From Niabella soli DSM 19437 (GTDB taxonomy: Bacteria; Bacteroidota; Bacteroidia; Chitinophagales; Chitinophagaceae): 64,000 nucleotides of DNA. The stretch lies in the NCBI RefSeq assembly GCF_000243115.2, contig NZ_CP007035.1, positions 2,666,001 to 2,730,000 of the forward strand, read 5' to 3'. Of the stretch, positions 1 through 64,000 are shown one piece after another. The number at the start of each line of letters is the position of its first letter. Position 1 is the first letter of the stretch. Under the pieces are notes generated by a model. The model saw only the letters and a program-made list of their open reading frames with translations. It was not told the DNA's origin and did no database searches. The position numbers and the translations under genes are program-made.

Positions 1-2
1 AA

Positions 3-143
3 AAACTCATATTCAACCTGCGTTATTTTGATGAAATGCCCTACCAGAAAATGAGCCAGTTGCTGGGCGTTACAGAGGGATCGCTAAAAGCAAGTTATCA
101 TCACGCAGCGAAAAAGGTAGAGAAATATTTATTGAACAATTAA
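3..143 (+). CDS. RNA polymerase ECF sigma factor, C-terminal end (5' truncated by window)
   Basis: Only the last 46 residues lie in the window, reading in frame from base 3 to a TAA at 141-143. They contain a sigma region 4 helix-turn-helix: the run MPYQKMSQLLGVTEGSLKAS is the usual layout of an ECF region 4 recognition helix, followed by HHAAKKVEKYL. The protein would direct RNA polymerase to ECF promoters. The next gene starts 36 bases downstream and encodes a one-TM protein, which suggests a sigma/anti-sigma-like operon. The family call is firm; the regulon is unknown. Confidence 0.85.
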   Translation, partial: KLIFNLRYFDEMPYQKMSQLLGVTEGSLKASYHHAAKKVEKYLLNN

Positions 144-179
144 ACCAAGTGAACGCAATATTCGTCTGATTAAGTAGAA

Positions 180-758
180 ATGGAAGACAAAGATGACATA
201 GGACCCATTTTAGAAAACCTGAAAGCGCACAACAGGAGCGCCCTGGAAAATACGCTGAGCGTACCTAAGGGTTATTTTGATGCATTTTCAGAAAAACTGA
301 TGAAGCGCATCAACACGGATGCCTCTATGGTAACAGAAGCCGCTGATTTTCCAATACTGGCTTCGGTTTCCCGCAAAATGCCGTTTACCGTTCCCGATTA
401 TTATTTTGATGAAATACGGGATTACCGTCCCAGGCCGGCGGCCATAATTCCCTTTAAAAAAGGAGTTTCTATCGCTGCCAGTTTTATAATTATCGCCACA
501 ACCGGCATGCTCCTTACCACCAGGAAACCCTTAAGAGAAGGCCGGTACCAGCCTTCTGCGGTAAGTATTAATGAATTAACCAATGAGCAACTGGAACGCT
601 TTATTGGCCGGGCGGTTCCTTTTGAGAATAGTACCCCCGATCAGGTGGGACTTACTACAATAAACGCTGCAACATTGCTCAAAGATGTTCCCAGTGAGGA
701 TCTGAGCGATTTTTTAGATGATACCACTGAAACGGTAGAGCAATCGCAACCCTATTAA
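180..758 (+). CDS. Single-TM protein next to ECF sigma factor, possible anti-sigma or regulator
   Basis: 192 residues. One hydrophobic segment at about residues 97-115 (VSIAASFIIIATTGMLL) separates an N-terminal soluble part of about 95 residues from a C-terminal part of about 75. Two motifs of the form P-x-x-Y-F-D (about residues 29-34 and 72-77) recur in the N-terminal half, as is common in small Bacteroidota membrane proteins encoded after ECF sigma genes. Position and topology suggest control of the upstream sigma factor, but I do not recognise a zinc-binding anti-sigma motif, so this is inference. The last residues (EDLSDFLDDTTE) are acidic. Confidence 0.6.
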   Translation: MEDKDDIGPILENLKAHNRSALENTLSVPKGYFDAFSEKLMKRINTDASMVTEAADFPILASVSRKMPFTVPDYYFDEIRDYRPRPAAIIPFKKGVSIAASFIIIATTGMLLTTRKPLREGRYQPSAVSINELTNEQLERFIGRAVPFENSTPDQVGLTTINAATLLKDVPSEDLSDFLDDTTETVEQSQPY

Positions 759-870
759 ATGGAGCGGCCGGCTAAAATCAGGACTGCAATTCCCGGTCAG
801 ACGCTGCGATTCTTTCGGGATCATTCCTGTCAGGAACAAAATTCAGTATAGCTGCGCAACATAGATGTAA

Positions 871-878
871 TATCTTTG
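871..878 (+). promoter_or_regulatory. Bacteroidota -7 box (TATCTTTG)
   Basis: Exact match to TAnnTTTG, 25 bases before the ATG at 904. No convincing -33 TTTG at the usual spacing, so confidence is moderate. Confidence 0.45.
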
Positions 879-903
879 CCCGGCATATAAATAAAACAAA
901 AGG

Positions 904-1305
904 ATGAAGCGCATAGCTGGTTTTTTTATTTTTTTATTTCTTTGCTGTGGAACAGGAATGGCCCAGCAGCCTGCAGTTCAGCGACCAAAACCCTCCAATC
1001 CGCAACCAAAAGTAGTAGACGCCTTTCTTGATTTTCTCACAGAGAAACTGCACCTGATTCCACAGGAGCGAAAAAGAATGCGCCCGTTGATCGTAAGTTA
1101 TTTTGCAGAAACAAAAAGAATCAGCGCTACAACCTCCGACCCCCTCCAGCGGGACCAGGACCGCGCCTCCCTTAAAATAAGCTACCGGAAATCTTTTACA
1201 CCCATCCTCGGCCCCGAACGGGCCACCCAGTTTTTCAGCGAAGAACAGCTCTTCAGGAAGAAAATAAGAGAAGTACTGAAAAACAGAAATGTTAAAGAAA
1301 ACTAA
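904..1305 (+). CDS. Small exported protein of unknown function
   Basis: 133 residues with a clear signal peptide (hydrophobic FFIFLFLCCGTG, predicted cleavage after MAQ at about residue 21). The mature part is about 110 residues, basic and helical, with a pattern of the kind TEKLHLIPQERKRMRPLIVSYF that resembles the sensor helices of Spy/CpxP-like periplasmic proteins; this likeness is weak and only by eye. It follows the sigma/TM-protein pair in the same direction and has its own -7 box. A role in envelope-stress sensing would fit but is not shown. Confidence 0.6.
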   Translation: MKRIAGFFIFLFLCCGTGMAQQPAVQRPKPSNPQPKVVDAFLDFLTEKLHLIPQERKRMRPLIVSYFAETKRISATTSDPLQRDQDRASLKISYRKSFTPILGPERATQFFSEEQLFRKKIREVLKNRNVKEN

Positions 1306-1351
1306 AAATTTACCGAATAAATGATGTTTAAACAATTATTTTAAAAAAATA

Positions 1352-1384
1352 TTTGTTTGGAATAGAAAACTGTTGCTATATTTG
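1352..1384 (+). promoter_or_regulatory. Candidate promoter: TTTG and TATATTTG
   Basis: TTTG at 1352-1355 (or 1356-1359) and a perfect -7 box at 1377-1384, spacing 21 (or 17). It points rightward into a 50-base segment that ends in an intrinsic terminator, with no + strand gene beyond. Confidence 0.45.
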
Positions 1385-1411
1385 CCTTGGTGTTTTTCAT
1401 AGGTTAGCAAC

Positions 1412-1443
1412 GGCCAGCTCTTTTTAGGGCAGGCCTTTTTTTC
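1412..1443 (+). terminator. Intrinsic terminator
   Basis: Arms GGCCAGCTC and GGGCAGGCC (one mismatch, one G-U) around a 6-base loop, followed by seven T. It could end the operon finishing at 1305, or a very short transcript starting near 1391. Confidence 0.75.
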
Positions 1444-1456
1444 TTTAGAGGCCTTC

Positions 1457-2203
1457 TTATGCTGCAGTGTCGGGGATAACGGTTGGTTGATGCGTATCAT
1501 GATAAAACAGGAGTTGCCATTGTTCCCGCTTCCCCTGCTCCCACCATTTTGCCCTTAGTTCCATTGCTTTTTTGCCATCAAAATCATATTTTGCCGCAAA
1601 CCGGTGTTTCATTTGCTGGTACTGCGGCGCATCATCTGCGCCAAAAAAGATGGTTTCATCATTTTCCCTGATCCAGAACACCTGGTGATATTTGGAATGG
1701 GCGCCGGTAACTTCATAATTTATATACCCGTCGATGGTGCCGGCATCTTCTTTCAGTAATTCCACTTTACCGGAAAAAACCGGGTCAATTTTTGAAAGAT
1801 CGTAAGAAGGCGCACCGCGTTCTTTTGCATAAGCTACTTCCCGTTCCTGGATATAGTATGTTGCGTTTTCAAAAGTAGGTTTGCCCGCAGCCGGGTTCAC
1901 CATTCCTCCGGTATGATCCTTATGCAGGTGGCTCATCAGCACTTTTGTTATATCCCCGGTTTGAAAACCGTTTTCAGCCAAGTGTTGCACCAGTTGCAAC
2001 CGGCCGCCGGCAGGATGATCGAAGCCAAGCCCCGTGTCCAGCAATAGTATATCTTTTGAAGTAACAACCAGGAAGGGCTGTACCTGCACTAACAGGCTTC
2101 CTTGCGGGCGGGCGATCATTTCATCTTCTGAAAGGCGAAAGGGAATAAATTTTTTTGTTACATCAACAGTAAAACTTCCTTCCGATAACGGAATAATTTT
2201 CAT
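1457..2203 (-). CDS. MBL-fold metallo-hydrolase
   Basis: 248 residues. The metallo-beta-lactamase zinc signature is present as SHLHKDHTGG at about residues 90-99, with later metal ligands plausible in GAHSKYH and FGADDAP. No signal peptide, so probably cytoplasmic. The family covers lactonases, glyoxalase II-like and other hydrolases; the substrate cannot be read from the sequence. A perfect -7 box (2222-2229) lies just upstream. Its 3' end faces the terminator at 1412-1443. The ATG at 2203 is the only good start. Confidence 0.85.
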   Translation of the reverse strand: MKIIPLSEGSFTVDVTKKFIPFRLSEDEMIARPQGSLLVQVQPFLVVTSKDILLLDTGLGFDHPAGGRLQLVQHLAENGFQTGDITKVLMSHLHKDHTGGMVNPAAGKPTFENATYYIQEREVAYAKERGAPSYDLSKIDPVFSGKVELLKEDAGTIDGYINYEVTGAHSKYHQVFWIRENDETIFFGADDAPQYQQMKHRFAAKYDFDGKKAMELRAKWWEQGKREQWQLLFYHDTHQPTVIPDTAA

Positions 2204-2221
2204 GCTTATAATTTATGGCTG

Positions 2222-2229
2222 CAAAAATA
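2222..2229 (-). promoter_or_regulatory. -7 box for the MBL gene (TATTTTTG on minus strand)
   Basis: Exact TAnnTTTG on the minus strand, 18 bases upstream of the ATG at 2203, giving an expected leader of roughly a dozen bases. Confidence 0.5.
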
Positions 2230-2235
2230 GAAGAA

Positions 2236-2274
2236 ATAAAAAGGGCCTGGCGGAACTTTCTTTTTTCAGGACCC
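2236..2274 (-). terminator. Probable intrinsic terminator after the PQQ dehydrogenase gene
   Basis: On the minus strand GGGTCCTG pairs with CAGGCCC (one bulged base) and is followed by five T. It starts about 10 bases after the stop codon at 2285. Confidence 0.6.
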
Positions 2275-2284
2275 GCAGTTGTTT

Positions 2285-4438
2285 TTACTTTTTTAATGCA
2301 AATGCAACATATTCGTCGCCGGAAGCGGAACCAATTTTTCCACCACCGCAGGCAATAACGATATACTGAACTCCGCGGACCATATAAGATGCAGGCGTGG
2401 CAAAGCCCGCGGCCGGCAGATCCGCCGACCAGAGTTGTTTGCCCGTGTATTTATCAAAGGCGCGTATTTTTTTATCCCTGGAGGCCGCAATAAATACCAG
2501 GCCGCCTTTTGTAACAATAGGACCTCCATATCCTTCGGTTCCGGTAACAGGTATCCCTTTACGGGTTAGCTCCGGATATTCGCCTACCGGTACTTTCCAA
2601 AGCAATTTCCCCGTATTTAGATTTACCGCATTTAAAGTGCCCCAGGGCGGCCGGATACCGGGATAGCCGTTTTTGTCGAGAAACCGGTTATAGCCTGTCA
2701 TCATATAGGGTACCTGATCCAGGATCGTACCTGAATCACCGGCAGGCCGTTCTTTTTCCTGTTGATGCGTAATGTATGCAACCAATGAGTTTATTGCTTC
2801 AGGGGCCAGCCCTGCAAAAGAAGGCATCCGGTTACGACCCTGTTGTATCACGCCTTTTATTGCTGCAGGCGCCAGACGGTCTGCAATATTTACCAGCGAG
2901 GGAAATGAAGTGCCCGCTCCCCGCAGATCGGGTTGGTGACAGGAAGCGCAGTACTGGTTGTACAATCGCTGACCGGCAGAAGCGTTTCGCCGCGGCACAT
3001 CCACCATCGTAAGCGACCAGGGAAGCTCGCTGCTGAATACATATAGTATGGACGACTGAGGATCAGCAGCAGCCCCGCCCCATTCTCCCCCACCATCAAA
3101 ACCCGGAAAGATCCAGCCTCCTTCCTTTGAAGGCGGATCGAATAGTTGATGGTACTTAATCTTGTTGAACCGCTCCATCAATTCGGCTTTGCCGGCGGTA
3201 TCAATACTAAAAACATCTGCTGCCGCAAACTGTTGCCGGGCGAAGGGCTCAGGTAATACCGGCACCGGCTGCGTAGGCCAGGGTTCCTCCCCCGGTAATC
3301 CATTTGTGGAAACGGGCATTTCTTTTATTTCAAAAACAGGCTTACCATTTGTTCTGTCCAACAGAAAAATATAGCCTTGTTTGGTGATCTGCGCCAATGC
3401 TTCTGTTTTTTTACCATTTACGGTGACGGTTACCAGGTTGGGATTTGCGGGCAGATCCCTGTCCCAAAGATCATGGTGCACGGTTTGATAATGCCACAGA
3501 TAATTTCCTGTTGCTGCATCCAGGGCCACAATGCTGTTTGCAAAAAGATTGGTACCCTTCCTGATCCCGCCATAGAAATCGCCCGCTACCGACCCTGTTG
3601 GCACATACACAATGCCACGTTGTTCGTCAACCGACATACCCGCCCAGCAATTAGCGCCGCCCAGCTTTTTCCAGGCGCTTGTATCGGGCCAGGTTTCATA
3701 GCCCTTTTCTCCAGGGTGGGGGATCGTATGAAAGCTCCAGCGAAGGCCGCCAGTTCGCACATCGTAGGCGCGTATATCGCCGGGAGCGGCATCCGCTGTT
3801 TCTGCCACTCTTGAGCCAACGATCAGCAGGTTTTTATAAATAATGCCCGGAGTGGTACCCACAACATAGGGATTAGCGCCGGCATCCCGCCCCAGTTGTT
3901 CCGAAAGATCGATCCAGCCGTTGTGGCCAAAGCTTTTGATCAATGCACCGGTACCGGCTGCAACGGCAAATATTTTTTTCCCTGCATTGTAAAAGATCCT
4001 GCTATCGCCGCCATCCGTCCACCAGGTTACCCCCCGGCTGATGTTAAAACTTCCTGGTTTTTGCCCACCGCCGGAGTCTTTTCCCGCGGGGTCAAATATC
4101 CAGCGGGGCCTGCCGGTAGCCGCGTCCAACGCAAATAGTTTTGAAGCAGGTGAAACGCCGTATAATATGCCGTTCACAACGATCGGGTTACATTGTATCT
4201 GGCTTTTATCCATCGTATCTTTATCGTAAGTGCTAAATCGCCACACTTCCTGAAGGCGGGTCACATTCACCGTATCGATCTGATCCAACGCGCTATAGCG
4301 CATCCCATCTTTGGTGCCGGCGTAATTTTCCCATTTCGTATAATCAACAGCATCGTTTTTACAGGAACAAAAGGCTGATAAAATAAAAAGAAGCAGTTGT
4401 TCTGCCAACCGGATATACTTTTTGCTTAAGATGGTCAT
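2285..4438 (-). CDS. PQQ-dependent dehydrogenase with cytochrome c domain (glucose dehydrogenase-like)
   Basis: 717 residues. The N-terminus is hydrophobic and has cysteines at 24 and 26, like a lipoprotein or exported protein. Beta-propeller repeats of the quinoprotein type (LFALDAATGRPRW, IVALDAATGNYLW) fill residues ~35-480, and more follow at ~600-715 (LNTGKLLWKVP, FDKYTGKQLW). Between them lies a c-type haem site, CASCH at 497-501. This is the layout of periplasmic PQQ sugar/alcohol dehydrogenases, which oxidise a sugar or alcohol and pass electrons to the respiratory chain. Its start overlaps the stop of the upstream GH127 gene by 4 bases (4435-4438), so the two are translationally coupled. 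The substrate may be a sugar released by that glycosidase; this is inference. Confidence 0.88.
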   Translation of the reverse strand: MTILSKKYIRLAEQLLLFILSAFCSCKNDAVDYTKWENYAGTKDGMRYSALDQIDTVNVTRLQEVWRFSTYDKDTMDKSQIQCNPIVVNGILYGVSPASKLFALDAATGRPRWIFDPAGKDSGGGQKPGSFNISRGVTWWTDGGDSRIFYNAGKKIFAVAAGTGALIKSFGHNGWIDLSEQLGRDAGANPYVVGTTPGIIYKNLLIVGSRVAETADAAPGDIRAYDVRTGGLRWSFHTIPHPGEKGYETWPDTSAWKKLGGANCWAGMSVDEQRGIVYVPTGSVAGDFYGGIRKGTNLFANSIVALDAATGNYLWHYQTVHHDLWDRDLPANPNLVTVTVNGKKTEALAQITKQGYIFLLDRTNGKPVFEIKEMPVSTNGLPGEEPWPTQPVPVLPEPFARQQFAAADVFSIDTAGKAELMERFNKIKYHQLFDPPSKEGGWIFPGFDGGGEWGGAAADPQSSILYVFSSELPWSLTMVDVPRRNASAGQRLYNQYCASCHQPDLRGAGTSFPSLVNIADRLAPAAIKGVIQQGRNRMPSFAGLAPEAINSLVAYITHQQEKERPAGDSGTILDQVPYMMTGYNRFLDKNGYPGIRPPWGTLNAVNLNTGKLLWKVPVGEYPELTRKGIPVTGTEGYGGPIVTKGGLVFIAASRDKKIRAFDKYTGKQLWSADLPAAGFATPASYMVRGVQYIVIACGGGKIGSASGDEYVAFALKK

Positions 4439-6324
4439 TTGTCTTTTGAGGGGTCTTTAGGAATACTGAACCAGGTTAAATAGGCGGACGCAGCGTCCCA
4501 GGTATTTCCGGCGGAGGCAAAATCCGTAAGGGTCAGGTATTCTTTTTCATAGCCGCCGCCGATAATCTCCTTTAAGAAGGGAATCTTCATTTTCAGGAAT
4601 ACATTAGCGGTGCTGTCAGCTACTATCTCATACGGGATCTTCCCCTTATCAGCCGCTGGTCGATAATAATTATAAAACGGCGTTTCCTGGAAACGCTTAT
4701 CTGAAGCCAATACCAGCGGACCATATTGAAGGCAGTACCGGGTACTGTCGCCCGGAACAAAATACTGCCGGACATCCATTTGAAATTGCAACTTCACTAT
4801 ATCACCCTGTTTCCAGGTTCTTTTTATTGCGGTATATTTTCCGGGAACTGCGTTATCTACCGCTACCCCGTTTATTGAGATGTTCGTGTGGGCGCTCCAT
4901 TCCGGTATCCGCAACTGCAGGTTAAAATCGAGTGGTTTGCCGGGGTTGACGATGATCGTTACCGCACCGTTCTTTGGATATTCGGTAACCGTATTTAGCG
5001 TTACCTTGTTTTGCCCAACCGACAGGGTAGCAGAAGCCGTTCCGTAAAAATTGACAGCAATACCGGCGGCATTGATCATAAATGCCTCTTTAGGCAGTAC
5101 CATCAGGCCTCTTGGGCCATTCGCTATGCAACAGTTGATATCCATACCGCATTGATTCTCGCCCAGATATTTTACTCCTCTCAGGTCGGTATATTTATTC
5201 CAGGTATGCCCATCGGGCATCATAGCCCCCAGCAATGCATTATAGAAAGTTCTCTCTATTTCATTCGCCCATTTGGCATCGCCGGTAGTACGCAACAACT
5301 GCAGACAAAGCTTCATCCAGGTGGCGGTAACACAGGTTTCATTGGAATGACGGAGCGGGGTCGCCTGTATTTTCGCACCGTTGATCCAGCTTTCCATAGA
5401 AGAGCCGGAGCCGGTTACAAAGATCTCATCCTTCCGTATGCTTTCTGCCGTATTTACGATCGCTTCCAGGTACTCCGGTCTTTTTTCTACCCGGTATAAC
5501 TCCATCAATCCCTCGTAACAAGACATCATTTCATAGGCTTTACGGCCATTCATCGGCCCGTACCATACAGCGGGGGTAGGAAAGCGGTCACCCACGGGTA
5601 TTTGCTGCAATCCTTTTTTTATAAGCTCCGAAGCATTGGGGTTGGACCAGGAGGCGACAATAAAATCCGCAAATTTTAAATAGGACGCCTGATGTGTAAT
5701 ATTATACAATAGTACAACCGGCTCTAATATAGACGCCGCGGCCATTCCACGGTGATTGCCCATTTCATTAAAGGGTTTGCCGGACGCATAGACAGCGCTG
5801 ATAACATAGTCTGCCAATTTTTTTGCCGCTGCGAGTGACCGGTTGTCTTTCGTACAATTATAATACCCTAGCAGGCCCAGCAGGCAATACTTCATTCCCC
5901 ATATATCCCACTGTTGCAGGCGGTATTGGGGGGCATAATTGCCAATATAACCATCCGGGGTCTGCGTGGCTATAAGGCCCTCCACGCCTTTCTGAATCGC
6001 TTTTAGCAAGCGGTTGTCTTTTGTATAATTGTAGGCATCGATCGCCGAAGTGATCCACTTGCCCCAGAACTCACTCTGCCATAAGTTTTTTTCATTACGC
6101 ACGGTAAAAGGGCGCACCAGGTAACCTGCGTCGGTTTTCAAAACATCGTTTACAATACACCCTTCTATTTTACCGCCGGCATATCCCTCCAGCTTTATAT
6201 CATTTAAAACAGGCAATTCAAAAGCATCCGTTTTTTGCGCCTGCGCCGGAAGCATCCAGAGGGCAATTAACGTGCCCGTTAAAAATATCCTGATTCGCAC
6301 AGGCCTGGTAAAAGCAAATGGCAT
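4435..6324 (-). CDS. GH127-type beta-L-arabinofuranosidase-like glycoside hydrolase (DUF1680)
   Basis: 629 residues with a signal peptide (LTGTLIALWMLPAQAQ). Features of GH127: the E-x-C motif ETC at 329-331 and the CC pair at 398-399 in NCCIANGPRGL, which in characterised GH127 enzymes bind zinc and supply the nucleophilic cysteine. Glu311 in SSMESW is a candidate acid/base. The enzyme should remove beta-L-arabinofuranose or a related sugar from plant glycans in the periplasm. It is the first gene of a coupled pair with the PQQ dehydrogenase, and lies divergent to a GH78 rhamnosidase. An AGGAG sequence abuts the ATG, closer than a normal ribosome site. Confidence 0.85.
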   Translation of the reverse strand: MPFAFTRPVRIRIFLTGTLIALWMLPAQAQKTDAFELPVLNDIKLEGYAGGKIEGCIVNDVLKTDAGYLVRPFTVRNEKNLWQSEFWGKWITSAIDAYNYTKDNRLLKAIQKGVEGLIATQTPDGYIGNYAPQYRLQQWDIWGMKYCLLGLLGYYNCTKDNRSLAAAKKLADYVISAVYASGKPFNEMGNHRGMAAASILEPVVLLYNITHQASYLKFADFIVASWSNPNASELIKKGLQQIPVGDRFPTPAVWYGPMNGRKAYEMMSCYEGLMELYRVEKRPEYLEAIVNTAESIRKDEIFVTGSGSSMESWINGAKIQATPLRHSNETCVTATWMKLCLQLLRTTGDAKWANEIERTFYNALLGAMMPDGHTWNKYTDLRGVKYLGENQCGMDINCCIANGPRGLMVLPKEAFMINAAGIAVNFYGTASATLSVGQNKVTLNTVTEYPKNGAVTIIVNPGKPLDFNLQLRIPEWSAHTNISINGVAVDNAVPGKYTAIKRTWKQGDIVKLQFQMDVRQYFVPGDSTRYCLQYGPLVLASDKRFQETPFYNYYRPAADKGKIPYEIVADSTANVFLKMKIPFLKEIIGGGYEKEYLTLTDFASAGNTWDAASAYLTWFSIPKDPSKDK

Positions 6325-6573
6325 ACTCCTTTATTTTTTACAAAACGTCCTTTGATACTCTTAGTTTCAGGATCAAAAGCGGCAAACAATCTGTTTACAA
6401 AATACGAATTCCGGGGCAACTATAAAAAACGCCGCAAAATGCCTGGCGGAAGTAAGATAACTCATTTTACCGGGGCAACAATCCTGTACAATCCTGAAAA
6501 TGATATTATCAAGGCAAATAGATTATTATTGTAGTACTCATTAACAATCTTGCTGTAAAATCATACCGACAAA

Positions 6574-9231
6574 ATGAATCGATCCCCTATTCTATTATTA
6601 GCCGGGAGCCTGCTGCTTTCGCTGCTTGCAACTGCACAGGTTAGTAAGGGTCCGGCGGCTCTTCAATGCGAACATTTAAAAGATCCGCTCGGTATCGATA
6701 ATCCGCATCCCCGGTTTTCCTGGATCATAAACGACCCCGCAAACGGGGCCCGGCAAAACAGCTATCAGCTTGTGGTAACAAGGGAGGCCGGAACGGTGGT
6801 ATGGAACACAGGAAAAGTAAATAAAGACGATAACCTGATTACTTATAGCGGGAAACCACTGGAGCCGTTTACCCGTTATAAATGGAGCCTGACGCTGACC
6901 GGGAAAAATAATGTTACCTATAAAACAGCCGCTGCATTTTTTGAAACGGGCATGTTGGGGCAACAGCACTGGAAAGGGAACTGGATCAGCGATGGAACAG
7001 ATATTCACCTGAAACCCGCACCTTATTTCAGAAAGACATTTCGCCTCCATAAACCGGTAAAAACCGCAAGAGTTTATATTGCCGTTGCAGGTTTGTACGA
7101 GTTAACCCTGAATGGCAGTAAAATGGGCGATCACCGCCTGGACCCCATGTACACCCGTTTTGACCGCCGCAACCTGTACCTTACTTACGATGTGACCAAC
7201 CAACTGAAAGCGGGGCAAAATGCGATCGGGGTATTGCTTGGGAATGGGTGGTACAATCACCAGTCAACAGCAGTATGGTACTTCGACAGGGCACCCTGGC
7301 GTAACCGGCCCGCCTTTTGTTTGGACCTGCGGATCACCTATTCCGATGGCAGTACCGAAACGATCAGTACCGACAGAAGCTGGAAAACCGCTTTAAGCCC
7401 GGTTATTTTTAACAGCATTTATACCGGCGAGCACCATGATGCCCGGCTGGAACTGCCGGGTTGGGATCTGCCGGGTTTTGATGACGCCAAATGGTCGCCC
7501 GCCGTGGAACGGGCCGCGCCCTCTCAAAACATCACGGCGCAGGTGCTGTATCCCATCAGGGACGTGGAAAAAATTCCGGTGCAGGCTGTAAAAAGGTTTA
7601 GTGATACCGACTATGTTTTTAACCTGGGGAGGAATATCTCCGGTGTCAGCGAACTGACTGTTTCCGGTAAACCCGGAACGATCATCCGCCTGATTCATGC
7701 GGAAAAAATTGATGCAGCAGGGCATGCCGATCTTTCTAATATTAATGTGCATTACCGCCCCATGGATGATAGCGATCCTTTTCAGACCGATATTTTTATT
7801 TTGAAAGGCGGCATCGAAACGTTTAAGCCCCGTTTTAATTACAAAGGTTTTCAGTTTGTGGAAGTAAAAAGCGACCAGCCCGTGCAGCTCACCGCTACCA
7901 GTCTCAATGCTTATTTTATGCACAGCGCTGTTCCACCAGCCGGGACCATCCAAACCAGCGATCCGCTTATTAATAAAATATGGCGCGCTACAAATAATTC
8001 CTATTTATCCAATCTATTTGGTTATCCTACTGATTGCCCGCAACGCGAGAAAAACGGCTGGACCGGGGACGCGGTTATTGCCTTGCAAACCGGGCTCTAC
8101 AATTTTGACGGCTTTACCATCTATGAAAAATGGCTGGCCGACCACCGGGACGAGCAGCAACCCAATGGCGTGCTTCCGGCTATTATCCCCACCAGTGGCT
8201 GGGGCTACCAATGGGCCAATGGCCCGGATTGGACCAGCACGATAGCCATTATCCCCTGGACATTATATACATTCTACGGAGATCTGAAACCGCTGACGGA
8301 TAACTATGAAAATATAAGATCCTATGTAAATCACATCAATGACCTGTACCCGAACGGGCTGACCACCTGGGGGCTGGGTGATTGGGTACCGGTGAAATCA
8401 AAATCGCCGGTGGAACTGACCTCTACCCTTTACTATTATGCGGATGCAACCATACTTGCCAAAGCCGCAAAACTCCTGGATAAAAAAGAAGATTATAACA
8501 GATACACTGCTTTAGCAGAAAAAATAAAAACCGCCTTCAATAAAAAATACCTGAACACTGCAAGCGGAATCTATGGCAGTGGGCTGCAAACGGAATTGAG
8601 CACCCCTGTGTACTGGGGCATTGTTCCGGAAAAAAGCAAAGCCAAAGTAATCGCTAATCTCGCAGAAAAGGTAAAGCAGGACGGGGTACAGTTAGATGTA
8701 GGCATATTGGGCGCCAAAGCGGTGCTGAATGTTTTGAGTGAGAACGGCTATGCCGATCTTGCCTTTCAACTGGCCTCTAAAAAGACTTATCCTTCCTGGG
8801 GCTGGTGGATCGAAAACGGAGCCACCACCCTTTATGAGAACTGGAAAGTAGATGCTAAGAATGATGCTTCATTAAACCATATCATGTTCGGTGATATCGG
8901 CGCCTGGTTCTATAAAGCGCTGGGCGGCATCTTCCCCGATCCTGAACAACCGGGCTTCAAAAATGTGTTGTTGCGCCCCAACTTTGTTGCGGGACTGGAC
9001 CGGTTTACCGCAACCTATCAGGCAAGCCGCGGTCTTATTACGTCTTCCTGGGAAAAGGCCGGTAATAATGTTGGTTACAAAATCAGCATCCCCGCCAACA
9101 GCACGGCTTCTTTTTTTATTCCGTCGGGATGGGAACTGAACAATAAGAAAGACCCCGGCACGCAAAAAAAAGATGGCAGCTATGCACTGCCATCAGGAAC
9201 TTATTCATTATCGCTGAGAAAAACAAAATAA
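6574..9231 (+). CDS. GH78 alpha-L-rhamnosidase
   Basis: 885 residues with a signal peptide ending near TAQ (residue ~22). N-terminal beta domains (~25-440) carry the family pattern NPHPRFSW and YELTLNG. The (alpha/alpha)6 catalytic domain begins near 465 and contains DCPQREKNGWTGD (487-499), giving the Asp487/Glu492/Asp499 spacing of the GH78 acid site. TTLYENW near residue 750 holds the expected base Glu. The enzyme cleaves terminal alpha-L-rhamnose from pectin side chains or glycosides, in the periplasm or at the cell surface. It is divergent from the GH127/PQQ pair, with 249 bases between, so the three may respond to the same glycan. No SusCD genes adjoin. Confidence 0.93.
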   Translation: MNRSPILLLAGSLLLSLLATAQVSKGPAALQCEHLKDPLGIDNPHPRFSWIINDPANGARQNSYQLVVTREAGTVVWNTGKVNKDDNLITYSGKPLEPFTRYKWSLTLTGKNNVTYKTAAAFFETGMLGQQHWKGNWISDGTDIHLKPAPYFRKTFRLHKPVKTARVYIAVAGLYELTLNGSKMGDHRLDPMYTRFDRRNLYLTYDVTNQLKAGQNAIGVLLGNGWYNHQSTAVWYFDRAPWRNRPAFCLDLRITYSDGSTETISTDRSWKTALSPVIFNSIYTGEHHDARLELPGWDLPGFDDAKWSPAVERAAPSQNITAQVLYPIRDVEKIPVQAVKRFSDTDYVFNLGRNISGVSELTVSGKPGTIIRLIHAEKIDAAGHADLSNINVHYRPMDDSDPFQTDIFILKGGIETFKPRFNYKGFQFVEVKSDQPVQLTATSLNAYFMHSAVPPAGTIQTSDPLINKIWRATNNSYLSNLFGYPTDCPQREKNGWTGDAVIALQTGLYNFDGFTIYEKWLADHRDEQQPNGVLPAIIPTSGWGYQWANGPDWTSTIAIIPWTLYTFYGDLKPLTDNYENIRSYVNHINDLYPNGLTTWGLGDWVPVKSKSPVELTSTLYYYADATILAKAAKLLDKKEDYNRYTALAEKIKTAFNKKYLNTASGIYGSGLQTELSTPVYWGIVPEKSKAKVIANLAEKVKQDGVQLDVGILGAKAVLNVLSENGYADLAFQLASKKTYPSWGWWIENGATTLYENWKVDAKNDASLNHIMFGDIGAWFYKALGGIFPDPEQPGFKNVLLRPNFVAGLDRFTATYQASRGLITSSWEKAGNNVGYKISIPANSTASFFIPSGWELNNKKDPGTQKKDGSYALPSGTYSLSLRKTK

Positions 9232-9246
9232 AGCGAATAGTAGAAT

Positions 9247-9301
9247 ATTAAACATTAAGGGTTAAGAACTCCATTCAACTCGTTCCTTAATCACCATTAA
9301 T
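9247..9301. repeat. Word-type intergenic hairpin between convergent genes
   Basis: ATTAAACATTAAGGGTTAAG on the left and TTCCTTAATCACCATTAAT on the right form imperfect complementary arms built from the word ATTAAGG/TTAAG. It sits between the ends of the GH78 gene and ppc and may terminate both. Confidence 0.5.
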
Positions 9302-9325
9302 ACCTCAATGGTAGAATGTGTGTAA

Positions 9326-11908
9326 CTACGCCGAATTTCTTCCTGCGTTGATGATACCGAAAGAACAACGCATTACCAGCTTTTCGTAGGCCTCACGCAA
9401 CGAATCTTCCAGCTCGCTGTTTCCATCGCGCAGTTTTACCAGTGCATATTGCTGAATGGTAACCAACGGCATTACGATCCGCTCCCGCATACGGATAGAC
9501 AATTTATCTACCGGGTAGGAAGCCATTAATGTATCATGCCCGGTTAGTTTGTAAATGTATTGTTTCGTTAAAGCAAACTCATCATAAATCATTTGCCAGA
9601 TATCGCCAAACTGCTCATCGTTTGCGATGTAGGCCGTTATCGGGAAATAGGATTTGCTCATGGCCATTTCGCAATTATCCAGCAGCGTTTTAAAGTACAA
9701 CGATTCGTTGTACAATTGCTTCAGCTCATCAAAGCGCCCGATATATTCCATTCGTTTTAACGCGGTGCCTACGCCAAAAAAGCCGGGTACATTTTGCTTC
9801 AACTGGCTCCAGGCGCCGGAGAAAGGGATGGCGCGTAAATCGCCCAATGAAATGGTAGTTTGTTGCTGGCCTCTTTTAGCCGGCCGGCTTCCGATATTCG
9901 TTTCGCTATAAAAGCGCAGAGGGCTCATTTCATATAAGTAATTGGCCAGTTGCGGATGGTTTTTCAACTGTACGTAAGCATCAAAACCATAGGAAGAAAG
10001 CTCTTGCAACAATTGCTCCTGCTTTCCGTTTAACGGAGGATACCGGTCAGCAAAAAGGGAGCTGGAGACCCCCGCATTAATCAGTTGTTCAATATTAAAC
10101 TGCGCCGAATCAATAATACCAAAATTGGCGCTCACTGTTTGGCCCTGTATTGTCAGTTGGATCTCTTTATTGGAAATATTGCGCCCCATAGATGCATAGA
10201 ACTTATGGGTTTTTCCGCCGCCACGGGAGGGAGGGCCGCCACGGCCATCAAAGAAAATAACATCAAACCCGTATTGTCTTGTAATACGCGTCAGCTCTTC
10301 CTTGGCGCGGTAAATGCTCCAGTTGGCCATCAGGTAGCCACCGTCCTTTGTACCATCAGAAAAGCCCAGCATGATGGTTTGTGTTTTACCCCGGCGCTCT
10401 AAAAGCGCCTTATATTCCGGGAGGGAATAAAGGGTTTTCATAACCTCTCCCGCATTTTGCAAGTCTTCAATTGTTTCAAAAAGCGGAACAATGTCTACAT
10501 TGATTTCGTCGTTGTCAATGCCGTTCAGTTTAAACAGGCCTATTACTTCAATAATGCTCAGCACACTGGTAGCATGGCTGATAATATACCGGTTGCAGCC
10601 CTGCTCTCCATTTGAATTTTGTATGGCACAGATAGCGTTCACTACTTCAACCGTATCCCTGACAACACTGTCGCCGAATATTGATGCCGTATCAATTTGT
10701 TTAAGATTCAGCAGCAGTTTCACTTTTTCGTTTTCCTCCAGGCTATCGTAATCCTTTGGCAGCAGGCCGGCAGGTGAGGCCGCTATCTGTGAAAAGACTT
10801 TTTCATGAATGGAACTGTCCTGTCTTATATCCAGTGATGCAAAGTGCAGTCCGAATATTTCTATCTTGCTGATCAGATCCTGTATCCGGGATACAAATAA
10901 TCCGTTTGCTCTTTCAATAACAATTTGCTTTACGCCCTTGAGAATGGAAATAATTTCTTTGTCGGTTATTTTGGCATCCTTTCCCGGGATGAAGACTTCT
11001 TCATATAAGCGACGCTCCAGATCGCTCATAATATCTTCCACATCATGAAAGGTTAGCCGGCGCCGCAGTCTGCGCACATCAAAATAATAACATTTTAAAA
11101 TAGCCCCCCGCAATGCGGCGGCCACCTGCAGGGTGGTATCTGTAGTTACGAAGGGATTCCCATCGCGGTCGCCACCGGGCCAAAAGCCCATTTTTATAAG
11201 CGCATGTTTATCCGCGGCAATAGCGGGGAACTGGTTTTTCAGTTCGTTGAGTATACGGCCCGCCGCCGGATAAAAAACATTTTCAAGATACCAGATGAGG
11301 CTTACTGCTTCATCAAAAGGAGTAGGTTTAATCTTTTTAAAGAAGGGTGTTTTACCCAACTGTTGCAGCAGTGTATTTATTTCACTGGCGTCATTTTTAA
11401 CCAATGCATTGCTCAGGTCCCGGATAATTCCCAACACGGAACCCGGATAAAACTGGGTAGGGTGAGCGGTTAATACCAGCCGTACACAAAAATCTTCCAG
11501 CACCTTATCAAACTGCTGCTCCCTGTTGTTTTGAACCACAGCAGCCATCAATTGTTTTAACGTACCCGGACCGTTAACATCGTTTATCTTTTTATAAGAA
11601 GCGTCTTCCAGTGCATCAAACAAAACCACCTGGCGCTCTACATATTGCACGAACCGGAACAGGAGATCCAGTTGTTCCCTGGGCACGGTTAAGGATGTGT
11701 GGCGGCTAAAAAAATCTTCTATAATTGTTACAGGGCTCGATCCTTTTTCATACCCTTCCTCACACATACTGGACAATAGCGACAATAAAATTCCTGTCTT
11801 CTCAATTTTGTGAAAGGGCAAAGAAGTAAATAAACTATTATATAATTGGAATCGTACGCCAACATCGTTCTTAAAGCGCTGAACGGACTGACTCGCTACC
11901 ACATCCAT
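9326..11908 (-). CDS. ppc: Phosphoenolpyruvate carboxylase
   Basis: 860 residues, near the usual 880-930. The two family signatures are present: LTAHPTQ with catalytic His149, and LGFSDGTKDGGY. GGDRDGNP and the glycine-rich FFDGRGGPPSRGGG are also present. The C-terminus ends in NAGRNSA, the R-N-[ST]-[GA] tail that closes over the active site. The enzyme makes oxaloacetate from PEP and bicarbonate to refill the TCA cycle, in the cytoplasm. It is a single gene, downstream of the alpha operon's terminator in the same direction, with 315 bases between. N-terminal ~60 residues are less conserved than the rest. Confidence 0.97.
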   Translation of the reverse strand: MDVVASQSVQRFKNDVGVRFQLYNSLFTSLPFHKIEKTGILLSLLSSMCEEGYEKGSSPVTIIEDFFSRHTSLTVPREQLDLLFRFVQYVERQVVLFDALEDASYKKINDVNGPGTLKQLMAAVVQNNREQQFDKVLEDFCVRLVLTAHPTQFYPGSVLGIIRDLSNALVKNDASEINTLLQQLGKTPFFKKIKPTPFDEAVSLIWYLENVFYPAAGRILNELKNQFPAIAADKHALIKMGFWPGGDRDGNPFVTTDTTLQVAAALRGAILKCYYFDVRRLRRRLTFHDVEDIMSDLERRLYEEVFIPGKDAKITDKEIISILKGVKQIVIERANGLFVSRIQDLISKIEIFGLHFASLDIRQDSSIHEKVFSQIAASPAGLLPKDYDSLEENEKVKLLLNLKQIDTASIFGDSVVRDTVEVVNAICAIQNSNGEQGCNRYIISHATSVLSIIEVIGLFKLNGIDNDEINVDIVPLFETIEDLQNAGEVMKTLYSLPEYKALLERRGKTQTIMLGFSDGTKDGGYLMANWSIYRAKEELTRITRQYGFDVIFFDGRGGPPSRGGGKTHKFYASMGRNISNKEIQLTIQGQTVSANFGIIDSAQFNIEQLINAGVSSSLFADRYPPLNGKQEQLLQELSSYGFDAYVQLKNHPQLANYLYEMSPLRFYSETNIGSRPAKRGQQQTTISLGDLRAIPFSGAWSQLKQNVPGFFGVGTALKRMEYIGRFDELKQLYNESLYFKTLLDNCEMAMSKSYFPITAYIANDEQFGDIWQMIYDEFALTKQYIYKLTGHDTLMASYPVDKLSIRMRERIVMPLVTIQQYALVKLRDGNSELEDSLREAYEKLVMRCSFGIINAGRNSA

Positions 11909-12166
11909 ATCAATTATATTTGATTTTAGTAATTAAATACCAGAATAAAGCAATTGGATAAAATCCAGCTTCTTTATATATCCGGGAAAAGAACAGCGTT
12001 GAAGATACAAGATTTTCCCGAATTGAAAGGGTAGTTATTAATCATTTAATAATTTATTTATATAAAATTCAATAACTATTTCCATCTGTTATAAATTGTC
12101 TAAACAGGAAGCAGGCCCGGCTGGAACACCGGACTATTGCATTTTTACTAGGCAAACTACCGGTCA
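11909..12166. other. AT-rich intergenic stretch upstream of ppc
   Basis: No gene or convincing RNA seen. It must hold the ppc promoter, but no exact TAnnTTTG on the minus strand close to the start was found. Confidence 0.4.
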
Positions 12167-12201
12167 CAAAAAAACCTCACCCGTTTAAACCGGGTGAGGT
12201 T
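12167..12201 (-). terminator. Terminator of the alpha ribosomal operon
   Basis: Perfect 11-bp arms AACCTCACCCG (12173-12183) and CGGGTGAGGTT (12191-12201) with a 7-base loop, followed on the minus strand by a run of T (12167-12174). It lies 23 bases after the rplQ stop. Confidence 0.92.
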
Positions 12202-12223
12202 ATAAAGATCGTATCAAAAAGAA

Positions 12224-12772
12224 TTAAGCTTCTTCTTTATTTTCTTCGGGCGCGGCTGTTTCCGGTGCTGCTTCAGCTTTTGGAGCTTCTTCCACCGGCG
12301 CGGTAACTGCCTCAGGCGCTACAGTAGCTTCATCGGCTTTTTTCTTGCCGCTGCCGCCTCTGCGACGCGTGCGTTTTGCTGCCGCCTTCTCTTCGCCACC
12401 TTTTCCATAAATTTCATTATAATCTACCAGCTCGATCATTGCTTTTTCAGCAGCATCACCCGGACGAATACCGAGTTTAATGATGCGGGTATAACCACCG
12501 GGGCGGCCACCTACTTTTGCTGCTACTGCATCAAACAATTCTTTTACCGCTTCTTTATCCTGTAAGTGGCTAAACACGATACGACGCTGATGTGTGGTGT
12601 TGTCTTTGCTTTTAGTGATCAAAGGCTCAACATATACCCGCAGCGCTTTTGCCTTAGCAAGGGTTGTTACAATACGCTTGTGCGTAATTAACTGGCAGGA
12701 AAGATTGCTTAATAAAGCTTCTCTGTGAGCTTTAGTGCGACTTAAATTTTTGATTTTGTCTCCGTGACGCAT
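12224..12772 (-). CDS. rplQ: 50S ribosomal protein L17
   Basis: 182 residues. The first ~120 match L17 ([47 protein letters not shown]). The last ~60 form a low-complexity tail: a basic [13 protein letters not shown] stretch and then alternating Ala/Glu/Pro to the acidic end NKEEA. Most L17 proteins stop near 120-130, so the tail is a lineage-specific extension. L17 sits at the exit-tunnel side of the large subunit. It is the last gene of the operon, 134 bases after rpoA. Confidence 0.97.
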
Positions 12773-12841
12773 GACTTTTAATTTGAAAATTTGAAAATAT
12801 TCGGTTACACCGTGTCAAGGAATTGTAACCTACTGTTTAAT

Positions 12842-12907
12842 GTGGAAATTTGGGAATGTGAGAATGTGGAAATTTTCACACTCCCATATTCTCACATTTT
12901 CACATTC
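12842..12907 (-). repeat. Word-type hairpin between rpoA and rplQ
   Basis: The left half repeats AATGTGAGAATGTGG and the right half CTCACATTTTCACATTC, giving imperfect complementary arms of about 30 bases. The right arm runs into the rpoA stop codon. There is no T-run, so it is not a standard terminator. Confidence 0.6.
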
Positions 12908-13908
12908 TAATAATCGTCTTTATCGATCCCTAATTTTTGAAGGTCCATTCCAAAGCCCAGGCCTCTTTCGTTGAGCACCTGCTCAATTTCAGAAAGTGAT
13001 TTCTGGCCAAAGTTGCGGAACTTCATCAGGTCTTCCTGTTCGTACTGAACCAGTTCGCTCAGGGAGTTGATTTTAGCGGCTTTCAAACAGTTAAAGGCAC
13101 GTACGGAAAGATCCAGATCCTCTAACGGGGTCTTCAATACTTTACGCAACTGCAGTGTCTGCTCATCTACCATGTCTTCTTTCTTCTCTTCCTTATTATC
13201 AAACGTGATGTTTTCATCTGTAATGATCATCAGGTGTTGAATTAAGATACGGCTGGCTTGTTTTACCGCTTCTTCCGGATGAATGGTACCGTCCGTATTT
13301 ACTTCCATCAACAGCTTCTCATAGTCCGTACGTTGTTCCACACGGGTATTTTCAATGCTGTATTTTACATTTTTAATGGGAGTAAAAATAGAATCGATAG
13401 CAATGTATCCAACAGGAGCATCTTTTACTTTGTTGTCTTCTGCAGGAACATAACCACGGCCTTTGCCAATAGTTAATTCAATATCCATTTTGGAAGAAGA
13501 ATCCATAGTGCAGATCAGCAGATCAGGATTCATGATCTGGAAAGATTGTGTACCTTCTGCAATCAGGCCCGCAGTAAACTCGGTCTGGTTTTTTACAGAG
13601 ATAGAGATCTTTTCATTGGCCACTTCATGGTCGACGATCTTTTTAAAGCGTACCTGTTTTAAATTCAGGATAATTTCAACCACATCTTCGCTGATACCTT
13701 TCATAGTGGCGAATTCGTGATCTACGCCTTCTATCTTAATGCCTACAATAGCATATCCTTCCAAAGAATTCAATAAAACACGGCGTAAAGCATTACCGAT
13801 GGTAACACCATAACCAGGCTCTAAAGGACGAAACTCAAACTGAGCTTCAAAATCTGAAGCCTTTTGCAGGATAATTTTGTCAGGCTGGTGGAAATTTAAA
13901 ATTGCCAT
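12907..13908 (-). CDS. rpoA: DNA-directed RNA polymerase subunit alpha
   Basis: 333 residues from the ATG at 13908 (MAILNFHQPDKI). An in-frame upstream ATG at 13938 would add ten Lys/Gln-rich residues not seen in the family, so I prefer the inner start. The N-terminal domain holds GYGVTIGNALRRVLLNSLEG, the dimerisation/assembly motif. The C-terminal domain (~255-330) contains LDLSVRAFNCLKAAKI and FRNFGQKSLSEIEQVL, the two helix-hairpin-helix parts that bind promoter DNA and activators. Cytoplasmic core enzyme subunit. Encoded between rpsD and rplQ as in most bacteria. Confidence 0.97.
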   Translation of the reverse strand: MAILNFHQPDKIILQKASDFEAQFEFRPLEPGYGVTIGNALRRVLLNSLEGYAIVGIKIEGVDHEFATMKGISEDVVEIILNLKQVRFKKIVDHEVANEKISISVKNQTEFTAGLIAEGTQSFQIMNPDLLICTMDSSSKMDIELTIGKGRGYVPAEDNKVKDAPVGYIAIDSIFTPIKNVKYSIENTRVEQRTDYEKLLMEVNTDGTIHPEEAVKQASRILIQHLMIITDENITFDNKEEKKEDMVDEQTLQLRKVLKTPLEDLDLSVRAFNCLKAAKINSLSELVQYEQEDLMKFRNFGQKSLSEIEQVLNERGLGFGMDLQKLGIDKDDY

Positions 13909-13951
13909 ATTTTGGATTTGTATTTTAGTTTTTTTCAATTACTGAACTAAA

Positions 13952-14010
13952 TGCGAAACGCGTAACGCAGAACGCCTAACGCGTTTAGCATTATGCATTC
14001 TGCGTTAAGC
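13952..14010 (-). repeat. Word-type hairpin between rpsD and rpoA
   Basis: AACGC occurs five times in the left half. AACGCAGAACGCCTAA (13964-13979) pairs with TTATGCATTCTGCGTT (13991-14006) with two mismatches. It fills most of the 102-base gap and ends at the rpsD stop. Confidence 0.65.
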
Positions 14011-14616
14011 TTATTTAGAGTACAATTCAACAATCAACTGCTCCTTAATGTTCTCAGGAACATTTTCCCTTTCAGGATACGTAATGAAAGTACCTTTCAC
14101 TTCAGTTTCGTTGAAATCGATCCATCCGAATTTTGGATTTTTTGGACGGATAACGCTTGTGATAGACGAACGCTCCTTGCTGCTTTCTTTCAAAGTGATG
14201 ATATCACCGGCTTTTAATTGATAAGAAGGAATGTTTACCACTTCACCATTTACTTCAATGTGCTTGTGGCTTACCAATTGGCGGGCAGCAGGGCGGCTGG
14301 GGGCAATGCCCATGCGGAATACAGTGTTGTCTAAACGAGCTTCCAGTAATTTAATAAGGTTTTCACCGGTAATACCCTTGCGACGGTTCGCTTCCTCAAA
14401 AGTTTTGCGGAATTGTTTTTCCAGCACACCGTAAGTGTATTTTGCTTTTTGTTTTTCGCGCAGCTGTAAGGCGTATTCACCCAGGGTTTTACGCTTACGC
14501 TTTTCGCCGTGCATACCGGGAGGGTTGCTGTTTTTACCCAACCATTTACCATTACCTAAAATAGGTTCTCCGAAAATACGGGAGATTTTGGTCTTAGGAC
14601 CATTGTAACGTGCCAT
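14011..14616 (-). CDS. rpsD: 30S ribosomal protein S4
   Basis: 201 residues, the normal S4 length. N-terminal MARYNGPKTKISRIFGEPI, then the S4 RNA-binding domain (~residues 90-155: LEARLDNTVFRMGIAPSRPA, SHKHIEVNGEVVNIPSY). S4 starts assembly of the small subunit by binding 16S rRNA and in many bacteria represses the alpha operon by binding its mRNA. The long 324-base gap upstream (to rpsK) is the obvious place for such control here, but no S4-binding pseudoknot could be recognised by eye. Confidence 0.97.
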   Translation of the reverse strand: MARYNGPKTKISRIFGEPILGNGKWLGKNSNPPGMHGEKRKRKTLGEYALQLREKQKAKYTYGVLEKQFRKTFEEANRRKGITGENLIKLLEARLDNTVFRMGIAPSRPAARQLVSHKHIEVNGEVVNIPSYQLKAGDIITLKESSKERSSITSVIRPKNPKFGWIDFNETEVKGTFITYPERENVPENIKEQLIVELYSK

Positions 14617-14821
14617 AATTATACTTTCATTTAAGCTTTTTTAGAAACCGGTACAGCAATCAGTAAAAAGCTTTGGAAAAAATTAATTGTGTACCCTTTA
14701 TTAAAATGAAGGCCAATTGGCTATCAATTATGCTTAACGCTTAATGCTACAGGCGCAATGCTTACTTACATATAGCCTGTCAACTTTATAACGCTCAGCA
14801 AAAATTTAAAGAACTTTCTAT

Positions 14822-14940
14822 TTTTTTGTTACCAACTGTTGTACTACTAGCAGCGGTCTTGCGTCGCACACTTCATCGTCCGGTAACACTGTTCAACAGT
14901 TTATAGCCATAAACCATGAGCCATTCACTATGAACCATTC
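14822..14940. repeat. Composite intergenic repeat, copy A, between rpsK and rpsD
   Basis: Three parts in order: a T-run (14821-14827); a 33-base block at 14841-14873 starting GTACTACTA and containing TCTTGCGTCGCAC; and, from about 14897, the word cluster ATAGCCATAAACCATGAGCC then ACTATGAACCATTC. The same three parts in the same relative order occur on the minus strand at 60940-60795; the 33-base blocks agree at 29 positions without gaps. Apart from this the 324-base gap (14617-14940) holds nothing I can identify. Confidence 0.75.
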
Positions 14941-15342
14941 TTATACTCTTCTCTTCTTGGGAGGACGGCAGCCATTGTGCGGCAAAGGCGTAACGTCTTT
15001 GATCATCACAATTTCAATACCAGACTGAGACAGTGAGCGGATCGCTCCTTCTCTTCCGGCGCCGGGTCCCTTTACGTATACGTCTACTCTTTTCAAACCC
15101 GCGTCCAGCGCTACTTTAGCAGCATCAGCAGATGCCATCTGAGCGGCATACGGCGTGTTCTTTTTAGAACCGCGGAAGCCCATTTTACCGGCACTGCTCC
15201 AGGAAATTACCTGGCCGGTTTTGTTGGTAAGACTGATAATAATGTTGTTGAAGGTGGCAGAAATGTGTGCATCGCCATAAGCGTCCACTTTCACCACTCT
15301 TTTCTTTGCAGCGGCTTTTCCGCTGTTTTGTGCTTTTGCCAT
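14941..15342 (-). CDS. rpsK: 30S ribosomal protein S11
   Basis: 133 residues, normal length. Conserved [32 protein letters not shown] and the C-terminal [15 protein letters not shown] are present; S11 shapes the mRNA path on the platform of the small subunit. The N-terminal ~15 residues are Ala/Lys-rich, as is usual. It follows rpsM after 193 bases. Confidence 0.98.
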
Positions 15343-15470
15343 AATTGAAAAACTGAGGTATTCCTGTTTAAAAAAATAATCCGCCCTGGGGCAAATCCCG
15401 GTTTAATCCTCCACGTTGCACCGCCGTATCCGTAATTAAACCAGTTGTTATGGTGCATATAATAAAAGTG

Positions 15471-15528
15471 ATCAGCCGTCAGACATCAGTTATCAGTAAA
15501 TACTGATAACTAACAACTGAAAGCTGAT
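15471..15528 (-). repeat. Word-type hairpin between rpsM and rpsK
   Basis: Left arm ATCAGCCGTCAGACATCAGT continuing to TATCAGTA; right arm from TACTGATAACTAACAACTGA to AAGCTGAT. The arms are about 28 bases with roughly seven mismatches, built from the word ATCAGT. It lies eight bases after the rpsM stop in the direction of transcription, without a T-run. Confidence 0.65.
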
Positions 15529-15535
15529 GACTTAA

Positions 15536-15916
15536 TTACTTCTTAGCTGCCTTTTTCTTACCCGCAACGGTCTTACGTTTACCCTTACGTGTACGGCTGT
15601 TGGTTTTTGTACGCTGACCACGAACCGGCAATCCTTTTCTGTGGCGCAGCCCACGGTAACAAGCGATATCCAGCAGGCGTTTGATGTTCATCTGAACCTC
15701 GCTTCTCAATTGACCTTCTACCTTCAACTCTTCAGTGATCGTAGAACGGATCGCATTCAGATCAGCATCATTCCACTCCGTTACTTTTTTGTTACGGTCG
15801 ATACTATTCTTATCCAGAATATATTTTGCGGTAGAAGGGCCGATACCATAGATATAGGTAAGGCCGATTTCGCCTCTTTTGTTTTTTGGTAAGTCTACTC
15901 CGGCAATACGTGCCAT
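15536..15916 (-). CDS. rpsM: 30S ribosomal protein S13
   Basis: 126 residues. [26 protein letters not shown] is the typical N-terminus, with the helix-hairpin-helix region and the C-terminal [13 protein letters not shown] tail followed by Lys/Ala repeats. S13 contacts the large subunit and the P-site tRNA. It follows rpmJ after 79 bases. Confidence 0.98.
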
Positions 15917-15959
15917 ATTTTAAATTTATTGTTTTTAGTTCTTAGTTTCTGGTTAACGG

Positions 15960-15995
15960 TTCAACAACAAACTATAAACCATGGACTATAAATAA
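15960..15995 (-). repeat. Word-type partial palindrome between rpmJ and rpsM
   Basis: ACTATAAACCATGGACTATA repeats ACTATA either side of a CCATGG centre. It is short and imperfect, ending right at the rpmJ stop. Confidence 0.45.
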
Positions 15996-16112
15996 TTACC
16001 CTTGTCTTTGCTTAAAGCGGGGATTCTTTTTGTTAATAATATAAAGCTTCCCTTTGCGACGTACAATTTTGCAGTCGGCGCTACGCTTTTTTATGGACGC
16101 TCTTACTCTCAT
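15996..16112 (-). CDS. rpmJ: 50S ribosomal protein L36
   Basis: 38 residues on the minus strand from ATG at 16112: begins [20 protein letters not shown] and ends NPRFKQRQG. Only one cysteine (Cys14) is present where zinc-type L36 has three Cys and one His, so this is the zinc-free (C-minus) form. Located between infA and rpsM, the standard place. Confidence 0.97.
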
Positions 16113-16121
16113 TTTATTTAA

Positions 16122-16222
16122 TGTTTGATATTTGACGTTTATGCTTGACGTTTAAACCAGAGAACACCTCAAACCTGCCCGTCCGGTCAGGCGGGCTTTA
16201 AACTTCAAACCCTTGAACCATT
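16122..16222 (-). repeat. Word-type hairpin between infA and rpmJ, with inner GC-rich palindrome
   Basis: The word TTTGACGTTTA occurs twice on the left. TTGACGTTTAAA (16145-16156) pairs with TTTAAACTTCAA (16197-16208) with one mismatch. Between them CCTGCCCGTCCGGTCAGGCG (16174-16193, extending to 16195) is an imperfect palindrome. It fills the whole gap. Confidence 0.6.
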
Positions 16223-16444
16223 TTAATTCCGGTACCGGAAATTGATCCGCCCCCTTGTTAGATCATAAGGCGACATTTCCAATCCCACTTTATCCCCCGG
16301 AAGAATGCGGATATAGTGCATACGCATTTTTCCGGAAATTGTTGCCAAAACCTCATGCCCGTTCTCTAACTTCACCCTGAACATCGCGTTGGACAAGGCT
16401 TCCACGATCACTCCGTCTTGTTTTATTAATGGTTGTTTTGACAT
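16223..16444 (-). CDS. infA: Translation initiation factor IF-1
   Basis: 73 residues from the ATG at 16444 ([20 protein letters not shown]). The longer open frame to 16558 runs through the promoter and adds a segment foreign to IF-1, so it is rejected. The S1/OB fold motifs [20 protein letters not shown] and [19 protein letters not shown] are complete. IF-1 blocks the ribosomal A site during initiation. First gene of the alpha operon here; secY and map, which often precede it, are absent. Confidence 0.97.
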
Positions 16445-16460
16445 ACAAATTTTAGGGCTG

Positions 16461-16468
16461 CAAAGATA
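16461..16468 (-). promoter_or_regulatory. -7 box for infA (TATCTTTG on minus strand)
   Basis: Exact TAnnTTTG, 16 bases before the infA ATG, in the segment between the 131-residue gene and infA. It implies that the alpha operon has its own promoter. Confidence 0.55.
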
Positions 16469-16561
16469 GGTATATTCTGTATAATAAAAAAGCCTTATTC
16501 TGCTTAATTTCAGAATAAAGCTGGTATATCTTCCTTTATAAGGGTATCGCTTTGCCAAAAA

Positions 16562-16957
16562 CTAGTGCACCAAAGGCACCTTAGTCATCTGTAAATGAAT
16601 GTTTTGCAACTCATTTACCATTATCTGACGATCGTATTGCCGGCGATCCTCCCGGTACCATATTTCACTCCTGGAAAAATTATCAGCCGCCGCCACCAGC
16701 ACTCTGAAGGGTCCCTTACCATATTTGACACCCCGCCCTGACTCATTGTCCATTTTTTCAAATCCCAGGCGCATCAACTGTGCTTCAGTGAGTGGAATGC
16801 CCTTAACTTGATCGGGCCGGTACCAGAACTCCTGTACTCCATTATCTACGCAAACCTCGCCTTCTTCGGTACTAACCCGTACAACGGAGCCTTCACGCGA
16901 CACCCCGTCATCCTTTACGATAACCCAGTCGCCTGGTTTCAATTCGTTTAACAGCAT
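16562..16957 (-). CDS. Conserved-looking protein of unknown function upstream of infA
   Basis: 131 residues, no signal peptide or TM segment. The N-terminal ~50 residues look like a small beta-barrel (LKPGDWVIVKDDGVSREGSV, VRVSTEEGEVCVDNG), followed by PDQVKGIPLTEAQLMRLGFE and a C-terminal ELQNIHLQMTKVPL. The LTEAQLMRLGFEK and LQNIHLQ phrases recur in small Bacteroidota proteins, including phage-like ones, whose function is unknown to me. It ends 3 bases upstream of the long open frame of infA and 117 bases upstream of the infA ATG, and may be co-transcribed. Confidence 0.7.
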   Translation of the reverse strand: MLLNELKPGDWVIVKDDGVSREGSVVRVSTEEGEVCVDNGVQEFWYRPDQVKGIPLTEAQLMRLGFEKMDNESGRGVKYGKGPFRVLVAAADNFSRSEIWYREDRRQYDRQIMVNELQNIHLQMTKVPLVH

Positions 16958-17104
16958 AGCTAAAATTTATTTAAACCAATGAATTACAAGCATAAATATA
17001 GCTTTTTTTTGCCTTGGGCGTTAATAAATCATTAATTAAATATAAATTTTTTGTTAGAGTTTGGCACGTTTGTTGGACCCAAGGGCTAATTAAAATTTTA
17101 TCTA

Positions 17105-17728
17105 ATGAAAAAAATCGTATTAAGCCTTTTTTCTCTTGCTGTTATAGCAGGCGCAAACGCGCAAAGCGGAACTGTATTAGTTGGTGGTAATGTTGATTTT
17201 AACTCCCGCTCTTTTAAGGACAGCGCCGGCAACAAAGACAACATGAATTATTTTCAAATCTCCCCAACTGTTGGTTACCAGTTTAATGACAACTGGACTG
17301 TTGGTGTTGTTGGATCTGTTAGCACCACTAAAAACGCCAGTGTTTTTGGAAGCGATGACCTAATAGGTATCAGCGGTATCCAGTATGATAATAACGTAAA
17401 GACCACTGCATGGGGCGTTGGTCCATTTGTACGTTATACGGCTCCATTAAGCGACATTTTCGCCGTTTATGGTCAATTGCAAGGTCAATACATGTCCTCC
17501 AAGGTAAAAGTTAATGGCCAGAATGCTAATTCTCAAGAAAAGAATGGTTTTAATGTAGGCTTCTACCCCGCCGTATTCATTAATGTGAAAAACGGATTTG
17601 GCTTGAACTTCAATGTTGGCGGTATTGAGTATGCATCCATGAAATACAAACAAAGCCAGGATAAAGTAAACAACTTTAATGTGACTTTTGGCCGTTCTGT
17701 AGGAATTGGTCTATCCAAGAACTTCTAA
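17105..17728 (+). CDS. Outer-membrane beta-barrel protein
   Basis: 207 residues with a signal peptide (IVLSLFSLAVIAGANAQ, cut near residue 20). The mature protein alternates hydrophobic and polar residues in about eight strands (NYFQISPTVGYQFNDNWTVG, TTAWGVGPFVRYTAPL, NGFGLNFNVGGIEY) and ends in an aromatic residue (KNF*), typical of OmpA/OmpW-like porin-family barrels. Function is unknown; likely structural or an adhesin-like minor OMP. It is followed directly by an intrinsic terminator, so it is monocistronic. Confidence 0.85.
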   Translation: MKKIVLSLFSLAVIAGANAQSGTVLVGGNVDFNSRSFKDSAGNKDNMNYFQISPTVGYQFNDNWTVGVVGSVSTTKNASVFGSDDLIGISGIQYDNNVKTTAWGVGPFVRYTAPLSDIFAVYGQLQGQYMSSKVKVNGQNANSQEKNGFNVGFYPAVFINVKNGFGLNFNVGGIEYASMKYKQSQDKVNNFNVTFGRSVGIGLSKNF

Positions 17729-17751
17729 TTAAGTTTAGAATACTTCTTATG

Positions 17752-17780
17752 CAGCTCCGTTTTTGCGGGGCTGTTTTTTT
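17752..17780 (+). terminator. Intrinsic terminator of the barrel gene
   Basis: CAGCTCCG (17752-17759) and CGGGGCTG (17766-17773) form an 8-bp stem with one G-U pair, followed by seven T. Confidence 0.9.
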
Positions 17781-17835
17781 ATGTGTTGGCGGCGCGCGGA
17801 TTGCGCCGATTTACGCGGACGAAAGCCCTGGTATT

Positions 17836-17957
17836 TCTCGCAAAGACGCAGAGGAGCAACGGCGCAACGGGTTGCGCTCTGGAAAAGTAAAAGTATTCTC
17901 GGATTGCACGGATTTTCACAGAACTTTTAAATCTGTGTATTCTGCGAAATCCGTGAG
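17836..17957. repeat. Two adjacent dispersed-type repeats in the gap before the phosphodiesterase gene
   Basis: First block, 17836-17868: TCTCGCAAAGACGCAGAGG and GAGCAACGGCGCAAC. Second block, 17897-17957: CGGATTGCACGGATTTTCAC pairs imperfectly with TCTGTGTATTCTGCGAAATC and CGTGAGA. From memory, similar sequences occur in intergenic DNA of many environmental bacteria. The 362-base gap contains no gene I can support. Confidence 0.6.
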
Positions 17958-18090
17958 AACTAAAGATAACCTATGACGGATTTATACAGAAGAGTTTTAG
18001 AATCTGTAGGCGTCTGTGAGAACAAATCTGCTCGCAATTGCCGCATTGCAATAATTCTTTCGCTGAACTTACTACTTTTATACAAAAAAC

Positions 18091-18585
18091 GTGACGCGGA
18101 TCGGCCTTTTATCAGACACCCATGGCTTTTTAGACGAAGCCGTATTTACTTATTTTAAAGATTGTGATGCCATCTGGCATGCCGGTGATTTTGGCAATAA
18201 GGAATTGGCCGAACAGCTCGGGGCATTTAAACCCCTGCGCGGTGTATATGGCAATATTGATGGACAGGAGCTCCGCAGCCTGTTTCCGGAAACGCTTGTT
18301 TTTAGATGCGAGGGCGTAAAAGTATTGATGAAACATATTGGTGGTTATCCGCCTAATTATAATAAAGATACCAGGCCCCTGCTCCGGACGGAACAACCGC
18401 AACTTTTTATCAGCGGTCATTCCCATATTTTAAAAATCATGTATGACGACCGCCGGCAGTGCCTCCATATGAACCCCGGCGCGGCGGGCAAGCAGGGCTG
18501 GCATAAAGTAAGGACGCTGATCCGTTTTTCCATTGACGGAACAGCTATTAAAGATTGTGAAGTGATTGAACTAAAAGGAAAATAA
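18091..18585 (+). CDS. Metallophosphoesterase, YfcE/MJ0936-type phosphodiesterase
   Basis: 164 residues from a GTG start. All motifs of the calcineurin-like family are there: SDTHG (8-12), HAGDFG, GNID, SGHSH and NPGA, giving the ligands for two metal ions. Length is standard for the YfcE/MJ0936 group, cytoplasmic phosphodiesterases of uncertain natural substrate. The GTG is chosen because the first motif begins seven residues later and no nearer ATG exists. It stands alone, convergent with the susD-like gene that ends 8 bases away. Confidence 0.92.
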   Translation: MTRIGLLSDTHGFLDEAVFTYFKDCDAIWHAGDFGNKELAEQLGAFKPLRGVYGNIDGQELRSLFPETLVFRCEGVKVLMKHIGGYPPNYNKDTRPLLRTEQPQLFISGHSHILKIMYDDRRQCLHMNPGAAGKQGWHKVRTLIRFSIDGTAIKDCEVIELKGK

Positions 18586-18593
18586 AAACGGGC

Positions 18594-20123
18594 CTATTTC
18601 AGCAACCACATCAATTTATTTATATCGTCAACACCACCATACTGGCGGGTCAATGCAGCAATGAGATTATCCCTGTTGTAATTATTTTCTGACGCAGGAT
18701 ATAACCAGCGGACAGGGATCGCATTTTTATCATTTTCATTTAATGAAGTAGCCGGATTAACAGGGAATACAGGGTACTTATTCCTGCGATACTCGAAGAA
18801 TGCGGTAACGGGGTCCTGCATAAAATTAAGCAAATAGCGCTGCTGCCCTATCTGTTTTAACTGGTCTGCGGCCGTTGTCTTAAATGCCGCCTCTCCCGTA
18901 AAATAGCCATCGATATATGTTTGGGTAATAGGCATTCCATGTACATAGCCGGTTTTAACGGGCAAAAAAGAAGCGAGTGCATCTTTTACACCGGATTCAT
19001 AGTAATCCCTGGCAGTTCCAGTAGTGATCCAGCCAAGTACCCGCGCTTCCGCCAATACCAATTGCTGCTCTGCATAGGTGACCATCATGCGCGGATCACC
19101 GGCAACTTCTTTTAAATAGCGGGAATTGATCAACGCATATTTATTGGCAATTAAATTGGTCGTGATCAGGTTGTAATCGTCGCCCACATTTGCTCCCACA
19201 TAGGCAGCGGGATCATTTTCAGGAACACCGGAGGACAACTGTGCCTTTGAAGGATCGGCAAAATAATAAAGTCTTCTGTCGTTAAGACTTTTTAATGCGT
19301 CGGTCACCAATGAACTTATAATGGTACGACTGGTAAACAGATCATTAGTGCCCGACAAAGGATGCACATTTACGGAGGAATAGTTGAGTCCTAAAAACCC
19401 GGTATTATTCTGCAGTAGTATACCGCCGTTCACAATGTCAGCAAAACGGCCCTTCACATTCAATGAGGCTGCATCTGCTTTTGTACTCAATGACAGTAAC
19501 ACTTTTAAAGCGAAGGCATTTACAGCTCTCCGCCATTTATTCGGATCTCCGCTATAAGGCGTAGGGTCTCCATCAAACTTAGTTCCCTGGGCAAAATACT
19601 GATCCGCACTTTTCAGCTCATCCAAAATTCCTTTAAGCACATCTTCCTGCGTATCATAGCTGGCCCGGATATTGCCTGTTGCCCCTTGCCCTGTTTGACT
19701 ATAAGGAATATCGCCTACCTGCATGGTAAGCCGGTAAAACATAAATGCTCTCGAAAAAGCCGCCAGTCCTTTATACGAATTTTCCATGCTTGTTCCCGTG
19801 GCGTAGTCCACCATACTTGCTGCGTTAGTAACCAGGATCATCGGTGAAAAATCGGATGATCCGATGGCATTATACTGGGTACCCAAAATGGTTTCATTAC
19901 CATAAGCAATATATTTTGACAACCCATTGTCCGACAAATAGGCTTTGGCATCGCGGCCCTGGAACTTCAGGTTTTGCAAAATGATATTGGTGGCGAGCAA
20001 AGAGGCGCTTACTTTTTCTGTAGCGTCGGGGTTGGCATTAATCTCGTCAAACTTACTGCAGGAGCTCAGGAGCACCAGAACGGGCAGCGCCATCACACAG
20101 CAGGTTCTAAATAATTTATTCAT
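18594..20123 (-). CDS. SusD/RagB-family outer-membrane lipoprotein (SusD-like_2 type)
   Basis: 509 residues with a lipoprotein signal (MALPVLVLLSSCSKFDEIN; lipid Cys near residue 22). The helical TPR-like scaffold and the N-terminal NPDATEKVSASLLATN are typical of the SusD-like_2 group, surface lids that bind a nutrient and hand it to the partner SusC channel. It follows the susC gene by 30 bases and is surely translated from the same mRNA. No glycosidase sits in the pair, so the nutrient could be a peptide, oligosaccharide or other compound. Confidence 0.92.
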   Translation of the reverse strand: MNKLFRTCCVMALPVLVLLSSCSKFDEINANPDATEKVSASLLATNIILQNLKFQGRDAKAYLSDNGLSKYIAYGNETILGTQYNAIGSSDFSPMILVTNAASMVDYATGTSMENSYKGLAAFSRAFMFYRLTMQVGDIPYSQTGQGATGNIRASYDTQEDVLKGILDELKSADQYFAQGTKFDGDPTPYSGDPNKWRRAVNAFALKVLLSLSTKADAASLNVKGRFADIVNGGILLQNNTGFLGLNYSSVNVHPLSGTNDLFTSRTIISSLVTDALKSLNDRRLYYFADPSKAQLSSGVPENDPAAYVGANVGDDYNLITTNLIANKYALINSRYLKEVAGDPRMMVTYAEQQLVLAEARVLGWITTGTARDYYESGVKDALASFLPVKTGYVHGMPITQTYIDGYFTGEAAFKTTAADQLKQIGQQRYLLNFMQDPVTAFFEYRRNKYPVFPVNPATSLNENDKNAIPVRWLYPASENNYNRDNLIAALTRQYGGVDDINKLMWLLK

Positions 20124-20153
20124 TTTTTCAAATTTTTGTGTTGTTCTTAATCA

Positions 20154-23100
20154 TTAAAAATCCAGCTTTACATTCAACCCGATGTAACGGAGGGATGGAT
20201 CGGTAAAGTTTTCCGTGCCGCCATCTATATCAGAATACTTGAATTGCTTGGCCCAGTAAATAAGATTCTGCCCTATTGCTGAAACGGCAATTCCTTTTGC
20301 ATTGATCTTTTGAGCCCAGTTCCGCGGTAAACGCCAGGTCAACGCAACTTCTCTGAGTTTCAGAAAGGTAGTGCTGTATAAATCAACTGACGAAGGCACG
20401 CCGCCCCAGGCAGTTCCTTTGTGCAAGGCCGTCACATAAGATTTATAGGTGGTATAAACATCATTAGGCGCAAACGTGCGGGTATCGCTGACCACATTAT
20501 AATTGGCATCATAGGTAATGGCGCCGGACACCACTTTTACTCCTTTACCCAAATAATTTTTGGTGCCGGGCTGTGTGGCATCCAGATAACGCTCTTCAGT
20601 AAGCGAGTTGGGATGATTCCCCGAAACCCACATATACATTTCTGTAACAGACTGCGCCAGCCCTCCCACTCTTCCATCTAACGATGCAGACAGTGTGAAC
20701 TCTTTATAACTGAACCCGGTGTTAAATCCCCAGATCCAGTCGGGGTCAGAATATCCGGCTAACGATAAGATAGGCTTATAAGTGGGTACGCCGTTATTAA
20801 ATACTATGTTTCCCTGGTTATCTGTTTGGTACTCGATAATGGTATAGTAATCGGCCCGTTTGCCAACCTTTACCCAATCCCGGTTCATTACAGAATAGTT
20901 GGGATCCAGCTTTGTAAAATAAGTGGCATATTTTGACCAGTTCAGTCCTACATTCCAGGAAAAATCAGCCATTTTTATTGCTGTAGCATTCAGTGTAACC
21001 TCCACTCCCTTACGGGTCCTTTCTTCTTTACTGTTGGTATATACATTGGTAAACCCGGCAGAAGGACTGATAGGCGCATTCACGATAAAATCATACATCC
21101 GCTTGTGGTAACCCGTTACATCCAGCACGATCCGGTTGCGTAAAAAACTCATATTCGTTCCCAACTCGGTAGTGGTAGAGCCCTCGGCAAATATATCGTC
21201 CGGGCGGATGCTTGTTGGGTTGGCCGCGCTGCTTAAACCGCCCCACTGGTTGGTAGCAATGCTAAACACCCGGTTAATGGAATAAATACCCGCAGGGCTT
21301 TTATATTGCGCCCAGGAGCCACGCAGTTTCCAAAACGATAACCAGTCGTTTTTGGGGATCAGCTCGCTGGCAACAAAACTTGCCGAAGCGGAAGGATAAA
21401 AATAAGAGCGGGTGGCCTTAGCAAGTGTTGAGGCCCAGTCGTTCCGAAAAGTACCTTCCACAAACGCCATATTGCGCCAGCCAAACCCTAACTTTCCATA
21501 AGTGCTGTTGATTTGTTTTTTATAAATAAGAGAGGCCACACTGGCTGCCGTAACAGATGCTTTTAAAGAATAATACCCCGGCACGGAAAGCCCGCTTTGC
21601 GTCCTTGCTTCCATTCCCTCATCCTGGCTATAGAACACCGAACCGCCCCAAAACCCGTCAATGGCAAAATCCTTTATTTTCTTATTGGCCGACAGGATGG
21701 CGTCTGTATTGCTGCTAAACCCTCTTCCAATTCCGATGTTATAAGAGCCTTTCTGAGATTCGCCCCATATTTCAGTACCGCCGGTTATAACAGTGCTGTT
21801 GCCGCCGCCCTGGAAAGAGCCTTGTGAAATTCGTACCTCCTGCTTATTACTATAGTTATCATAGCCGGTTCTTACCATAAGTTTCAGCCAGTCGGTAAAC
21901 TCATAATTCATGGTCAGTTGCCCGCTGAAAATATCTTTTTTGTACGTATGAAGACGCTCATAACGATCAAAATAAGGATTATTATTACCAGCGGTATAGC
22001 TGCTGTTCTGCACCTGGTTGGGTATCACCCAATAGTCTTTGTATTGCCGGATATCCCAGTCGGGAGAACCCCATATCAGCATACTATACATTGGGTCATA
22101 CGCCGTGTACCCATTAAACCCGATATTGGGAGAACTTTGATTATTATAAGACATGGTAGTGGAAAGCGAAAAACGTTTGAGTTTAAGATCCCCTCCCACG
22201 CTGTAGGTGACTTTGTCAAATTTTGAATTAGGATAGGTGCCACGGTTCCCCAGCCAGGATGCGGAGGCCCGTATACCTCCTAGTTCACCGGTTTGGGTAA
22301 TGCTGAGGTTATTATTTAAGATATAGCCCTGATTTAAAAAGTTTTTAAAATTATCCTTTCCAACAGGCGAAAAAGGCATGGCTTTCATGGTTTTGCTGGC
22401 GGGATCCCACTGAATAACGCTCTGTCCTTCCAGCGGAGGCCCCCAGGAACCATCGCCCGAACGTACATAGGTATTAGTGGCCGTATTTACTACCCGGCCA
22501 TATTTGCTCTGCATCTCGGGTATGGCCAGGTAACCTGCATCAAACATGCTGCTGCTGTTAAGACTTATGTTCAGCCCTTTTTTTCCTACTCCGCGTTTGG
22601 TTGTAACCATTACCGCGCCACTTCCGCCCCGGGCGCCATAAAGCGCCGCTGCAGTGGCACCTTTCAGAAAGTTAATGGATTCAATATCATCCGCTGGCAC
22701 GTCCCGAAGGGTCATATTGGCATAGGGAATACCATCAATTACCAGGATCGGCTTTTCCCCACGGATGGTCATTTCGGGCTCAGCAGCAAATTCAGCACTG
22801 TTTTTTACCATCAGGCCCGAAACCTTGCCTGTAAGCGAAGTGGCCACATCAACCCCTTTTACCGTTTGAAGGGTATTGCCTTTTACCTCCTGGGTGGCAT
22901 AGCCCAGTTCCCGCTGCTGGCGTTTTAACCCGAGGGCCGTCACCACAACCGTTTCCAATTGTTCCGGCCCACCAGAGGGCAGTACTATTTTATAAAAGAT
23001 ACTGTCAGTGATAGCAGTCACCTGTGTTTTATACCCCACAAATGAAACCCGCAACTGACCACCCGGCGCAACTGCAATGCTGAATGCTCCGTTTGCGTCG

Positions 23101-23258
23101 GTTACCGTACTATTCCCCGAGGGCAATACCTCAACGGTAGCTCCCTCCAGCGGCTTTTCCGCTTCGTTGTACACCAACCCCCTTATGGTAGTTCTTTGGC
23201 AGACAGCAATATGCGACATAAATAAACATAGTACGAGCAAGCCTGTAATTTTTTTCAT
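20154..23258 (-). CDS. SusC/RagA-family TonB-linked outer-membrane transporter
   Basis: 1034 residues. Signal peptide (ITGLLVLCLFMSHIAVCQ), a carboxypeptidase-regulatory-like beta domain (~22-95: GLVYNEAEKPLEGATVEVLP), a TonB-contact segment (ETVVVTALG), the plug (~115-225: VIDGIPYANMTLRDVPADDI, GARGGSGAVMVTTKRG) and a 22-strand barrel ending in a terminal Phe (LNVKLDF*). It imports a nutrient captured by the paired SusD, driven by TonB-ExbBD. No STN domain, so it is not of the sigma/FecR signalling type; the divergent regulator at 23495 is the probable controller. Confidence 0.95.
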   Translation of the reverse strand: MKKITGLLVLCLFMSHIAVCQRTTIRGLVYNEAEKPLEGATVEVLPSGNSTVTDANGAFSIAVAPGGQLRVSFVGYKTQVTAITDSIFYKIVLPSGGPEQLETVVVTALGLKRQQRELGYATQEVKGNTLQTVKGVDVATSLTGKVSGLMVKNSAEFAAEPEMTIRGEKPILVIDGIPYANMTLRDVPADDIESINFLKGATAAALYGARGGSGAVMVTTKRGVGKKGLNISLNSSSMFDAGYLAIPEMQSKYGRVVNTATNTYVRSGDGSWGPPLEGQSVIQWDPASKTMKAMPFSPVGKDNFKNFLNQGYILNNNLSITQTGELGGIRASASWLGNRGTYPNSKFDKVTYSVGGDLKLKRFSLSTTMSYNNQSSPNIGFNGYTAYDPMYSMLIWGSPDWDIRQYKDYWVIPNQVQNSSYTAGNNNPYFDRYERLHTYKKDIFSGQLTMNYEFTDWLKLMVRTGYDNYSNKQEVRISQGSFQGGGNSTVITGGTEIWGESQKGSYNIGIGRGFSSNTDAILSANKKIKDFAIDGFWGGSVFYSQDEGMEARTQSGLSVPGYYSLKASVTAASVASLIYKKQINSTYGKLGFGWRNMAFVEGTFRNDWASTLAKATRSYFYPSASASFVASELIPKNDWLSFWKLRGSWAQYKSPAGIYSINRVFSIATNQWGGLSSAANPTSIRPDDIFAEGSTTTELGTNMSFLRNRIVLDVTGYHKRMYDFIVNAPISPSAGFTNVYTNSKEERTRKGVEVTLNATAIKMADFSWNVGLNWSKYATYFTKLDPNYSVMNRDWVKVGKRADYYTIIEYQTDNQGNIVFNNGVPTYKPILSLAGYSDPDWIWGFNTGFSYKEFTLSASLDGRVGGLAQSVTEMYMWVSGNHPNSLTEERYLDATQPGTKNYLGKGVKVVSGAITYDANYNVVSDTRTFAPNDVYTTYKSYVTALHKGTAWGGVPSSVDLYSTTFLKLREVALTWRLPRNWAQKINAKGIAVSAIGQNLIYWAKQFKYSDIDGGTENFTDPSLRYIGLNVKLDF

Positions 23259-23494
23259 ACACTTATAGCGTTAATTAATAATTTATTCGAACCGGCAAAG
23301 CATTCTCAAAATGCGCAGTATTCGTTTTCCGGCCACAAAATTGCTTTACAAAACAGAGTTTTAAAAAAAATGCGCCCCTACATTAACACTACATATCTAA
23401 AAAATAATATTGATAATCAATACATAGCAATTCTCAATAAGTATTTCAAATAATAACCCGGATATTTGCATTCAAACGAACATTCATTTACCCA

Positions 23495-26395
23495 GTGAAA
23501 ATTGCAACCCTGCTTTTGGCCTTATTTCCCTGTTTTTTTGCCCGTGCGCAAAACAGTATTGCCCTTCCTGAGGTCATGAACTTCACCCCGGAATTTACAA
23601 AAACCGGCTCCCAAACATGGCAAATGGCAGAAAGTGGTTCCGGCACTGTTTATTTTGCCAATAACGCGGGGCTGGTTACCTATAATGGCCTGGAGTGGAA
23701 AACATTTAAGGTTCCTAATAAAACAATTGTAAGGTCATTGCTGCTGACGGCGGATGGGAAAATATATGTGGGGGCTCAGGGGGAGATCGGATACTTTTTC
23801 CCGGACCGGGTGGGCAACCTGGTATATACTTCCCTGATGGGTCATATTGAGCCTGCCGACCGGAATTTTGGCGATGTCTGGAAAATTGTATTACAGGGAC
23901 AGCATCTTTTTTTCCGGACCTACCGGAAAATTTATGAAATAGACCTTTCCAATCACCAGGTTACCACCTACGCCACCACCCGGAACGCGAAATGGGACTT
24001 TCTTGAAATAGCCGGGCACCGGCTTTTGGCTTGTAATGAAGAGCAGGGACTTGTCAGTTTTAAAAATGGCCGCTGGACACCCCTGCCCGGTCAAATACCA
24101 AAAGAAGCGATACCTACTGCATTAATGGCGTTTGGAAAAGACAGCCTTCTGCTTACCACGCTCCGGAACGGCATTTATATTATCACGGAAAACCACCTCA
24201 GCAAATTACCGGTGGCTGCCGCTCTGCAATCCGCTCAGATCTACACCGCTTTAAAAACAGATGAGGAACGTTTTGCCGTGGGCACTGTTTCTGCAGGTAT
24301 TTTTTTACTCCATCGTTCGGGTAAACTTATCCGCCATCTTTCCATGGAAAACGGGCTTCAGAATAACAATGTTCTATCTCTTTACAAAGATCACCGGCAG
24401 AGCCTTTGGGCAGGACTGGATAATGGCATTGACCTCATTAATTATATGGCACCCCTGCAATTGATTGCCCCGGTGCCCCGTACCCGCCTGGCGGGTTATA
24501 CGGCAGGCATATTCAAAAACCACCTGTATATTGGCACCTCCGACGGTATTTATTATGCCCCGCTGGAACAAGGCGTCCACCGGGACATCAGTTTTTCGCA
24601 GGGTGCTTTTAAAAAGCTGGCCAATACTTCCGGGCAGGTTTGGAGCATCGCCATCATCGGGAACCTGCTTTTAACCGGCATGAATGACGGCGCCTTTATC
24701 ATCAACACAGGCAGCGCTCAATTACTGGAGCGCCGTTTGGGAGGCACCTGGTTGTACCGTGCTGTACCCGGGCGCTCAAAAATCATTTCCGGCACGTACT
24801 CCGGTATCCAGATATATGATACTAAAAATAATACCCTGGTCCCGGTCCGCATGCCGGATAATAATCTTCGGGAGTCATTGCGTTTTATAGAAGTAGACAC
24901 TTCCAGCCATACGGTATGGGCCTCGCACCCCTACCGGGGCATATACCGGATACAAATGACCCCCAATTTTGACCGGGAACTAGCTGTAGAATGGCTGACC
25001 ACGAAGCAGGGGCTCCCCACTAACAATAATAATTTTGTTTTTAAGATCGGCGGAAAAATAGTTTTTGCCACCGAGCAAGGCATTTATGAATGGGAGGAGC
25101 ATCTACACAGGTTCAAAAAGTCAACCACCTATGGGCCTTTATTTGGCAACCTGTCTGTTAAGTTCATGACGGAAGACGCAAAAGGCCGCATCTGGTTTGC
25201 AACAGAAAAAAACATGGGTGTACTGGACGGGGGGCATATTCAATATATTCCCGAGCTGGACGGGCAGCTCATTGCCGGTTTCGAACAAATTTATCCATTT
25301 GATGATCAGAACATATTGATCAACTCCTCAAAAGGAATTTACCATTTTAATTTTGACAGCTATAAACACAGTAAAATTGCCATCCGCGTCTCGTTTAATA
25401 AAATACAGGCGATTGGCACAAGAGATTCCTTGCTGTTTAATGGCTATTCAATCCCCGGCCAAACGGGTAATTCCCCGCCGCCCTTTAACAGGGAAGAAAT
25501 AAGGCTGCCTGCTGTATTCAACTCTTTTCATTTTGAATTTACAGCCGACGATATCATGTATGCAGACAAGATACAATATAGCTACCAGTTGAAAGGTTTT
25601 GACCCTGACTGGTCCGCCTGGTCTGCCAAAACAGTTAAAGATTATACCAATTTACCCTATGGCAAATACCGTTTTCTTATAAAAGCAAAAGACCGGTGGG
25701 GACAGGAAACCGCTCCCATCAGTTATGCGTTTGAGATACTTCCGCGTTGGTATCAGACTATACCGGCCTGGCTGGGATACCTGTTGTTGGCGGGGTGGCT
25801 GGTTTATTTGCTGCACCGGATGCAACGCAGAAGACTGCAAAAACAGAAAGCGAAATATGAAAAAGAGCAGGCCCAGTTAAAATACATCTTTGAACTGGAG
25901 AACGAACGAAGCGGAATGAAAATCATTCAACTGCAAAAAGAGCAGTTGGAAACGAAAGTGCAGTATAAAAACAAAGAACTGGCTACCACCACTATGCACC
26001 TGTATAAGCGGGGGCGCTTACTGGGTAAGATAAAAGAAGAAGTAGCCGAGGGGGTTAAGCAGATCAGTAATACGACGGAAAAGAAAGCGTTTAACCGCCT
26101 GATAAAACTGATTGTTGAGGAGGAAAAGAGCGAGGATGACTGGAACCACTTTTCCATTCATTTTGACCAGGTGCATAACAATTTCCTGCACAATATAAAA
26201 GCTGCCTACCCCACACTAACACCCAGTGATATGAAGATCTGCGCCTATGTGAAAATGAATCTATCATCAAAGGAAATTGCGCAACTGCTAAATATTACAC
26301 TCAAGGGAGTGGAAATTGCCCGTTACCGGCTGAGGAAAAAGTTCAGTCTTGCAGCCAACCAATCACTTTCTGATTTTATTCAGGAGTTTTCATAG
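23495..26395 (+). CDS. Membrane-spanning one-component regulator: beta-propeller sensor, Y_Y_Y domain and LuxR-type HTH
   Basis: 966 residues from a GTG start with a signal peptide (LLLALFPCFFARAQ). Reg_prop-type propeller repeats fill ~25-650 (NGLEWKTFKVPNKTIVRSLL, ENGLQNNNVLSLYKDHRQSLWAG). A Y_Y_Y domain follows (~690-755: YQLKGFDPDWSAW, LPYGKYRFLIKAKD), then one TM helix (WLGYLLLAGWLVYLL), a coiled coil (~780-850), and a C-terminal LuxR/GerE-like helix-turn-helix (LTPSDMKICAYVKMNLSSKE, IAQLLNITLKGVEIARYRL). There is no kinase or receiver domain, so ligand sensing outside would act directly on DNA binding inside. Divergent from the susC/susD pair with 236 bases between, it most likely controls it. 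Confidence 0.9.
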   Translation: MKIATLLLALFPCFFARAQNSIALPEVMNFTPEFTKTGSQTWQMAESGSGTVYFANNAGLVTYNGLEWKTFKVPNKTIVRSLLLTADGKIYVGAQGEIGYFFPDRVGNLVYTSLMGHIEPADRNFGDVWKIVLQGQHLFFRTYRKIYEIDLSNHQVTTYATTRNAKWDFLEIAGHRLLACNEEQGLVSFKNGRWTPLPGQIPKEAIPTALMAFGKDSLLLTTLRNGIYIITENHLSKLPVAAALQSAQIYTALKTDEERFAVGTVSAGIFLLHRSGKLIRHLSMENGLQNNNVLSLYKDHRQSLWAGLDNGIDLINYMAPLQLIAPVPRTRLAGYTAGIFKNHLYIGTSDGIYYAPLEQGVHRDISFSQGAFKKLANTSGQVWSIAIIGNLLLTGMNDGAFIINTGSAQLLERRLGGTWLYRAVPGRSKIISGTYSGIQIYDTKNNTLVPVRMPDNNLRESLRFIEVDTSSHTVWASHPYRGIYRIQMTPNFDRELAVEWLTTKQGLPTNNNNFVFKIGGKIVFATEQGIYEWEEHLHRFKKSTTYGPLFGNLSVKFMTEDAKGRIWFATEKNMGVLDGGHIQYIPELDGQLIAGFEQIYPFDDQNILINSSKGIYHFNFDSYKHSKIAIRVSFNKIQAIGTRDSLLFNGYSIPGQTGNSPPPFNREEIRLPAVFNSFHFEFTADDIMYADKIQYSYQLKGFDPDWSAWSAKTVKDYTNLPYGKYRFLIKAKDRWGQETAPISYAFEILPRWYQTIPAWLGYLLLAGWLVYLLHRMQRRRLQKQKAKYEKEQAQLKYIFELENERSGMKIIQLQKEQLETKVQYKNKELATTTMHLYKRGRLLGKIKEEVAEGVKQISNTTEKKAFNRLIKLIVEEEKSEDDWNHFSIHFDQVHNNFLHNIKAAYPTLTPSDMKICAYVKMNLSSKEIAQLLNITLKGVEIARYRLRKKFSLAANQSLSDFIQEFS

Positions 26396-26440
26396 GGCGT
26401 TCTCAGGGGCGAAGCAGGATGGGGAAGAAAACAAAAAAAA

Positions 26441-26486
26441 TGAGTAGTCAATGGTTAATGGAACTCCATTAACTATTGACTACTCA
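26441..26486. repeat. Word-type hairpin between convergent genes
   Basis: 22-base arms TGAGTAGTCAATGGTTAATG+GA (26441-26462) and TCCATTAACTATTGACTACT+CA (26465-26486), with one G-U mismatch and almost no loop. It separates the regulator and the second susD-like gene. No T-run. Confidence 0.75.
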
Positions 26487-26510
26487 CTATTCACTACTGA
26501 TTGCTTGCCG

Positions 26511-28313
26511 CTACTTACTTAACCAACCGGGGTTTTGTACCAGGTTCGGGTTCAGCGTAAGGTCTTCTATCGGGATGGGGAAATAATACTGCCGGTCGTC
26601 AAAAACCCTGTTACGGCCGGGCATTGTTTTCTGATAGGGTTCTATATAACCGGTTTCATTTACATACAGATCCTTACCAGGCGTTAATTTCGGATATTCT
26701 GTCTGCACAAATTTCATTCCCAGCACAGGAATATTCAAAAATTTGCCGGCCTTCCACCGCATCAGGTCATCCCAGCGGGTGTTTTCAAAAGCCAGTTCCA
26801 CCCGGCGCTCTCTTCTTATTTCCCGCAGCAGGGGCGATGGTGTATAATCGCAGTATTGAGTATAAGCGGCGTCCAATTCCGGATCGGCAGGTAGGGTGCC
26901 GATCATCAAATGCGGCATGCCTACCCGGTCCCTTAATTTATTAATGGTATTATCCAGCACCCCCTGGTCGCATTGGTTTAATTCTGCCTTCGCTTCCGCA
27001 TAGATCAATAATGTTTCTGCATAACGGAAGATGGGGCAGGCCTGCATGCCATTGGTGATCCGGTTCCAGTCCGCAGGGTCATTTAAAAACCATTTTGCTA
27101 ACCGGTAACCAGTCGGACATTTATTTCCGGATAAGCCGGGAAGATTCGGATAGGGTGCATTATTAGCTCCCTGGATAGAGGTATTTGCCAATTCATAAGT
27201 GCCGTATTGCGCAACGGTCTGCGCCAGCCGGGGATCCCGGTTCGCAAATTCTTTTGTGATCAAACCGCGATTGGCGCTATTGTACAGCGGGCTGGTGCTT
27301 ATGGGGTTGCCATCGGTGCACAAATATTCATCCACCAGGTTCCGGGTTACACCAAACTGGGCACGAAGGTTCTGTGCAAAATACCTGCTGAAGGCCACCC
27401 CCAACTGCACGTCGGCTGAATATTGTTTCCATAGAATAATTTCGGGGTTATTAGCATACGTATATTGTCCAAATTGCTGGTTATACGGATCGGCAACGGA
27501 AGGGTATTTATAGATGGAATAATGCCCGCTGCTCATTAATGTCTCACAGGCCTGAACCGCCATGGTTAAAAATTTCTGGTAGTCGGCAATACCATGGTAT
27601 TTTCTAAACGTGCCTTCATGCAACCCGATCCGCGCTTTTAAATGAAGGGCAGCATCTTTATTAAGCCGATCGGTCCACCCCGTGGTGCCTTTCGCGGGTA
27701 ACCACGCTATGGCTTTATCCAGCAGCGCCGTTACGGAATCCATTACCTGGGCACGTGGCGTGCGTGGGGCTTGCAATTCCGGTGAATTGGTGCTCAATAC
27801 GTGCGTAATCCACGGCACATCACCAAACAATTTTACTTTTTCAAAATAATCCCACGCTTTAAAGAAATAGATCTCACCGGCATAGATGTGTTTGATGCTG
27901 TCTGTGAGCTGCGCTTTTTGATAGTTATCCAAAAAGTAATTCAGCGTCCTGATGTTGCTAAAATTCCATCCGTCGGAGCCGCTCCCATCTTTTGTATACC
28001 CGATAAATTGGTTGGCTGCAACGGTGGAATAATTAAGCGGAGCGGCGTTATCGGTTATCTGGTCGCCGTATACGATCTGCGCCTGCGTTACGCCCCAGGG
28101 CTGTAGGGTAGCATCCCCAAAGCCGGTTCCAAATCCCACTATATATAACGGGTAAACCGCATTATTATACAATTGTAAATCCTGCTCTGTATTCCAATAG
28201 GTTTGTCCGCTGATCTGGTCCAGTGGAAACTGGTCCAGCGATTTCTTACTGCAATTGCTGGCACCAAATGCCACAGTAAGTAAAAAAAGGTATATCGATA
28301 TATTTTTTAACAT
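26511..28313 (-). CDS. SusD/RagB-family nutrient-binding outer-membrane lipoprotein
   Basis: 600 residues with a lipoprotein signal (LFLLTVAFGASNCSKKSLDQ; lipid Cys near residue 21). LDQFPLDQISGQTYWNTEQD and the C-terminal block LREIRRERRVELAFENTRWD, DLMRWK, YYFPIP are hallmarks of the RagB/SusD family. It is the surface-exposed binding partner of the SusC protein encoded 19 bases upstream and the last gene of the sigma-FecR-SusC-SusD cluster. The substrate is unknown. Confidence 0.95.
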   Translation of the reverse strand: MLKNISIYLFLLTVAFGASNCSKKSLDQFPLDQISGQTYWNTEQDLQLYNNAVYPLYIVGFGTGFGDATLQPWGVTQAQIVYGDQITDNAAPLNYSTVAANQFIGYTKDGSGSDGWNFSNIRTLNYFLDNYQKAQLTDSIKHIYAGEIYFFKAWDYFEKVKLFGDVPWITHVLSTNSPELQAPRTPRAQVMDSVTALLDKAIAWLPAKGTTGWTDRLNKDAALHLKARIGLHEGTFRKYHGIADYQKFLTMAVQACETLMSSGHYSIYKYPSVADPYNQQFGQYTYANNPEIILWKQYSADVQLGVAFSRYFAQNLRAQFGVTRNLVDEYLCTDGNPISTSPLYNSANRGLITKEFANRDPRLAQTVAQYGTYELANTSIQGANNAPYPNLPGLSGNKCPTGYRLAKWFLNDPADWNRITNGMQACPIFRYAETLLIYAEAKAELNQCDQGVLDNTINKLRDRVGMPHLMIGTLPADPELDAAYTQYCDYTPSPLLREIRRERRVELAFENTRWDDLMRWKAGKFLNIPVLGMKFVQTEYPKLTPGKDLYVNETGYIEPYQKTMPGRNRVFDDRQYYFPIPIEDLTLNPNLVQNPGWLSK

Positions 28314-28332
28314 GACTAATTCCTTTAAATAG

Positions 28333-31300
28333 TTAAAACGTAACCTGTAGACTTAACGCTACTGATTTTTGAATAGGATAGTTTGCTGAAAGCGTTTCCG
28401 GATCAAAGTACTTGGGGATCCCGCTAAACGTAAGCAGGTTATAACCCGATGCGCTGATCCGCAGTTTCTGCATGGCGATACGCTGCGCCCATGCCCGCGG
28501 CAGCGTGTACCCTATGGACAGGTTCTTTAAACGCAGATAGGCAGCGTTAAACAAAAATCTTGTCTGGGTGGTTATGTTGCCGATTTGTCCGCCTTTATAT
28601 GCCGGGTACAAGGCATTGGGCCGGTCGGGCGTCCAGGAATTGTTATACACCTGCTCGGTTCCAATACCTCCCGATGCAGTGGTGATGCTGCCATTGGCGA
28701 TAGCGCCCCAGAATAAGTTATCGCCAATATAATAATCCCGTTTACCAACACCCTGCAGGTAAATATTCAGGTCAAAATTTTTGTAACTAAGAAAGCTGTT
28801 CAGGCTGAACGCATATTTCGGAGTGGAATTCCCAATCACTTTCTGATCTCCGTGATTCAGCAAGGTATTCTGGCCATTACTGATCGTATCATTGCCATCC
28901 AGGTCTTTAAAATGCACATCCCCGGGGCGGATAATGCCGGGCGTTATCAACCTTTGATTCGGTCCCTGATCAATCTCCGCCTGGTTTTGGTAGATCCCTA
29001 CCGTTTGATATCCCCAGATATCTCCTGCTACCATTCCATTATATAATGTGCTCAACAGCAGGTTCGGATTCCCTTTGTAATTCAGAACGGTTGTCTTATA
29101 ATTTGACAAGGCCAGGGAGAGATTGTACGTAAGCCCGTACGAGCTTACATCATGCCAGTCCACCTTCAGATCGAAACCCCTCGATTGCAGCGTTCCGGAA
29201 TTTTGTGTAGGAGCCGCAGCGCCTAATACTGCAGGATATTTTGCCCCATCGGAAAGAATATCTGTTGTTTTGCGGTTATACCAGGAAAAGTTAACCGTAA
29301 GCTTTTTTATAAATGTTGCATCAAAACCTATATCAGCAGTGGTGGCTGTTTCCCAGGTAATATTGGGATCTATCAGGCCGGGCGGCGTAATACCTACAGG
29401 CCTTATCCCGCCAAATAATTGGTTCACCTGGGTTTGGGTTACGTAAGTAGGAATGTATAAATAGTTCCGCACATTTTGGTTTCCCAGACTGGCATAACTT
29501 GCCCTCAGTTTAAAATCCGTAAGCACATTGCTGATGCCGTTCATGAAATCCTCCTGCGATACCCTCCATCCAACGGAAACACCCGGAAATAACTTACCTC
29601 TCCTGTCCGAAGGAAATTTTGAAGACATATCATAACGGCCATTCGACTGCAACAGATATTTTCCCTTATAATCATAAGTGAAGCGATAAAACAGGCCTTG
29701 TGTTGCCCACGCCGATTCCGCATCGGCCGGCACTTTTTGTCCGGAAGTAAGATTAATAACCGGCACATTATTATTAACAATACCATTTCCGGTAGCGTTC
29801 AGATCTGCCGATTTATCCTGTTCCTGGTTAAAGCCCACCAGCCCGTAAAGGTTATGATTATTGAGCTTCAGCGTATAATCCGTATATGCATTAATGGTAT
29901 AATGATACCCGTTCGCTGCATCCTTGGAAATATAACTCGGATTGGTATAATCCGTAGTCATATCAGCAGGATTCCAGTCGGTTTCCACTTTTTGCAGCAA
30001 TGGAACAACCGTCTTGTTCTGATCAAACTCTGCCCTGTATGAAATGTCGGCCTTAATATTCCAGTTTTTTAAAGGAGTAAGCGTTGGAGATGCCGTCAAC
30101 AGCAAAATAGAATTATCATCGCGGTTGTTGGACCCATAAGCCATATAAGACAATATATTGCCCGTGTAATTATTGGGGATGGGCGCATTGCCTGGAGTGG
30201 TGAGCGGCATAAATACATTGCGCGCCGGTTCCTGCGACATGGCGCGCCACCAGCCGCCTTTACCACCGGGGTTCACCGGCCGTGAATACGTTTCCCTGGT
30301 GTAATTTGATTTAAAATCAACCCGGAACCAATCGGTCACTTTTGAGGAAACATTCAGCATAAAATTATACCTCCTGAACTTATCGGTATTGAACGCATAT
30401 ACGCCATTCTGATCCAGCACGCCCAGCGATGCGTAATAAGAGTTCTTTTCCCCTCCACCCGAAATAGTCAGATTATGCTTTTGCGAAGGTGTTGAGTTAC
30501 GCACGCCTAACTGGTAAGGGTTAACATTCCCATTCCAGATGATGGAATTGCCATCCATATAATAAGGATTATGGTGGGCGGGATCCGCTGCATAGGCTTT
30601 AATACTATCGAGGCGCTGCAGTTCTTTAGCGGGCGCCGACTGCCCCACCAGGCCATATGCATTGATAAGGGCCTGCTGCACCTGTGTTGAATTTAACATG
30701 TCAGGCCGGGCAGTGGGGCTGTTCCATTGGAACATATTGGAATAGGTAACATTGGCTTTTTGATTAAACTTACCTTTCTTAGTGGTAACCAGTATCACAC
30801 CAAAGGCGGCGCGTGCCCCGTAAATAGCCGAGGAAGAGGCATCGCTCAAAACAGAAATACTCTCTATATCCTCGGGGTTCAACAGGTTAATATCCATTTC
30901 TACCCCATCCACCAATATATAAGGGCTTCCATTGGATACTTTCCATTTACCGTCGTTAGGATCTTTTGCGTAAGAAGTTCCGCCTCTTATGTTAAACGCG
31001 GGCATTGAATTGGGGGCGCCGTCATTATTGGTTACATTCAAATTGGGCACCAATCCCTGTAAGGCCTGGCCGATATTATTTACGGGCCGGTTAGCCAGTT
31101 CCTTGGATCCAACCTGGTATACAGACCCGGTCAAATTAGCTTTGCGTTGTGTACCATAACCCACCACAACCACTTCGTCAAGAGCTTGCGGAATCGAGCT
31201 CAATACCACATCGATCTTTTCTTTACTACCTACTACAACGGAATAGGATTTATAGCCAATGCTCGTAAACTCCAAAACGGCATTGTCACTGGCAACCTGG

Positions 31301-31776
31301 ATCGAATATTGCCCACTCCCGTCCGTAACAGCAGTATTAACCGTTTGCTTTTCCTGAACCGTAACGCCCACCAAAGGCTTTCCTGTTGCGGAATCGGTTA
31401 CCACGCCTGTTACCACATGTTGCTGGGAACGGATCACAATGGTATTGTTAATCACCCTGCTGGTCAAAGATTGCCCGTTCAGCAACTTTTCCATAATAAC
31501 AGCAATGGGCACATTGGTAACCGCAATATCCACTTTCTTATTCAGATCGATCTGATCCACCCGATAAAAAATGGAGTAATTAGTGATATGCTCAATTTCT
31601 TTAATTGCCTCCTGTACACTTATATTATGCTTATTAAGTGAAAACCGTTCCTGCCCGTAACCGGTGGCATAAACCTGGGTAATACTAACAAAAAGCAGCA
31701 GTGCACTTAATTTCATAATCCGGAATAATTTTTCACGATGGCTAATCGCATAAAGCCAAGGAACCCTTTTTTTCAT
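28333..31776 (-). CDS. SusC/RagA-family TonB-linked transporter with N-terminal STN signalling domain
   Basis: 1147 residues. A long N-terminus precedes the signal helix (MKLSALLLFVSITQVYA at ~21-37), which is usual in FecR-linked SusC proteins, so the first ATG is kept. The STN/secretin domain (~46-115: LNKHNISVQEAIKEIEHITN, YSIFYRVDQ) is the part that talks to FecR. A carboxypeptidase-like domain (~118-195), TonB box (DEVVVVGYGTQRK), plug (IRGGTSYAKDP, ILVDGVEMDINLLNPEDIES) and barrel ending in Phe follow. Import of its ligand should activate the adjacent sigma factor. Confidence 0.95.
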   Translation of the reverse strand: MKKRVPWLYAISHREKLFRIMKLSALLLFVSITQVYATGYGQERFSLNKHNISVQEAIKEIEHITNYSIFYRVDQIDLNKKVDIAVTNVPIAVIMEKLLNGQSLTSRVINNTIVIRSQQHVVTGVVTDSATGKPLVGVTVQEKQTVNTAVTDGSGQYSIQVASDNAVLEFTSIGYKSYSVVVGSKEKIDVVLSSIPQALDEVVVVGYGTQRKANLTGSVYQVGSKELANRPVNNIGQALQGLVPNLNVTNNDGAPNSMPAFNIRGGTSYAKDPNDGKWKVSNGSPYILVDGVEMDINLLNPEDIESISVLSDASSSAIYGARAAFGVILVTTKKGKFNQKANVTYSNMFQWNSPTARPDMLNSTQVQQALINAYGLVGQSAPAKELQRLDSIKAYAADPAHHNPYYMDGNSIIWNGNVNPYQLGVRNSTPSQKHNLTISGGGEKNSYYASLGVLDQNGVYAFNTDKFRRYNFMLNVSSKVTDWFRVDFKSNYTRETYSRPVNPGGKGGWWRAMSQEPARNVFMPLTTPGNAPIPNNYTGNILSYMAYGSNNRDDNSILLLTASPTLTPLKNWNIKADISYRAEFDQNKTVVPLLQKVETDWNPADMTTDYTNPSYISKDAANGYHYTINAYTDYTLKLNNHNLYGLVGFNQEQDKSADLNATGNGIVNNNVPVINLTSGQKVPADAESAWATQGLFYRFTYDYKGKYLLQSNGRYDMSSKFPSDRRGKLFPGVSVGWRVSQEDFMNGISNVLTDFKLRASYASLGNQNVRNYLYIPTYVTQTQVNQLFGGIRPVGITPPGLIDPNITWETATTADIGFDATFIKKLTVNFSWYNRKTTDILSDGAKYPAVLGAAAPTQNSGTLQSRGFDLKVDWHDVSSYGLTYNLSLALSNYKTTVLNYKGNPNLLLSTLYNGMVAGDIWGYQTVGIYQNQAEIDQGPNQRLITPGIIRPGDVHFKDLDGNDTISNGQNTLLNHGDQKVIGNSTPKYAFSLNSFLSYKNFDLNIYLQGVGKRDYYIGDNLFWGAIANGSITTASGGIGTEQVYNNSWTPDRPNALYPAYKGGQIGNITTQTRFLFNAAYLRLKNLSIGYTLPRAWAQRIAMQKLRISASGYNLLTFSGIPKYFDPETLSANYPIQKSVALSLQVTF

Positions 31777-31859
31777 ACTTTTGATCTGTTGTTTTAGAAT
31801 TAAAATTTGACAATCGAAGCAACAATTCAGCCGGGAGATGTTGGCGCATCCCCGGTTTT

Positions 31860-32903
31860 TTATTTTGCTTTTATAAGAATTTTCTGGCCGCTTTTCTCAT
31901 AATGGATCGGAGTGGTTTCTTTAATGATCTCCAGGAGTGTTTCAATGCTCATCTGGCTGTTGAACTTCCCGGTATATTTATAGTTTTCAAGTTCGTTTTC
32001 GTTAAATACAATCTCCACATTATACTTTTCACTGAGCAAGCGCAATAATTCCGGAAGCCCTTTGGCTTCAAAGCTGAGCGAGGCTTCTTTCCATTGCAAA
32101 TAGGGCTGCACATCGCTTACCTGCTGAATATCCCGGCTGGATATGGATGACCTGCGCTGCTGGAAGTCATCCTCCTTCCGGTTTAATGCAGGCGCAATCT
32201 TTATCAGCTCATTTTTAGATAAATAAACCGGTTGGCTGCCAGACTGATGCCTGTCCTCAATGCTGATCTTACCATTAACCACGAATGCCTCAAATGCGGA
32301 GTCTTTTGAAAACGCCTTAATGTCGAATACCGTGCCGATATCGCGAATGGTAAAACCCGGGGTATTTACAATAAAAGGGATCCTGCTATGGTGGTTATTT
32401 ATTTCAAAATTGCCCTCTCCCTCTAAATACACATTCCGGTTACTGCTGCCAAAATCTTTATCCCAGCTTACAGAACTGTTTTCATTGATCCAAACGACGG
32501 TGCTGTCGGGTAAAACCACCCGTTTGCTTATATTTTTGGCGCTAACATAATAGCGCGATGCAACCCCGGTCTTCCGGCTGAAAAAAGCCAGGTAAGCCAG
32601 GCCCGCAGTAAGCAATACCAGGGCGGCCACTTTTAATAGCAGCCCGTTGCCCCGCCCGCTCCAAAAACTGCGGTGCTGGTGCAATAAATTGTTTTGTGTT
32701 AAAAACTGTTGATACGCCAGGCCACTATCCACAAAATTTATGGTGTGTTGCGCTACAGAAAGATGCCAGAGATCATAGATCTGGATATAATATTGCTCAT
32801 TTTCAGGGGTTTCGGCAATCCAATGTTCCACCTGTTTCTTTTCCATCTCGTTTGCCTCGCCGCTTACATATTTAGCCAGCAAAATGTTGATTTGGTCTGT
32901 CAT
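31860..32903 (-). CDS. FecR-family anti-sigma regulator
   Basis: 347 residues. N-terminal cytoplasmic part with the FecR_N pattern LAKYVSGEANEMEKKQVEHW, one TM helix (~88-107: LLLKVAALVLLTAGLAYLAF), the periplasmic FecR domain (YYVSAKNISKRVVLPDSTVV, WINENSSVSW, VEGEGNFEIN-like YLEGEGNFEIN) and a C-terminal STN-like DUF4974 domain (~275-345). It holds the upstream sigma factor inactive until the SusC STN domain signals ligand uptake. It lies 42 bases after the sigma gene and 83 bases before susC. Confidence 0.95.
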   Translation of the reverse strand: MTDQINILLAKYVSGEANEMEKKQVEHWIAETPENEQYYIQIYDLWHLSVAQHTINFVDSGLAYQQFLTQNNLLHQHRSFWSGRGNGLLLKVAALVLLTAGLAYLAFFSRKTGVASRYYVSAKNISKRVVLPDSTVVWINENSSVSWDKDFGSSNRNVYLEGEGNFEINNHHSRIPFIVNTPGFTIRDIGTVFDIKAFSKDSAFEAFVVNGKISIEDRHQSGSQPVYLSKNELIKIAPALNRKEDDFQQRRSSISSRDIQQVSDVQPYLQWKEASLSFEAKGLPELLRLLSEKYNVEIVFNENELENYKYTGKFNSQMSIETLLEIIKETTPIHYEKSGQKILIKAK

Positions 32904-32945
32904 ATACTCTACAAGACAATCAACTATTCCGCTACCCCCAAAGGA

Positions 32946-33512
32946 TCAGAAAAAAAATGTTAAAAATTTATTAAGCGCTGCTTTTAGTTTGGCAAGCGCT
33001 ATGCCCATTTGATTTTCAACTGTTTTGGGGCTGATGGAAAGCCTTTCTGCTATTTCTTTGTAGCTCATTTCTTCAAAACGGCTGAGCCGGAATATTTCCC
33101 GGCAACGTTCGGGCAGCTTGTTGATCGCTCCATTGATCTCCTCCCCAAGCTGTTTACTGTAATAAGCATCTGTTATCTTATCGAAATAGGTATTGTCGTT
33201 CACAAGGCCTGTTCGCAACATATAATCAACATACCGGTTCTCGATTTTTTTTCTTTTGATGATATTCAGGCATTTGTTTTGGACTATTTTGTGTAAATAC
33301 GCTTTTAACGAGACGCTGATCACAATAGTTGTCCGGTGCTCCCATAAATAAGAAAAAACATCGGACACAGTTTCTTTCGATAGCTCCAGATCATTCAAAA
33401 AACGATTGGCAAATAAGCAAAGCGGCTGATAGTGGATACGAAATAAAGTCTCAAATGCCTTCGGATCTGATGCGCGCATTAATACTATTATTTCGTTCTC
33501 ATTATACACCAT
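32946..33512 (-). CDS. ECF RNA polymerase sigma-70 factor (FecR-linked type)
   Basis: 188 residues. Region 2 (FETLFRIHYQPLCLFANRFL, VSDVFSYLWEHR) and region 4 (LPERCREIFRLSRFEEMSYK, EIAERLSISPKTVENQ) are complete. With FecR and the STN-type SusC downstream it forms a trans-envelope signalling cascade that turns on its own transport locus when the nutrient is present. The C-terminus ends in FLTFFF. Confidence 0.95.
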   Translation of the reverse strand: MVYNENEIIVLMRASDPKAFETLFRIHYQPLCLFANRFLNDLELSKETVSDVFSYLWEHRTTIVISVSLKAYLHKIVQNKCLNIIKRKKIENRYVDYMLRTGLVNDNTYFDKITDAYYSKQLGEEINGAINKLPERCREIFRLSRFEEMSYKEIAERLSISPKTVENQMGIALAKLKAALNKFLTFFF

Positions 33513-33576
33513 TTGCTAATAAAGCAGCGATTTCAGTATTTGCTATAAACAGCGTATTGCCCATACTGGTTTTTAG

Positions 33577-33604
33577 AAAAAAGAAAGCAGCCGGCAAAGG
33601 CTGC
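33577..33604 (-). terminator. Intrinsic terminator after the four-TM protein gene
   Basis: GCAGCC (33587-33592) and GGCTGC (33599-33604) form a 6-bp stem; on the minus strand it is followed by TTTCTTTTTT. Confidence 0.75.
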
Positions 33605-33635
33605 AAAATGTTTAAAAGATTATATCAGCGCCGGA

Positions 33636-34094
33636 TCAGAACCACCCTCTGCCAGCTCCTACCGCCCTGAACGGCCAGGGAACTGCGGCAAGGATAATAA
33701 TTAAAGCCAGCACGTAAAAAAGTGCTGTTTTACGATGCTTTTTCCTGTCAGAAATGTTCTTTTTCCCTGCTGATTTGCCAATATGGATCAACGCCACGGC
33801 AATGATCATCATCGTGATATGCTCCACGGTAAAAAAACGGGCGACGGGGTCGGCCATGATTTCTGCCATTGGTCTTGAAGTAAGCTGTTTATATCCCCAG
33901 GGACCGGTAAACCATTGTATCAAACCAATCAGCAACTCAATATCCACAACGATGGTTAAAAACGACCCGATACGGCGCTGTCCGATTGTAAAAGGCTTGT
34001 TGCCCGCGCCAATACTTCTGAGTATTGCAATCACTAATAATAATAAAATTATCCAGCGTAAAAAACTATGCAAGTGTAGCAGCCCCGTTTCCAT
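33636..34094 (-). CDS. Four-TM membrane protein, cytochrome b-like, unknown function
   Basis: 152 residues with four predicted TM helices (~10-27, ~43-62, ~88-106, ~125-143). Histidines fall at the start of TM1 (LHLHSFLRW) and in TM3 (VEHITMMIIAVALIHIG), a spacing that would allow haem binding, which is why relatives are often labelled cytochrome b-like. No firm function. It has its own -7 box and terminator, so it is expressed alone although it lies only 45 bases downstream of the mutase gene. Confidence 0.7.
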   Translation of the reverse strand: METGLLHLHSFLRWIILLLLVIAILRSIGAGNKPFTIGQRRIGSFLTIVVDIELLIGLIQWFTGPWGYKQLTSRPMAEIMADPVARFFTVEHITMMIIAVALIHIGKSAGKKNISDRKKHRKTALFYVLALIIILAAVPWPFRAVGAGRGWF

Positions 34095-34131
34095 AATTAT
34101 TTATTTTGTAATAGAATCTGGCGAAATTAAG

Positions 34132-34139
34132 CAAATATA
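34132..34139 (-). promoter_or_regulatory. -7 box for the four-TM gene (TATATTTG on minus strand)
   Basis: Exact TAnnTTTG immediately after the mutase stop codon, 37 bases upstream of the ATG at 34094. Confidence 0.5.
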
Positions 34140-36113
34140 TTACATACTGCGCCGATATTGCCCTCCAACCTCATATAATGCATGGGTGATCTGCCCTAAA
34201 GAACAGGTTTTTACACAATCCATGAGCACCTCAAATAAATTGGTGCCTTCAATAGCGGCCTGTTTTAAAGCAGTAATGGCCGCAGCGTTTTTTTCGTTAT
34301 TGCGTTCCCGGAAGTTTTTGAGATTGGTTATTTGTTGCTCTTTTTCGGCGGGGATGCTGCGGATCACTTCATTGGGTAAAACGGTAGGGCTTCCCTGTTT
34401 GTTTAAAAAAGTATTTACTCCAATTAAGGGCAAACTGCCGTCGTTCTTTTTCATCTCATAATACAGGCTTTCCTCCTGGATCTTATTGCGCTGGTACATG
34501 CGTTCCATGGCGCCTAAAACACCGCCCCGTTCATTAATGCGGTCAAATTCCGACAATACCGCTTCTTCCACGAGATTGGTCAGCTCCTCAATGGCGAAAC
34601 TCCCCTGTATAAAATTTTCCGACGCTACAGTGCCCAGCTCCCGGTTAATGATCAGTTGTATCGCCATTGCCCTGCGTACACTTTCTTCTGTTGGTGTAGT
34701 GATCGCCTCATCATAGGCGTTGGTATGTAAGGAATTACAGTTATCATAAATGGCATACAGCGCCTGAAGTGTGGTGCGGATATCATTAAAATCGATTTCC
34801 TGGGCATGCAGGCTGCGACCCGATGTCTGGATATGATATTTTAATTTTTGAGAACGCTCATTGCCTTTGTACACATTTTTAATCGCCTTGGCCCAGATCC
34901 GGCGCGCCACACGACCGATGACGCTGTACTCAGGATCCATACCATTACTGAAGAAAAAAGAAAGGTTGGGCGCAAAATCATCAATATGCATGCCGCGGCT
35001 GAGGTAATACTCTACATAGGTAAACCCATTAGACAATGTAAAGGCCAATTGGGTTATGGGGTTGGCACCAGCTTCGGCTATGTGATAACCACTGATGCTG
35101 ACGCTGTAGAAATTTCTCACCTTGTTTTTTATAAAGTATTCCTGCACATCGCCCATTAGCTTCAGGGCAAACTCGGTAGAAAAAATGCAGGTATTCTGCG
35201 CCTGGTCTTCCTTTAAAATATCCGCCTGTACGGTGCCGCGTACTTTTGTTAAGGTAGCAGCTTTTATTTTATCATAGGTGGCTTTCTCTAACACCTCATC
35301 ACCGCTCAATCCCAGCAAACCCAGGCCCAGACCGTTATTGGAATGCGGAAGCCCTTCTGGTGATAATGGATTATTGTATTTAGGTTCAGGAAAATGTGCA
35401 AATTTTTCCTTACGGAGCGCCGCAACCTGATCCCACAGGTGATGTTCCTCAATGTATTTTTCGCATTCCTGGTCGATGGCAGCGTTGAGAAAAAAAGCAA
35501 GGATCATCGGCGCCGGTCCGTTAATGGTCATGGAAACAGAGGTCGCCGGATGACAAAGATCAAAACCACTGTACAATTTTTTTGCATCATCAACCGTAGC
35601 AATACTAACGCCGCTGTTCCCGATCTTTCCATAAATATCCGGTCGGTGGCCCGGGTCCTCCCCGTAAAGCGTTACACTATCAAAAGCAGTGCTCAGGCGC
35701 TTGGCGGCGCTATCGGCACTTACATAATGAAAGCGTTTATTGGTCCGCTCCGGGCAACCCTCCCCCGCAAACATCCGGGTAGGGTCTTCCCCCTCCCGCT
35801 TCAGATCAAATACGCCGGCGGTAAAGGGAAATTTCCCGGGCACATTTTCCTGCAACTGCCATTTCAACAAATCGCCCCAGTCTTTGTATTTGGGGAGCAA
35901 TATCTTTTTTATGACCGTTCCGCTCAAAGAGGTTGCCGTTAAAGGCAGGTTGATGGTTCTATCACGCACCGTAAATTCAAAAACGTCCTTTTCATATTGT
36001 TCCTGTAACCGTGGCCAGTTTTTCAACAGTTCCTGCAACTCCGGTTCCAGTTGCTTTTCCAGCGCCTGGTAATTTTGCTCTAATCGCTCCTTTATATGCT
36101 GATCCGATTGCAT
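34140..36113 (-). CDS. icmF: IcmF-type acyl-CoA mutase, catalytic large-subunit half (C-terminal half of a split IcmF)
   Basis: 657 residues. It matches the mutase (TIM-barrel) part of IcmF, not of ordinary methylmalonyl-CoA mutase: [45 protein letters not shown] and [20 protein letters not shown]. IcmF interconverts isobutyryl-CoA and n-butyryl-CoA (and related branched acyl-CoAs) with adenosylcobalamin. There is no B12-binding domain here; that and the G-protein chaperone are encoded at 37291-38694. The N-terminal ~45 residues are a helical linker ([20 protein letters not shown]) like the joint between the two halves of one-chain IcmF. The ATG shares one base with the stop of the nuclease gene (TAATG), so translation is coupled. 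Confidence 0.93.
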
Positions 36114-37291
36114 TATTTCCGGTTTTTTAATTTTTTGTAAAACGTTTTCACTTCATCCCGCAATTGCTTTGCAGTAGGCAGTTTGTTTTTTAATTTTCGG
36201 GGTAGCTCTTTGCTAAAGGTATATTCGCTTACACCTATTGGATGGTTAATATTCATCAACGCAAAATCAACTTCAACAGCATCTTTTGCAGCACATAAAA
36301 TAATTCCGATTGAAGGCTGATCCTGCTCCTGTTTCAACTGCTTGTTCACCATATTCAAATAGCCATTCATTTGTCCTGAATGAGCCATTTCAAATGCTTC
36401 CATTTTTAATTCGATCACGATAAAGCAGCGCAGAAATAAATGATAAAACAGCAAATCAATATAATAATCTTTTTTTCCTACTTTAAATTTCACCTGCCGT
36501 CCTACATAAGCAAAGCCGGCCCCGAGCTCCAAAATAAAATCACGGAGGTGATGTATCAAATGTTGTTCCAACTCGCGCTCTGTAGTAAATTCACCAATTT
36601 GGGGAAAACGGAAAACATAGGGATCTTTTAAAATCTGGTTAGCAAGATCCGCCTGCGGCTTTGGCAGGGTTAAATGAAAGTTAGAGATCTTCTTTGTTTT
36701 ATGTTGTCGCAGGTATAAATCGGTTGCTACCTGGTATTGTAACACCGCACGACTCCAGTTGTTTTCTATTGTTTTTTGAATATACCATAAACGTTCTGCA
36801 TCATCATTTATTTTATCGATCAGGTACGTGTGATGTCCCCACGGAATGCCTGTCAATAAAGGGTTTGACAGAAAATAGTCTGTCGCTTCAAATTGCGCAA
36901 CAGGTTGTTGCGTAAATGCAGCAGTTGATGACTTTTTTATCGTTGTTTTAGTTTTGGAAGCCCCGGAATTACGACCATTTCGTAATTGCGCAACAGGCTG
37001 TTGCGTAATTAGCAGATCAGGGTAGGTAACAGCAAATTGTTTCATATAGAGCAGGTTGCGTACGGAAAAGCCCCGTACATCCGGAAAAGACGTTTGCAGA
37101 TCATCAGACAGTTGTTCAATCACTTTTGCCCCCCAATCTTCCACATCAACCTTTTGAACGATCTGCTTTCCGATAAACCAATACAACAGCAACATGTTGG
37201 TATTAACTGCCAACGATGATTGCAGGCGGCTTTGCGCGATCTGCTCCTTTAAGGTTCCCAGCCATTTTTTATATGATCGGATTATTGCCAT
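36113..37291 (-). CDS. DUF1016/YhcG-family PD-(D/E)XK nuclease, nested between the IcmF halves
   Basis: 392 residues. N-terminal DUF1016_N helical domain (~10-175: [37 protein letters not shown]) and C-terminal YhcG nuclease domain (~215-375: FELELGAG-like [38 protein letters not shown], then LK), giving the Glu, Asp and ExK residues of the PD-(D/E)XK fold. An insert around 95-135 carries the peptide TQQPVAQ twice, encoded by two copies of a 23-base palindrome. Both ends overlap neighbours by one base (TAATG). No methylase or restriction genes adjoin. Family function is unsettled; links to defence or DNA processing are suggested in the literature. Confidence 0.88.
36893..36915. repeat. Palindrome copy 1 inside the DUF1016 gene
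   Basis: TTGCGCAACA-GGT-TGTTGCGTAA: 10-base arms with one mismatch and a 3-base centre. It encodes TQQPVAQ on the minus strand. The second copy lies at 36986. Confidence 0.8.
36986..37008. repeat. Palindrome copy 2 inside the DUF1016 gene
   Basis: TTGCGCAACA-GGC-TGTTGCGTAA: identical to copy 1 except one base in the centre, 70 bases away, same reading frame. Confidence 0.8.
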
Positions 37292-38694
37292 TATAAATTG
37301 AAATTCTTTATCACTCCGTCCAACTGATACAACTTCGTAGCAATGGCCGCTCTTTCATCTACCCATTGATTATACTGCCGGATGGATTCTGAAATGTCGG
37401 AAAGATAGCGCACTCTTTTGCCGGGAATAATGGCCTGCTCTGTTGGTGCGGCTCCCTGGAATGAAATGCTTTCCTCAAAACCAGCCGCACATTTTGCATT
37501 CAATACCCGGATAACCTTTAGAAACAGCTCATTGACGCCCCGGTCATTAAATTTCGCAGCAATGGTTCCAATAACGGGTAATGCCTCATCCGGCTCCTGC
37601 CATAACTGGTGATTTCTTTTATATTGTTTGCGTACTTCCATCAGTGCATCTAAAGCGCCCGCTTTATCAAATTTATTAATGCAGATGATATCGGCATAAT
37701 CGAGCATATTGATTTTTTCCAACTGGGAAGCCGCGCCATATTCAGGGGTCATCACATACATACTTGCGTCTACGTGATCAATGATAGAAGCATCGCTTTG
37801 GCCCACTCCGGCGCTTTCCAGGACGATCAGATCAAAGGCGGCATCTTTGCAAACATCGATTGCTTTTTGAATGGCGCCACTCAATGCCACATGATCATCC
37901 CTTGTGGCCATCGAGCGCATATACGCCCTGGGATGTGCAATGGCATTCATCCGGATGCGATCGCCCAGCAAAGCACCTCCTGTTTTTTTCCGGGAAGGAT
38001 CCACGGAAACAACAGCGATGGTCTTATCCGGATAGTGGTTTAAGAAGCGGCGCACCAATTCATCAGTAACAGATGATTTACCAGCGCCCCCGGTTCCGGT
38101 TATGCCTAACACCGGGATCGTTGTATCTTGTTTTTGCCCGGGTATCTTTACGGGGTTGTTGTTGCCGGATTCCACCTGGGTGATGGCCCGTGCAATAAAG
38201 CGAATGTCTTTCGCCTCCTGCAGTGGAGAAGCGCCCTTCCAGTGATCCGGCGCCCGGGCATAGGCGTTCAGCGCCGCATCGGACCCGGCATGGCGGATCA
38301 GGTCTTCGATCATTCCTTCTAACCCTAACTTTCTTCCGTCATCCGGACTATAGATCCGGTCAATACCATAACCCTCCAGCTCTTCTATTTCCTGTGGCAA
38401 AATCGTACCTCCCCCACCGCCGAAGATCTTTATATGCCCGCAGCCCGCCTCGTTGAGCAGGTCTTTCATATACTTAAAAAATTCAAGGTGGCCGCCCTGG
38501 TAGCTGGTAATAGCAATAGCATGTGCATCTTCCTCAATAGCGCATTCCACAATTTCCTGCACGCCGCGGTTATGCCCCAGGTGAATGATTTCCACGCCTT
38601 TCGACTGCAGGATCCGTCGCATAATATTTATGGCAGCATCATGCCCGTCAAACAGGGATGCCGCCGTAACGATACGTAAAGTAACCTTTTTCAT
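37291..38694 (-). CDS. icmF: IcmF-type B12-binding domain plus MeaB-like GTPase (N-terminal half of a split IcmF)
   Basis: 467 residues. Residues ~1-135 are a cobalamin-binding domain with the base-off motif LFDGHDAAIN (axial His18), ITSYQGGH and FGGGGG. Residues ~195-410 are the G-protein chaperone with Walker A GTGGAGKS (200-207), VDPSRKKTGGALLGDRIRM and the guanine motif NKFD (340-343). The C-terminal ~60 residues (YLSDISESIRQYNQWVDERA) are the linker that in one-chain IcmF leads into the mutase. With the 657-residue product of the downstream gene it sums to the size of one IcmF chain (about 1,100). The GTPase loads and protects B12 in the mutase. Confidence 0.93.
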   Translation of the reverse strand: MKKVTLRIVTAASLFDGHDAAINIMRRILQSKGVEIIHLGHNRGVQEIVECAIEEDAHAIAITSYQGGHLEFFKYMKDLLNEAGCGHIKIFGGGGGTILPQEIEELEGYGIDRIYSPDDGRKLGLEGMIEDLIRHAGSDAALNAYARAPDHWKGASPLQEAKDIRFIARAITQVESGNNNPVKIPGQKQDTTIPVLGITGTGGAGKSSVTDELVRRFLNHYPDKTIAVVSVDPSRKKTGGALLGDRIRMNAIAHPRAYMRSMATRDDHVALSGAIQKAIDVCKDAAFDLIVLESAGVGQSDASIIDHVDASMYVMTPEYGAASQLEKINMLDYADIICINKFDKAGALDALMEVRKQYKRNHQLWQEPDEALPVIGTIAAKFNDRGVNELFLKVIRVLNAKCAAGFEESISFQGAAPTEQAIIPGKRVRYLSDISESIRQYNQWVDERAAIATKLYQLDGVIKNFNL

Positions 38695-38711
38695 CTCCGA
38701 ACAATTGTTAG

Positions 38712-38719
38712 CAAATGTA
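38712..38719 (-). promoter_or_regulatory. -7 box for the split icmF operon (TACATTTG on minus strand)
   Basis: Exact TAnnTTTG, 17 bases upstream of the ATG at 38694. It faces away from the promoter at 38799. Confidence 0.55.
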
Positions 38720-38728
38720 CGGTTTCAG

Positions 38729-38799
38729 GTTAAAAAGTTAACAAGTTTAAAAGTTGACGGGGCTCCTTATCAACATATCAACCTGTCAACTTATCAACT
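38729..38799. repeat. Word-type hairpin, GTTAACAAGT family copy 1
   Basis: Left arm GTTAAAAAGTTAACAAGTTT then AAAAGTTGAC; loop GGGGCTCCTTAT; right arm CAACATATCAACCTGTCAAC then TTATCAAC. It sits between the two divergent promoters. The loop sequence recurs at 48523-48535 on the other strand. Confidence 0.7.
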
Positions 38800-38806
38800 A
38801 CTTTTG
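38799..38806 (+). promoter_or_regulatory. -7 box touching the aminotransferase start (TACTTTTG)
   Basis: Exact TAnnTTTG ending 3 bases before the first ATG (38810) and 6 before the second (38813). Transcription would start at about the initiation codon, so the mRNA is probably leaderless. Confidence 0.55.
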
Positions 38807-38809
38807 CAG

Positions 38810-40003
38810 ATGATGAATCAACGGGAACTTTTTTTACGGCATGTGGGGCAAACATCGGCAGCCCCACTCTCACTTGAAATCGCAAAAGCAACAGGCTGCA
38901 GGCTTTTTGATACAGCGGGCAAGGAATATATTGACCTGATCGGCGGCATCAGCGTGGCCAATACCGGGCACCGGCACCCGGCAATTATTGAAGCTGTTAA
39001 AAAACAATTGGATCAATACCTGCATGTAATGGTGTATGGCGAAGTGGTGCAGAGCCCGCAGGTGCAATATGCCAAGCTGCTTGCTGATTATTTACCGGCA
39101 CAACTGAACTCGGTTTATTTCACCAACTCCGGTGCTGAGGCAGTAGAGGGCGCAATGAAACTCGCTAAGCGGTACACCAACCGTACCCGGATCATTGCTG
39201 CAAAAAATTCTTACCATGGTTCTACACAAGGTGCTTTAAGCATTTTGGGCGATGAATACTGGCGGAATGCTTATCGTCCTTTATTGCCGGATATTCTGCA
39301 CATAGATTATAACAGTTATGAATGGCTGCACGAGATCAATGAATCGACCGCCTGCGTCATACTGGAAACCGTTCAGGCGGAAGGCGGCATTATTGCACCG
39401 CAAGCGGATTGGTTGCAAACCGTCAGAAAAAAATGTTCGGAGACCGGAGCATTGCTGGTGCTGGACGAAATACAGGCGGGATTTGGCCGTACCGGGAAAC
39501 TCTGGGGATTTGAGCATTTTAATGTAGTACCTGATATATTGTTATTGGGGAAAGCACTGGGAGGAGGAATGCCGCTGGGCGCCTTTGTAAGCGACCGCAA
39601 TATAATGATGGCACTGACCGAAAACCCGGTATTGGGGCATATTACCACTTTTGGCGGGCATCCTGTTTCCTGTGCTGCGGGCTTAGCTGCTCTAAAAGTA
39701 GTATTGGATGAACAACTTGCAGAGACCGTTGCCTTAAAAGAAGAATTATTCAAATCATTGCTTACCCATCCACTCATAAAAAACATTAATTCTTTTGGCT
39801 TGTGGATGGCGGTGGATATGGGGACATTTGAGCTCAATAAAAAACTGATCGATACCATTCTTGAAAATGAGACCATGGGTGTATTTACCGACTGGTTTCT
39901 TTTTGCGGCTTCTTCCTTCAGAATTTGCCCGCCGTTAACGATTTCAGAAGCTGAGATCCGGGAAGCCTGCAGCATTATCATTAACGCTTTAAATAATTTA
40001 TAA
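38810..40003 (+). CDS. Class III PLP-dependent aminotransferase
   Basis: 397 residues from ATG 38810 (or ATG 38813). A frame open back to 38585 overlaps the opposite gene and lacks homologous sequence, so it is rejected. Motifs of the ornithine/acetylornithine aminotransferase superfamily are clear: YIDLIGGISVANTGHRHPAI, NSGAEAVEGAMKLAKRYTNR, LVLDEIQAGFGRTGKLWGFE and PDILLLGKALGGGMPLGAFV with the PLP lysine in GKALGGG. Substrate is uncertain; candidates are acetylornithine, 4-aminobutyrate or similar omega-amines. rpiA follows 13 bases downstream in the same operon. Confidence 0.9.
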   Translation: MMNQRELFLRHVGQTSAAPLSLEIAKATGCRLFDTAGKEYIDLIGGISVANTGHRHPAIIEAVKKQLDQYLHVMVYGEVVQSPQVQYAKLLADYLPAQLNSVYFTNSGAEAVEGAMKLAKRYTNRTRIIAAKNSYHGSTQGALSILGDEYWRNAYRPLLPDILHIDYNSYEWLHEINESTACVILETVQAEGGIIAPQADWLQTVRKKCSETGALLVLDEIQAGFGRTGKLWGFEHFNVVPDILLLGKALGGGMPLGAFVSDRNIMMALTENPVLGHITTFGGHPVSCAAGLAALKVVLDEQLAETVALKEELFKSLLTHPLIKNINSFGLWMAVDMGTFELNKKLIDTILENETMGVFTDWFLFAASSFRICPPLTISEAEIREACSIIINALNNL

Positions 40004-40016
40004 ACAAGTACGATAC

Positions 40017-40700
40017 ATGAAGGATCAAGAGAAAAAGAACGCGGCCCTTGAAGCCGTAACCTATATAAAGAGCGGACAGGTCGTTGGCCTGGGAACAGGT
40101 TCCACAGCCTATTTTGCGATACAAAGGGTTGGTGAATTGATAAAAGAAGGACTAACGATAAAAGCGATCCCTACTTCAGAAGAAACAAAGCGTCTGGCCA
40201 TGGAACTGAGCATCCCTTTAATTGATATTAATGAAGTGACTACAATTGATATTACTATTGACGGAGCGGACGAATTTACCGCCGGGCTCCAGTTGATAAA
40301 AGGCGGCGGCGGCGCGTTACTGCGGGAGAAGATCGTGGCCTCCATTACGAAGCAACAGATCATTATTGCCGATTCATCAAAAAAAGTTGAAAAATTAGGT
40401 GCCTTTAAAGTGCCGGTTGAAGTAATTCCTTTTGCAGCCACTGCCGTGGCTCATAAACTAAAATCATTAAATGGAGCCGCCATTCTGCGAACAAAGAATA
40501 ATACCGTTTACCTAACGGATCAGCAAAACTATATCCTTGATGTTGATTTCGGATTGATCGATGAGCCTGCGGCACTGGCAAAAGCATTAGATCATATTAC
40601 CGGCGTTGTGGAACATGGGCTGTTTATAGACCTGGCTTCAATGGTAATTTGCGGGCAGGGGGAGAAAACAGAAACCTATAAGGTTTTAAAAACCTTATAG
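40017..40700 (+). CDS. rpiA: Ribose-5-phosphate isomerase A
   Basis: 227 residues. Signatures GLGTGSTAYFAI (~25-36), TIDGADEF (~80-87) and KGGGGALLREKI with the catalytic Glu are all present. It interconverts ribose 5-phosphate and ribulose 5-phosphate in the pentose phosphate pathway. The last eight residues and the TAG stop are written inside a perfect 16-bp inverted repeat (40672-40704), so the native C-terminus may have been replaced when the repeat arrived. Co-transcribed with the aminotransferase. Confidence 0.95.
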   Translation: MKDQEKKNAALEAVTYIKSGQVVGLGTGSTAYFAIQRVGELIKEGLTIKAIPTSEETKRLAMELSIPLIDINEVTTIDITIDGADEFTAGLQLIKGGGGALLREKIVASITKQQIIIADSSKKVEKLGAFKVPVEVIPFAATAVAHKLKSLNGAAILRTKNNTVYLTDQQNYILDVDFGLIDEPAALAKALDHITGVVEHGLFIDLASMVICGQGEKTETYKVLKTL

Positions 40701-40704
40701 GTTT
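40672..40704. repeat. Palindrome family ACCTRTRAGGT, copy 1 (also a hairpin terminator)
   Basis: Perfect 16-base arms AAACCTATAAGGTTTT and AAAACCTTATAGGTTT around a single A. It overlaps the rpiA stop and lies 10 bases from the stop of the convergent DUF5686 gene. Confidence 0.85.
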
Positions 40705-40714
40705 GCCGAACCCA

Positions 40715-43174
40715 TCAAAAAGTCAACCGCACACTTCCGAACACCCCGAAGCGGGCCGTGCTTTGTTTAATGTTGCTGTTGGGTAATACGCGCCAGATGC
40801 AATCTACACGAAAAAAGCGAAGAATATTGTCAATACCCGTTCCTATCTCCATGTACGTCCTGCCGTCCAGCGACTGAAAGTTGTGCCCTTCCTTAAAATT
40901 AAGCGCTTTATTTTCGTCGGAAAGCGCGCCCCACAAGGCTTTAACCGTATAAAACTGCCGGAACTTCAGTTTAGGTATCAACTTAAAAATACCGTTGCCG
41001 ATATTGTGCTCGAAGTTGACCCCCGCATAACGGTCATTAATAAACTCATACCGGTTCATCATATTAAAGGCATACCGGTTATAATAATACAATTCATTAC
41101 CCGGCGCCACATCTAAAAACATGTAAGGAACGGTACCAAATGTTTTCCCCGCATATACCTGGTAGTTGATCACCCCCAATGGCGGGATCCGCAACACCTC
41201 AGATACACTCCCCTGGAGTTTTGTGTAGTTATAATCGCCACCCAAAAACCCGGAAACTCCTTTTATAAAGGATGCTTCAACAATAGGATATTTACTGCCC
41301 AGGCTGCTTCTGAAAAAATTAGATTCAATAAATTTCTCCTGGAAGGCATATCGGAATTTCAAAGTAATATCTGTTCCCGTTAAACTATTTTTATCAACAC
41401 TGAATGAATCCGCCGGAATCAGGTTCTGTAAAGGCCTGTAGGTCTTTTTGGAGAGATTCGTTAACACCGAAAATCCCTTTCCCAGTTCATTAAAAAATTC
41501 GAACTGTGCCTGCTCCAGGTTAATATATTTAAAGGGAATATTGGGTTTGCGAATGGCCAGCGCAAAAATATTATCATTGGAGATCTCACCAAAATAGGTT
41601 TGTCCGTAATCCAGGTCATTTTTATACCCAAGGTACCAGTATTGCCGTCTGGGTTCTTTTTTGGGCAGATAAAAAACCTCCGCTTCGCCTTTAAATTTTT
41701 TATCGCCAAAACCGTAGGCCAGATAGGTGTGCCACCAGAGCTTTTTATCAAAATGAATATTGCTGGCCACGTCGAAACGGGTACGGAACCCCTCCCAGCT
41801 ATTACCGGTAAACCAGTTATAGGCAGATCCTAATTGCACATTGCCCACATTAAACAAACCGGAACCTAAAAAAGCGATCTGCTTCGTTATTTTTTTATAC
41901 CGCGGCGAATTGAGCACGGTATCCATCATGTTCATGATGTTCATTTCATTGGTGCTGAGCCCTTCCTGCCGGGCACTGTCCCAGTAATTTTGGTTCTTAT
42001 CTCCCGAACCCGTTTTTACAACGATCTCTTCTATTTTTTTATTTTGTTTTAAGATGTTGGTGACGCTGCTGTCATTGGTACGCGCATCCTGATAAGTAGT
42101 CGTTTTACGCGCAATAAAGCCCGGCACCTGTTTCCCGATGGGGGAAAAGCTTGCCACAAATTTATCTTTTGCGATGAACCAGGTACTGTCGTTAATTTTC
42201 TTATACTCCTGTATCAGGCTCAACCGGTCCAGGAAATTTACGTCCGCCGATTTATCCAGCCGCAGGCTCATTTTCTGAATAGCAAAACTTCCGGCGGCCA
42301 CCCAACAATCGCCTTCAAAAGTATTGGTGCCCTTATTTTTTGGCGTAAACACCAAATGATAGAATTTCTGGTTATCGATGCGCTGGGTATCACTTAATGC
42401 ATATCGATAATAAGCGGTGCCATTGCGACTTAACGGGCTCACAAAAAGCCGGTTGAACACGTTTATAAAATCATTATAAACATTGATCACCTGGTCCATC
42501 CCGCCCAGGAATTTCACCATGCTTGCATTTTTGATGCCGTTGGTATTGTAGGCTTTTATCTCTTCCCTTCGCCGCAGCGGATCTTTCTGATAATAATAAT
42601 CAGAAATGGACTCTGTTAAATACGCCGGCAGAAATTTAACCCCTTCCGATGTGTCGATGTTTTTATTGATGAGGTCATTCATCGGTCGAAAAGGCTTTAT
42701 CCGCGTTACTTTTTCAATGGTTTTCAAATGGGTCAGATCCAGCTCCAGCTTATTATAAATTTCATAGTAAAAATTCTCAAAATGCCGGAAGCGATCGTTA
42801 TAAGGTTTATGTTTTACAACATTTTTCCAAACGTATAATCCCATATCTATTTTGGCTTTCACCACCACATCGCCGTAATCTTTGGGATCCAGCAAAACGA
42901 TCAGCGAATCTTTTATGGCGCCAACCGCAATTTCTTTTGTTGCGTAGCCCACATTGGAAACTACTAAGGTATCTGAAGGCCATGTTTCCGCAGCAAAATG
43001 AAAACCACCGGCGGAATCCGCAACAAAACCGTTATTGGTGTGTTTAAATTGAAGAGAGGCGAAAGGTATGGGCTCATCGCTGTGATTATCTCTTATAGCG
43101 CCAACAAGTGTTTTTTGGGCAAATGCCGAAAGCTGCCACAATAATATCCCCAACAATAAACCTGTCTTCCTCAT
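40715..43174 (-). CDS. DUF5686 outer-membrane protein with carboxypeptidase-like regulatory domain
   Basis: 819 residues from the ATG at 43174 (a GTG three codons upstream is possible). Signal peptide LLLGILLWQLSAFAQ, a carboxypeptidase-regulatory-like domain (~20-105: LVGAIRDNHSDEPIPFASLQ), then the DUF5686 region with many amphipathic strands and a C-terminus of outer-membrane type (FGVFGSVRLTF*). Such proteins are widespread in Bacteroidota and are thought to be TonB-independent barrels; their role is not known. It is convergent with rpiA and divergent from the MBL gene. Confidence 0.85.
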   Translation of the reverse strand: MRKTGLLLGILLWQLSAFAQKTLVGAIRDNHSDEPIPFASLQFKHTNNGFVADSAGGFHFAAETWPSDTLVVSNVGYATKEIAVGAIKDSLIVLLDPKDYGDVVVKAKIDMGLYVWKNVVKHKPYNDRFRHFENFYYEIYNKLELDLTHLKTIEKVTRIKPFRPMNDLINKNIDTSEGVKFLPAYLTESISDYYYQKDPLRRREEIKAYNTNGIKNASMVKFLGGMDQVINVYNDFINVFNRLFVSPLSRNGTAYYRYALSDTQRIDNQKFYHLVFTPKNKGTNTFEGDCWVAAGSFAIQKMSLRLDKSADVNFLDRLSLIQEYKKINDSTWFIAKDKFVASFSPIGKQVPGFIARKTTTYQDARTNDSSVTNILKQNKKIEEIVVKTGSGDKNQNYWDSARQEGLSTNEMNIMNMMDTVLNSPRYKKITKQIAFLGSGLFNVGNVQLGSAYNWFTGNSWEGFRTRFDVASNIHFDKKLWWHTYLAYGFGDKKFKGEAEVFYLPKKEPRRQYWYLGYKNDLDYGQTYFGEISNDNIFALAIRKPNIPFKYINLEQAQFEFFNELGKGFSVLTNLSKKTYRPLQNLIPADSFSVDKNSLTGTDITLKFRYAFQEKFIESNFFRSSLGSKYPIVEASFIKGVSGFLGGDYNYTKLQGSVSEVLRIPPLGVINYQVYAGKTFGTVPYMFLDVAPGNELYYYNRYAFNMMNRYEFINDRYAGVNFEHNIGNGIFKLIPKLKFRQFYTVKALWGALSDENKALNFKEGHNFQSLDGRTYMEIGTGIDNILRFFRVDCIWRVLPNSNIKQSTARFGVFGSVRLTF

Positions 43175-43309
43175 TCGTTGCACTTAATTTCCAAAAAATT
43201 CAATTATTTTCACCCGCATTTTTTATGTTCAACAGAGACACAGGGTCTGCTGATTAATTTGAATAGACGTTTTTTTACCCGGGTTCGTCATCTAAAAATA
43301 AATATTGTT

Positions 43310-43954
43310 ATGTTATATATTCACCGTTTTGTTTTTAACCCTTTCCAGGAGAATACCTATATCATTTATAATGAATCAAATAAATGCATGATTGTCGATC
43401 CCGGATGTTATACTGACGAAGAGCGGGAGCAACTGGTGCGCTTTATAGACGAAAATAAGCTGGAACCGGTTTATTTGCTCAACACCCATTGTCATATCGA
43501 TCATATTTTAGGAAATCAACTCGTATCCGACAAGTGGAATCTGCCCCTGCACATACACCAGGGGGAACTGCCGCTTTTACAGGCTGGTCCAAAAATTGCG
43601 GAAAAGTATGGTTTTGATTTTAAACCTTACACTGGTAATGTGTTATTTATAAGCGAAAAAGATAAGCTTAACCTGGATAACGACGAGTTTACGATCCTAT
43701 TTACTCCCGGGCATTCACCCGCCAGTCTTTCTTTCTATAATAAAGAAAACGGCTTGCTGATCAGCGGCGATACGCTATTTAGCGGGAGCATCGGAAGGAC
43801 GGATCTGCCGGGCGGAGATTTTGACACCCTGGAAACAGCCATCCGGACACAACTTTACACGCTGCCAGACAATACTAAAGTGTACAGCGGGCACGGCCAG
43901 GGAACTAGTATCGGTTATGAAAAAAGGAATAACCCGTTTGTGCAGGAGAATTGA
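43310..43954 (+). CDS. MBL-fold hydrolase, glyoxalase II-like
   Basis: 214 residues from ATG 43310; the frame open back to 43178 overlaps the opposite gene and is not family-like. The zinc motif is LLNTHCHIDHILG (~56-68), with further ligands in FTPGHSPAS, ISGDTLF and YSGHGQGTS, the pattern of the YcbL/glyoxalase II-like group. The C-terminal substrate domain of true glyoxalase II is missing. Likely a cytoplasmic thioester or related hydrolase. Confidence 0.88.
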   Translation: MLYIHRFVFNPFQENTYIIYNESNKCMIVDPGCYTDEEREQLVRFIDENKLEPVYLLNTHCHIDHILGNQLVSDKWNLPLHIHQGELPLLQAGPKIAEKYGFDFKPYTGNVLFISEKDKLNLDNDEFTILFTPGHSPASLSFYNKENGLLISGDTLFSGSIGRTDLPGGDFDTLETAIRTQLYTLPDNTKVYSGHGQGTSIGYEKRNNPFVQEN

Positions 43955-44001
43955 GTTACAGGTTTCAAGTTATATAACCTGGAACTTTGTAACCTGCAAC
44001 T
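43955..44001. repeat. Word-type hairpin between convergent genes
   Basis: GTTACAGGTTTCAAGTTA and its imperfect complement AACTTTGTAACCTGCAAC flank TATAACCTGG. The word is AGGTT/AAGTT. It lies between the MBL and sigma gene ends. Confidence 0.6.
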
Positions 44002-44005
44002 GTTT

Positions 44006-44506
44006 TTAGTACCTCCGGATCTGCTCTTTCAGCAATTTACGGGCAAAGTGGATGCGGCTTTTAATAGTTCCAAGCGGCTCTTGCAGGTATTCTGCAATTT
44101 CCTGGTATTTATAACCTTCGAAATAAAGGCGGAAAGGAACTTTAAAGGTTTCCGGAAGATTTTCAATTGCGGTCTGGATCTCTTTCTCGCGCAGCGAACT
44201 TTCTGCCGTATTTGCAACGGAAACCTGTTTCAGGTTAATAAGATAATCTTCGGGGGTACTGTCCAGTATCGTTTTACGCTTGGCGTTTCTGCGGTAATCG
44301 TTTATAAAAATGTTCCGCATAATCGTAAACAGCCAGGCTTTTATATTGGTGCCGGTATTATATTTTTCTGAGTTGGCCAGCGCCTTATAAAGCGTTTCCT
44401 GGTAAAGGTCATTGGCCGACTCTGAATTTTTTGTAAGATTCACAGCAAAAGGCTTCAGAAAATCAGCATTGTCCACCAACAGTTCATTGAATTCTTTATT
44501 TGCCAT
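44006..44506 (-). CDS. RNA polymerase ECF sigma factor (stand-alone)
   Basis: 166 residues. Region 2 (LTKNSESANDLYQETLYKAL, NIKAWLFTIMRNIFINDYRR) and region 4 (LPETFKVPFRLYFEGYKYQE, IAEYLQEPLGTIKSRIHFAR) are intact. This type occurs once in many Bacteroidota genomes without a FecR partner and is thought to handle stress or housekeeping functions; no anti-sigma gene adjoins it. It has a purine-rich AAGAAGGAGGG (44509-44519) just ahead of the ATG, an unusually strong Shine-Dalgarno-like sequence for this phylum. Confidence 0.93.
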   Translation of the reverse strand: MANKEFNELLVDNADFLKPFAVNLTKNSESANDLYQETLYKALANSEKYNTGTNIKAWLFTIMRNIFINDYRRNAKRKTILDSTPEDYLINLKQVSVANTAESSLREKEIQTAIENLPETFKVPFRLYFEGYKYQEIAEYLQEPLGTIKSRIHFARKLLKEQIRRY

Positions 44507-44735
44507 ATCCCTCCTTCTTTTGAAATTTGTCTAAATTACAACTTTGCCCAAATAGCACAAAGCCGCTGCTCAATTATTACAAAAAGTTTACCGTTTGGCA
44601 ACAACTGCCATCCCGGCAGCGCCCAACACTACCCAACGACGTACATTTTGACAGGCAAGCCGACAGAAGGCTGCCAAACGATGGTCCTGACGGCCGGCAA
44701 TGGGCCGGGTTCAGATGAAAACAGTGGCCGGAGCA

Positions 44736-45716
44736 TTATTTGTTGCTGATAAATTCCTTGGGTTGTTTATGCCATTCCTCCGGAGGAAGATTCTTAAAAT
44801 AATCGTAGGTTATTGCAAGACCCTCCTTCCGGGAAACTTTAGGCTCCCAATCCAACAGGTTCTTGGCTTTTGTGATGTCCGGCTGACGTTGTTTGGGATC
44901 GTCTACCGGTAAAGGCTTATAGATTATTTTTACCCTATTGCCGGTCAGCGCCAGCACTTCCTCTGCAAAATCTTTTAATGATATTTCGTTGGGATTACCA
45001 ATATTGACAGGTAATGGGTAGTCGCTCAGCAATAATCTGTAGATCCCCTCGATCAGGTCGGCAACAAAACAGAAACTCCGGGTTTGCGATCCGTCGCCGA
45101 AAACGGTAATATCTTCACCTCTCAGTGCCTGCCCGATAAATGCCGGCAATGCACGACCATCATTCAGGCGCATGCGCGGCCCGTAGGTATTGAAAATGCG
45201 CACGATCCGTGTATCCACCTGGTGAAAACTGTGGTAGGCCATGGTAATGGATTCCATATACCGTTTCGCCTCATCATAGACGCCTCTTGGCCCCACAGGA
45301 TTTACGTTACCCCAATATTCTTCCGTTTGCGGGTGCACCAGAGGGTCTCCATATACCTCGCTTGTGGAAGCCACCAGCATTCGTGCCTTTTTATCTTTAG
45401 CCAGCCCCAGACAGTTGTGGGTGCCCATCGCCCCCACTTTCAGGGTCTGGATGGGGATCTTTAAATAATCGATAGGACTTGCCGGAGACGCAAAATGTAA
45501 GATATAATCCAGTTGACCGGAAATGTGAATGTATTTGGTTATATCGTGATGATAAAACTCGAAATCAGGATTGGGAAAAAGATGTTCCAGGTTCTTCAGA
45601 TCTCCGGTAATAAGGTTATCCATCCCTATTACCTTATAGCCTTCATTAATAAATTTATCACAAAGATGCGAACCCAGGAAACCGGCCGCTCCGGTTATTA
45701 AAACTCTTTTTTTCAT
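44736..45716 (-). CDS. UDP-glucuronate decarboxylase (UXS-type extended SDR)
   Basis: 326 residues from ATG 45716 ([20 protein letters not shown]). NAD-binding GAAGFLGS (~10-17), catalytic Tyr-x-x-x-Lys in YDEAK, and [20 protein letters not shown] are typical of UXS, which converts UDP-glucuronate to UDP-xylose for surface polysaccharide. A frame open to 45770 would hide the Rossmann motif behind 18 extra residues and is rejected. The neighbouring cupin gene may serve the same surface glycan, but this is inference. Confidence 0.93.
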
Positions 45717-45851
45717 TATAATGCTATTACTCTTTTCAACCCATGATATATTCTCATAAATGCAGGGCAATTATCTATGGTTTATAAAAACGAATTTATA
45801 ACAATTTCGCAGTTATGCAAGAATATCTATTGAAATATCATCATCTAATTC

Positions 45852-46259
45852 TTAACCGACCGGAAACCGGTGCTCGTCACTTTCCGCCCCCATCGCCCGG
45901 TCTGCCATAACCAGTATCCGCGCATCTACAGCAGTAGCCTGTAAGCTAAAGAGATGACCCGGGGGAATATGTAAAACATCCAGTTGCACAGCATCCAGAT
46001 CAAAAGACAGTGCCTGGCTAGGATTCAGATCGGGCTGATGCCAGTCTGTTACAGGAAGCACTGTAATGCGAAAACTGCCAGATAATACCGTAAACCAACG
46101 ATGTTCAATTTCATGACCGATCCATCCCCGGACAAAAGTTTCATCATTATGCGCAATCGTATAAATGCGTTTAACCGGACCTGCATCAAAACTATTATTA
46201 AATAACAAAGCACCTCTTACATCGTTGTGTGCACCACCATATATTATTGCAGGCCTCAT
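45852..46259 (-). CDS. WxcM-like cupin-fold protein
   Basis: 135 residues. RIYTIAHNDETFVRGWIGHE and HRWFTVLSGSFRITVLPV match the FdtA/WxcM group of nucleotide-sugar ketoisomerases, single-domain cupins with a conserved GxH and H-x-W. Proline-rich VLHIPPGHLFSLQA forms the second cupin motif. The likely substrate is a dTDP- or GDP-4-keto-6-deoxy sugar, though some key active-site residues cannot be checked by eye. It precedes the UXS gene by 135 bases in the same direction. Confidence 0.7.
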   Translation of the reverse strand: MRPAIIYGGAHNDVRGALLFNNSFDAGPVKRIYTIAHNDETFVRGWIGHEIEHRWFTVLSGSFRITVLPVTDWHQPDLNPSQALSFDLDAVQLDVLHIPPGHLFSLQATAVDARILVMADRAMGAESDEHRFPVG

Positions 46260-46363
46260 GATTTCATTCGTTTTAAATAAAGTAACTACAGCAGCAATAT
46301 TACCAAAACATAATTATTTACTTTAGAAATATAATTTGTACTTTAACCACATATTTCAAGAAA

Positions 46364-47551
46364 ATGAAGATCCGATACCGATCGCTTGATGTTTTCAGAG
46401 GAGCCACCGTCTGCCTGATGATCCTGGTGAATAATCCAGGCAGTTGGGCGCATATTTATGCTCCGCTGGATCATGCTCCCTGGCATGGTTTGACCCCTAC
46501 CGACCTCGTTTTTCCTTTTTTCCTGTTTGCCGTGGGCAATGCCATGTCCTTTGTAATTCCACGATTACAGGAAGCAGGCCCCGCCGAATTCTGGAAGAAG
46601 ATAACCAAACGCACCCTGATCATATTTGGTATCGGAATTTTCTTAAACTGGTCTCCTTTTGTGAGATGGAACGGAGATACCCTGCAGGCTGTAACATGGG
46701 TCACTGACCCCGCAAAAAACATTGGCATCCGTATTTTTGGGGTATTGCAGCGGATCGCCTTCTGCTATTTTTTTGCCTCCATTATCGTTTATTACCTAAA
46801 GCCCAAAACAGCTTATTTTTTATCATTGGTCTTATTGTTGGCTTATTGGGGGCTTTGTATTTTGGGCAATCCCGCCGATCCTTACAGTCTGAAAGGCTGG
46901 TTTGGTACCAATATAGATAAAGCAATTCTTCATATTCCCCATATGTACAAAGGCGAGGGTGTTCCCTTTGATCCCGAAGGATTCGCGAGCTCGTTAGGAG
47001 CCATTGTGCAAATTGTTTTCGGGTATTTTGTAGGCATGTATATTAAAAACAGCAGCGCGCAAATCCCTAAGGATCTCACGGATAAACAGGATCCGCGCAA
47101 CCCCATGTTCAAAATGCTTACCGTTCTTTTTGTTGCCGGCGTAGGCTTGCTGGTGACGGGGTTCTGCTGGGACATGGTATTCCCGATCAATAAAAAAATA
47201 TGGACCAGCTCCTACACGGTTTATACCACCGGGCTGGCGATTATTACGCTTTGCGTGATGATCTTTTTTATTGAAATAAAGGGAAGCAAGAGCTTTTTAG
47301 CCACTTTCTTCGAGGTTTTTGGCAAAAACCCCCTGTTTATCTTTGCCCTGAGCGGCTTTTTACCCCGACTGGCAGCCCTGTTTAAGACCAAGAGCGGCGT
47401 CACTCCCTGGAACTGGCTTTATATGAAAGTGCTGGTGCATACGCCCGGCGCTAAGGAAAATGGCTCGTTGCTTTTTGCCATCTGTGTGATCATTTTTATG
47501 TGGGCCATCGCCTGGTGGCTCGATAAAAGGAAGATCTATATTAAAGTATAA
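46364..47551 (+). CDS. DUF5009 membrane acyltransferase (NagX/HGSNAT-like)
   Basis: 395 residues with about ten TM helices. The N-terminus RYRSLDVFRGATVCLMILVN and the block APWHGLTPTDLVFPFFLFAV match the heparan-alpha-glucosaminide acetyltransferase-like family, where a conserved His (here in HGLTPTD) is thought to take part in acetyl transfer across the membrane. It would acetylate amino sugars imported from outside or in the envelope. Transcribed alone, divergent from the cupin gene. Confidence 0.9.
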   Translation: MKIRYRSLDVFRGATVCLMILVNNPGSWAHIYAPLDHAPWHGLTPTDLVFPFFLFAVGNAMSFVIPRLQEAGPAEFWKKITKRTLIIFGIGIFLNWSPFVRWNGDTLQAVTWVTDPAKNIGIRIFGVLQRIAFCYFFASIIVYYLKPKTAYFLSLVLLLAYWGLCILGNPADPYSLKGWFGTNIDKAILHIPHMYKGEGVPFDPEGFASSLGAIVQIVFGYFVGMYIKNSSAQIPKDLTDKQDPRNPMFKMLTVLFVAGVGLLVTGFCWDMVFPINKKIWTSSYTVYTTGLAIITLCVMIFFIEIKGSKSFLATFFEVFGKNPLFIFALSGFLPRLAALFKTKSGVTPWNWLYMKVLVHTPGAKENGSLLFAICVIIFMWAIAWWLDKRKIYIKV

Positions 47552-47598
47552 GGATCCCGGGTAGGGAAATTATTAAAACCCCCTAACCAAAAGCTGCG

Positions 47599-47606
47599 TA
47601 TTTTTG
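47599..47606 (+). promoter_or_regulatory. -7 box for the beta-lactamase gene (TATTTTTG)
   Basis: Exact TAnnTTTG, 20 bases before ATG 47627. No -33 TTTG at ideal spacing. Confidence 0.5.
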
Positions 47607-47626
47607 CGGGCATTAATAAAACAATA

Positions 47627-48490
47627 ATGAAAGCAGTGGAGGCCCGCAACAGGAACAGGAATCATTTTAGCTATTTTTTAGTATCGGTCATCATACCCTT
47701 TTTAATTGCATCCTGCGCCCAGGATAACGTAAAGAAGGACGATTCACTTAAAAAATACTTCGACGAGAACCATTTAACCGGTTGCTTCGCTTTGCTTGAT
47801 AATGGTACCGGCGACTTTACAGTATACAATCTTGCCCGTTATCGCGATAGTGCTTATCTCCCGGCAAGCACGTTTAAGATTGTAAATTCGTTAATTGGAT
47901 TACAAACGGGGGTTATTTCCAGCGATAGCATGATCATTCCCTGGGATGGCGTGGTACGGCGCCCTGAATGGGATAAAGACTTAACCATGTACCAGGCCTT
48001 TCGGGTTTCAGCAGTGCCTTATTACCAGGAAGTAGCCCGCAGGATAGGAAAAGAAAAGATGGAATATTGGCTGGATTCCTTACACTATGGCGCGGGCAAA
48101 AAAGATACGCTTTACAAAATAAAATCAACGATTGACACTTTCTGGCTGGATAACTCAGTAAAAATAACCCCGGATGAAAACCTGGGCCTTGTAAAAAGGC
48201 TTTATTTTAATGAATTGCCTTTCTTTAAATTATACCAGGAAAAAGTAAAACACGCCATGCTTTTTGAAGACAATGCCAATTACCGGCTTGCTTATAAAAC
48301 CGGCTGGGGCACTACAGATAAGAATCATGCTCTGGGCTGGATCACCGGCTGGGTCGAAGAAAATAAACACCCCTATTTTTTTGTGCTGAATGTTGAATCG
48401 GCTGACCCTAATTATAACATGACCAACGTGCGGCTAAAAATGTTAAAAGACATTTTGAAACAACTGGGCTTTTTTGAGGGGAAAATGTAG
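47627..48490 (+). CDS. Class D (OXA-like) beta-lactamase, lipoprotein
   Basis: 287 residues. N-terminal hydrophobic stretch ending in the lipobox IASC (Cys30). Class D motifs: STFK at 81-84 (nucleophile Ser81, carbamylated Lys84), SAV at 128-130, KTG at 224-226 and Trp173. The usual [YF]GN is YGA at 154-156. It should hydrolyse beta-lactams in the periplasm; with the changed third motif and chromosomal setting it may have a weak or narrow spectrum. Flanked by its own -7 box; no mobile element near, so it looks intrinsic rather than acquired. Confidence 0.9.
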   Translation: MKAVEARNRNRNHFSYFLVSVIIPFLIASCAQDNVKKDDSLKKYFDENHLTGCFALLDNGTGDFTVYNLARYRDSAYLPASTFKIVNSLIGLQTGVISSDSMIIPWDGVVRRPEWDKDLTMYQAFRVSAVPYYQEVARRIGKEKMEYWLDSLHYGAGKKDTLYKIKSTIDTFWLDNSVKITPDENLGLVKRLYFNELPFFKLYQEKVKHAMLFEDNANYRLAYKTGWGTTDKNHALGWITGWVEENKHPYFFVLNVESADPNYNMTNVRLKMLKDILKQLGFFEGKM

Positions 48491-48508
48491 CGCCTGGCAG
48501 GATGAAAT

Positions 48509-48565
48509 GTTAACAAGTTTATAAGGAAGCCCCTTTTCAATTTTTAAACGGATCTACTTGTTAAC
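48509..48565. repeat. Word-type hairpin, GTTAACAAGT family copy 2
   Basis: Perfect 10-base outer arms GTTAACAAGT (48509-48518) and ACTTGTTAAC (48556-48565). The inner ATAAGGAAGCCCC is the complement of the loop GGGGCTCCTTAT of copy 1 with one extra base. It sits just upstream of the BatB-like gene. Confidence 0.7.
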
Positions 48566-48576
48566 TTTATCATCAA

Positions 48577-49587
48577 ATGAGTTTCGAATTTCAATATATC
48601 TATTTCATTTGGCTGGCAACTGCAGTATTGCTTTTCCTGTTCCTGTTTTCAGTTGTAAAACGATGGAAGCGTCGCACCATAAAGCGGATAGGAGAACCGG
48701 CGTTGGTAAAATCCATGATCCGGGGGTATAGTCCTGTTCGCTTCAATTTCAAATTCTTTTTATTATGCATTGCATTTTTAATGGGCGTATTAAGCGTCAT
48801 GAGCCTCCGGAAGCCAGGTGGTGATGATGGCATAAAACGCTCGGGAATTGATGTGGTTTTTGCGCTGGACCTAAGCAAAAGCATGCTGGCACAGGATGTA
48901 AAACCCAGCCGGCTACTGCTGGCAAAACAATTCATAGGCAAACTGATGGATGCCATGCCGGATAACCGCATAGGGCTGGTATGGTTTGCAGGAAAAGCAT
49001 TTATTCAAATGCCGATCAGTGCCGATCATGGTTCGGCGCAGATGTATGTGGATGATGCGTCGCCGGATGTGGTGCCGGTAAAGGGTACTGTGATCGGAGA
49101 CGCGCTGGAACAGAGTCTGAAAGCCTTTGGCGAGCGCGAGGCGAAATACAAGGCTGTCATACTCATTTCCGACGGAGAAGACCATGATGAAAAAGCAATG
49201 GAAATTTCAAAAGAAATGGCATCGCGTGGTTTGATGGTCAATACCGTGGGCATTGGTTCTCCCGAAGGCACTTTTATCCCGGATGATTCCACCGGAGGCA
49301 ACAAACTGGATCCGGCCACCGGGAAACCTGTCATCTCCAAACTGAATGAAAAAGAGCTGCAACAGATCGCAGCTAACTCGCACGGCGTCTACATACATTT
49401 AACAGACATCAATGCGGCTATTAAAACCATTAATAACCAATTAGCGCAGATCGATAAAAAAGTATCAGGTGATGTAAGCCTGATGAGCTTTTCCTATTAC
49501 TTCTGGATCTTTGCCACCATCATGGCGCTTTGTCTGGTGGCCGAACAATTGTTGCCCGATGGCAGAAAAATAAAAAAAGAAGAATGA
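48577..49587 (+). CDS. BatB/BatA-like VWA-domain membrane protein
   Basis: 336 residues. Two N-terminal TM helices (~7-27, ~59-79), a von Willebrand A domain (~91-290) with the complete MIDAS DLSKS (98-102), GTVIGDAL and ISDGEDHDE, and one C-terminal TM helix (~308-328). This is the layout of BatA/BatB in Bacteroidota aerotolerance operons. The next gene overlaps by 4 bases (ATGA). The MoxR ATPase, DUF58 protein and BatD/E genes that often accompany these are not here. Confidence 0.9.
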   Translation: MSFEFQYIYFIWLATAVLLFLFLFSVVKRWKRRTIKRIGEPALVKSMIRGYSPVRFNFKFFLLCIAFLMGVLSVMSLRKPGGDDGIKRSGIDVVFALDLSKSMLAQDVKPSRLLLAKQFIGKLMDAMPDNRIGLVWFAGKAFIQMPISADHGSAQMYVDDASPDVVPVKGTVIGDALEQSLKAFGEREAKYKAVILISDGEDHDEKAMEISKEMASRGLMVNTVGIGSPEGTFIPDDSTGGNKLDPATGKPVISKLNEKELQQIAANSHGVYIHLTDINAAIKTINNQLAQIDKKVSGDVSLMSFSYYFWIFATIMALCLVAEQLLPDGRKIKKEE

Positions 49588-50195
49588 AGGCCTGTTTTAT
49601 TTGTTTAGCGATAGGTATTGCTGTTCCTGTTTTTGCGCAGGACAATGGGGCGCAGCATATAAAAAAAGGGAACGATCTTTTTAAAAAAGGGGCGCTACCG
49701 GAGGCCATTGCTGAATATAACAAAGCTGCTACCGGTGCGAACAAATATGTGGCGCTAGTAAATAAAGGGGATGCCTTATTTCGCTTGAAGAAATATGATG
49801 AAGCACTAAAAAGTTACCAGCAGGCCAACGAAGCAGGAAATACGGATGCTAATCTCCGTTCCGGCGCTTTTTATAATGCCGGTGTTGTTTACTCCAATCA
49901 AAATAAATTGAATGAAAGCATTGAAGCTTATAAGAACGCGTTGCGTCTAAACAGTAATGATGTGAACGCCCGGGAAAATTTACAAAAAGCACTGCTGGAA
50001 AAAAAGAAACAAAGCGGCGGCGGTGGCGGCGGCGGAAAAGATAAAAATGATCAGTCGCAGCAGCAAAAGTCCAAACTGAGTCAATCTCAATCCCAAAACA
50101 AACTGGATAAACTGGAAGAAAAAGAGCGGAATACCCAACAGCGTATTTCCGAAAACAAATCGCAATATGGCACCAGTAATGAGAAGGATTGGTAA
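49584..50195 (+). CDS. BatC-like TPR protein
   Basis: 203 residues from ATG 49584, which overlaps the stop of the VWA gene. Signal peptide (ACFICLAIGIAVPVFAQ). TPR motifs span ~22-140 (GNDLFKKGALPEAIAEYNKA, AFYNAGVVYSNQNKLNESIE). The tail has eight glycines in a row followed by Gln/Ser/Lys-rich low-complexity sequence. It should be a periplasmic scaffold for the VWA partner. The open frame back to 49530 is a shadow of the preceding gene. Confidence 0.88.
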   Translation: MKACFICLAIGIAVPVFAQDNGAQHIKKGNDLFKKGALPEAIAEYNKAATGANKYVALVNKGDALFRLKKYDEALKSYQQANEAGNTDANLRSGAFYNAGVVYSNQNKLNESIEAYKNALRLNSNDVNARENLQKALLEKKKQSGGGGGGGKDKNDQSQQQKSKLSQSQSQNKLDKLEEKERNTQQRISENKSQYGTSNEKDW

Positions 50196-50214
50196 TTACC
50201 TCAAATTGAATTCT

Positions 50215-51471
50215 CTATTGAACAACCACGGGCTTTCCGAACTTCTCTGCTTCGCTATACATGAAGCTTTCAAATCCCTGTTTGCTTGCAAAAGCCGGGT
50301 CCGTTAATTCCCAGCCGACATAATACCGATAGATGACCGGCTGCGCCGCTACAGGAGCCATTTCCAGCGTAAAAGCATTGGTAATATCTGTATTAAAAGC
50401 GGTGATATGATCGTACCCTTTAAAGTTTTTTATTTTGGTAAGGATTCCAAGCCCCAGCATGTCTTTGTTCTCACTCTGCCGGTCATATGTGTATAGGCCG
50501 GCAACACCGTTCTCATGAATTTTATAATCGGTTTTGCTGAAGAAATCGATAGTTCCGGTTACCAGCCATGCGTTTTTGGGCAATGTGTCCACCGTTACCT
50601 TATTTTCAAAAAAATACTGGCCGCCCCAGATGCAGATCTGTTCTGTAACCGTTACCGGACGGGCATCCGGGAGGTATTGCCAGTTTTTATAGCTTATTTC
50701 AAAAATCGAACGTACCGGGCCCGTCGTTATTTGTTTGTAAATAACCTGTGCATTCCGGCCAAAGCGGATCAGGGTGTCCTTCCCATTCGTTTTTACTTTC
50801 AGCGCCAGTGCACCGGCACCAAGCGAGCTGCCTACTTTAAGAATATCCATGCCCCAGTCGGACAGGTTATGATAACTTTTGGAAGGATCGGCTCCTACCT
50901 CATTCAATACCATTTTTGCAGTTCGCTTCCCCCAGATATCATTTGCATTCCTGGTGTCGAAATATTTCCGGAACCCCACTTTATCATTTTCCCAGGCCGG
51001 GCCTTCTGTTAAGTAGGGCGGCAGCTTTTGTTTAGAAAAATCGGTGGGTTTATTATTGAACGGCATAGTATCCGTTAGCACGTTAGCGCCGAAGTGTCCA
51101 TTAGCAAGCTTATGTTGCTGCCGCACATACGAGCGCACCACAGCTTTTATTGCAGCAGGTTTGTCGCCAACGGCTATAGTCAGCGTCTTTTTTTCGTCAG
51201 GCTTCAAATCAAGCAGCAACACGGCTTCATCCCAGATACCATCGCGGTTTAGATCGTCGTATTGTACCAACTGCGGAACCTTCCCGTTATTAATCAGCAC
51301 ATATTGCCGGCTATTTAAAGCGGGCAGCTTTCTTTTTAGTTCGCTGCGTTTTAAAACAACTAATTCATCCTTACGTTCAATGGATGAAGGATTGGTAATG
51401 CTTATGGTTTTACCCTGCGCAAAAGCATTCAGACTACTCGCAACAAAAATCAGTATAAACAATTTCCTCAT
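50215..51471 (-). CDS. DUF4861 exported protein
   Basis: 418 residues from ATG 51471 (MRKLFILIFVASSLNAFAQ, a clear signal peptide); the frame to 51543 overlaps the upstream gene. The N-terminal ~100 residues (ISITNPSSIERKDELVVLKR, VQYDDLNRDGIWDEAVLLLD) and the galactose-mutarotase-like body are those of the DUF4861 family, found in pectin and other polysaccharide loci of Bacteroidota. It probably acts on a released sugar in the periplasm, but no reaction is established. It follows the NTF2-like gene by 11 bases. Confidence 0.85.
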   Translation of the reverse strand: MRKLFILIFVASSLNAFAQGKTISITNPSSIERKDELVVLKRSELKRKLPALNSRQYVLINNGKVPQLVQYDDLNRDGIWDEAVLLLDLKPDEKKTLTIAVGDKPAAIKAVVRSYVRQQHKLANGHFGANVLTDTMPFNNKPTDFSKQKLPPYLTEGPAWENDKVGFRKYFDTRNANDIWGKRTAKMVLNEVGADPSKSYHNLSDWGMDILKVGSSLGAGALALKVKTNGKDTLIRFGRNAQVIYKQITTGPVRSIFEISYKNWQYLPDARPVTVTEQICIWGGQYFFENKVTVDTLPKNAWLVTGTIDFFSKTDYKIHENGVAGLYTYDRQSENKDMLGLGILTKIKNFKGYDHITAFNTDITNAFTLEMAPVAAQPVIYRYYVGWELTDPAFASKQGFESFMYSEAEKFGKPVVVQ

Positions 51472-51482
51472 AAATAAAATGC

Positions 51483-51929
51483 TTATTGTGCTTTTACGGC
51501 TTGCCTTGCGATCAGCAACCACTTTCCGCTTACTTTTTCCCAAACCGTCATGATCTTTAAAGTGGTATGCCCGGGCTGTTTATTATCATCAGTATCAGCG
51601 TCCAACAAATGACGCACAATAGCCGTGTTATTCACTAAATAGATCGTTTGATCTTTGATATCGATTTTTGTAAAGTCGGATGCTCCTGTTTTAAATGACT
51701 CCAGGAACTCCGCTTTATTCTGCACTTTCCCGCTGGAATGGCCGTAGGTTAATTTTGATGAAGCCAAAGCGCTCAGAACCGGAACATCGCTATCCAGCAT
51801 TGCCCTGGTTAATTTTTTAACTGCCGCCTCCACTTCCTGTTGTCCCCTGGTTTGTGCGAATAGCGATCCTGCTGGCAGGACCAGTGCTAAAAATAAAAAA
51901 GAAAAAAATCGTAACCGCATAAAATTCAT
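51483..51929 (-). CDS. NTF2-like (DUF4440) exported protein
   Basis: 148 residues with a signal peptide (FFSFLFLALVLPAGSLFAQ). The body has the SnoaL/DUF4440 pattern: AAVKKLTRAMLDSDVPVLSA, LTYGHSSGKVQNKAEFLESF, TIYLVNNTAIVRHLL and WEKVSGKWLLIARQAV. This fold is used for ligand binding or small isomerase/hydrolase activity; the role is not known. First gene of a pair with DUF4861; the -7 box is 8 bases from the start. Confidence 0.85.
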   Translation of the reverse strand: MNFMRLRFFSFLFLALVLPAGSLFAQTRGQQEVEAAVKKLTRAMLDSDVPVLSALASSKLTYGHSSGKVQNKAEFLESFKTGASDFTKIDIKDQTIYLVNNTAIVRHLLDADTDDNKQPGHTTLKIMTVWEKVSGKWLLIARQAVKAQ

Positions 51930-51937
51930 TTTAGCTA

Positions 51938-51945
51938 CAAATATA
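51938..51945 (-). promoter_or_regulatory. -7 box for the NTF2-like gene (TATATTTG on minus strand)
   Basis: Exact TAnnTTTG ending 8 bases before ATG 51929; a leaderless or near-leaderless transcript is expected. Confidence 0.5.
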
Positions 51946-52008
51946 TTCTTTAATCATTCAAACAGCTCCTGGGTATATCAGATTTTATTTTCTCTCACCT
52001 GCCAAACT

Positions 52009-52091
52009 GCGTCATTCCCTGCAACGACGCAAAGACGCAACGAGTTTCTCGCAGTCCCGATAGAGCCATCGGGACAAAGGAGCAATGACGC
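52009..52091. repeat. Composite hairpin repeat CGTCATTCC family, copy 1
   Basis: Outer arms GCGTCATT (52009-52016) and AATGACGC (52084-52091). Inside are GCAAAGACGCA (also seen at 17836), AACGAGTTTCTCGCAG and the palindrome GTCCCGAT-AGAGCC-ATCGGGAC (52054-52075). Related in order and sequence to 56935-57028. Confidence 0.65.
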
Positions 52092-52140
52092 GGCGGATGA
52101 CTTTCAAAAATCTGTGAGCCACTGTTTTCATGGGATATGC

Positions 52141-52148
52141 TATTTTTG
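52141..52148 (+). promoter_or_regulatory. -7 box touching the NlpC/P60 start (TATTTTTG)
   Basis: Exact TAnnTTTG ending 4 bases before ATG 52153, so the mRNA is probably leaderless. Confidence 0.55.
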
Positions 52149-52152
52149 ACAA

Positions 52153-52731
52153 ATGCAATCATTCCGGTATCTATTATTGATCCCACTATTGGCACTATTG
52201 TTTTCCTGTTCCTCTGCGAGAAAAAGCCGGCGAACAAATGTGCTCACGGGCAGTACCGTTGAAACGATTCCAGCAACTGAATCTAAAACACCACCGGAAA
52301 ACAATAATTACTCCGGACCTGTGCGTTCTTTAGATGTGCCTTTGGATATTGACCGGAAAGCCTTTGTAAATTATGCAAAGACTTTTTTAGGCACTCCTTA
52401 TAAATACGGATCATCGAATCCGGCCAACGGGCTCGATTGTTCTGGTCTCTTATATCATATTTTTCAGCATTACCGCGTTAAGTCGCCGCGCTCCTCCTAT
52501 GATTATGCAAACGTGGGCACAACTATATCGCTCAGGAAAGCATTACCCGGGGATATCATTCTATTCTCCGGTGAAAACAGCCGCCGGATCGGCCATATGG
52601 GCATCGTAACAGAGAATAAAGACATTTTGAAATTTATACATGCTCCGGGCAGCGGCACCCGGGTAACGATCACGCCCCTGTCCGGTTATTTTGAAAAACA
52701 TTTTGTAAAAGTGATCCGTGTGTTGGAATAA
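52153..52731 (+). CDS. NlpC/P60-family (C40) peptidase lipoprotein
   Basis: 192 residues. Lipoprotein signal (LLLIPLLALLFSCSSARKSR; lipid Cys near 19). The C40 peptidase domain (~70-190) shows the catalytic Cys in NGLDCSGLLYH and His in RIGHMGIV. Such enzymes cut peptidoglycan stem peptides between D-gamma-Glu and the diamino acid during wall growth. The region between signal and domain is Ser/Thr/Pro-rich, a likely flexible linker. A bidirectional terminator follows at once. Confidence 0.94.
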   Translation: MQSFRYLLLIPLLALLFSCSSARKSRRTNVLTGSTVETIPATESKTPPENNNYSGPVRSLDVPLDIDRKAFVNYAKTFLGTPYKYGSSNPANGLDCSGLLYHIFQHYRVKSPRSSYDYANVGTTISLRKALPGDIILFSGENSRRIGHMGIVTENKDILKFIHAPGSGTRVTITPLSGYFEKHFVKVIRVLE

Positions 52732-52756
52732 AAAAGCCCCGAAAAACGGGGCTTTT
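52731..52756. terminator. Bidirectional intrinsic terminator
   Basis: Perfect 10-bp arms AAAAGCCCCG (52732-52741) and CGGGGCTTTT (52747-52756) with loop AAAAA. T-runs form on both strands. It serves the NlpC/P60 gene and the convergent peroxiredoxin operon. Confidence 0.93.
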
Positions 52757-52775
52757 AGAAAAAGGCACATTGTCA

Positions 52776-53021
52776 TTAACGATCAATAGATCCTAATACT
52801 TTTTTCGAGAACGTGTTTAAAGCATCCGATTCCTTCATGCCGCTGTTCACCAGTTCGTGCACTTCAATAGCACCGCAGAGATTGGTGATCAGTTCTCCGG
52901 CCACATCAATCTCCTCATCCTTTACATTCATCTCACAAAATGCTTCCAGTACCTCCACCGTAGCCTGTAATTTTTCGGCTGGTGCCGCCTGGTATAATTT
53001 TCTAATTATTGGTAATTTCAT
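52776..53021 (-). CDS. Small conserved protein (DUF6952-like)
   Basis: 81 residues, soluble, helical, acidic (VEVLEAFCEMNVKDEEIDVA, GMKESDALNTFSKKVLGSID). From memory this matches the DUF6952 family, which in Bacteroidota lies next to peroxiredoxin and thioredoxin genes. It is the third gene of that operon here, 101 bases after the thioredoxin gene. Function is not known; context suggests redox defence. Confidence 0.8.
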   Translation of the reverse strand: MKLPIIRKLYQAAPAEKLQATVEVLEAFCEMNVKDEEIDVAGELITNLCGAIEVHELVNSGMKESDALNTFSKKVLGSIDR

Positions 53022-53058
53022 TCGAATATTTTTTATTTTTCTTTTAATGGCCGAATGG

Positions 53059-53126
53059 TCCCGATAGCCATCGGGATTATCAGAATAAAAATTTTCAGTT
53101 TCTTTAAAACTGCTGAAAATTTTTAT
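53059..53126. repeat. Two palindromes between the thioredoxin gene and the small gene
   Basis: TCCCGAT-AGCC-ATCGGGA (53059-53076), the same core as at 52054. Next to it, perfect 14-base arms ATAAAAATTTTCAG (53085-53098) and CTGAAAATTTTTAT (53113-53126), the latter overlapping the thioredoxin stop. Confidence 0.7.
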
Positions 53127-53434
53127 ATGAACGTTTCATTAAACAATTCATTTAAAGATGCAGCCTGGTTGGTTTGCACCTGGTTTATTAATTGGCCGTT
53201 TTTAAATGCCGCAAAAGTGGGCAGGTTATCAACCTTTGCCAGTTTTCTTGATTCAGGAAATTTTTCGGCATCTACATAAAAGAAAGCGGTAGCTTCATTT
53301 TCGCTTGCCAGTTTTTTAAATTTCGGCTTCATGATCCGGCAATTGCCGCACCAGCCTGCACCGTATTGTACCATTACCGTTTGATTATCGGCCACCAACT
53401 GTTCTAAATTATCTTCGTTTATTTCTGTATACAT
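53123..53434 (-). CDS. Thioredoxin-like protein
   Basis: 103 residues, normal thioredoxin length, no signal peptide. Active site YGAGWCGNCRIMKPKF, so the dithiol motif is CGNC instead of CGPC. NLPTFAAFKNGQLI carries the cis-proline loop. It lies 11 bases after the peroxiredoxin gene and probably reduces it. The changed motif shifts redox potential; enzymatic detail is unknown. Confidence 0.93.
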   Translation of the reverse strand: MYTEINEDNLEQLVADNQTVMVQYGAGWCGNCRIMKPKFKKLASENEATAFFYVDAEKFPESRKLAKVDNLPTFAAFKNGQLINQVQTNQAASLNELFNETFI

Positions 53435-53445
53435 TCTTTTCTTTT

Positions 53446-54081
53446 TTAATTTTCGCTAAAATAAGCGGCAACGCCTTCGCGATCGGCATTCATTGCTTTT
53501 TTACCCTCTTCCCAGTTTGCGGGGCATACTTCGCCGTATTGCTGAACATGTGTATAAGCGTCGATCAAACGCAGGTATTCCTGTACATTCCGGCCGAGCG
53601 GCATATCGTTTACGCTTTCATGAAATACTTTACCTTCTTCATCGATGAGGTAAGTAGCGCGATAGCTCACATTAGAACCGCTCAATTTTACTTCATCCGT
53701 TGCTTCATCAATAACATAGTCTGCGTCCAGGATATCCAACTCACCGGCAAGATACCGGTGCGTATCCGCAAGGATGGGATAGGTAACACCTTCAATACCG
53801 CCGTTATCTTTGGGGGTGTTCAGCCATGCAAAATGCACTTCCGCTGTATCGCAGGAAGCACCGATAATTATTGTGTTTCTTTTTTCAAACTCAGGAAGCG
53901 CTTCCTGAAAAGCGTGTAATTCTGTTGGGCAAACAAAGGTAAAATCCTTTGGATACCAGAACAGCAACACTTTCTTTTTATTTTCTACTGCCTCTTTGTA
54001 TACATCAATCTTTAAATTGTCGCCCATATCGGACATTGCATCAATTGCTACACTGGGGAACTTCTTTCCTACTAATGCCAT
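53446..54081 (-). CDS. 2-Cys peroxiredoxin (AhpC/TSA family)
   Basis: 211 residues. Peroxidatic Cys51 in DFTFVCPTELHAFQ and a C-terminal resolving Cys in YGEVCPANWEEGKKA identify a typical 2-Cys enzyme, which reduces hydrogen peroxide and organic peroxides in the cytoplasm. It heads an operon with thioredoxin and the small DUF6952-like gene. A promoter (54135-54166) and a Fur/PerR-like box (54201-54215) lie upstream. Confidence 0.95.
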   Translation of the reverse strand: MALVGKKFPSVAIDAMSDMGDNLKIDVYKEAVENKKKVLLFWYPKDFTFVCPTELHAFQEALPEFEKRNTIIIGASCDTAEVHFAWLNTPKDNGGIEGVTYPILADTHRYLAGELDILDADYVIDEATDEVKLSGSNVSYRATYLIDEEGKVFHESVNDMPLGRNVQEYLRLIDAYTHVQQYGEVCPANWEEGKKAMNADREGVAAYFSEN

Positions 54082-54134
54082 AACACTTTTATTTTTTTGA
54101 TTTATAATTTAGATTTACATTGCTTATTGCGCCG

Positions 54135-54166
54135 CAAAGCTACCACAAAATAAAAGGTGGAGCAAG
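54135..54166 (-). promoter_or_regulatory. Promoter of the peroxiredoxin operon
   Basis: On the minus strand -33 CTTG (54163-54166) and -7 TAGCTTTG (54135-54142), 20 bases apart, about 50 bases before the ATG. Confidence 0.6.
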
Positions 54167-54200
54167 TGATAGTTTCTATAGGCAATAGATAAAATCTATA

Positions 54201-54215
54201 TGATAAAAATTATCA
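54201..54215. promoter_or_regulatory. Fur/PerR-like operator box
   Basis: TGATAAAAATTATCA differs at one position from the 7-1-7 Fur-family consensus TGATAATnATTATCA. The symmetry extends to TATGATAA/TTATCATA (54199-54217). It lies ahead of the peroxiredoxin promoter, where PerR-type control would fit. Confidence 0.5.
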
Positions 54216-54217
54216 TA

Positions 54218-54553
54218 GATTATTGGCAGATCAGCCACTAATGCACGAATATTATAAAAGAATAATCTGGTAAAGGGTTGATGAGAAAAACGCCAACTGA
54301 TGATTAGCCTGGAGCCGCCAGGTTTTTGGCCTAGCATATATTCGATATAAAATTCCCGCAGATCGCGCGGATTGCCGCAGAAGAACAAAGCTCATCTGCG
54401 CTTCGCCATTGGGAGATCTGCTATTCCGCGGGCCAATAATTGACAATGGACTGGAAATATGGAAAAGCTTTATTTTTTTAATCTCAGCGCTTTACCGCTT
54501 TCATACTTTATCAGCCAAAAGACACTTTTTGTCAGCCCAACATTTTCAATAAG
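54218..54553. other. Intergenic stretch without recognisable gene
   Basis: Short frames on the minus strand (for example 54252-54446) show no recognisable domains and no start signals. I see no RNA gene. Confidence 0.4.
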
Positions 54554-54577
54554 AAAAAACCCGGCGCTAACCGGGTT
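54554..54577 (-). terminator. Intrinsic terminator of the psd gene
   Basis: AACCCGG (54558-54564) and CCGGGTT (54571-54577) with a 6-base loop, followed on the minus strand by a T-run (54554-54559). Confidence 0.88.
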
Positions 54578-54603
54578 CGTAATTTTTTTAAACCTAAAAG
54601 AGT

Positions 54604-55263
54604 TTACCATCGTGCAATTACGGTAACACCTCCAACGGCGACATCCCCGATCTTAACATTGATCTGCGCATCTAGTGGTAATAGCAGGTCCACTCTTGAC
54701 CCAAACTTAATAAACCCCATTTCTTCATTTTGTTTTACGGTAGCCCCAACTTTGTTGTAGTTCACAATCCGTTTGGCCAGGGCGCCTGCAATCTGTTTGG
54801 TCAGCACTTCCCTACCGCTGCTATGCCGGTATACATTGGAATGCCGTTCATTTTCGGTGGAGGATTTCGGATGCCAGGCTACAAGATACTTTCCCTTATG
54901 ATATTGATCGTACACAATTTCCCCGTCTACAGGGTTGCGGTTAACGTGTACATTCAGCGGGCTCATAAAGATAGACACCTGAATACGCCGGTCTTTAAAA
55001 TATTCATCTGCCTCGACCTCTTCAATAACCACCACTTTTCCATCGCAGGGCGCTATAACCGCATTTGCATCAACCGTATAGTTCCGTGCAGGAATGCGAA
55101 AAAAGGAAATAATCAGTCCGTATACTACAATCAGTGCCAATTCAAGGATCCAGAAAATTGCCGGTACTTGCTGAAACAAAAAATAATACAGCACAAAACT
55201 CAGGATCAAAAAAAGAACCGTGCTGATCGCGATAGTAGCTTTCCCCTCTTTATGTAACGTCAT
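54604..55263 (-). CDS. psd: Phosphatidylserine decarboxylase, short (Psd-A) type
   Basis: 219 residues. Two N-terminal TM helices (~13-30, ~36-53), then the decarboxylase body: VIAPCDGKVVVIEEVEADEY, VSIFMSPLNVHVNRNPVDGE and the self-cleavage site FGSRVDLLLPLD, where Ser is turned into the pyruvoyl cofactor. Short enzymes of ~220 residues with GSR are the usual Bacteroidota form. Product: phosphatidylethanolamine at the inner membrane. Single gene with its own terminator; a pssA gene often found beside it is not in view. Confidence 0.93.
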   Translation of the reverse strand: MTLHKEGKATIAISTVLFLILSFVLYYFLFQQVPAIFWILELALIVVYGLIISFFRIPARNYTVDANAVIAPCDGKVVVIEEVEADEYFKDRRIQVSIFMSPLNVHVNRNPVDGEIVYDQYHKGKYLVAWHPKSSTENERHSNVYRHSSGREVLTKQIAGALAKRIVNYNKVGATVKQNEEMGFIKFGSRVDLLLPLDAQINVKIGDVAVGGVTVIARW

Positions 55264-55301
55264 TTATTTGCTTTTAGGCTGCGAAACTACGACAAACGGG
55301 G

Positions 55302-55341
55302 CACAAACCTATGAGGTCTTGCGAGACCTCATAGGTTTGTG
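55302..55341. repeat. Palindrome family ACCTRTRAGGT, copy 2
   Basis: Perfect 18-base arms, CACAAACCTATGAGGTCT (55302-55319) and its exact complement AGACCTCATAGGTTTGTG (55324-55341), with loop TGCG. It lies 3 bases after the tonB stop codon in the direction of transcription. Confidence 0.85.
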
Positions 55342-55344
55342 TTA

Positions 55345-56160
55345 TTATTGCTCCAAAACCTGGAATGTAATCGGCTGTTTCCGGTAGGCCTTTACCGGAT
55401 AGCCATTCTGAATAGCTGGTTTCCATTTCCCCGATTTTTTGATCACACGGGTTGCCTCCTCCCCCATTCCGAAACCAGGGTCTTTCAATACTTTAATATC
55501 GCTTACCGTTCCGTCTGCAGCAACTACAAACTGCACGATCACCTGGTAATTTCCGGGAGTAGCGCCGTTGTCAACCGCTCCGTCCGCGCGCAGATTGGTA
55601 GATAAATAGCGTTGCCAGTCCCCGGGGTATTCTGCTTCCTTCTCAATTCGTTCAAACCGATTTGCCTCCTTTTCCTTTGGTTTTATATCAAGAATGGCCT
55701 TACCATCCAGGTCTCCCGGCGGCATCGCAATATTTCCGGCCTTATCGCCTTTAATATTCTCCGTTCCGATTTTTACATCCACCAGTTCCGTTTGTGCAGG
55801 AGGAGGATCTGTAACCAGTTTATCGGGCGTAATTTTTGGAATCACAAATATCTTCGTCTCAATTTTTTTGGGTTCCATTTGTTTTGGAAGCGTTGGTGGT
55901 GGCGGTTCCACTTTTTTAGGCTCCTCAATTTTTTCTATAGTAAGATCGGGGCTAATAATAGGCCGAGCAGCAATCTTTTTCTCCTCAGGCTTTATTAAAG
56001 CAACACTTACAGCTAGTCCCAATAATACACCCGTTGCGAGCAGCGCTTTTAACAGGCGCTTAGGATAAGTAGCCCGAAGCTCATACGCGCCGTAGACTTT
56101 ATTTCTTCCGTCAAAAAGAATATCCAGCAGACTGGAAGAAAGAATTTTTGTTTGTTCCAT
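55345..56160 (-). CDS. tonB: TonB-family energy transducer
   Basis: 271 residues. One N-terminal TM helix (~38-55: LKALLATGVLLGLAVSVAL), a Pro/Lys-rich periplasmic linker (EEPKKVEPPPPTLPKQMEPK), and the C-terminal TonB domain (~185-270: NYQVIVQFVVAADGTVSDIK, VLKDPGFGMGEEATRVIKKS). It transmits proton-motive force to SusC-type transporters such as the two in this window. The exbD-like gene lies 88 bases upstream in the same direction. Confidence 0.92.
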   Translation of the reverse strand: MEQTKILSSSLLDILFDGRNKVYGAYELRATYPKRLLKALLATGVLLGLAVSVALIKPEEKKIAARPIISPDLTIEKIEEPKKVEPPPPTLPKQMEPKKIETKIFVIPKITPDKLVTDPPPAQTELVDVKIGTENIKGDKAGNIAMPPGDLDGKAILDIKPKEKEANRFERIEKEAEYPGDWQRYLSTNLRADGAVDNGATPGNYQVIVQFVVAADGTVSDIKVLKDPGFGMGEEATRVIKKSGKWKPAIQNGYPVKAYRKQPITFQVLEQ

Positions 56161-56248
56161 AATTGATATTTTTTAATTATTAAAAGGCATGGGGGATCCG
56201 TTTTCTGAAAAACCGTTTTCAGAATTATTAATAGATGCAAAAAATTAT

Positions 56249-56824
56249 TTAAGGGATCCGTTTCGCTTCATCCGCGGTCGGTGTTATTAGCGCGTATCGT
56301 CCAATCCGGTTAATCGTCATTTCATCCAGCACATTTACAATTGTTTTGTAGTTAGCATTCTTACCAGGCTTGATCAGGACCATTAATTTGCTTTGTCTGC
56401 AGTCGTCCGGCGATCGTTTTTCCGCCGCTGCCTTTGCCTCGCAGGCGGCATCCGGGATATAGGCAGCCATTACTTCTTTTTTCTTACGGATCAGTGCGCT
56501 GCGCAACTCCGTAAGTGAGCCGCGATGCAGGTTAGATGCATCCGGCTTCAGGGTTTCTTCATAGTAGGCAACGGCCCCGTTATCTCCAACAAGGATGGTA
56601 AATGCACCCGAAGCAGCCGTAGTGATGGGTGGTCCGTCTTTTGGCATGAACAGATCCGTTGTGGCCGGTTCACTCATGGTTGATGTATAAATAAAGAATG
56701 TGATCAGCAGAAAACCCAAATCCACCATTGGCGTCATATCGATTCTCAGACTCGGGCTCCTGAAAGCCTTTCTCCTGTTGCGTTTGCTGCTGACTGGCCG
56801 TGCAACCGTTTCTATGCTGTCCAT
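56249..56824 (-). CDS. exbD: ExbD/TolR-family proton channel subunit
   Basis: 191 residues. The TM helix (~32-50) contains the family motif MTPMVDLGFLLITFFIYTST with the proton-carrying Asp in VDLGFL. The periplasmic part is longer than in E. coli ExbD, as usual in Bacteroidota, and has a cysteine pair (DAACEAKAAAEKRSPDDCRQ). ExbB, the channel-forming partner, is not encoded in the 230 bases upstream nor elsewhere in the window. Confidence 0.93.
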   Translation of the reverse strand: MDSIETVARPVSSKRNRRKAFRSPSLRIDMTPMVDLGFLLITFFIYTSTMSEPATTDLFMPKDGPPITTAASGAFTILVGDNGAVAYYEETLKPDASNLHRGSLTELRSALIRKKKEVMAAYIPDAACEAKAAAEKRSPDDCRQSKLMVLIKPGKNANYKTIVNVLDEMTINRIGRYALITPTADEAKRIP

Positions 56825-56934
56825 AGCTGGTGTGTTTCCCTATTAGATACGGCTCCTCTATTTTTCCATAAAAGTTTAAAAAAAATTGTGTCCATTAAAT
56901 ATTCAGTGGCTTAAAAAATAGCAACCGCAATAAT

Positions 56935-57028
56935 CGTCATTCCGAGCAGACTGAAAGGGAGCGAGGAATTTTGCCCTAATGACAACGAGATTCCTCGGCA
57001 GCTTCGATTCGATAGTTATCGGATGACG
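56935..57028. repeat. Composite hairpin repeat CGTCATTCC family, copy 2
   Basis: Starts CGTCATTCCGAG and ends ATCGGATGACG. Inside are GCGAGGAATTTT, its partner AACGAGATTCCTCGGCAG, and CGATAG-TT-ATCGG. The order AACGAG..TCTCG..CAG..CGATAG..ATCGG..ATGACG is shared with copy 1 at 52009-52091. Each copy lies just upstream of a rightward gene. Confidence 0.65.
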
Positions 57029-57038
57029 TTCAAAAAAC

Positions 57039-57046
57039 TACCTTTG
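57039..57046 (+). promoter_or_regulatory. -7 box close to the pentapeptide gene start (TACCTTTG)
   Basis: Exact TAnnTTTG ending 8 bases before ATG 57055; a leaderless or near-leaderless mRNA is likely. Confidence 0.55.
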
Positions 57047-57054
57047 TCAAAAAA

Positions 57055-57612
57055 ATGAGTGCTTACTTCGAAGATGAAATTTTTGAGCAACAGGGTTTTA
57101 TTAAAACCGGCGATTATGAAGGCTGTAGTTTTAAGAATTGTGATCTTTCAAAAGCCAACCTGTCCGGTACCAATTTTATCGACTGCCGGTTTGAAAATTG
57201 TAATTTAAGCGGGGCGGTTATTGTAAAGACCAGCTTCCAGGAAACGGTTTTCAGCAATTGCAAAATGCTGGGGTTGCACTTTGAAGATGCTAATACTTTT
57301 TTGTTTACACCTCAATTCGGGGATTGCGCATTAACGCTTTGCTCTTTTTATGGTGTAACCCTAAAAAACGCCGGCTTTACGAATTGCATTTGCCATGAAG
57401 CGGACTTTACCGATGCAAACTGCAGCGGCATTGTTTTCAACAACTGTGACTTTCTTCATGCCAAATTTGAAAATACCAACCTGAAGAAAGCCGATCTGCA
57501 TACGGCTTTTAATTATTCAATAGACCCTGAAGGAAACAAGATAAAAAAAGCAAGTTTTTCTTTTCCGGCGGTGAGCGGGTTGCTGGATAAATATGATATT
57601 AGGATTGATTAG
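57055..57612 (+). CDS. Pentapeptide-repeat protein (McbG/Qnr-like fold)
   Basis: 185 residues made almost wholly of A(D/N)LxX repeats (~20-160: SFKNCDLSKANLSGTNFIDC, RFENCNLSGA, ADFTDANCSGIVFNNCDFLH), which form a right-handed quadrilateral beta helix. Length and the short non-repeat C-terminus (SFPAVSGLLDKYDIRI) match the Qnr/McbG/MfpA group, whose members mimic DNA and protect gyrase; whether this one does is unknown. Cysteines occupy many repeat positions. Single gene with a downstream terminator. Confidence 0.9.
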   Translation: MSAYFEDEIFEQQGFIKTGDYEGCSFKNCDLSKANLSGTNFIDCRFENCNLSGAVIVKTSFQETVFSNCKMLGLHFEDANTFLFTPQFGDCALTLCSFYGVTLKNAGFTNCICHEADFTDANCSGIVFNNCDFLHAKFENTNLKKADLHTAFNYSIDPEGNKIKKASFSFPAVSGLLDKYDIRID

Positions 57613-57676
57613 ATGTTGGCTACATGCTTTAATTATTGGTGGGACAAGAGAGACATGGGCGACAGTTGGCCGCAAT

Positions 57677-57709
57677 AAAAAAGACCAGGAATGATCGCTG
57701 GCCTTTTTT
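57677..57709. terminator. Bidirectional terminator between the pentapeptide and M1 peptidase genes
   Basis: AAAAAAGACCAG (57677-57688) pairs with CTGGCCTTTTTT (57698-57709), one G-U pair, giving T-runs on both strands. Confidence 0.85.
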
Positions 57710-57726
57710 AATTTGTTAGGGTATTT

Positions 57727-59676
57727 TTATTTTCCCGTCCAGGTATTATTAGAACGATCCCAGTCGTACATTTTTTTATCAGGATCAATTGTTACCTCAC
57801 TGATAGGGTTCGTCGTAGATACGTCAAAATGATAGGTGCTGCCCCGCTGCCATATTTCAACCGGCAGGGTTATGGTTTGTTGCGTACCGTTGTTCTCTTT
57901 CACCAAAACGGTAACAGGCATGGGCATTTGTTGCAGGTTCTCAATGGTGATGGTAGCCCCATTTGCCGGTATGCCGTCCTTATACTTTACACTTTGTACT
58001 GCCTGGTCGATCTTCCAGTTGTTAAATACCCAACCCCGCCAGAACCAGGACAGATCTTCTCCGCCTACATTTTCCATCGTACGGAAGAAATCCCAGGGAG
58101 TAGGATGTTTAAACGCCCAGCGGTTGATATATTCGCGAAACGCAGCATCAAAGCGCTTTTCACCCAAAACGGTGTTACGCAAGGCATGCAACATTAAGGA
58201 AGGCTTTAAATAAGCCGCCACGCCAAGGTTGCGCTGCTGGATCACATCGGGTTCTGTTAACAGCACATCCATTTTATCATTAAAGACCATGCGTACCATT
58301 TGCTGATTCGTAGGATCGCCAAAAAAGCTTTGCTCTTTAAATTCGCCGTTATGAAAATTAGCAGTAGACAGATCATTAATATAGGTATTGAAGCCTTCAT
58401 CCATCCAGGCATATTTACGTTCATTGCTGCCGACGATCATCGGGAACCAGGTATGTCCGAACTCATGGTCCGTTACGCCCCAAAGGTCTGTACCTGTTGA
58501 TTTGTAGCTGCAAAAAACAATACCCGGATATTCCATTCCGCCCACGATACCGGCCACATTTGTTGCTGCAGGATAAGGAAATTCAAACAATGCTTTTGAA
58601 TAAAATTCGATAGCGCCTTTCACCATTTCGGTACTGCGCTGCCAGCCATTATTACTGATGCTTTCAACAGGATAAGCACTTAACGCCAATGATTTTTTTC
58701 CGCTGGGCAAATTAATTTTGGCGCCGTCCAGCACGAAGGCCCTTGAAGCGCCCCAGGCTACATCCCGTGCATTCTGTATTTTAAAACGCCAGGTGGTAGT
58801 ACCTTTTTTCGCACTGATGCCGCCCTTGCCGATCTCGTCCGCGCTGCGGATCATCACCGTTTTATCACTGTTCTTTGATTCTGCATAGCGTTTTGCTTCT
58901 TCAGCCGTAAAACATTCTGCGGGATTTAATAATTCACCGGACCCGACAATGATCATATTTGCCGGTGCGGTTACATTAAAATTAATGTCCCCATATTCCA
59001 GGTAAAATTCACCTTGGCCTAAATACGGCAACAGGTTCCAGCCCTGTACATCATCATACACGGCCATGCGGGGAAACCACTGTGCAATCTCGTAGATCCA
59101 TCCGTTCTTTGTATTCAGCCGCCCCATACGGTCGCTTCCATATTCAGGCACTTTAAATGAATACTCTATCGTTAGCTTTAGCCTTCCTCCGCTTGATTTT
59201 AACGCATTACTCAGCCAAACCTGTGTACGGGTGTCGGCAGTATTATACTTTGGTGTATATTTTTTACCGCCTTCTTCTACCGACATAGATGTAATTACGT
59301 CCCCATCGGTAAATGATGCATTGGCCCAACGGCCGCCGGCAGCCGTTGTAGTGGCTGTAGCTCGGGAATCTTTGCGATAAATGTTCTGATCCGTTTGCAG
59401 CCACAAAAACTTCAGGTTATCCGGACTATTATTGGTGTACATAATTTCTACCTTTGCTGTAACGGTATGGTTTGTTGTATCCAGTTTACTAGTGATGTTA
59501 TAGTCCGCCCGGTTTTGCCAGTATTTAGGACCCGGTTCGCCAGAAGCACTCCGGTATTCATTTCCTGCCGAAGGGTAAAAAAAAGGTGCAAAAGCCTCGG
59601 TGTTGCTGTATTTGGATTGAGCAAAAGCACTGAACGACACGATAGCCGAAATTGCCAACAGGCTGATCTTCTTCAT
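57727..59676 (-). CDS. M1-family metallopeptidase (aminopeptidase N-like)
   Basis: 649 residues from ATG 59676 (MKKISLLAISAIVSFSAFAQ, signal peptide); a frame open to 59739 adds residues not typical of the family. Zinc site HEFGH at 404-408 with the third ligand Glu427 in MDEGF, and the exopeptidase motif GMEYPG at 380-385 in place of GAMEN. It removes N-terminal amino acids from peptides in the periplasm or outside. The C-terminal ~100 residues (TITIENLQQMPMPVTVLVKE) form a beta domain. Monocistronic. Confidence 0.93.
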   Translation of the reverse strand: MKKISLLAISAIVSFSAFAQSKYSNTEAFAPFFYPSAGNEYRSASGEPGPKYWQNRADYNITSKLDTTNHTVTAKVEIMYTNNSPDNLKFLWLQTDQNIYRKDSRATATTTAAGGRWANASFTDGDVITSMSVEEGGKKYTPKYNTADTRTQVWLSNALKSSGGRLKLTIEYSFKVPEYGSDRMGRLNTKNGWIYEIAQWFPRMAVYDDVQGWNLLPYLGQGEFYLEYGDINFNVTAPANMIIVGSGELLNPAECFTAEEAKRYAESKNSDKTVMIRSADEIGKGGISAKKGTTTWRFKIQNARDVAWGASRAFVLDGAKINLPSGKKSLALSAYPVESISNNGWQRSTEMVKGAIEFYSKALFEFPYPAATNVAGIVGGMEYPGIVFCSYKSTGTDLWGVTDHEFGHTWFPMIVGSNERKYAWMDEGFNTYINDLSTANFHNGEFKEQSFFGDPTNQQMVRMVFNDKMDVLLTEPDVIQQRNLGVAAYLKPSLMLHALRNTVLGEKRFDAAFREYINRWAFKHPTPWDFFRTMENVGGEDLSWFWRGWVFNNWKIDQAVQSVKYKDGIPANGATITIENLQQMPMPVTVLVKENNGTQQTITLPVEIWQRGSTYHFDVSTTNPISEVTIDPDKKMYDWDRSNNTWTGK

Positions 59677-59767
59677 ATTACAAATTTTAAGCCTGTGAAA
59701 ATAGCAAATTAACTCCTGTTTTGCGCGTTTTGAGCACAAAAAGGGATAAGCGGCGGGATGAACAAGC

Positions 59768-60769
59768 CTACCGATTCACCAGTTTCATAGAACCTTCGCT
59801 GTAACGCGCGCCGGTATTGGGGTATTTTTTAAGCAGGGTGTCAATAGCATCCAGATCGCTTTGCGTCAATAGCAGGTCCACTGCGGCGGCGTTCTCTTCC
59901 AGGTATTTTCTTTTTTTAGTACCGGGAATAGGAATGATGTCCTGCCCCTGCGCCAACACCCAGGCCAATGCTAACTGTGCCGGCGTACATTGCTTGTCTT
60001 TTGCCAGGGCTGCAAAGCCGCTTACCAATTGGTTGTTATTTTCAGCAGCAGCCTGCTGGTAGCGTGGTAAGGTGCGCCTGAAGTCGTCCGCCGCCAGTGC
60101 TTGTGTATTAAGCGTGTTGGTAACCAGTCCGCGCGCCAATGGCGAGTATGGCACTAATGCAATACCCAGTTCCCGCACCGTATCGAGTATTTCACCCTCT
60201 ACATCCCGGCTCAATAAAGAATATTCACTTTGCAACGCCGCAATGGGGTGCACCGCTTGAGCTTTACGAATAGAGGCAGCAGAGGCCTCGCTCAGGCCCA
60301 GGTAGCGTACTTTGCCTTGCTTCACCAGGTCTGCCATAGCACCTACCATTTCCTCCACCGGTACGTTAGGGTCGATACGATGCGCATAGTACAAATCAAT
60401 GGTATCAATTTTCAGGCGCTGCAAACTCTTGTCCACGGCCTGTTTCAGCCATTCCGGCCGGCCATCAAAATAAGTCCCGGGGCTGGTGCTAGAGCCCGCA
60501 ATCCCGTCCCTGAACCGGAAGCCAAATTTGGTGGCGATAAAAACCTTATCCCGGTTGGGCACCAGCACTTTTGAAATCAGCTCTTCGTTGGCACCGTTGG
60601 CATACATATCTGCCGTGTCCCAAAAGTTAATGCCCAGGTCTAAGGCTTTGTGCAATGTTGCAATGCTTTCCGCATCGTCAGTAGGGCCATAGGCAAAACT
60701 CATGCCCATGCAGCCCAGGCCGATGGCGGATAATTGTTCTCCTGTTTTTCCAAGTGTTCTGTATTGCAT
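59768..60769 (-). CDS. Aldo/keto reductase
   Basis: 333 residues from ATG 60769 ([20 protein letters not shown]). The catalytic tetrad is present: Asp and Tyr in [12 protein letters not shown], Lys in VFIATKFGF, His in DLYYAHRID. Cofactor-binding end [20 protein letters not shown] is of the YajO/PLR type. It reduces aldehydes or ketones with NADPH; natural substrate unknown. The upstream intergenic region holds the second copy of a composite repeat, so its promoter is obscured. Confidence 0.93.
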
Positions 60770-60794
60770 AAAATTTATTTTTTGAAAAGATAAT

Positions 60795-60940
60795 AGATCA
60801 TGGTTCATAGTTCATAGGCGTCTCTAACTATGAACCATTAACTATAAACTATGAACTAATGGCCACCCCTTGCAACATAGCACAAGAGTGCGACGCAAGA
60901 TTGCTGATAGTAGTACTGCAGCCGACCCAATAAAAAAAGT
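60795..60940. repeat. Composite intergenic repeat, copy B
   Basis: Read on the minus strand: a T-run (about 60932-60938), a 33-base block (60916-60884) starting GTACTACTA and containing TCTTGCGTCGCAC, then the word cluster TTAGTTCATAGTTTATAGTT and AATGGTTCATAG (60863-60830) and its partial complement to 60795. Same order and orientation as copy A at 14822-14940. Confidence 0.75.
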
Positions 60941-60947
60941 CAAAAAA

Positions 60948-62192
60948 CTATCGCCGCTCCAAATGCCGCTTTAGTAAGAATTGTAAAATAAAAAACGCCA
61001 GGAAGCCCATCACCAGGTACGCATAGCCGATACCCTCCTGCGAGCGGGGATGCAGGACGCCCACCACCGTATAACTGGCCACCGCGGTAATAATATAGGT
61101 GGAGCCGCCGGTAAGTCCGCTGGTGAGCCCGGCCATTTGAGGAAAGGCACCCAAACAATACGCGAAATAATTATTGAAAATGAGCCCTACACAAACATGA
61201 ATAAAGAAAGCAAAAAATAACAACGAATAAAGATTGTGCAACAGGAAAGCTGATGTGATCATGGCAACGGTAACGGCGATCTGAATAGCATTGCTCAGCC
61301 GGATCTTTGGGAGGAAAGCCTTATGCAGACTGGCTTTGCCGATAAAGCCCCCGGCCATCCAGGCAAGGCCCATAAACAACGCGCTATAGCCCGCCACCAC
61401 TGAAGAATACTGCATTTCATGCTCAATAATAAAAGCGCCGGAAAGGCCAAAAACCATCGTAGTGCCATAGCAAAGCCCGGAAATCAACAGGCCGCAAACA
61501 AACATACGATCCTTAAGCATGATCTTATAATCCCGCAACATTGCAGACAACCGGAAGGGGCGGTATTCCGGTACCGTTTCGCCGGCAAACACCCATTCCA
61601 GCACCAGCATCACCGCGGCATACACCGCCAGCATATAAAAATTTGCCTGCCAGTTAAAAAACTGTTGCAGGTAACCACCGATAAAAGGCGCCATCACCGG
61701 CGCTGCGGACCATACGATCGACATCAGGCTGAGGTAGTGCTTACGCTCGGCTCCCTCATACACGTCTACAAAAAAAGCGCGCTTGGCCACTATGATAAAG
61801 CCTGCGGTGATCCCCTGTACCACCCTCATGGCATAGATCCATTCGATCTGATGCGTGGAAACAATAACAAGGTTACTTATAATAAATACAGCCAGTGAAA
61901 AAAGCGTTAGCCGGAACCGTCCGAAGCTATCGATAAGGCTGCCCGTAATAAATTGTGAAAGCCCATAGCTGATTAAAAAAAGTGATAAGGTTAACTGGAT
62001 GCTGGCCTGCGACTGGTGCAGGTCCTGCGCCATATGCGGCATGGAAGGGATATAAATATCCGTGATCAACCCCGATAAGGGGATCAGCAAAAATGCGATG
62101 ATGGTAGCCGCTTTTTTATTTCCTGTTGCTAACCGCTTTACTCCTGTCATTTGTATTCCTGTAATGGTGTCTGCCTGCATTTGTTCCTTCAT
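60948..62192 (-). CDS. MFS transporter, Bcr/CflA-like drug exporter
   Basis: 414 residues from ATG 62192 (a TTG four codons upstream is also open). Twelve TM helices. TM1 contains LSGLITDIYIPSMPHMAQDL, the signature of the DHA1 Bcr/CflA group; SLIDSFGRFRLTLFSL is the MFS loop 2-3 motif and GITAGFIIVAKRAFFVDVY the motif C region. It exports drugs or sulfonamide-like compounds by proton exchange. An AraC-type regulator gene ends 70 bases upstream in the same direction. Confidence 0.92.
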   Translation of the reverse strand: MKEQMQADTITGIQMTGVKRLATGNKKAATIIAFLLIPLSGLITDIYIPSMPHMAQDLHQSQASIQLTLSLFLISYGLSQFITGSLIDSFGRFRLTLFSLAVFIISNLVIVSTHQIEWIYAMRVVQGITAGFIIVAKRAFFVDVYEGAERKHYLSLMSIVWSAAPVMAPFIGGYLQQFFNWQANFYMLAVYAAVMLVLEWVFAGETVPEYRPFRLSAMLRDYKIMLKDRMFVCGLLISGLCYGTTMVFGLSGAFIIEHEMQYSSVVAGYSALFMGLAWMAGGFIGKASLHKAFLPKIRLSNAIQIAVTVAMITSAFLLHNLYSLLFFAFFIHVCVGLIFNNYFAYCLGAFPQMAGLTSGLTGGSTYIITAVASYTVVGVLHPRSQEGIGYAYLVMGFLAFFILQFLLKRHLERR

Positions 62193-62201
62193 TTGCGACA
62201 G

Positions 62202-62209
62202 CAAAAATA
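62202..62209 (-). promoter_or_regulatory. -7 box for the MFS gene (TATTTTTG on minus strand)
   Basis: Exact TAnnTTTG ending 9 bases upstream of ATG 62192. Confidence 0.5.
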
Positions 62210-62261
62210 GAGCAATGTTTCTGTTTTACAGTTACCCCGGCCAAACCAATACTTACAAAAA

Positions 62262-63173
62262 TCAAACAATTGATTTTCGAAGGGCAGCCGGGCTTTGTCC
62301 GGTTTTTTTCTTATAAAAATTAGTAAAATGGGCCGGATACTCAAACCCAAGGCTGTAGGCTATTTCCGAAACATTCCAATCTGAATGTACCAGCAGCGCC
62401 TGCGCTTCTTTTAAAATACGATCAGAAATAAGCGTGGAAGTCGTTTTACCCGTAGCTTCTTTTACCGATCGGTTCAGGTGGTTCACGTGCACCGACAACT
62501 GGTGTGCATAATCCTGCGGCGCCCGTAGCTGCACGGTGCGATCCGGTTCATCAATAGGAAACTGCCGTTCCAGCAGCTCCAGGAACAGGTTGGTAATGCG
62601 CGCGCCAGCGTTCGACTGCTGTTCAAATTTATCGGCCGCGCACCATTTCATTGCCTCGTGAATGATGAGATGCAGGTAATTGCGCAGCATGCTGAATTTA
62701 TGCACGTAGTCCGACTGCATCTCCTGTTCCATCTTGCGAAAGATGGCGCTTATTTCCTGCTGCTGCTCGTCGTTTAAAAAATAAACTGGGCGCGCACCGG
62801 TTTTAAAAAGTGGCGTATCCTGCAGGCTGGAAGTCCGCTTATCGGGCAAAATAAAATCTTCCGTAAACAGGCAAAACCATCCTTTTTGCACAACAGATTC
62901 CGCCTCCCAGGAATACGGGATCATAGGATTGGAGAACATTAATGCCGGGCGATCGATATAGATCCATTCATTCGCATAATGCAATTTGCCGGTTCCGATA
63001 ATATAAGATACCTTATAAAAATCGCGCCGCGTATAATTCGTTACCAGGGAGCAATGATCCCTCGTAAAAATATTAAAATGCCCCAGGCCCAAACCCACAT
63101 TATGCAGCGAAAGCGGCGGGGTATTGCGGTTGATGCGTTTATAAAAATCACTAACTGTTTCCGTTTTGTTCAT
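62262..63173 (-). CDS. AraC-family transcriptional regulator
   Basis: 303 residues. N-terminal cupin-like sensing domain (~25-120: LGLGHFNIFTRDHCSLVTNY, YIIGTGKLHYANEWIYIDRP) and C-terminal double helix-turn-helix (~200-303: YAHQLSVHVNHLNRSVKEAT, WNVSEIAYSLGFEYPAHFTN, FYKKKTGQSP). Members in Bacteroidota often control a nearby efflux or metabolic gene; the MFS exporter directly downstream is the obvious target. The aldo/keto reductase beyond could also be controlled. Confidence 0.94.
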   Translation of the reverse strand: MNKTETVSDFYKRINRNTPPLSLHNVGLGLGHFNIFTRDHCSLVTNYTRRDFYKVSYIIGTGKLHYANEWIYIDRPALMFSNPMIPYSWEAESVVQKGWFCLFTEDFILPDKRTSSLQDTPLFKTGARPVYFLNDEQQQEISAIFRKMEQEMQSDYVHKFSMLRNYLHLIIHEAMKWCAADKFEQQSNAGARITNLFLELLERQFPIDEPDRTVQLRAPQDYAHQLSVHVNHLNRSVKEATGKTTSTLISDRILKEAQALLVHSDWNVSEIAYSLGFEYPAHFTNFYKKKTGQSPAALRKSIV

Positions 63174-63277
63174 GAGACGAAGTTACGCAATTCAAATAAA
63201 TATGATTATTGGGTTGCCGGTCCCGAAAAACGATCCCGCAGGTGTTGTTTGCCGCCCGCAGTAACAAAGTATATAAC

Positions 63278-63286
63278 AAGGAGGAG
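63278..63286 (+). promoter_or_regulatory. Strong Shine-Dalgarno sequence (AAGGAGGAG)
   Basis: Located 9 bases before ATG 63296, a canonical spacing. It decides this start over the open frame back to 63209, and is unusual in this phylum. Confidence 0.6.
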
Positions 63287-63295
63287 CCTGCCTTT

Positions 63296-63676
63296 ATGCT
63301 GAATATGTTTAAAGCCATTAGGTCCGTAATGCTTGCAGCGCATGAATTATACCGGCAAAAGAAACACAGCCTCTTAAAAATTACGCCAGAGCAATCCCTG
63401 GATGGGCCGCTGTACGCCCCGCCCGGCGCTCATTGCGCAGAATGGCAGCGCACACCCAAGACCTTGGCTGTAAAAGAATATGAAAATCCGCTTTGGGTGT
63501 TCCGGCGTTTTTTTAAATACCAAAATATTTTAGAATGGAAGAGGACTATAGATCAGGTACTGGATTATGCGCTATCGCACGATACAAAGGATTGTGCGCT
63601 TGATCTGTTAAAAATATATTTGCATCTAATCCGGCTGATGGAGGCGGCGCACCTGGAAGCGCGCCAAGACCTGTGA
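63296..63676 (+). CDS. Small soluble protein of unknown function
   Basis: 126 residues from ATG 63296, chosen because of the AAGGAGGAG ahead of it. I do not recognise a family. It looks helical and basic in the N-terminal half (MFKAIRSVMLAAHELYRQKK) and more acidic at the end; YENPLWVFRRFFKYQNILEW is aromatic-rich and suggests a folded core. The final residues QDL and the stop codon come from the arm of a palindromic repeat shared with the convergent nucleotidyltransferase gene. Confidence 0.65.
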   Translation: MLNMFKAIRSVMLAAHELYRQKKHSLLKITPEQSLDGPLYAPPGAHCAEWQRTPKTLAVKEYENPLWVFRRFFKYQNILEWKRTIDQVLDYALSHDTKDCALDLLKIYLHLIRLMEAAHLEARQDL

Positions 63677-63717
63677 GGTTTTGAACCTGTTCGCCGTGGC
63701 GGAAACCTCACAGGTCT
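63667..63717. repeat. Palindrome family ACCTRTRAGGT, copy 3
   Basis: Perfect 15-base arms AGACCTGTGAGGTTT (63667-63681) and AAACCTCACAGGTCT (63703-63717) around 21 bases that contain a smaller CGCC-GT-GGCG hairpin. Each arm supplies Asp-Leu-stop to one of the two convergent genes. Confidence 0.85.
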
Positions 63718-64000
63718 CGAAAAAGCTGCTCCGCAGGCGCTACACTTTCGGGCTTGCCCACATCAATCCAGCGATCGGCATGGTGCTGAAACCCTTTTAT
63801 AGTATGCGTTTTCGCCAAATGCAGATACAGGTCTATCAACGAAAACTTGCCGGTAAACGGAATATGATCGAACACCTCGTATTCAAAAACCACTACACAA
63901 TCGTACGATTTTTGAATGAGCGTATTCGCCGGTCGCGCAATTTTTTCTTCTCCTGTTGAGATATTTCGCCAGCCGCATAAAGTATTGTTTTCGTCGAACA
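63708..64000 (-). CDS. Sugar nucleotidyltransferase (RmlA/NTP_transferase-like), C-terminal part, cut by window end
   Basis: Reads open to the window edge on the minus strand; the last 97 residues are visible. FEYEVFDHIPFTGKFSLIDL, YLHLAKTHTIKGF and DRWIDVGKPESV are typical of the C-terminal part of NDP-sugar synthases, where DVGKPE-like sequence closes the active site. The enzyme would couple a nucleotide to a sugar phosphate for envelope or glycan building. It ends in RDL-stop, written by the repeat arm. Confidence 0.85.
   Translation of the reverse strand, partial: FDENNTLCGWRNISTGEEKIARPANTLIQKSYDCVVVFEYEVFDHIPFTGKFSLIDLYLHLAKTHTIKGFQHHADRWIDVGKPESVAPAEQLFRDL

Follow-up and report, generated by a model that had tools for sequence, protein, structure and literature searches.

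A split icmF gene in Niabella soli with a DUF1016/YhcG nuclease gene at its interdomain linker

In Niabella soli DSM 19437, the coding region of the fused isobutyryl-CoA mutase IcmF is divided into two genes with a complete DUF1016/YhcG nuclease gene between them, and we consider it likely from sequence comparisons that insertion of the nuclease gene caused the fission. IcmF is usually one fused chain encoded by one gene. We analyzed 64,000 nucleotides of contig NZ_CP007035.1 (positions 2,666,001 to 2,730,000, here called the window) together with related genomes. Taken whole, our preferred explanation is a homing-like invasion of the icmF linker that would leave the gene in pieces, as with phage mobE, and in this our belief and doubt are about equal. 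The main rival to homing is ordinary recombination of a defense gene.

Results

The split icmF locus

A sequence-only reading of the window had proposed that icmF is split by a complete DUF1016/YhcG gene, with TAATG at both junctions and one base shared by stop and start. The three open reading frames (ORFs) and both joints were found as proposed (Table 1). Because the yhcG start and stop codons overlap the neighboring genes at both edges, what was one gene has become a three-gene row that is probably translationally coupled. The stops and starts at both joints, with a complete ORF between them, speak against an intein or an intron.

Table 1. Features of the icmF-yhcG locus (window coordinates)
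Feature	Positions	Strand	Evidence
IcmF part 1: B12-binding, MeaB-type G domain and linker start, 467 aa	37291..38694	-	Pfam B12-binding, MeaB; NF045497 3-463; 4xc6_A 47-497
Joint 1, TAATG: one base common to part-1 stop and yhcG start	37289..37293	-	
yhcG: DUF1016_N and YhcG_C PD-(D/E)XK nuclease gene, 392 aa	36113..37291	-	Pfam; PADLOC PDC-S02; active-site motif
Near-perfect palindrome, 29 bp, within yhcG interdomain linker	36983..37011	-	Palindrome scan
Second palindrome, 23 bp, same arms as the 29-bp one, within yhcG	36893..36915	-	Palindrome scan
Joint 2, TAATG: one base common to yhcG stop and mutase-part start	36111..36115	-	
IcmF part 2: linker end and mutase (substrate) domain, 657 aa	34140..36113	-	Pfam MM_CoA_mutase; NF045497 to 1076; 8ssl_A 529-1113

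Together the two parts hold the IcmF domain set (B12-binding, G, and mutase) by Pfam and by NF045497, the NCBIfam model of fused IcmF with 1076 positions, where part 2 has its best stretch at 693 to 1076. The domains and their order are those of IcmF (PDB 4xc6; PMC10481361, in the portion consulted), and both parts match one model; IcmF is one chain, whereas the window enzyme is two chains whose ORFs flank a third. The break had been placed exactly at a domain joint. It does fall between domains, but it interrupts the linker itself and not a domain edge: the alignment to PDB chain 4xc6_A/8ssl_A covers residues 47 to 497 for the 467-aa part and begins at residue 529 for the mutase part, and residues 443 to 1093 of IcmF are given as linker plus substrate domain in the part of PMC10481361 consulted. 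Set against one-chain IcmF, the halves show no visible loss of a residue block, with 1124 aa in total compared to open frames of about 1085 to 1290 aa in the fused relatives listed. A search of the window genome for a second, full-length IcmF, which the earlier reading had named as counterevidence, found none. Both halves are under purifying selection in the split species of the genus (dN/dS of 0.02 to 0.11 where defined), and the two parts very likely form a working enzyme, presumably by assembling in trans.

The YhcG nuclease

The middle ORF spans positions 2 to 137 of 137 in DUF1016_N and 2 to 157 of 157 in YhcG_C (Pfam), and it retains the nuclease-motif residues D279, E294, and K296; both domains and the active-site motif of a YhcG/DUF1016 nuclease are thus present. 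D279 and K296 are invariant across 27 YhcG sequences, and the position of E294 holds D in two of the five icmF-resident nucleases. The protein strongly matches the PADLOC profile PDC-S02, a candidate defense family (E value of 6.9e-132). PDC families are candidates found within defense loci, whereas this gene lies inside a metabolic gene. In the portion of PMC1189080 consulted, the YhcG/COG4804/DUF1016 family has the same N- and C-terminal domains and the same E-D-E(I/L/V)K type of motif, and a conserved neighborhood is not reported there; here, in contrast, a single YhcG clade keeps to one position within a split gene.

By sequence, no relative was found among solved structures (best E value of 0.44), and the next best full-length match in 395 genomes of the class reached 45%. 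As for a vector, phage and plasmid records yielded only matches below 60% identity, the best of those listed being about 43 to 44%, and no relative was confirmed on viral contigs.

Split, fused, and decayed loci in the genus

One chain is the arrangement in 78 of the 80 public IcmF relatives kept. A comparison of icmF with and without the nuclease in related genomes, as the earlier reading had suggested, found the gene split in 9 of 17 genomes of the genus and yielded seven fused genus sequences. The split sequences form one clade (SH-aLRT of 100) beside the fused members, and they group with the seven fused sequences in all three gene segments (99, 84, and 87); the mutase tree used 30 of the 80 loci, with rows of at least 450 aa.

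The nuclease is intact in two of the nine split genomes, internally deleted in three, reduced to a tail remnant in two, and untraceable in two (G011 and G015). The joint therefore holds the nuclease or a recognizable part of it in seven of the nine, an association of split and nuclease that exceeds chance. Since G011 groups with the nuclease-bearing G000 and G016 (SH-aLRT of 97), the absence of the gene there is more simply explained by loss. The deletion product of G016, 141 aa long, keeps both TAATG joints. Two of the three internal deletions look in frame, and an in-frame bias was dropped as an argument because three deletions are too few to argue from. Overall, the nuclease gets lost while the split persists. 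The possibility that the split is older than the nuclease, raised beforehand as a refutation, was not borne out, although two of the nine split species carry no nuclease trace.

The same joint in another family

Nucleases of the clade found in the genus also occupy this icmF joint in three genomes of a second family (f8). Among the 55 nucleases compared, the five that reside in icmF, from the genus and from f8, form one clade (bootstrap of 100; 100/99.3), in a tree for which 6 of 63 loci (short or broken) and 3 duplicates were skipped; the icmF genes of the two groups are not sisters. It is quite likely that the nuclease reached both families laterally. For a homing gene one expects related nucleases at one site in different hosts, as is found for the genus and f8, and a mix of occupied and empty sites in closely related genomes, as is found at icmF and also at the argF/argB and metH1/metH2 joints. 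A general targeting of TAATG joints was considered and dropped: yhcG ORFs of at least 300 aa have codirectional genes no more than 100 bp away on both sides in 17 of 43 cases (one gene counted twice), compared to 20 of 48 for other ORFs of the same loci.

The icmF joint of f8 and f16 also holds other, defense-like cassettes, namely HEC-02A with HEC-02B (G213), an AAA ATPase with a small partner (G167 and G088), and a SWIM-domain protein (G152). The residues flanking the joint in f8 sort by split status irrespective of the type of insert; 2 of 11 segments do so, and both of these lie at the joint (0 and 1 of 500 shuffles). Of 30 f8 genomes, 7 are unsettled owing to a contig end near the joint or the lack of a good match. 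Near the joint in the genus, only three of six diagnostic columns look f8-like, compared to 2 of 33 elsewhere, and the fused genus sequences remain the group into which the flanking segment falls. The linker is variable regardless of status, as a fused pair (G162/G172) also drops to 0.50 there.

Between the sister species G000 and G016, the nuclease is identical at 397 of 424 positions and the halves at 1191 of 1403 and 1713 of 1973. At third positions, the counts are 121 of 141 for the nuclease versus 308 of 467 and 436 of 658 for the halves (P = 7e-7), and the high-identity block has its edges at the TAATG joints. The same sign of recent exchange was sought in G000/G014 and in three f8 pairs and was absent. 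For coconversion of the flanks, there is a sign in f8, a weak one in the genus, and a single recent exchange bounded by the gene itself, not repeated in the other pairs.

Palindromes in yhcG

The linker of yhcG genes itself contains a covarying 27-bp palindrome. A first scan covered 35 of 55 yhcG genes and later scans covered all 55. At a lax threshold, 14 of 28 other ORFs at the same loci and 46 of 220 codon-shuffled genes were positive; under a stricter control, 5 of 209 were. The window palindrome was not found elsewhere in the window genome with up to three mismatches.

Discussion

In an ancestor of part of the genus, a laterally mobile, free-standing DUF1016/YhcG gene would have invaded an intact icmF in the part that encodes the linker. 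Its entry would most likely have been homing-like, through a break at the empty site and repair by copying from an occupied allele. The enzyme can do without the nuclease, which decays or vanishes while the two-part enzyme stays, so the split would act like a ratchet. That the putative cleavage by the nuclease itself drives its spread is possible but rather doubtful. The earlier reading had left insertion and maintenance for coexpression side by side. Insertion that leaves two halves is well supported by the split clade beside fused relatives, the lack of a full-length IcmF, purifying selection, and the nuclease remnants; coexpression is disfavored, with the nuclease intact in only two of nine genomes.

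Reportedly, mitochondrial cox2 underwent an insertional fission into complementary genes, which, going by the title of PMC5374615, is likewise one gene broken by an insertion, but in mitochondria and in another gene. Precedents also come from phages: in the portion of PMC2988022 consulted, the free-standing homing endonuclease gene mobE splits Aeh1 nrdA, mobA splits T4 gene 60, and the start of T4 mobE lies in a one-base UAAUGA overlap with nrdA. The window locus shares with the first two a stand-alone endonuclease gene within one host gene, with two coding regions left, and with T4 mobE the one-base UAAUG overlap of start and stop. In contrast, the mobE and mobA products are phage HNH enzymes for which nicking and biased inheritance are shown (PMC2988022, same portion), whereas the window nuclease is a PD-(D/E)XK protein of a bacterial chromosome, known from sequence, and its host gene encodes a B12 mutase.

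The nuclease may instead be an anti-phage YhcG gene carried as cargo in a permissive, expressed joint and moved by homologous recombination through the icmF flanks without driving its own spread. This account, which we think somewhat unlikely, draws on the PDC-S02 match, on the other inserts at the same joint, and on the flanking residues that follow split status whatever the insert. However, PDC-S02 is a candidate family for which we found no test, one nuclease clade is bound to one site in two families, and the high-identity block of G000 and G016 ends at the gene itself and not deep in the flanks. Transfer of the three-gene row between the families as one piece would give the same order and a related nuclease in both, but it is barely credible and disfavored by the segment trees, which place each of the three icmF segments of the split species with fused sequences of the same genus.

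We regard it as improbable that ordinary mutation first broke icmF into adjacent genes and that the nuclease entered a short intergenic joint later. Splits without a nuclease do exist: overlapping halves in G199, halves apart in G097, G066, and the genus g116, a break at another point in family f4, two Kapaibacterium loci (L076 and L092), and the traceless G011 and G015. Against this stand the seven of nine split genomes of the genus with a nuclease or part of one, and the placement of G011 among nuclease bearers. A functional partnership, in which cooperation with the B12 enzyme or control by it keeps the nuclease in place, would suit the tight TAATG joints and their retention around the G016 deletion product; it is nonetheless very improbable, as only two of nine split species keep the nuclease intact and the other yhcG genes of the window genome adjoin unrelated genes.

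Homing-like invasion could extend beyond icmF. In a broader reading, which is speculative and more doubtful than the account of icmF, DUF1016/YhcG genes would be free-standing homing elements of bacterial chromosomes that form a class unrecognized so far. A gene joint or linker (icmF, argF/argB, and metH1/metH2) would serve each lineage as its particular insertion site; the element would copy itself into empty alleles and could split host genes without killing them. It would also mark its own reading frame with a lineage-specific palindrome, AATT-N8-NNN-N8'-AATT, that its Holliday-junction-resolvase-like nuclease might recognize, for example, as a cruciform. A literature search of weak scope (no preprints and few subscription journals) for YhcG in split genes or palindromes in yhcG gave, among the papers listed, none that we recognized as treating either.

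The locus presents a mobile nuclease gene as the likely cause of fission of a large multidomain metabolic enzyme in a bacterial chromosome, and the intact, decaying, and lost nucleases preserved among sister species make the steps readable and testable. It would supply a testable lifestyle for the large, uncharacterized DUF1016 family, and a natural two-part IcmF would offer a test of whether it matters that the G-protein chaperone is covalently fused to the mutase.

The icmF gene is split around a nuclease gene

On the minus strand of the window, transcription runs from a 467-aa ORF through a 392-aa ORF to a 657-aa mutase ORF, with TAATG, in which stop and start codons share one base, at both joints. 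Successive stretches of the NCBI fused-IcmF (isobutyryl-CoA mutase fused) model are matched by the 467-aa and then the 657-aa ORF. The sequence-only reading had proposed a two-gene IcmF with a complete nuclease gene between its parts and TAATG joints, and the ORFs, their domains and the model matches agree with it. Given that the first part ends at residue 497 and the second begins at 529 when aligned to a solved IcmF chain, and given the linker as described in an excerpt from PMC10481361, the break is placed by alignment inside the linker. A second full-length IcmF elsewhere in the genome, named beforehand as evidence against the split enzyme, was searched for on the single contig of 4,697,343 bases, and 0 of 6 matches passed the cut-off. 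Three of the six are the window parts; to judge by scores and positions, the rest appear to be a stand-alone mutase, a stand-alone MeaB-like G protein and a weak match to a B12 domain.

Features of the split icmF locus, with positions in the window
Feature	Position	Strand	Content
First ORF, 467 aa	37291-38694	-	B12-binding and MeaB-type G domains
Middle ORF (yhcG), 392 aa	36113-37291	-	DUF1016_N and YhcG_C, both domains complete
Third ORF, 657 aa	34140-36113	-	Mutase
Near-perfect palindrome	36983-37011	-	In yhcG, interdomain linker
Near-perfect palindrome	36893-36915	-	In yhcG, interdomain linker

One chain is the usual state of IcmF. At least 592 relatives were confirmed in public genome contigs, and both parts share one open frame in 78 of the 80 best of these, a set from which entries closely related to the genome of the window may be missing. 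Searching with the mutase part gave a match in 97/99 relatives. In Kapaibacterium, a DUF4397-domain gene separates the two parts at locus L076, and at L092 the mutase is present with the other part absent nearby. Two loci of another family, f4 (L129 and L130), have an earlier break, and their mutase chain of ~723 aa includes the linker. The f4 and Kapaibacterium splits are independent.

Nuclease decay within the genus

The sequence-only reading had also called for comparing icmF with and without the nuclease in related genomes; among the 17 genomes of the genus, icmF is split in 9, the window's own genome (G000) counted, and an intact nuclease gene occupies the joint in G000 and G014. The one-chain arrangement occurs in G002, G003, G004, G007, G008, G012 and G013, with frameshifts in some of these, and the icmF search gave no match in G001. 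The joint of G016, one of several draft genomes, holds an in-frame deletion product of 141 aa with both TAATG joints retained; G009 has a nuclease deletion product whose frame likewise reads through, and G010 a remnant with a broken frame; what is left in G005 and G006 is short pieces of the nuclease gene ends, recognised by eye. No recognisable nuclease trace was found in the icmF joints of G011 and G015.

The nine split sequences form one clade adjoining fused genus members (SH-aLRT 100) in a 92-row mutase tree, on which the fused/split character requires at least 11 changes, and three separate segment trees group them with the seven fused genus sequences (99, 84 and 87); all trees come from quick searches, the one exception being the tree of 55 yhcG proteins. 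The dN/dS of the IcmF halves is 0.02-0.11 in pairs where it is defined. Taken together, the joint contents, the clade and these ratios indicate that the nuclease was lost several times in the genus and the two-part enzyme retained. The branch to the split clade measures 0.54 in the B12/G part versus 0.18 in the mutase segments, a hint that the former changed faster after the split.

The same joint is occupied in other families

Outside the genus, the window nuclease has its closest relatives (52-60% identity) in G229, G178 and G085 of family f8, and in each of these genomes (3/3) the gene lies between two IcmF parts. The five nucleases resident in icmF form one clade (bootstrap 100, SH-aLRT 99.3) in the carefully built tree of 55 yhcG proteins; the icmF genes of the genus and f8 hosts are not sisters in trees. 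We found no further nuclease of this type in two overlapping genome sets, one of 396 from the order and one of 395 from the class. Of 30 f8 genomes, 14 are split, 9 are fused and 7 are not settled. Other inserts at the joint in f8/f16 genomes (loci L232, L234, L236 and L126) are an AAA ATPase accompanied by a small partner (G167 and G088), HEC-02A/B-like genes (G213) and a SWIM-domain protein (G152). Genes beside the inserts were named by reading the sequences, unless a family search identified them. The split joint of G199 has no insert, and G178 carries, besides its nuclease, a short ORF that by eye resembles the start of this ATPase. The first IcmF part was not seen within the fetched stretch in G097, G066 and five genomes of another genus, g116.

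Seven split and six fused f8 sequences were compared over 11 segments. Sorting by split status was confined to the two segments at the joint, 441-480 and 481-520, and was matched by 0 and 1 of 500 label shuffles; the shuffles take no account of relatedness, but the nine non-sorting segments belong to those very genes. In close fused/split pairs, G182/G167 and G162/G085 among them, values of 0.90-0.97 directly outside the joint drop to 0.36-0.39 at it. The fused pair G162/G172 likewise drops there, to 0.50, which shows that the linker varies even without a split. The f8 pattern is compatible with transfer of a tract surrounding the joint and also with shared adaptation of the newly formed chain ends. 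In the genus this pattern is weak: 3/6 diagnostic columns near the joint look f8-like, versus 2/33 elsewhere. G000 and G016 are sisters, and their nucleases resemble each other more closely than the flanking parts do (p 7e-7), with edges at the TAATG joints; no such excess was found for G000/G014 and three f8 pairs.

Other yhcG genes of the genome

Further yhcG genes of G000 lie at the metH1/metH2 joint, at the argF/argB joint and before uvrC. The metH joint (compared at L224, L256 and L257) is occupied by yhcG in 2/17 genus genomes, and G003, G004 and G013 have ~450-550 bp of other sequence there. At the argF/argB joint (L226, L276 and L277), yhcG occurs in 8/17, including one cut short and one remnant, and both the argB start and the argF end differ according to whether the allele carries the insert. 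Both joints are without yhcG in the sister species G016. The metH and arg copies, like the window gene, are placed tightly between metabolic coding sequences.

Palindromes inside yhcG

In yhcG genes, the coding stretch that links the two domains contains one or two palindromes with the pattern AATT-N8-NNN-N8'-AATT. With arms of at least 10 and one mismatch allowed, palindromes occur in 50/55 yhcG genes, and 67 of 76 are located at positions equivalent to residues 75-150 of the window YhcG; 46/220 codon-shuffled genes and 14/28 other ORFs likewise pass this lax threshold. Arms of at least 12 are found in 42/55 yhcG genes versus 5/209 other ORFs, and a fixed 27-bp form (at least 11/12 pairs, nt 200-520) in 40/55 versus 1/55 for a control region within these genes. 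All 40 of the 27-bp palindromes have the same codon frame. They comprise 30 different left arms, with several base-pair kinds at inner positions, and the arms vary by lineage yet remain complementary. That the arms covary while the frame is fixed suggests conservation of the symmetry itself. G000 and G014 share an identical palindrome set in differing sequence. At the lax threshold, 9/12 yhcG genes of other phyla, retrieved from phage and plasmid records, have a palindrome at about nt 290-405. Our literature search for palindromes inside yhcG found no paper. Since YraN-like Holliday junction resolvases are, according to an excerpt from PMC1189080, the nearer relatives of the nuclease domain, a cruciform is, by analogy, an attractive possible target.

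Origin of the split

The best-supported explanation from these comparisons is insertional fission: a laterally mobile nuclease gene would have inserted into icmF and split it, and would later have been lost. How such a gene moved can be read in two ways. YhcG may be defence cargo moved by flanking homology, a candidate to which the match of the window nuclease to the PADLOC candidate defence family PDC-S02 lends support. We lean instead toward homing, in which the nuclease would drive its own spread, because a single nuclease clade is tied to a single site in two families. For homing by the nuclease, phage mobE offers a close precedent: in an excerpt from PMC2988022, mobE of T4 starts inside a UAAUGA overlap with nrdA, and in Aeh1 nrdA itself is split by mobE.
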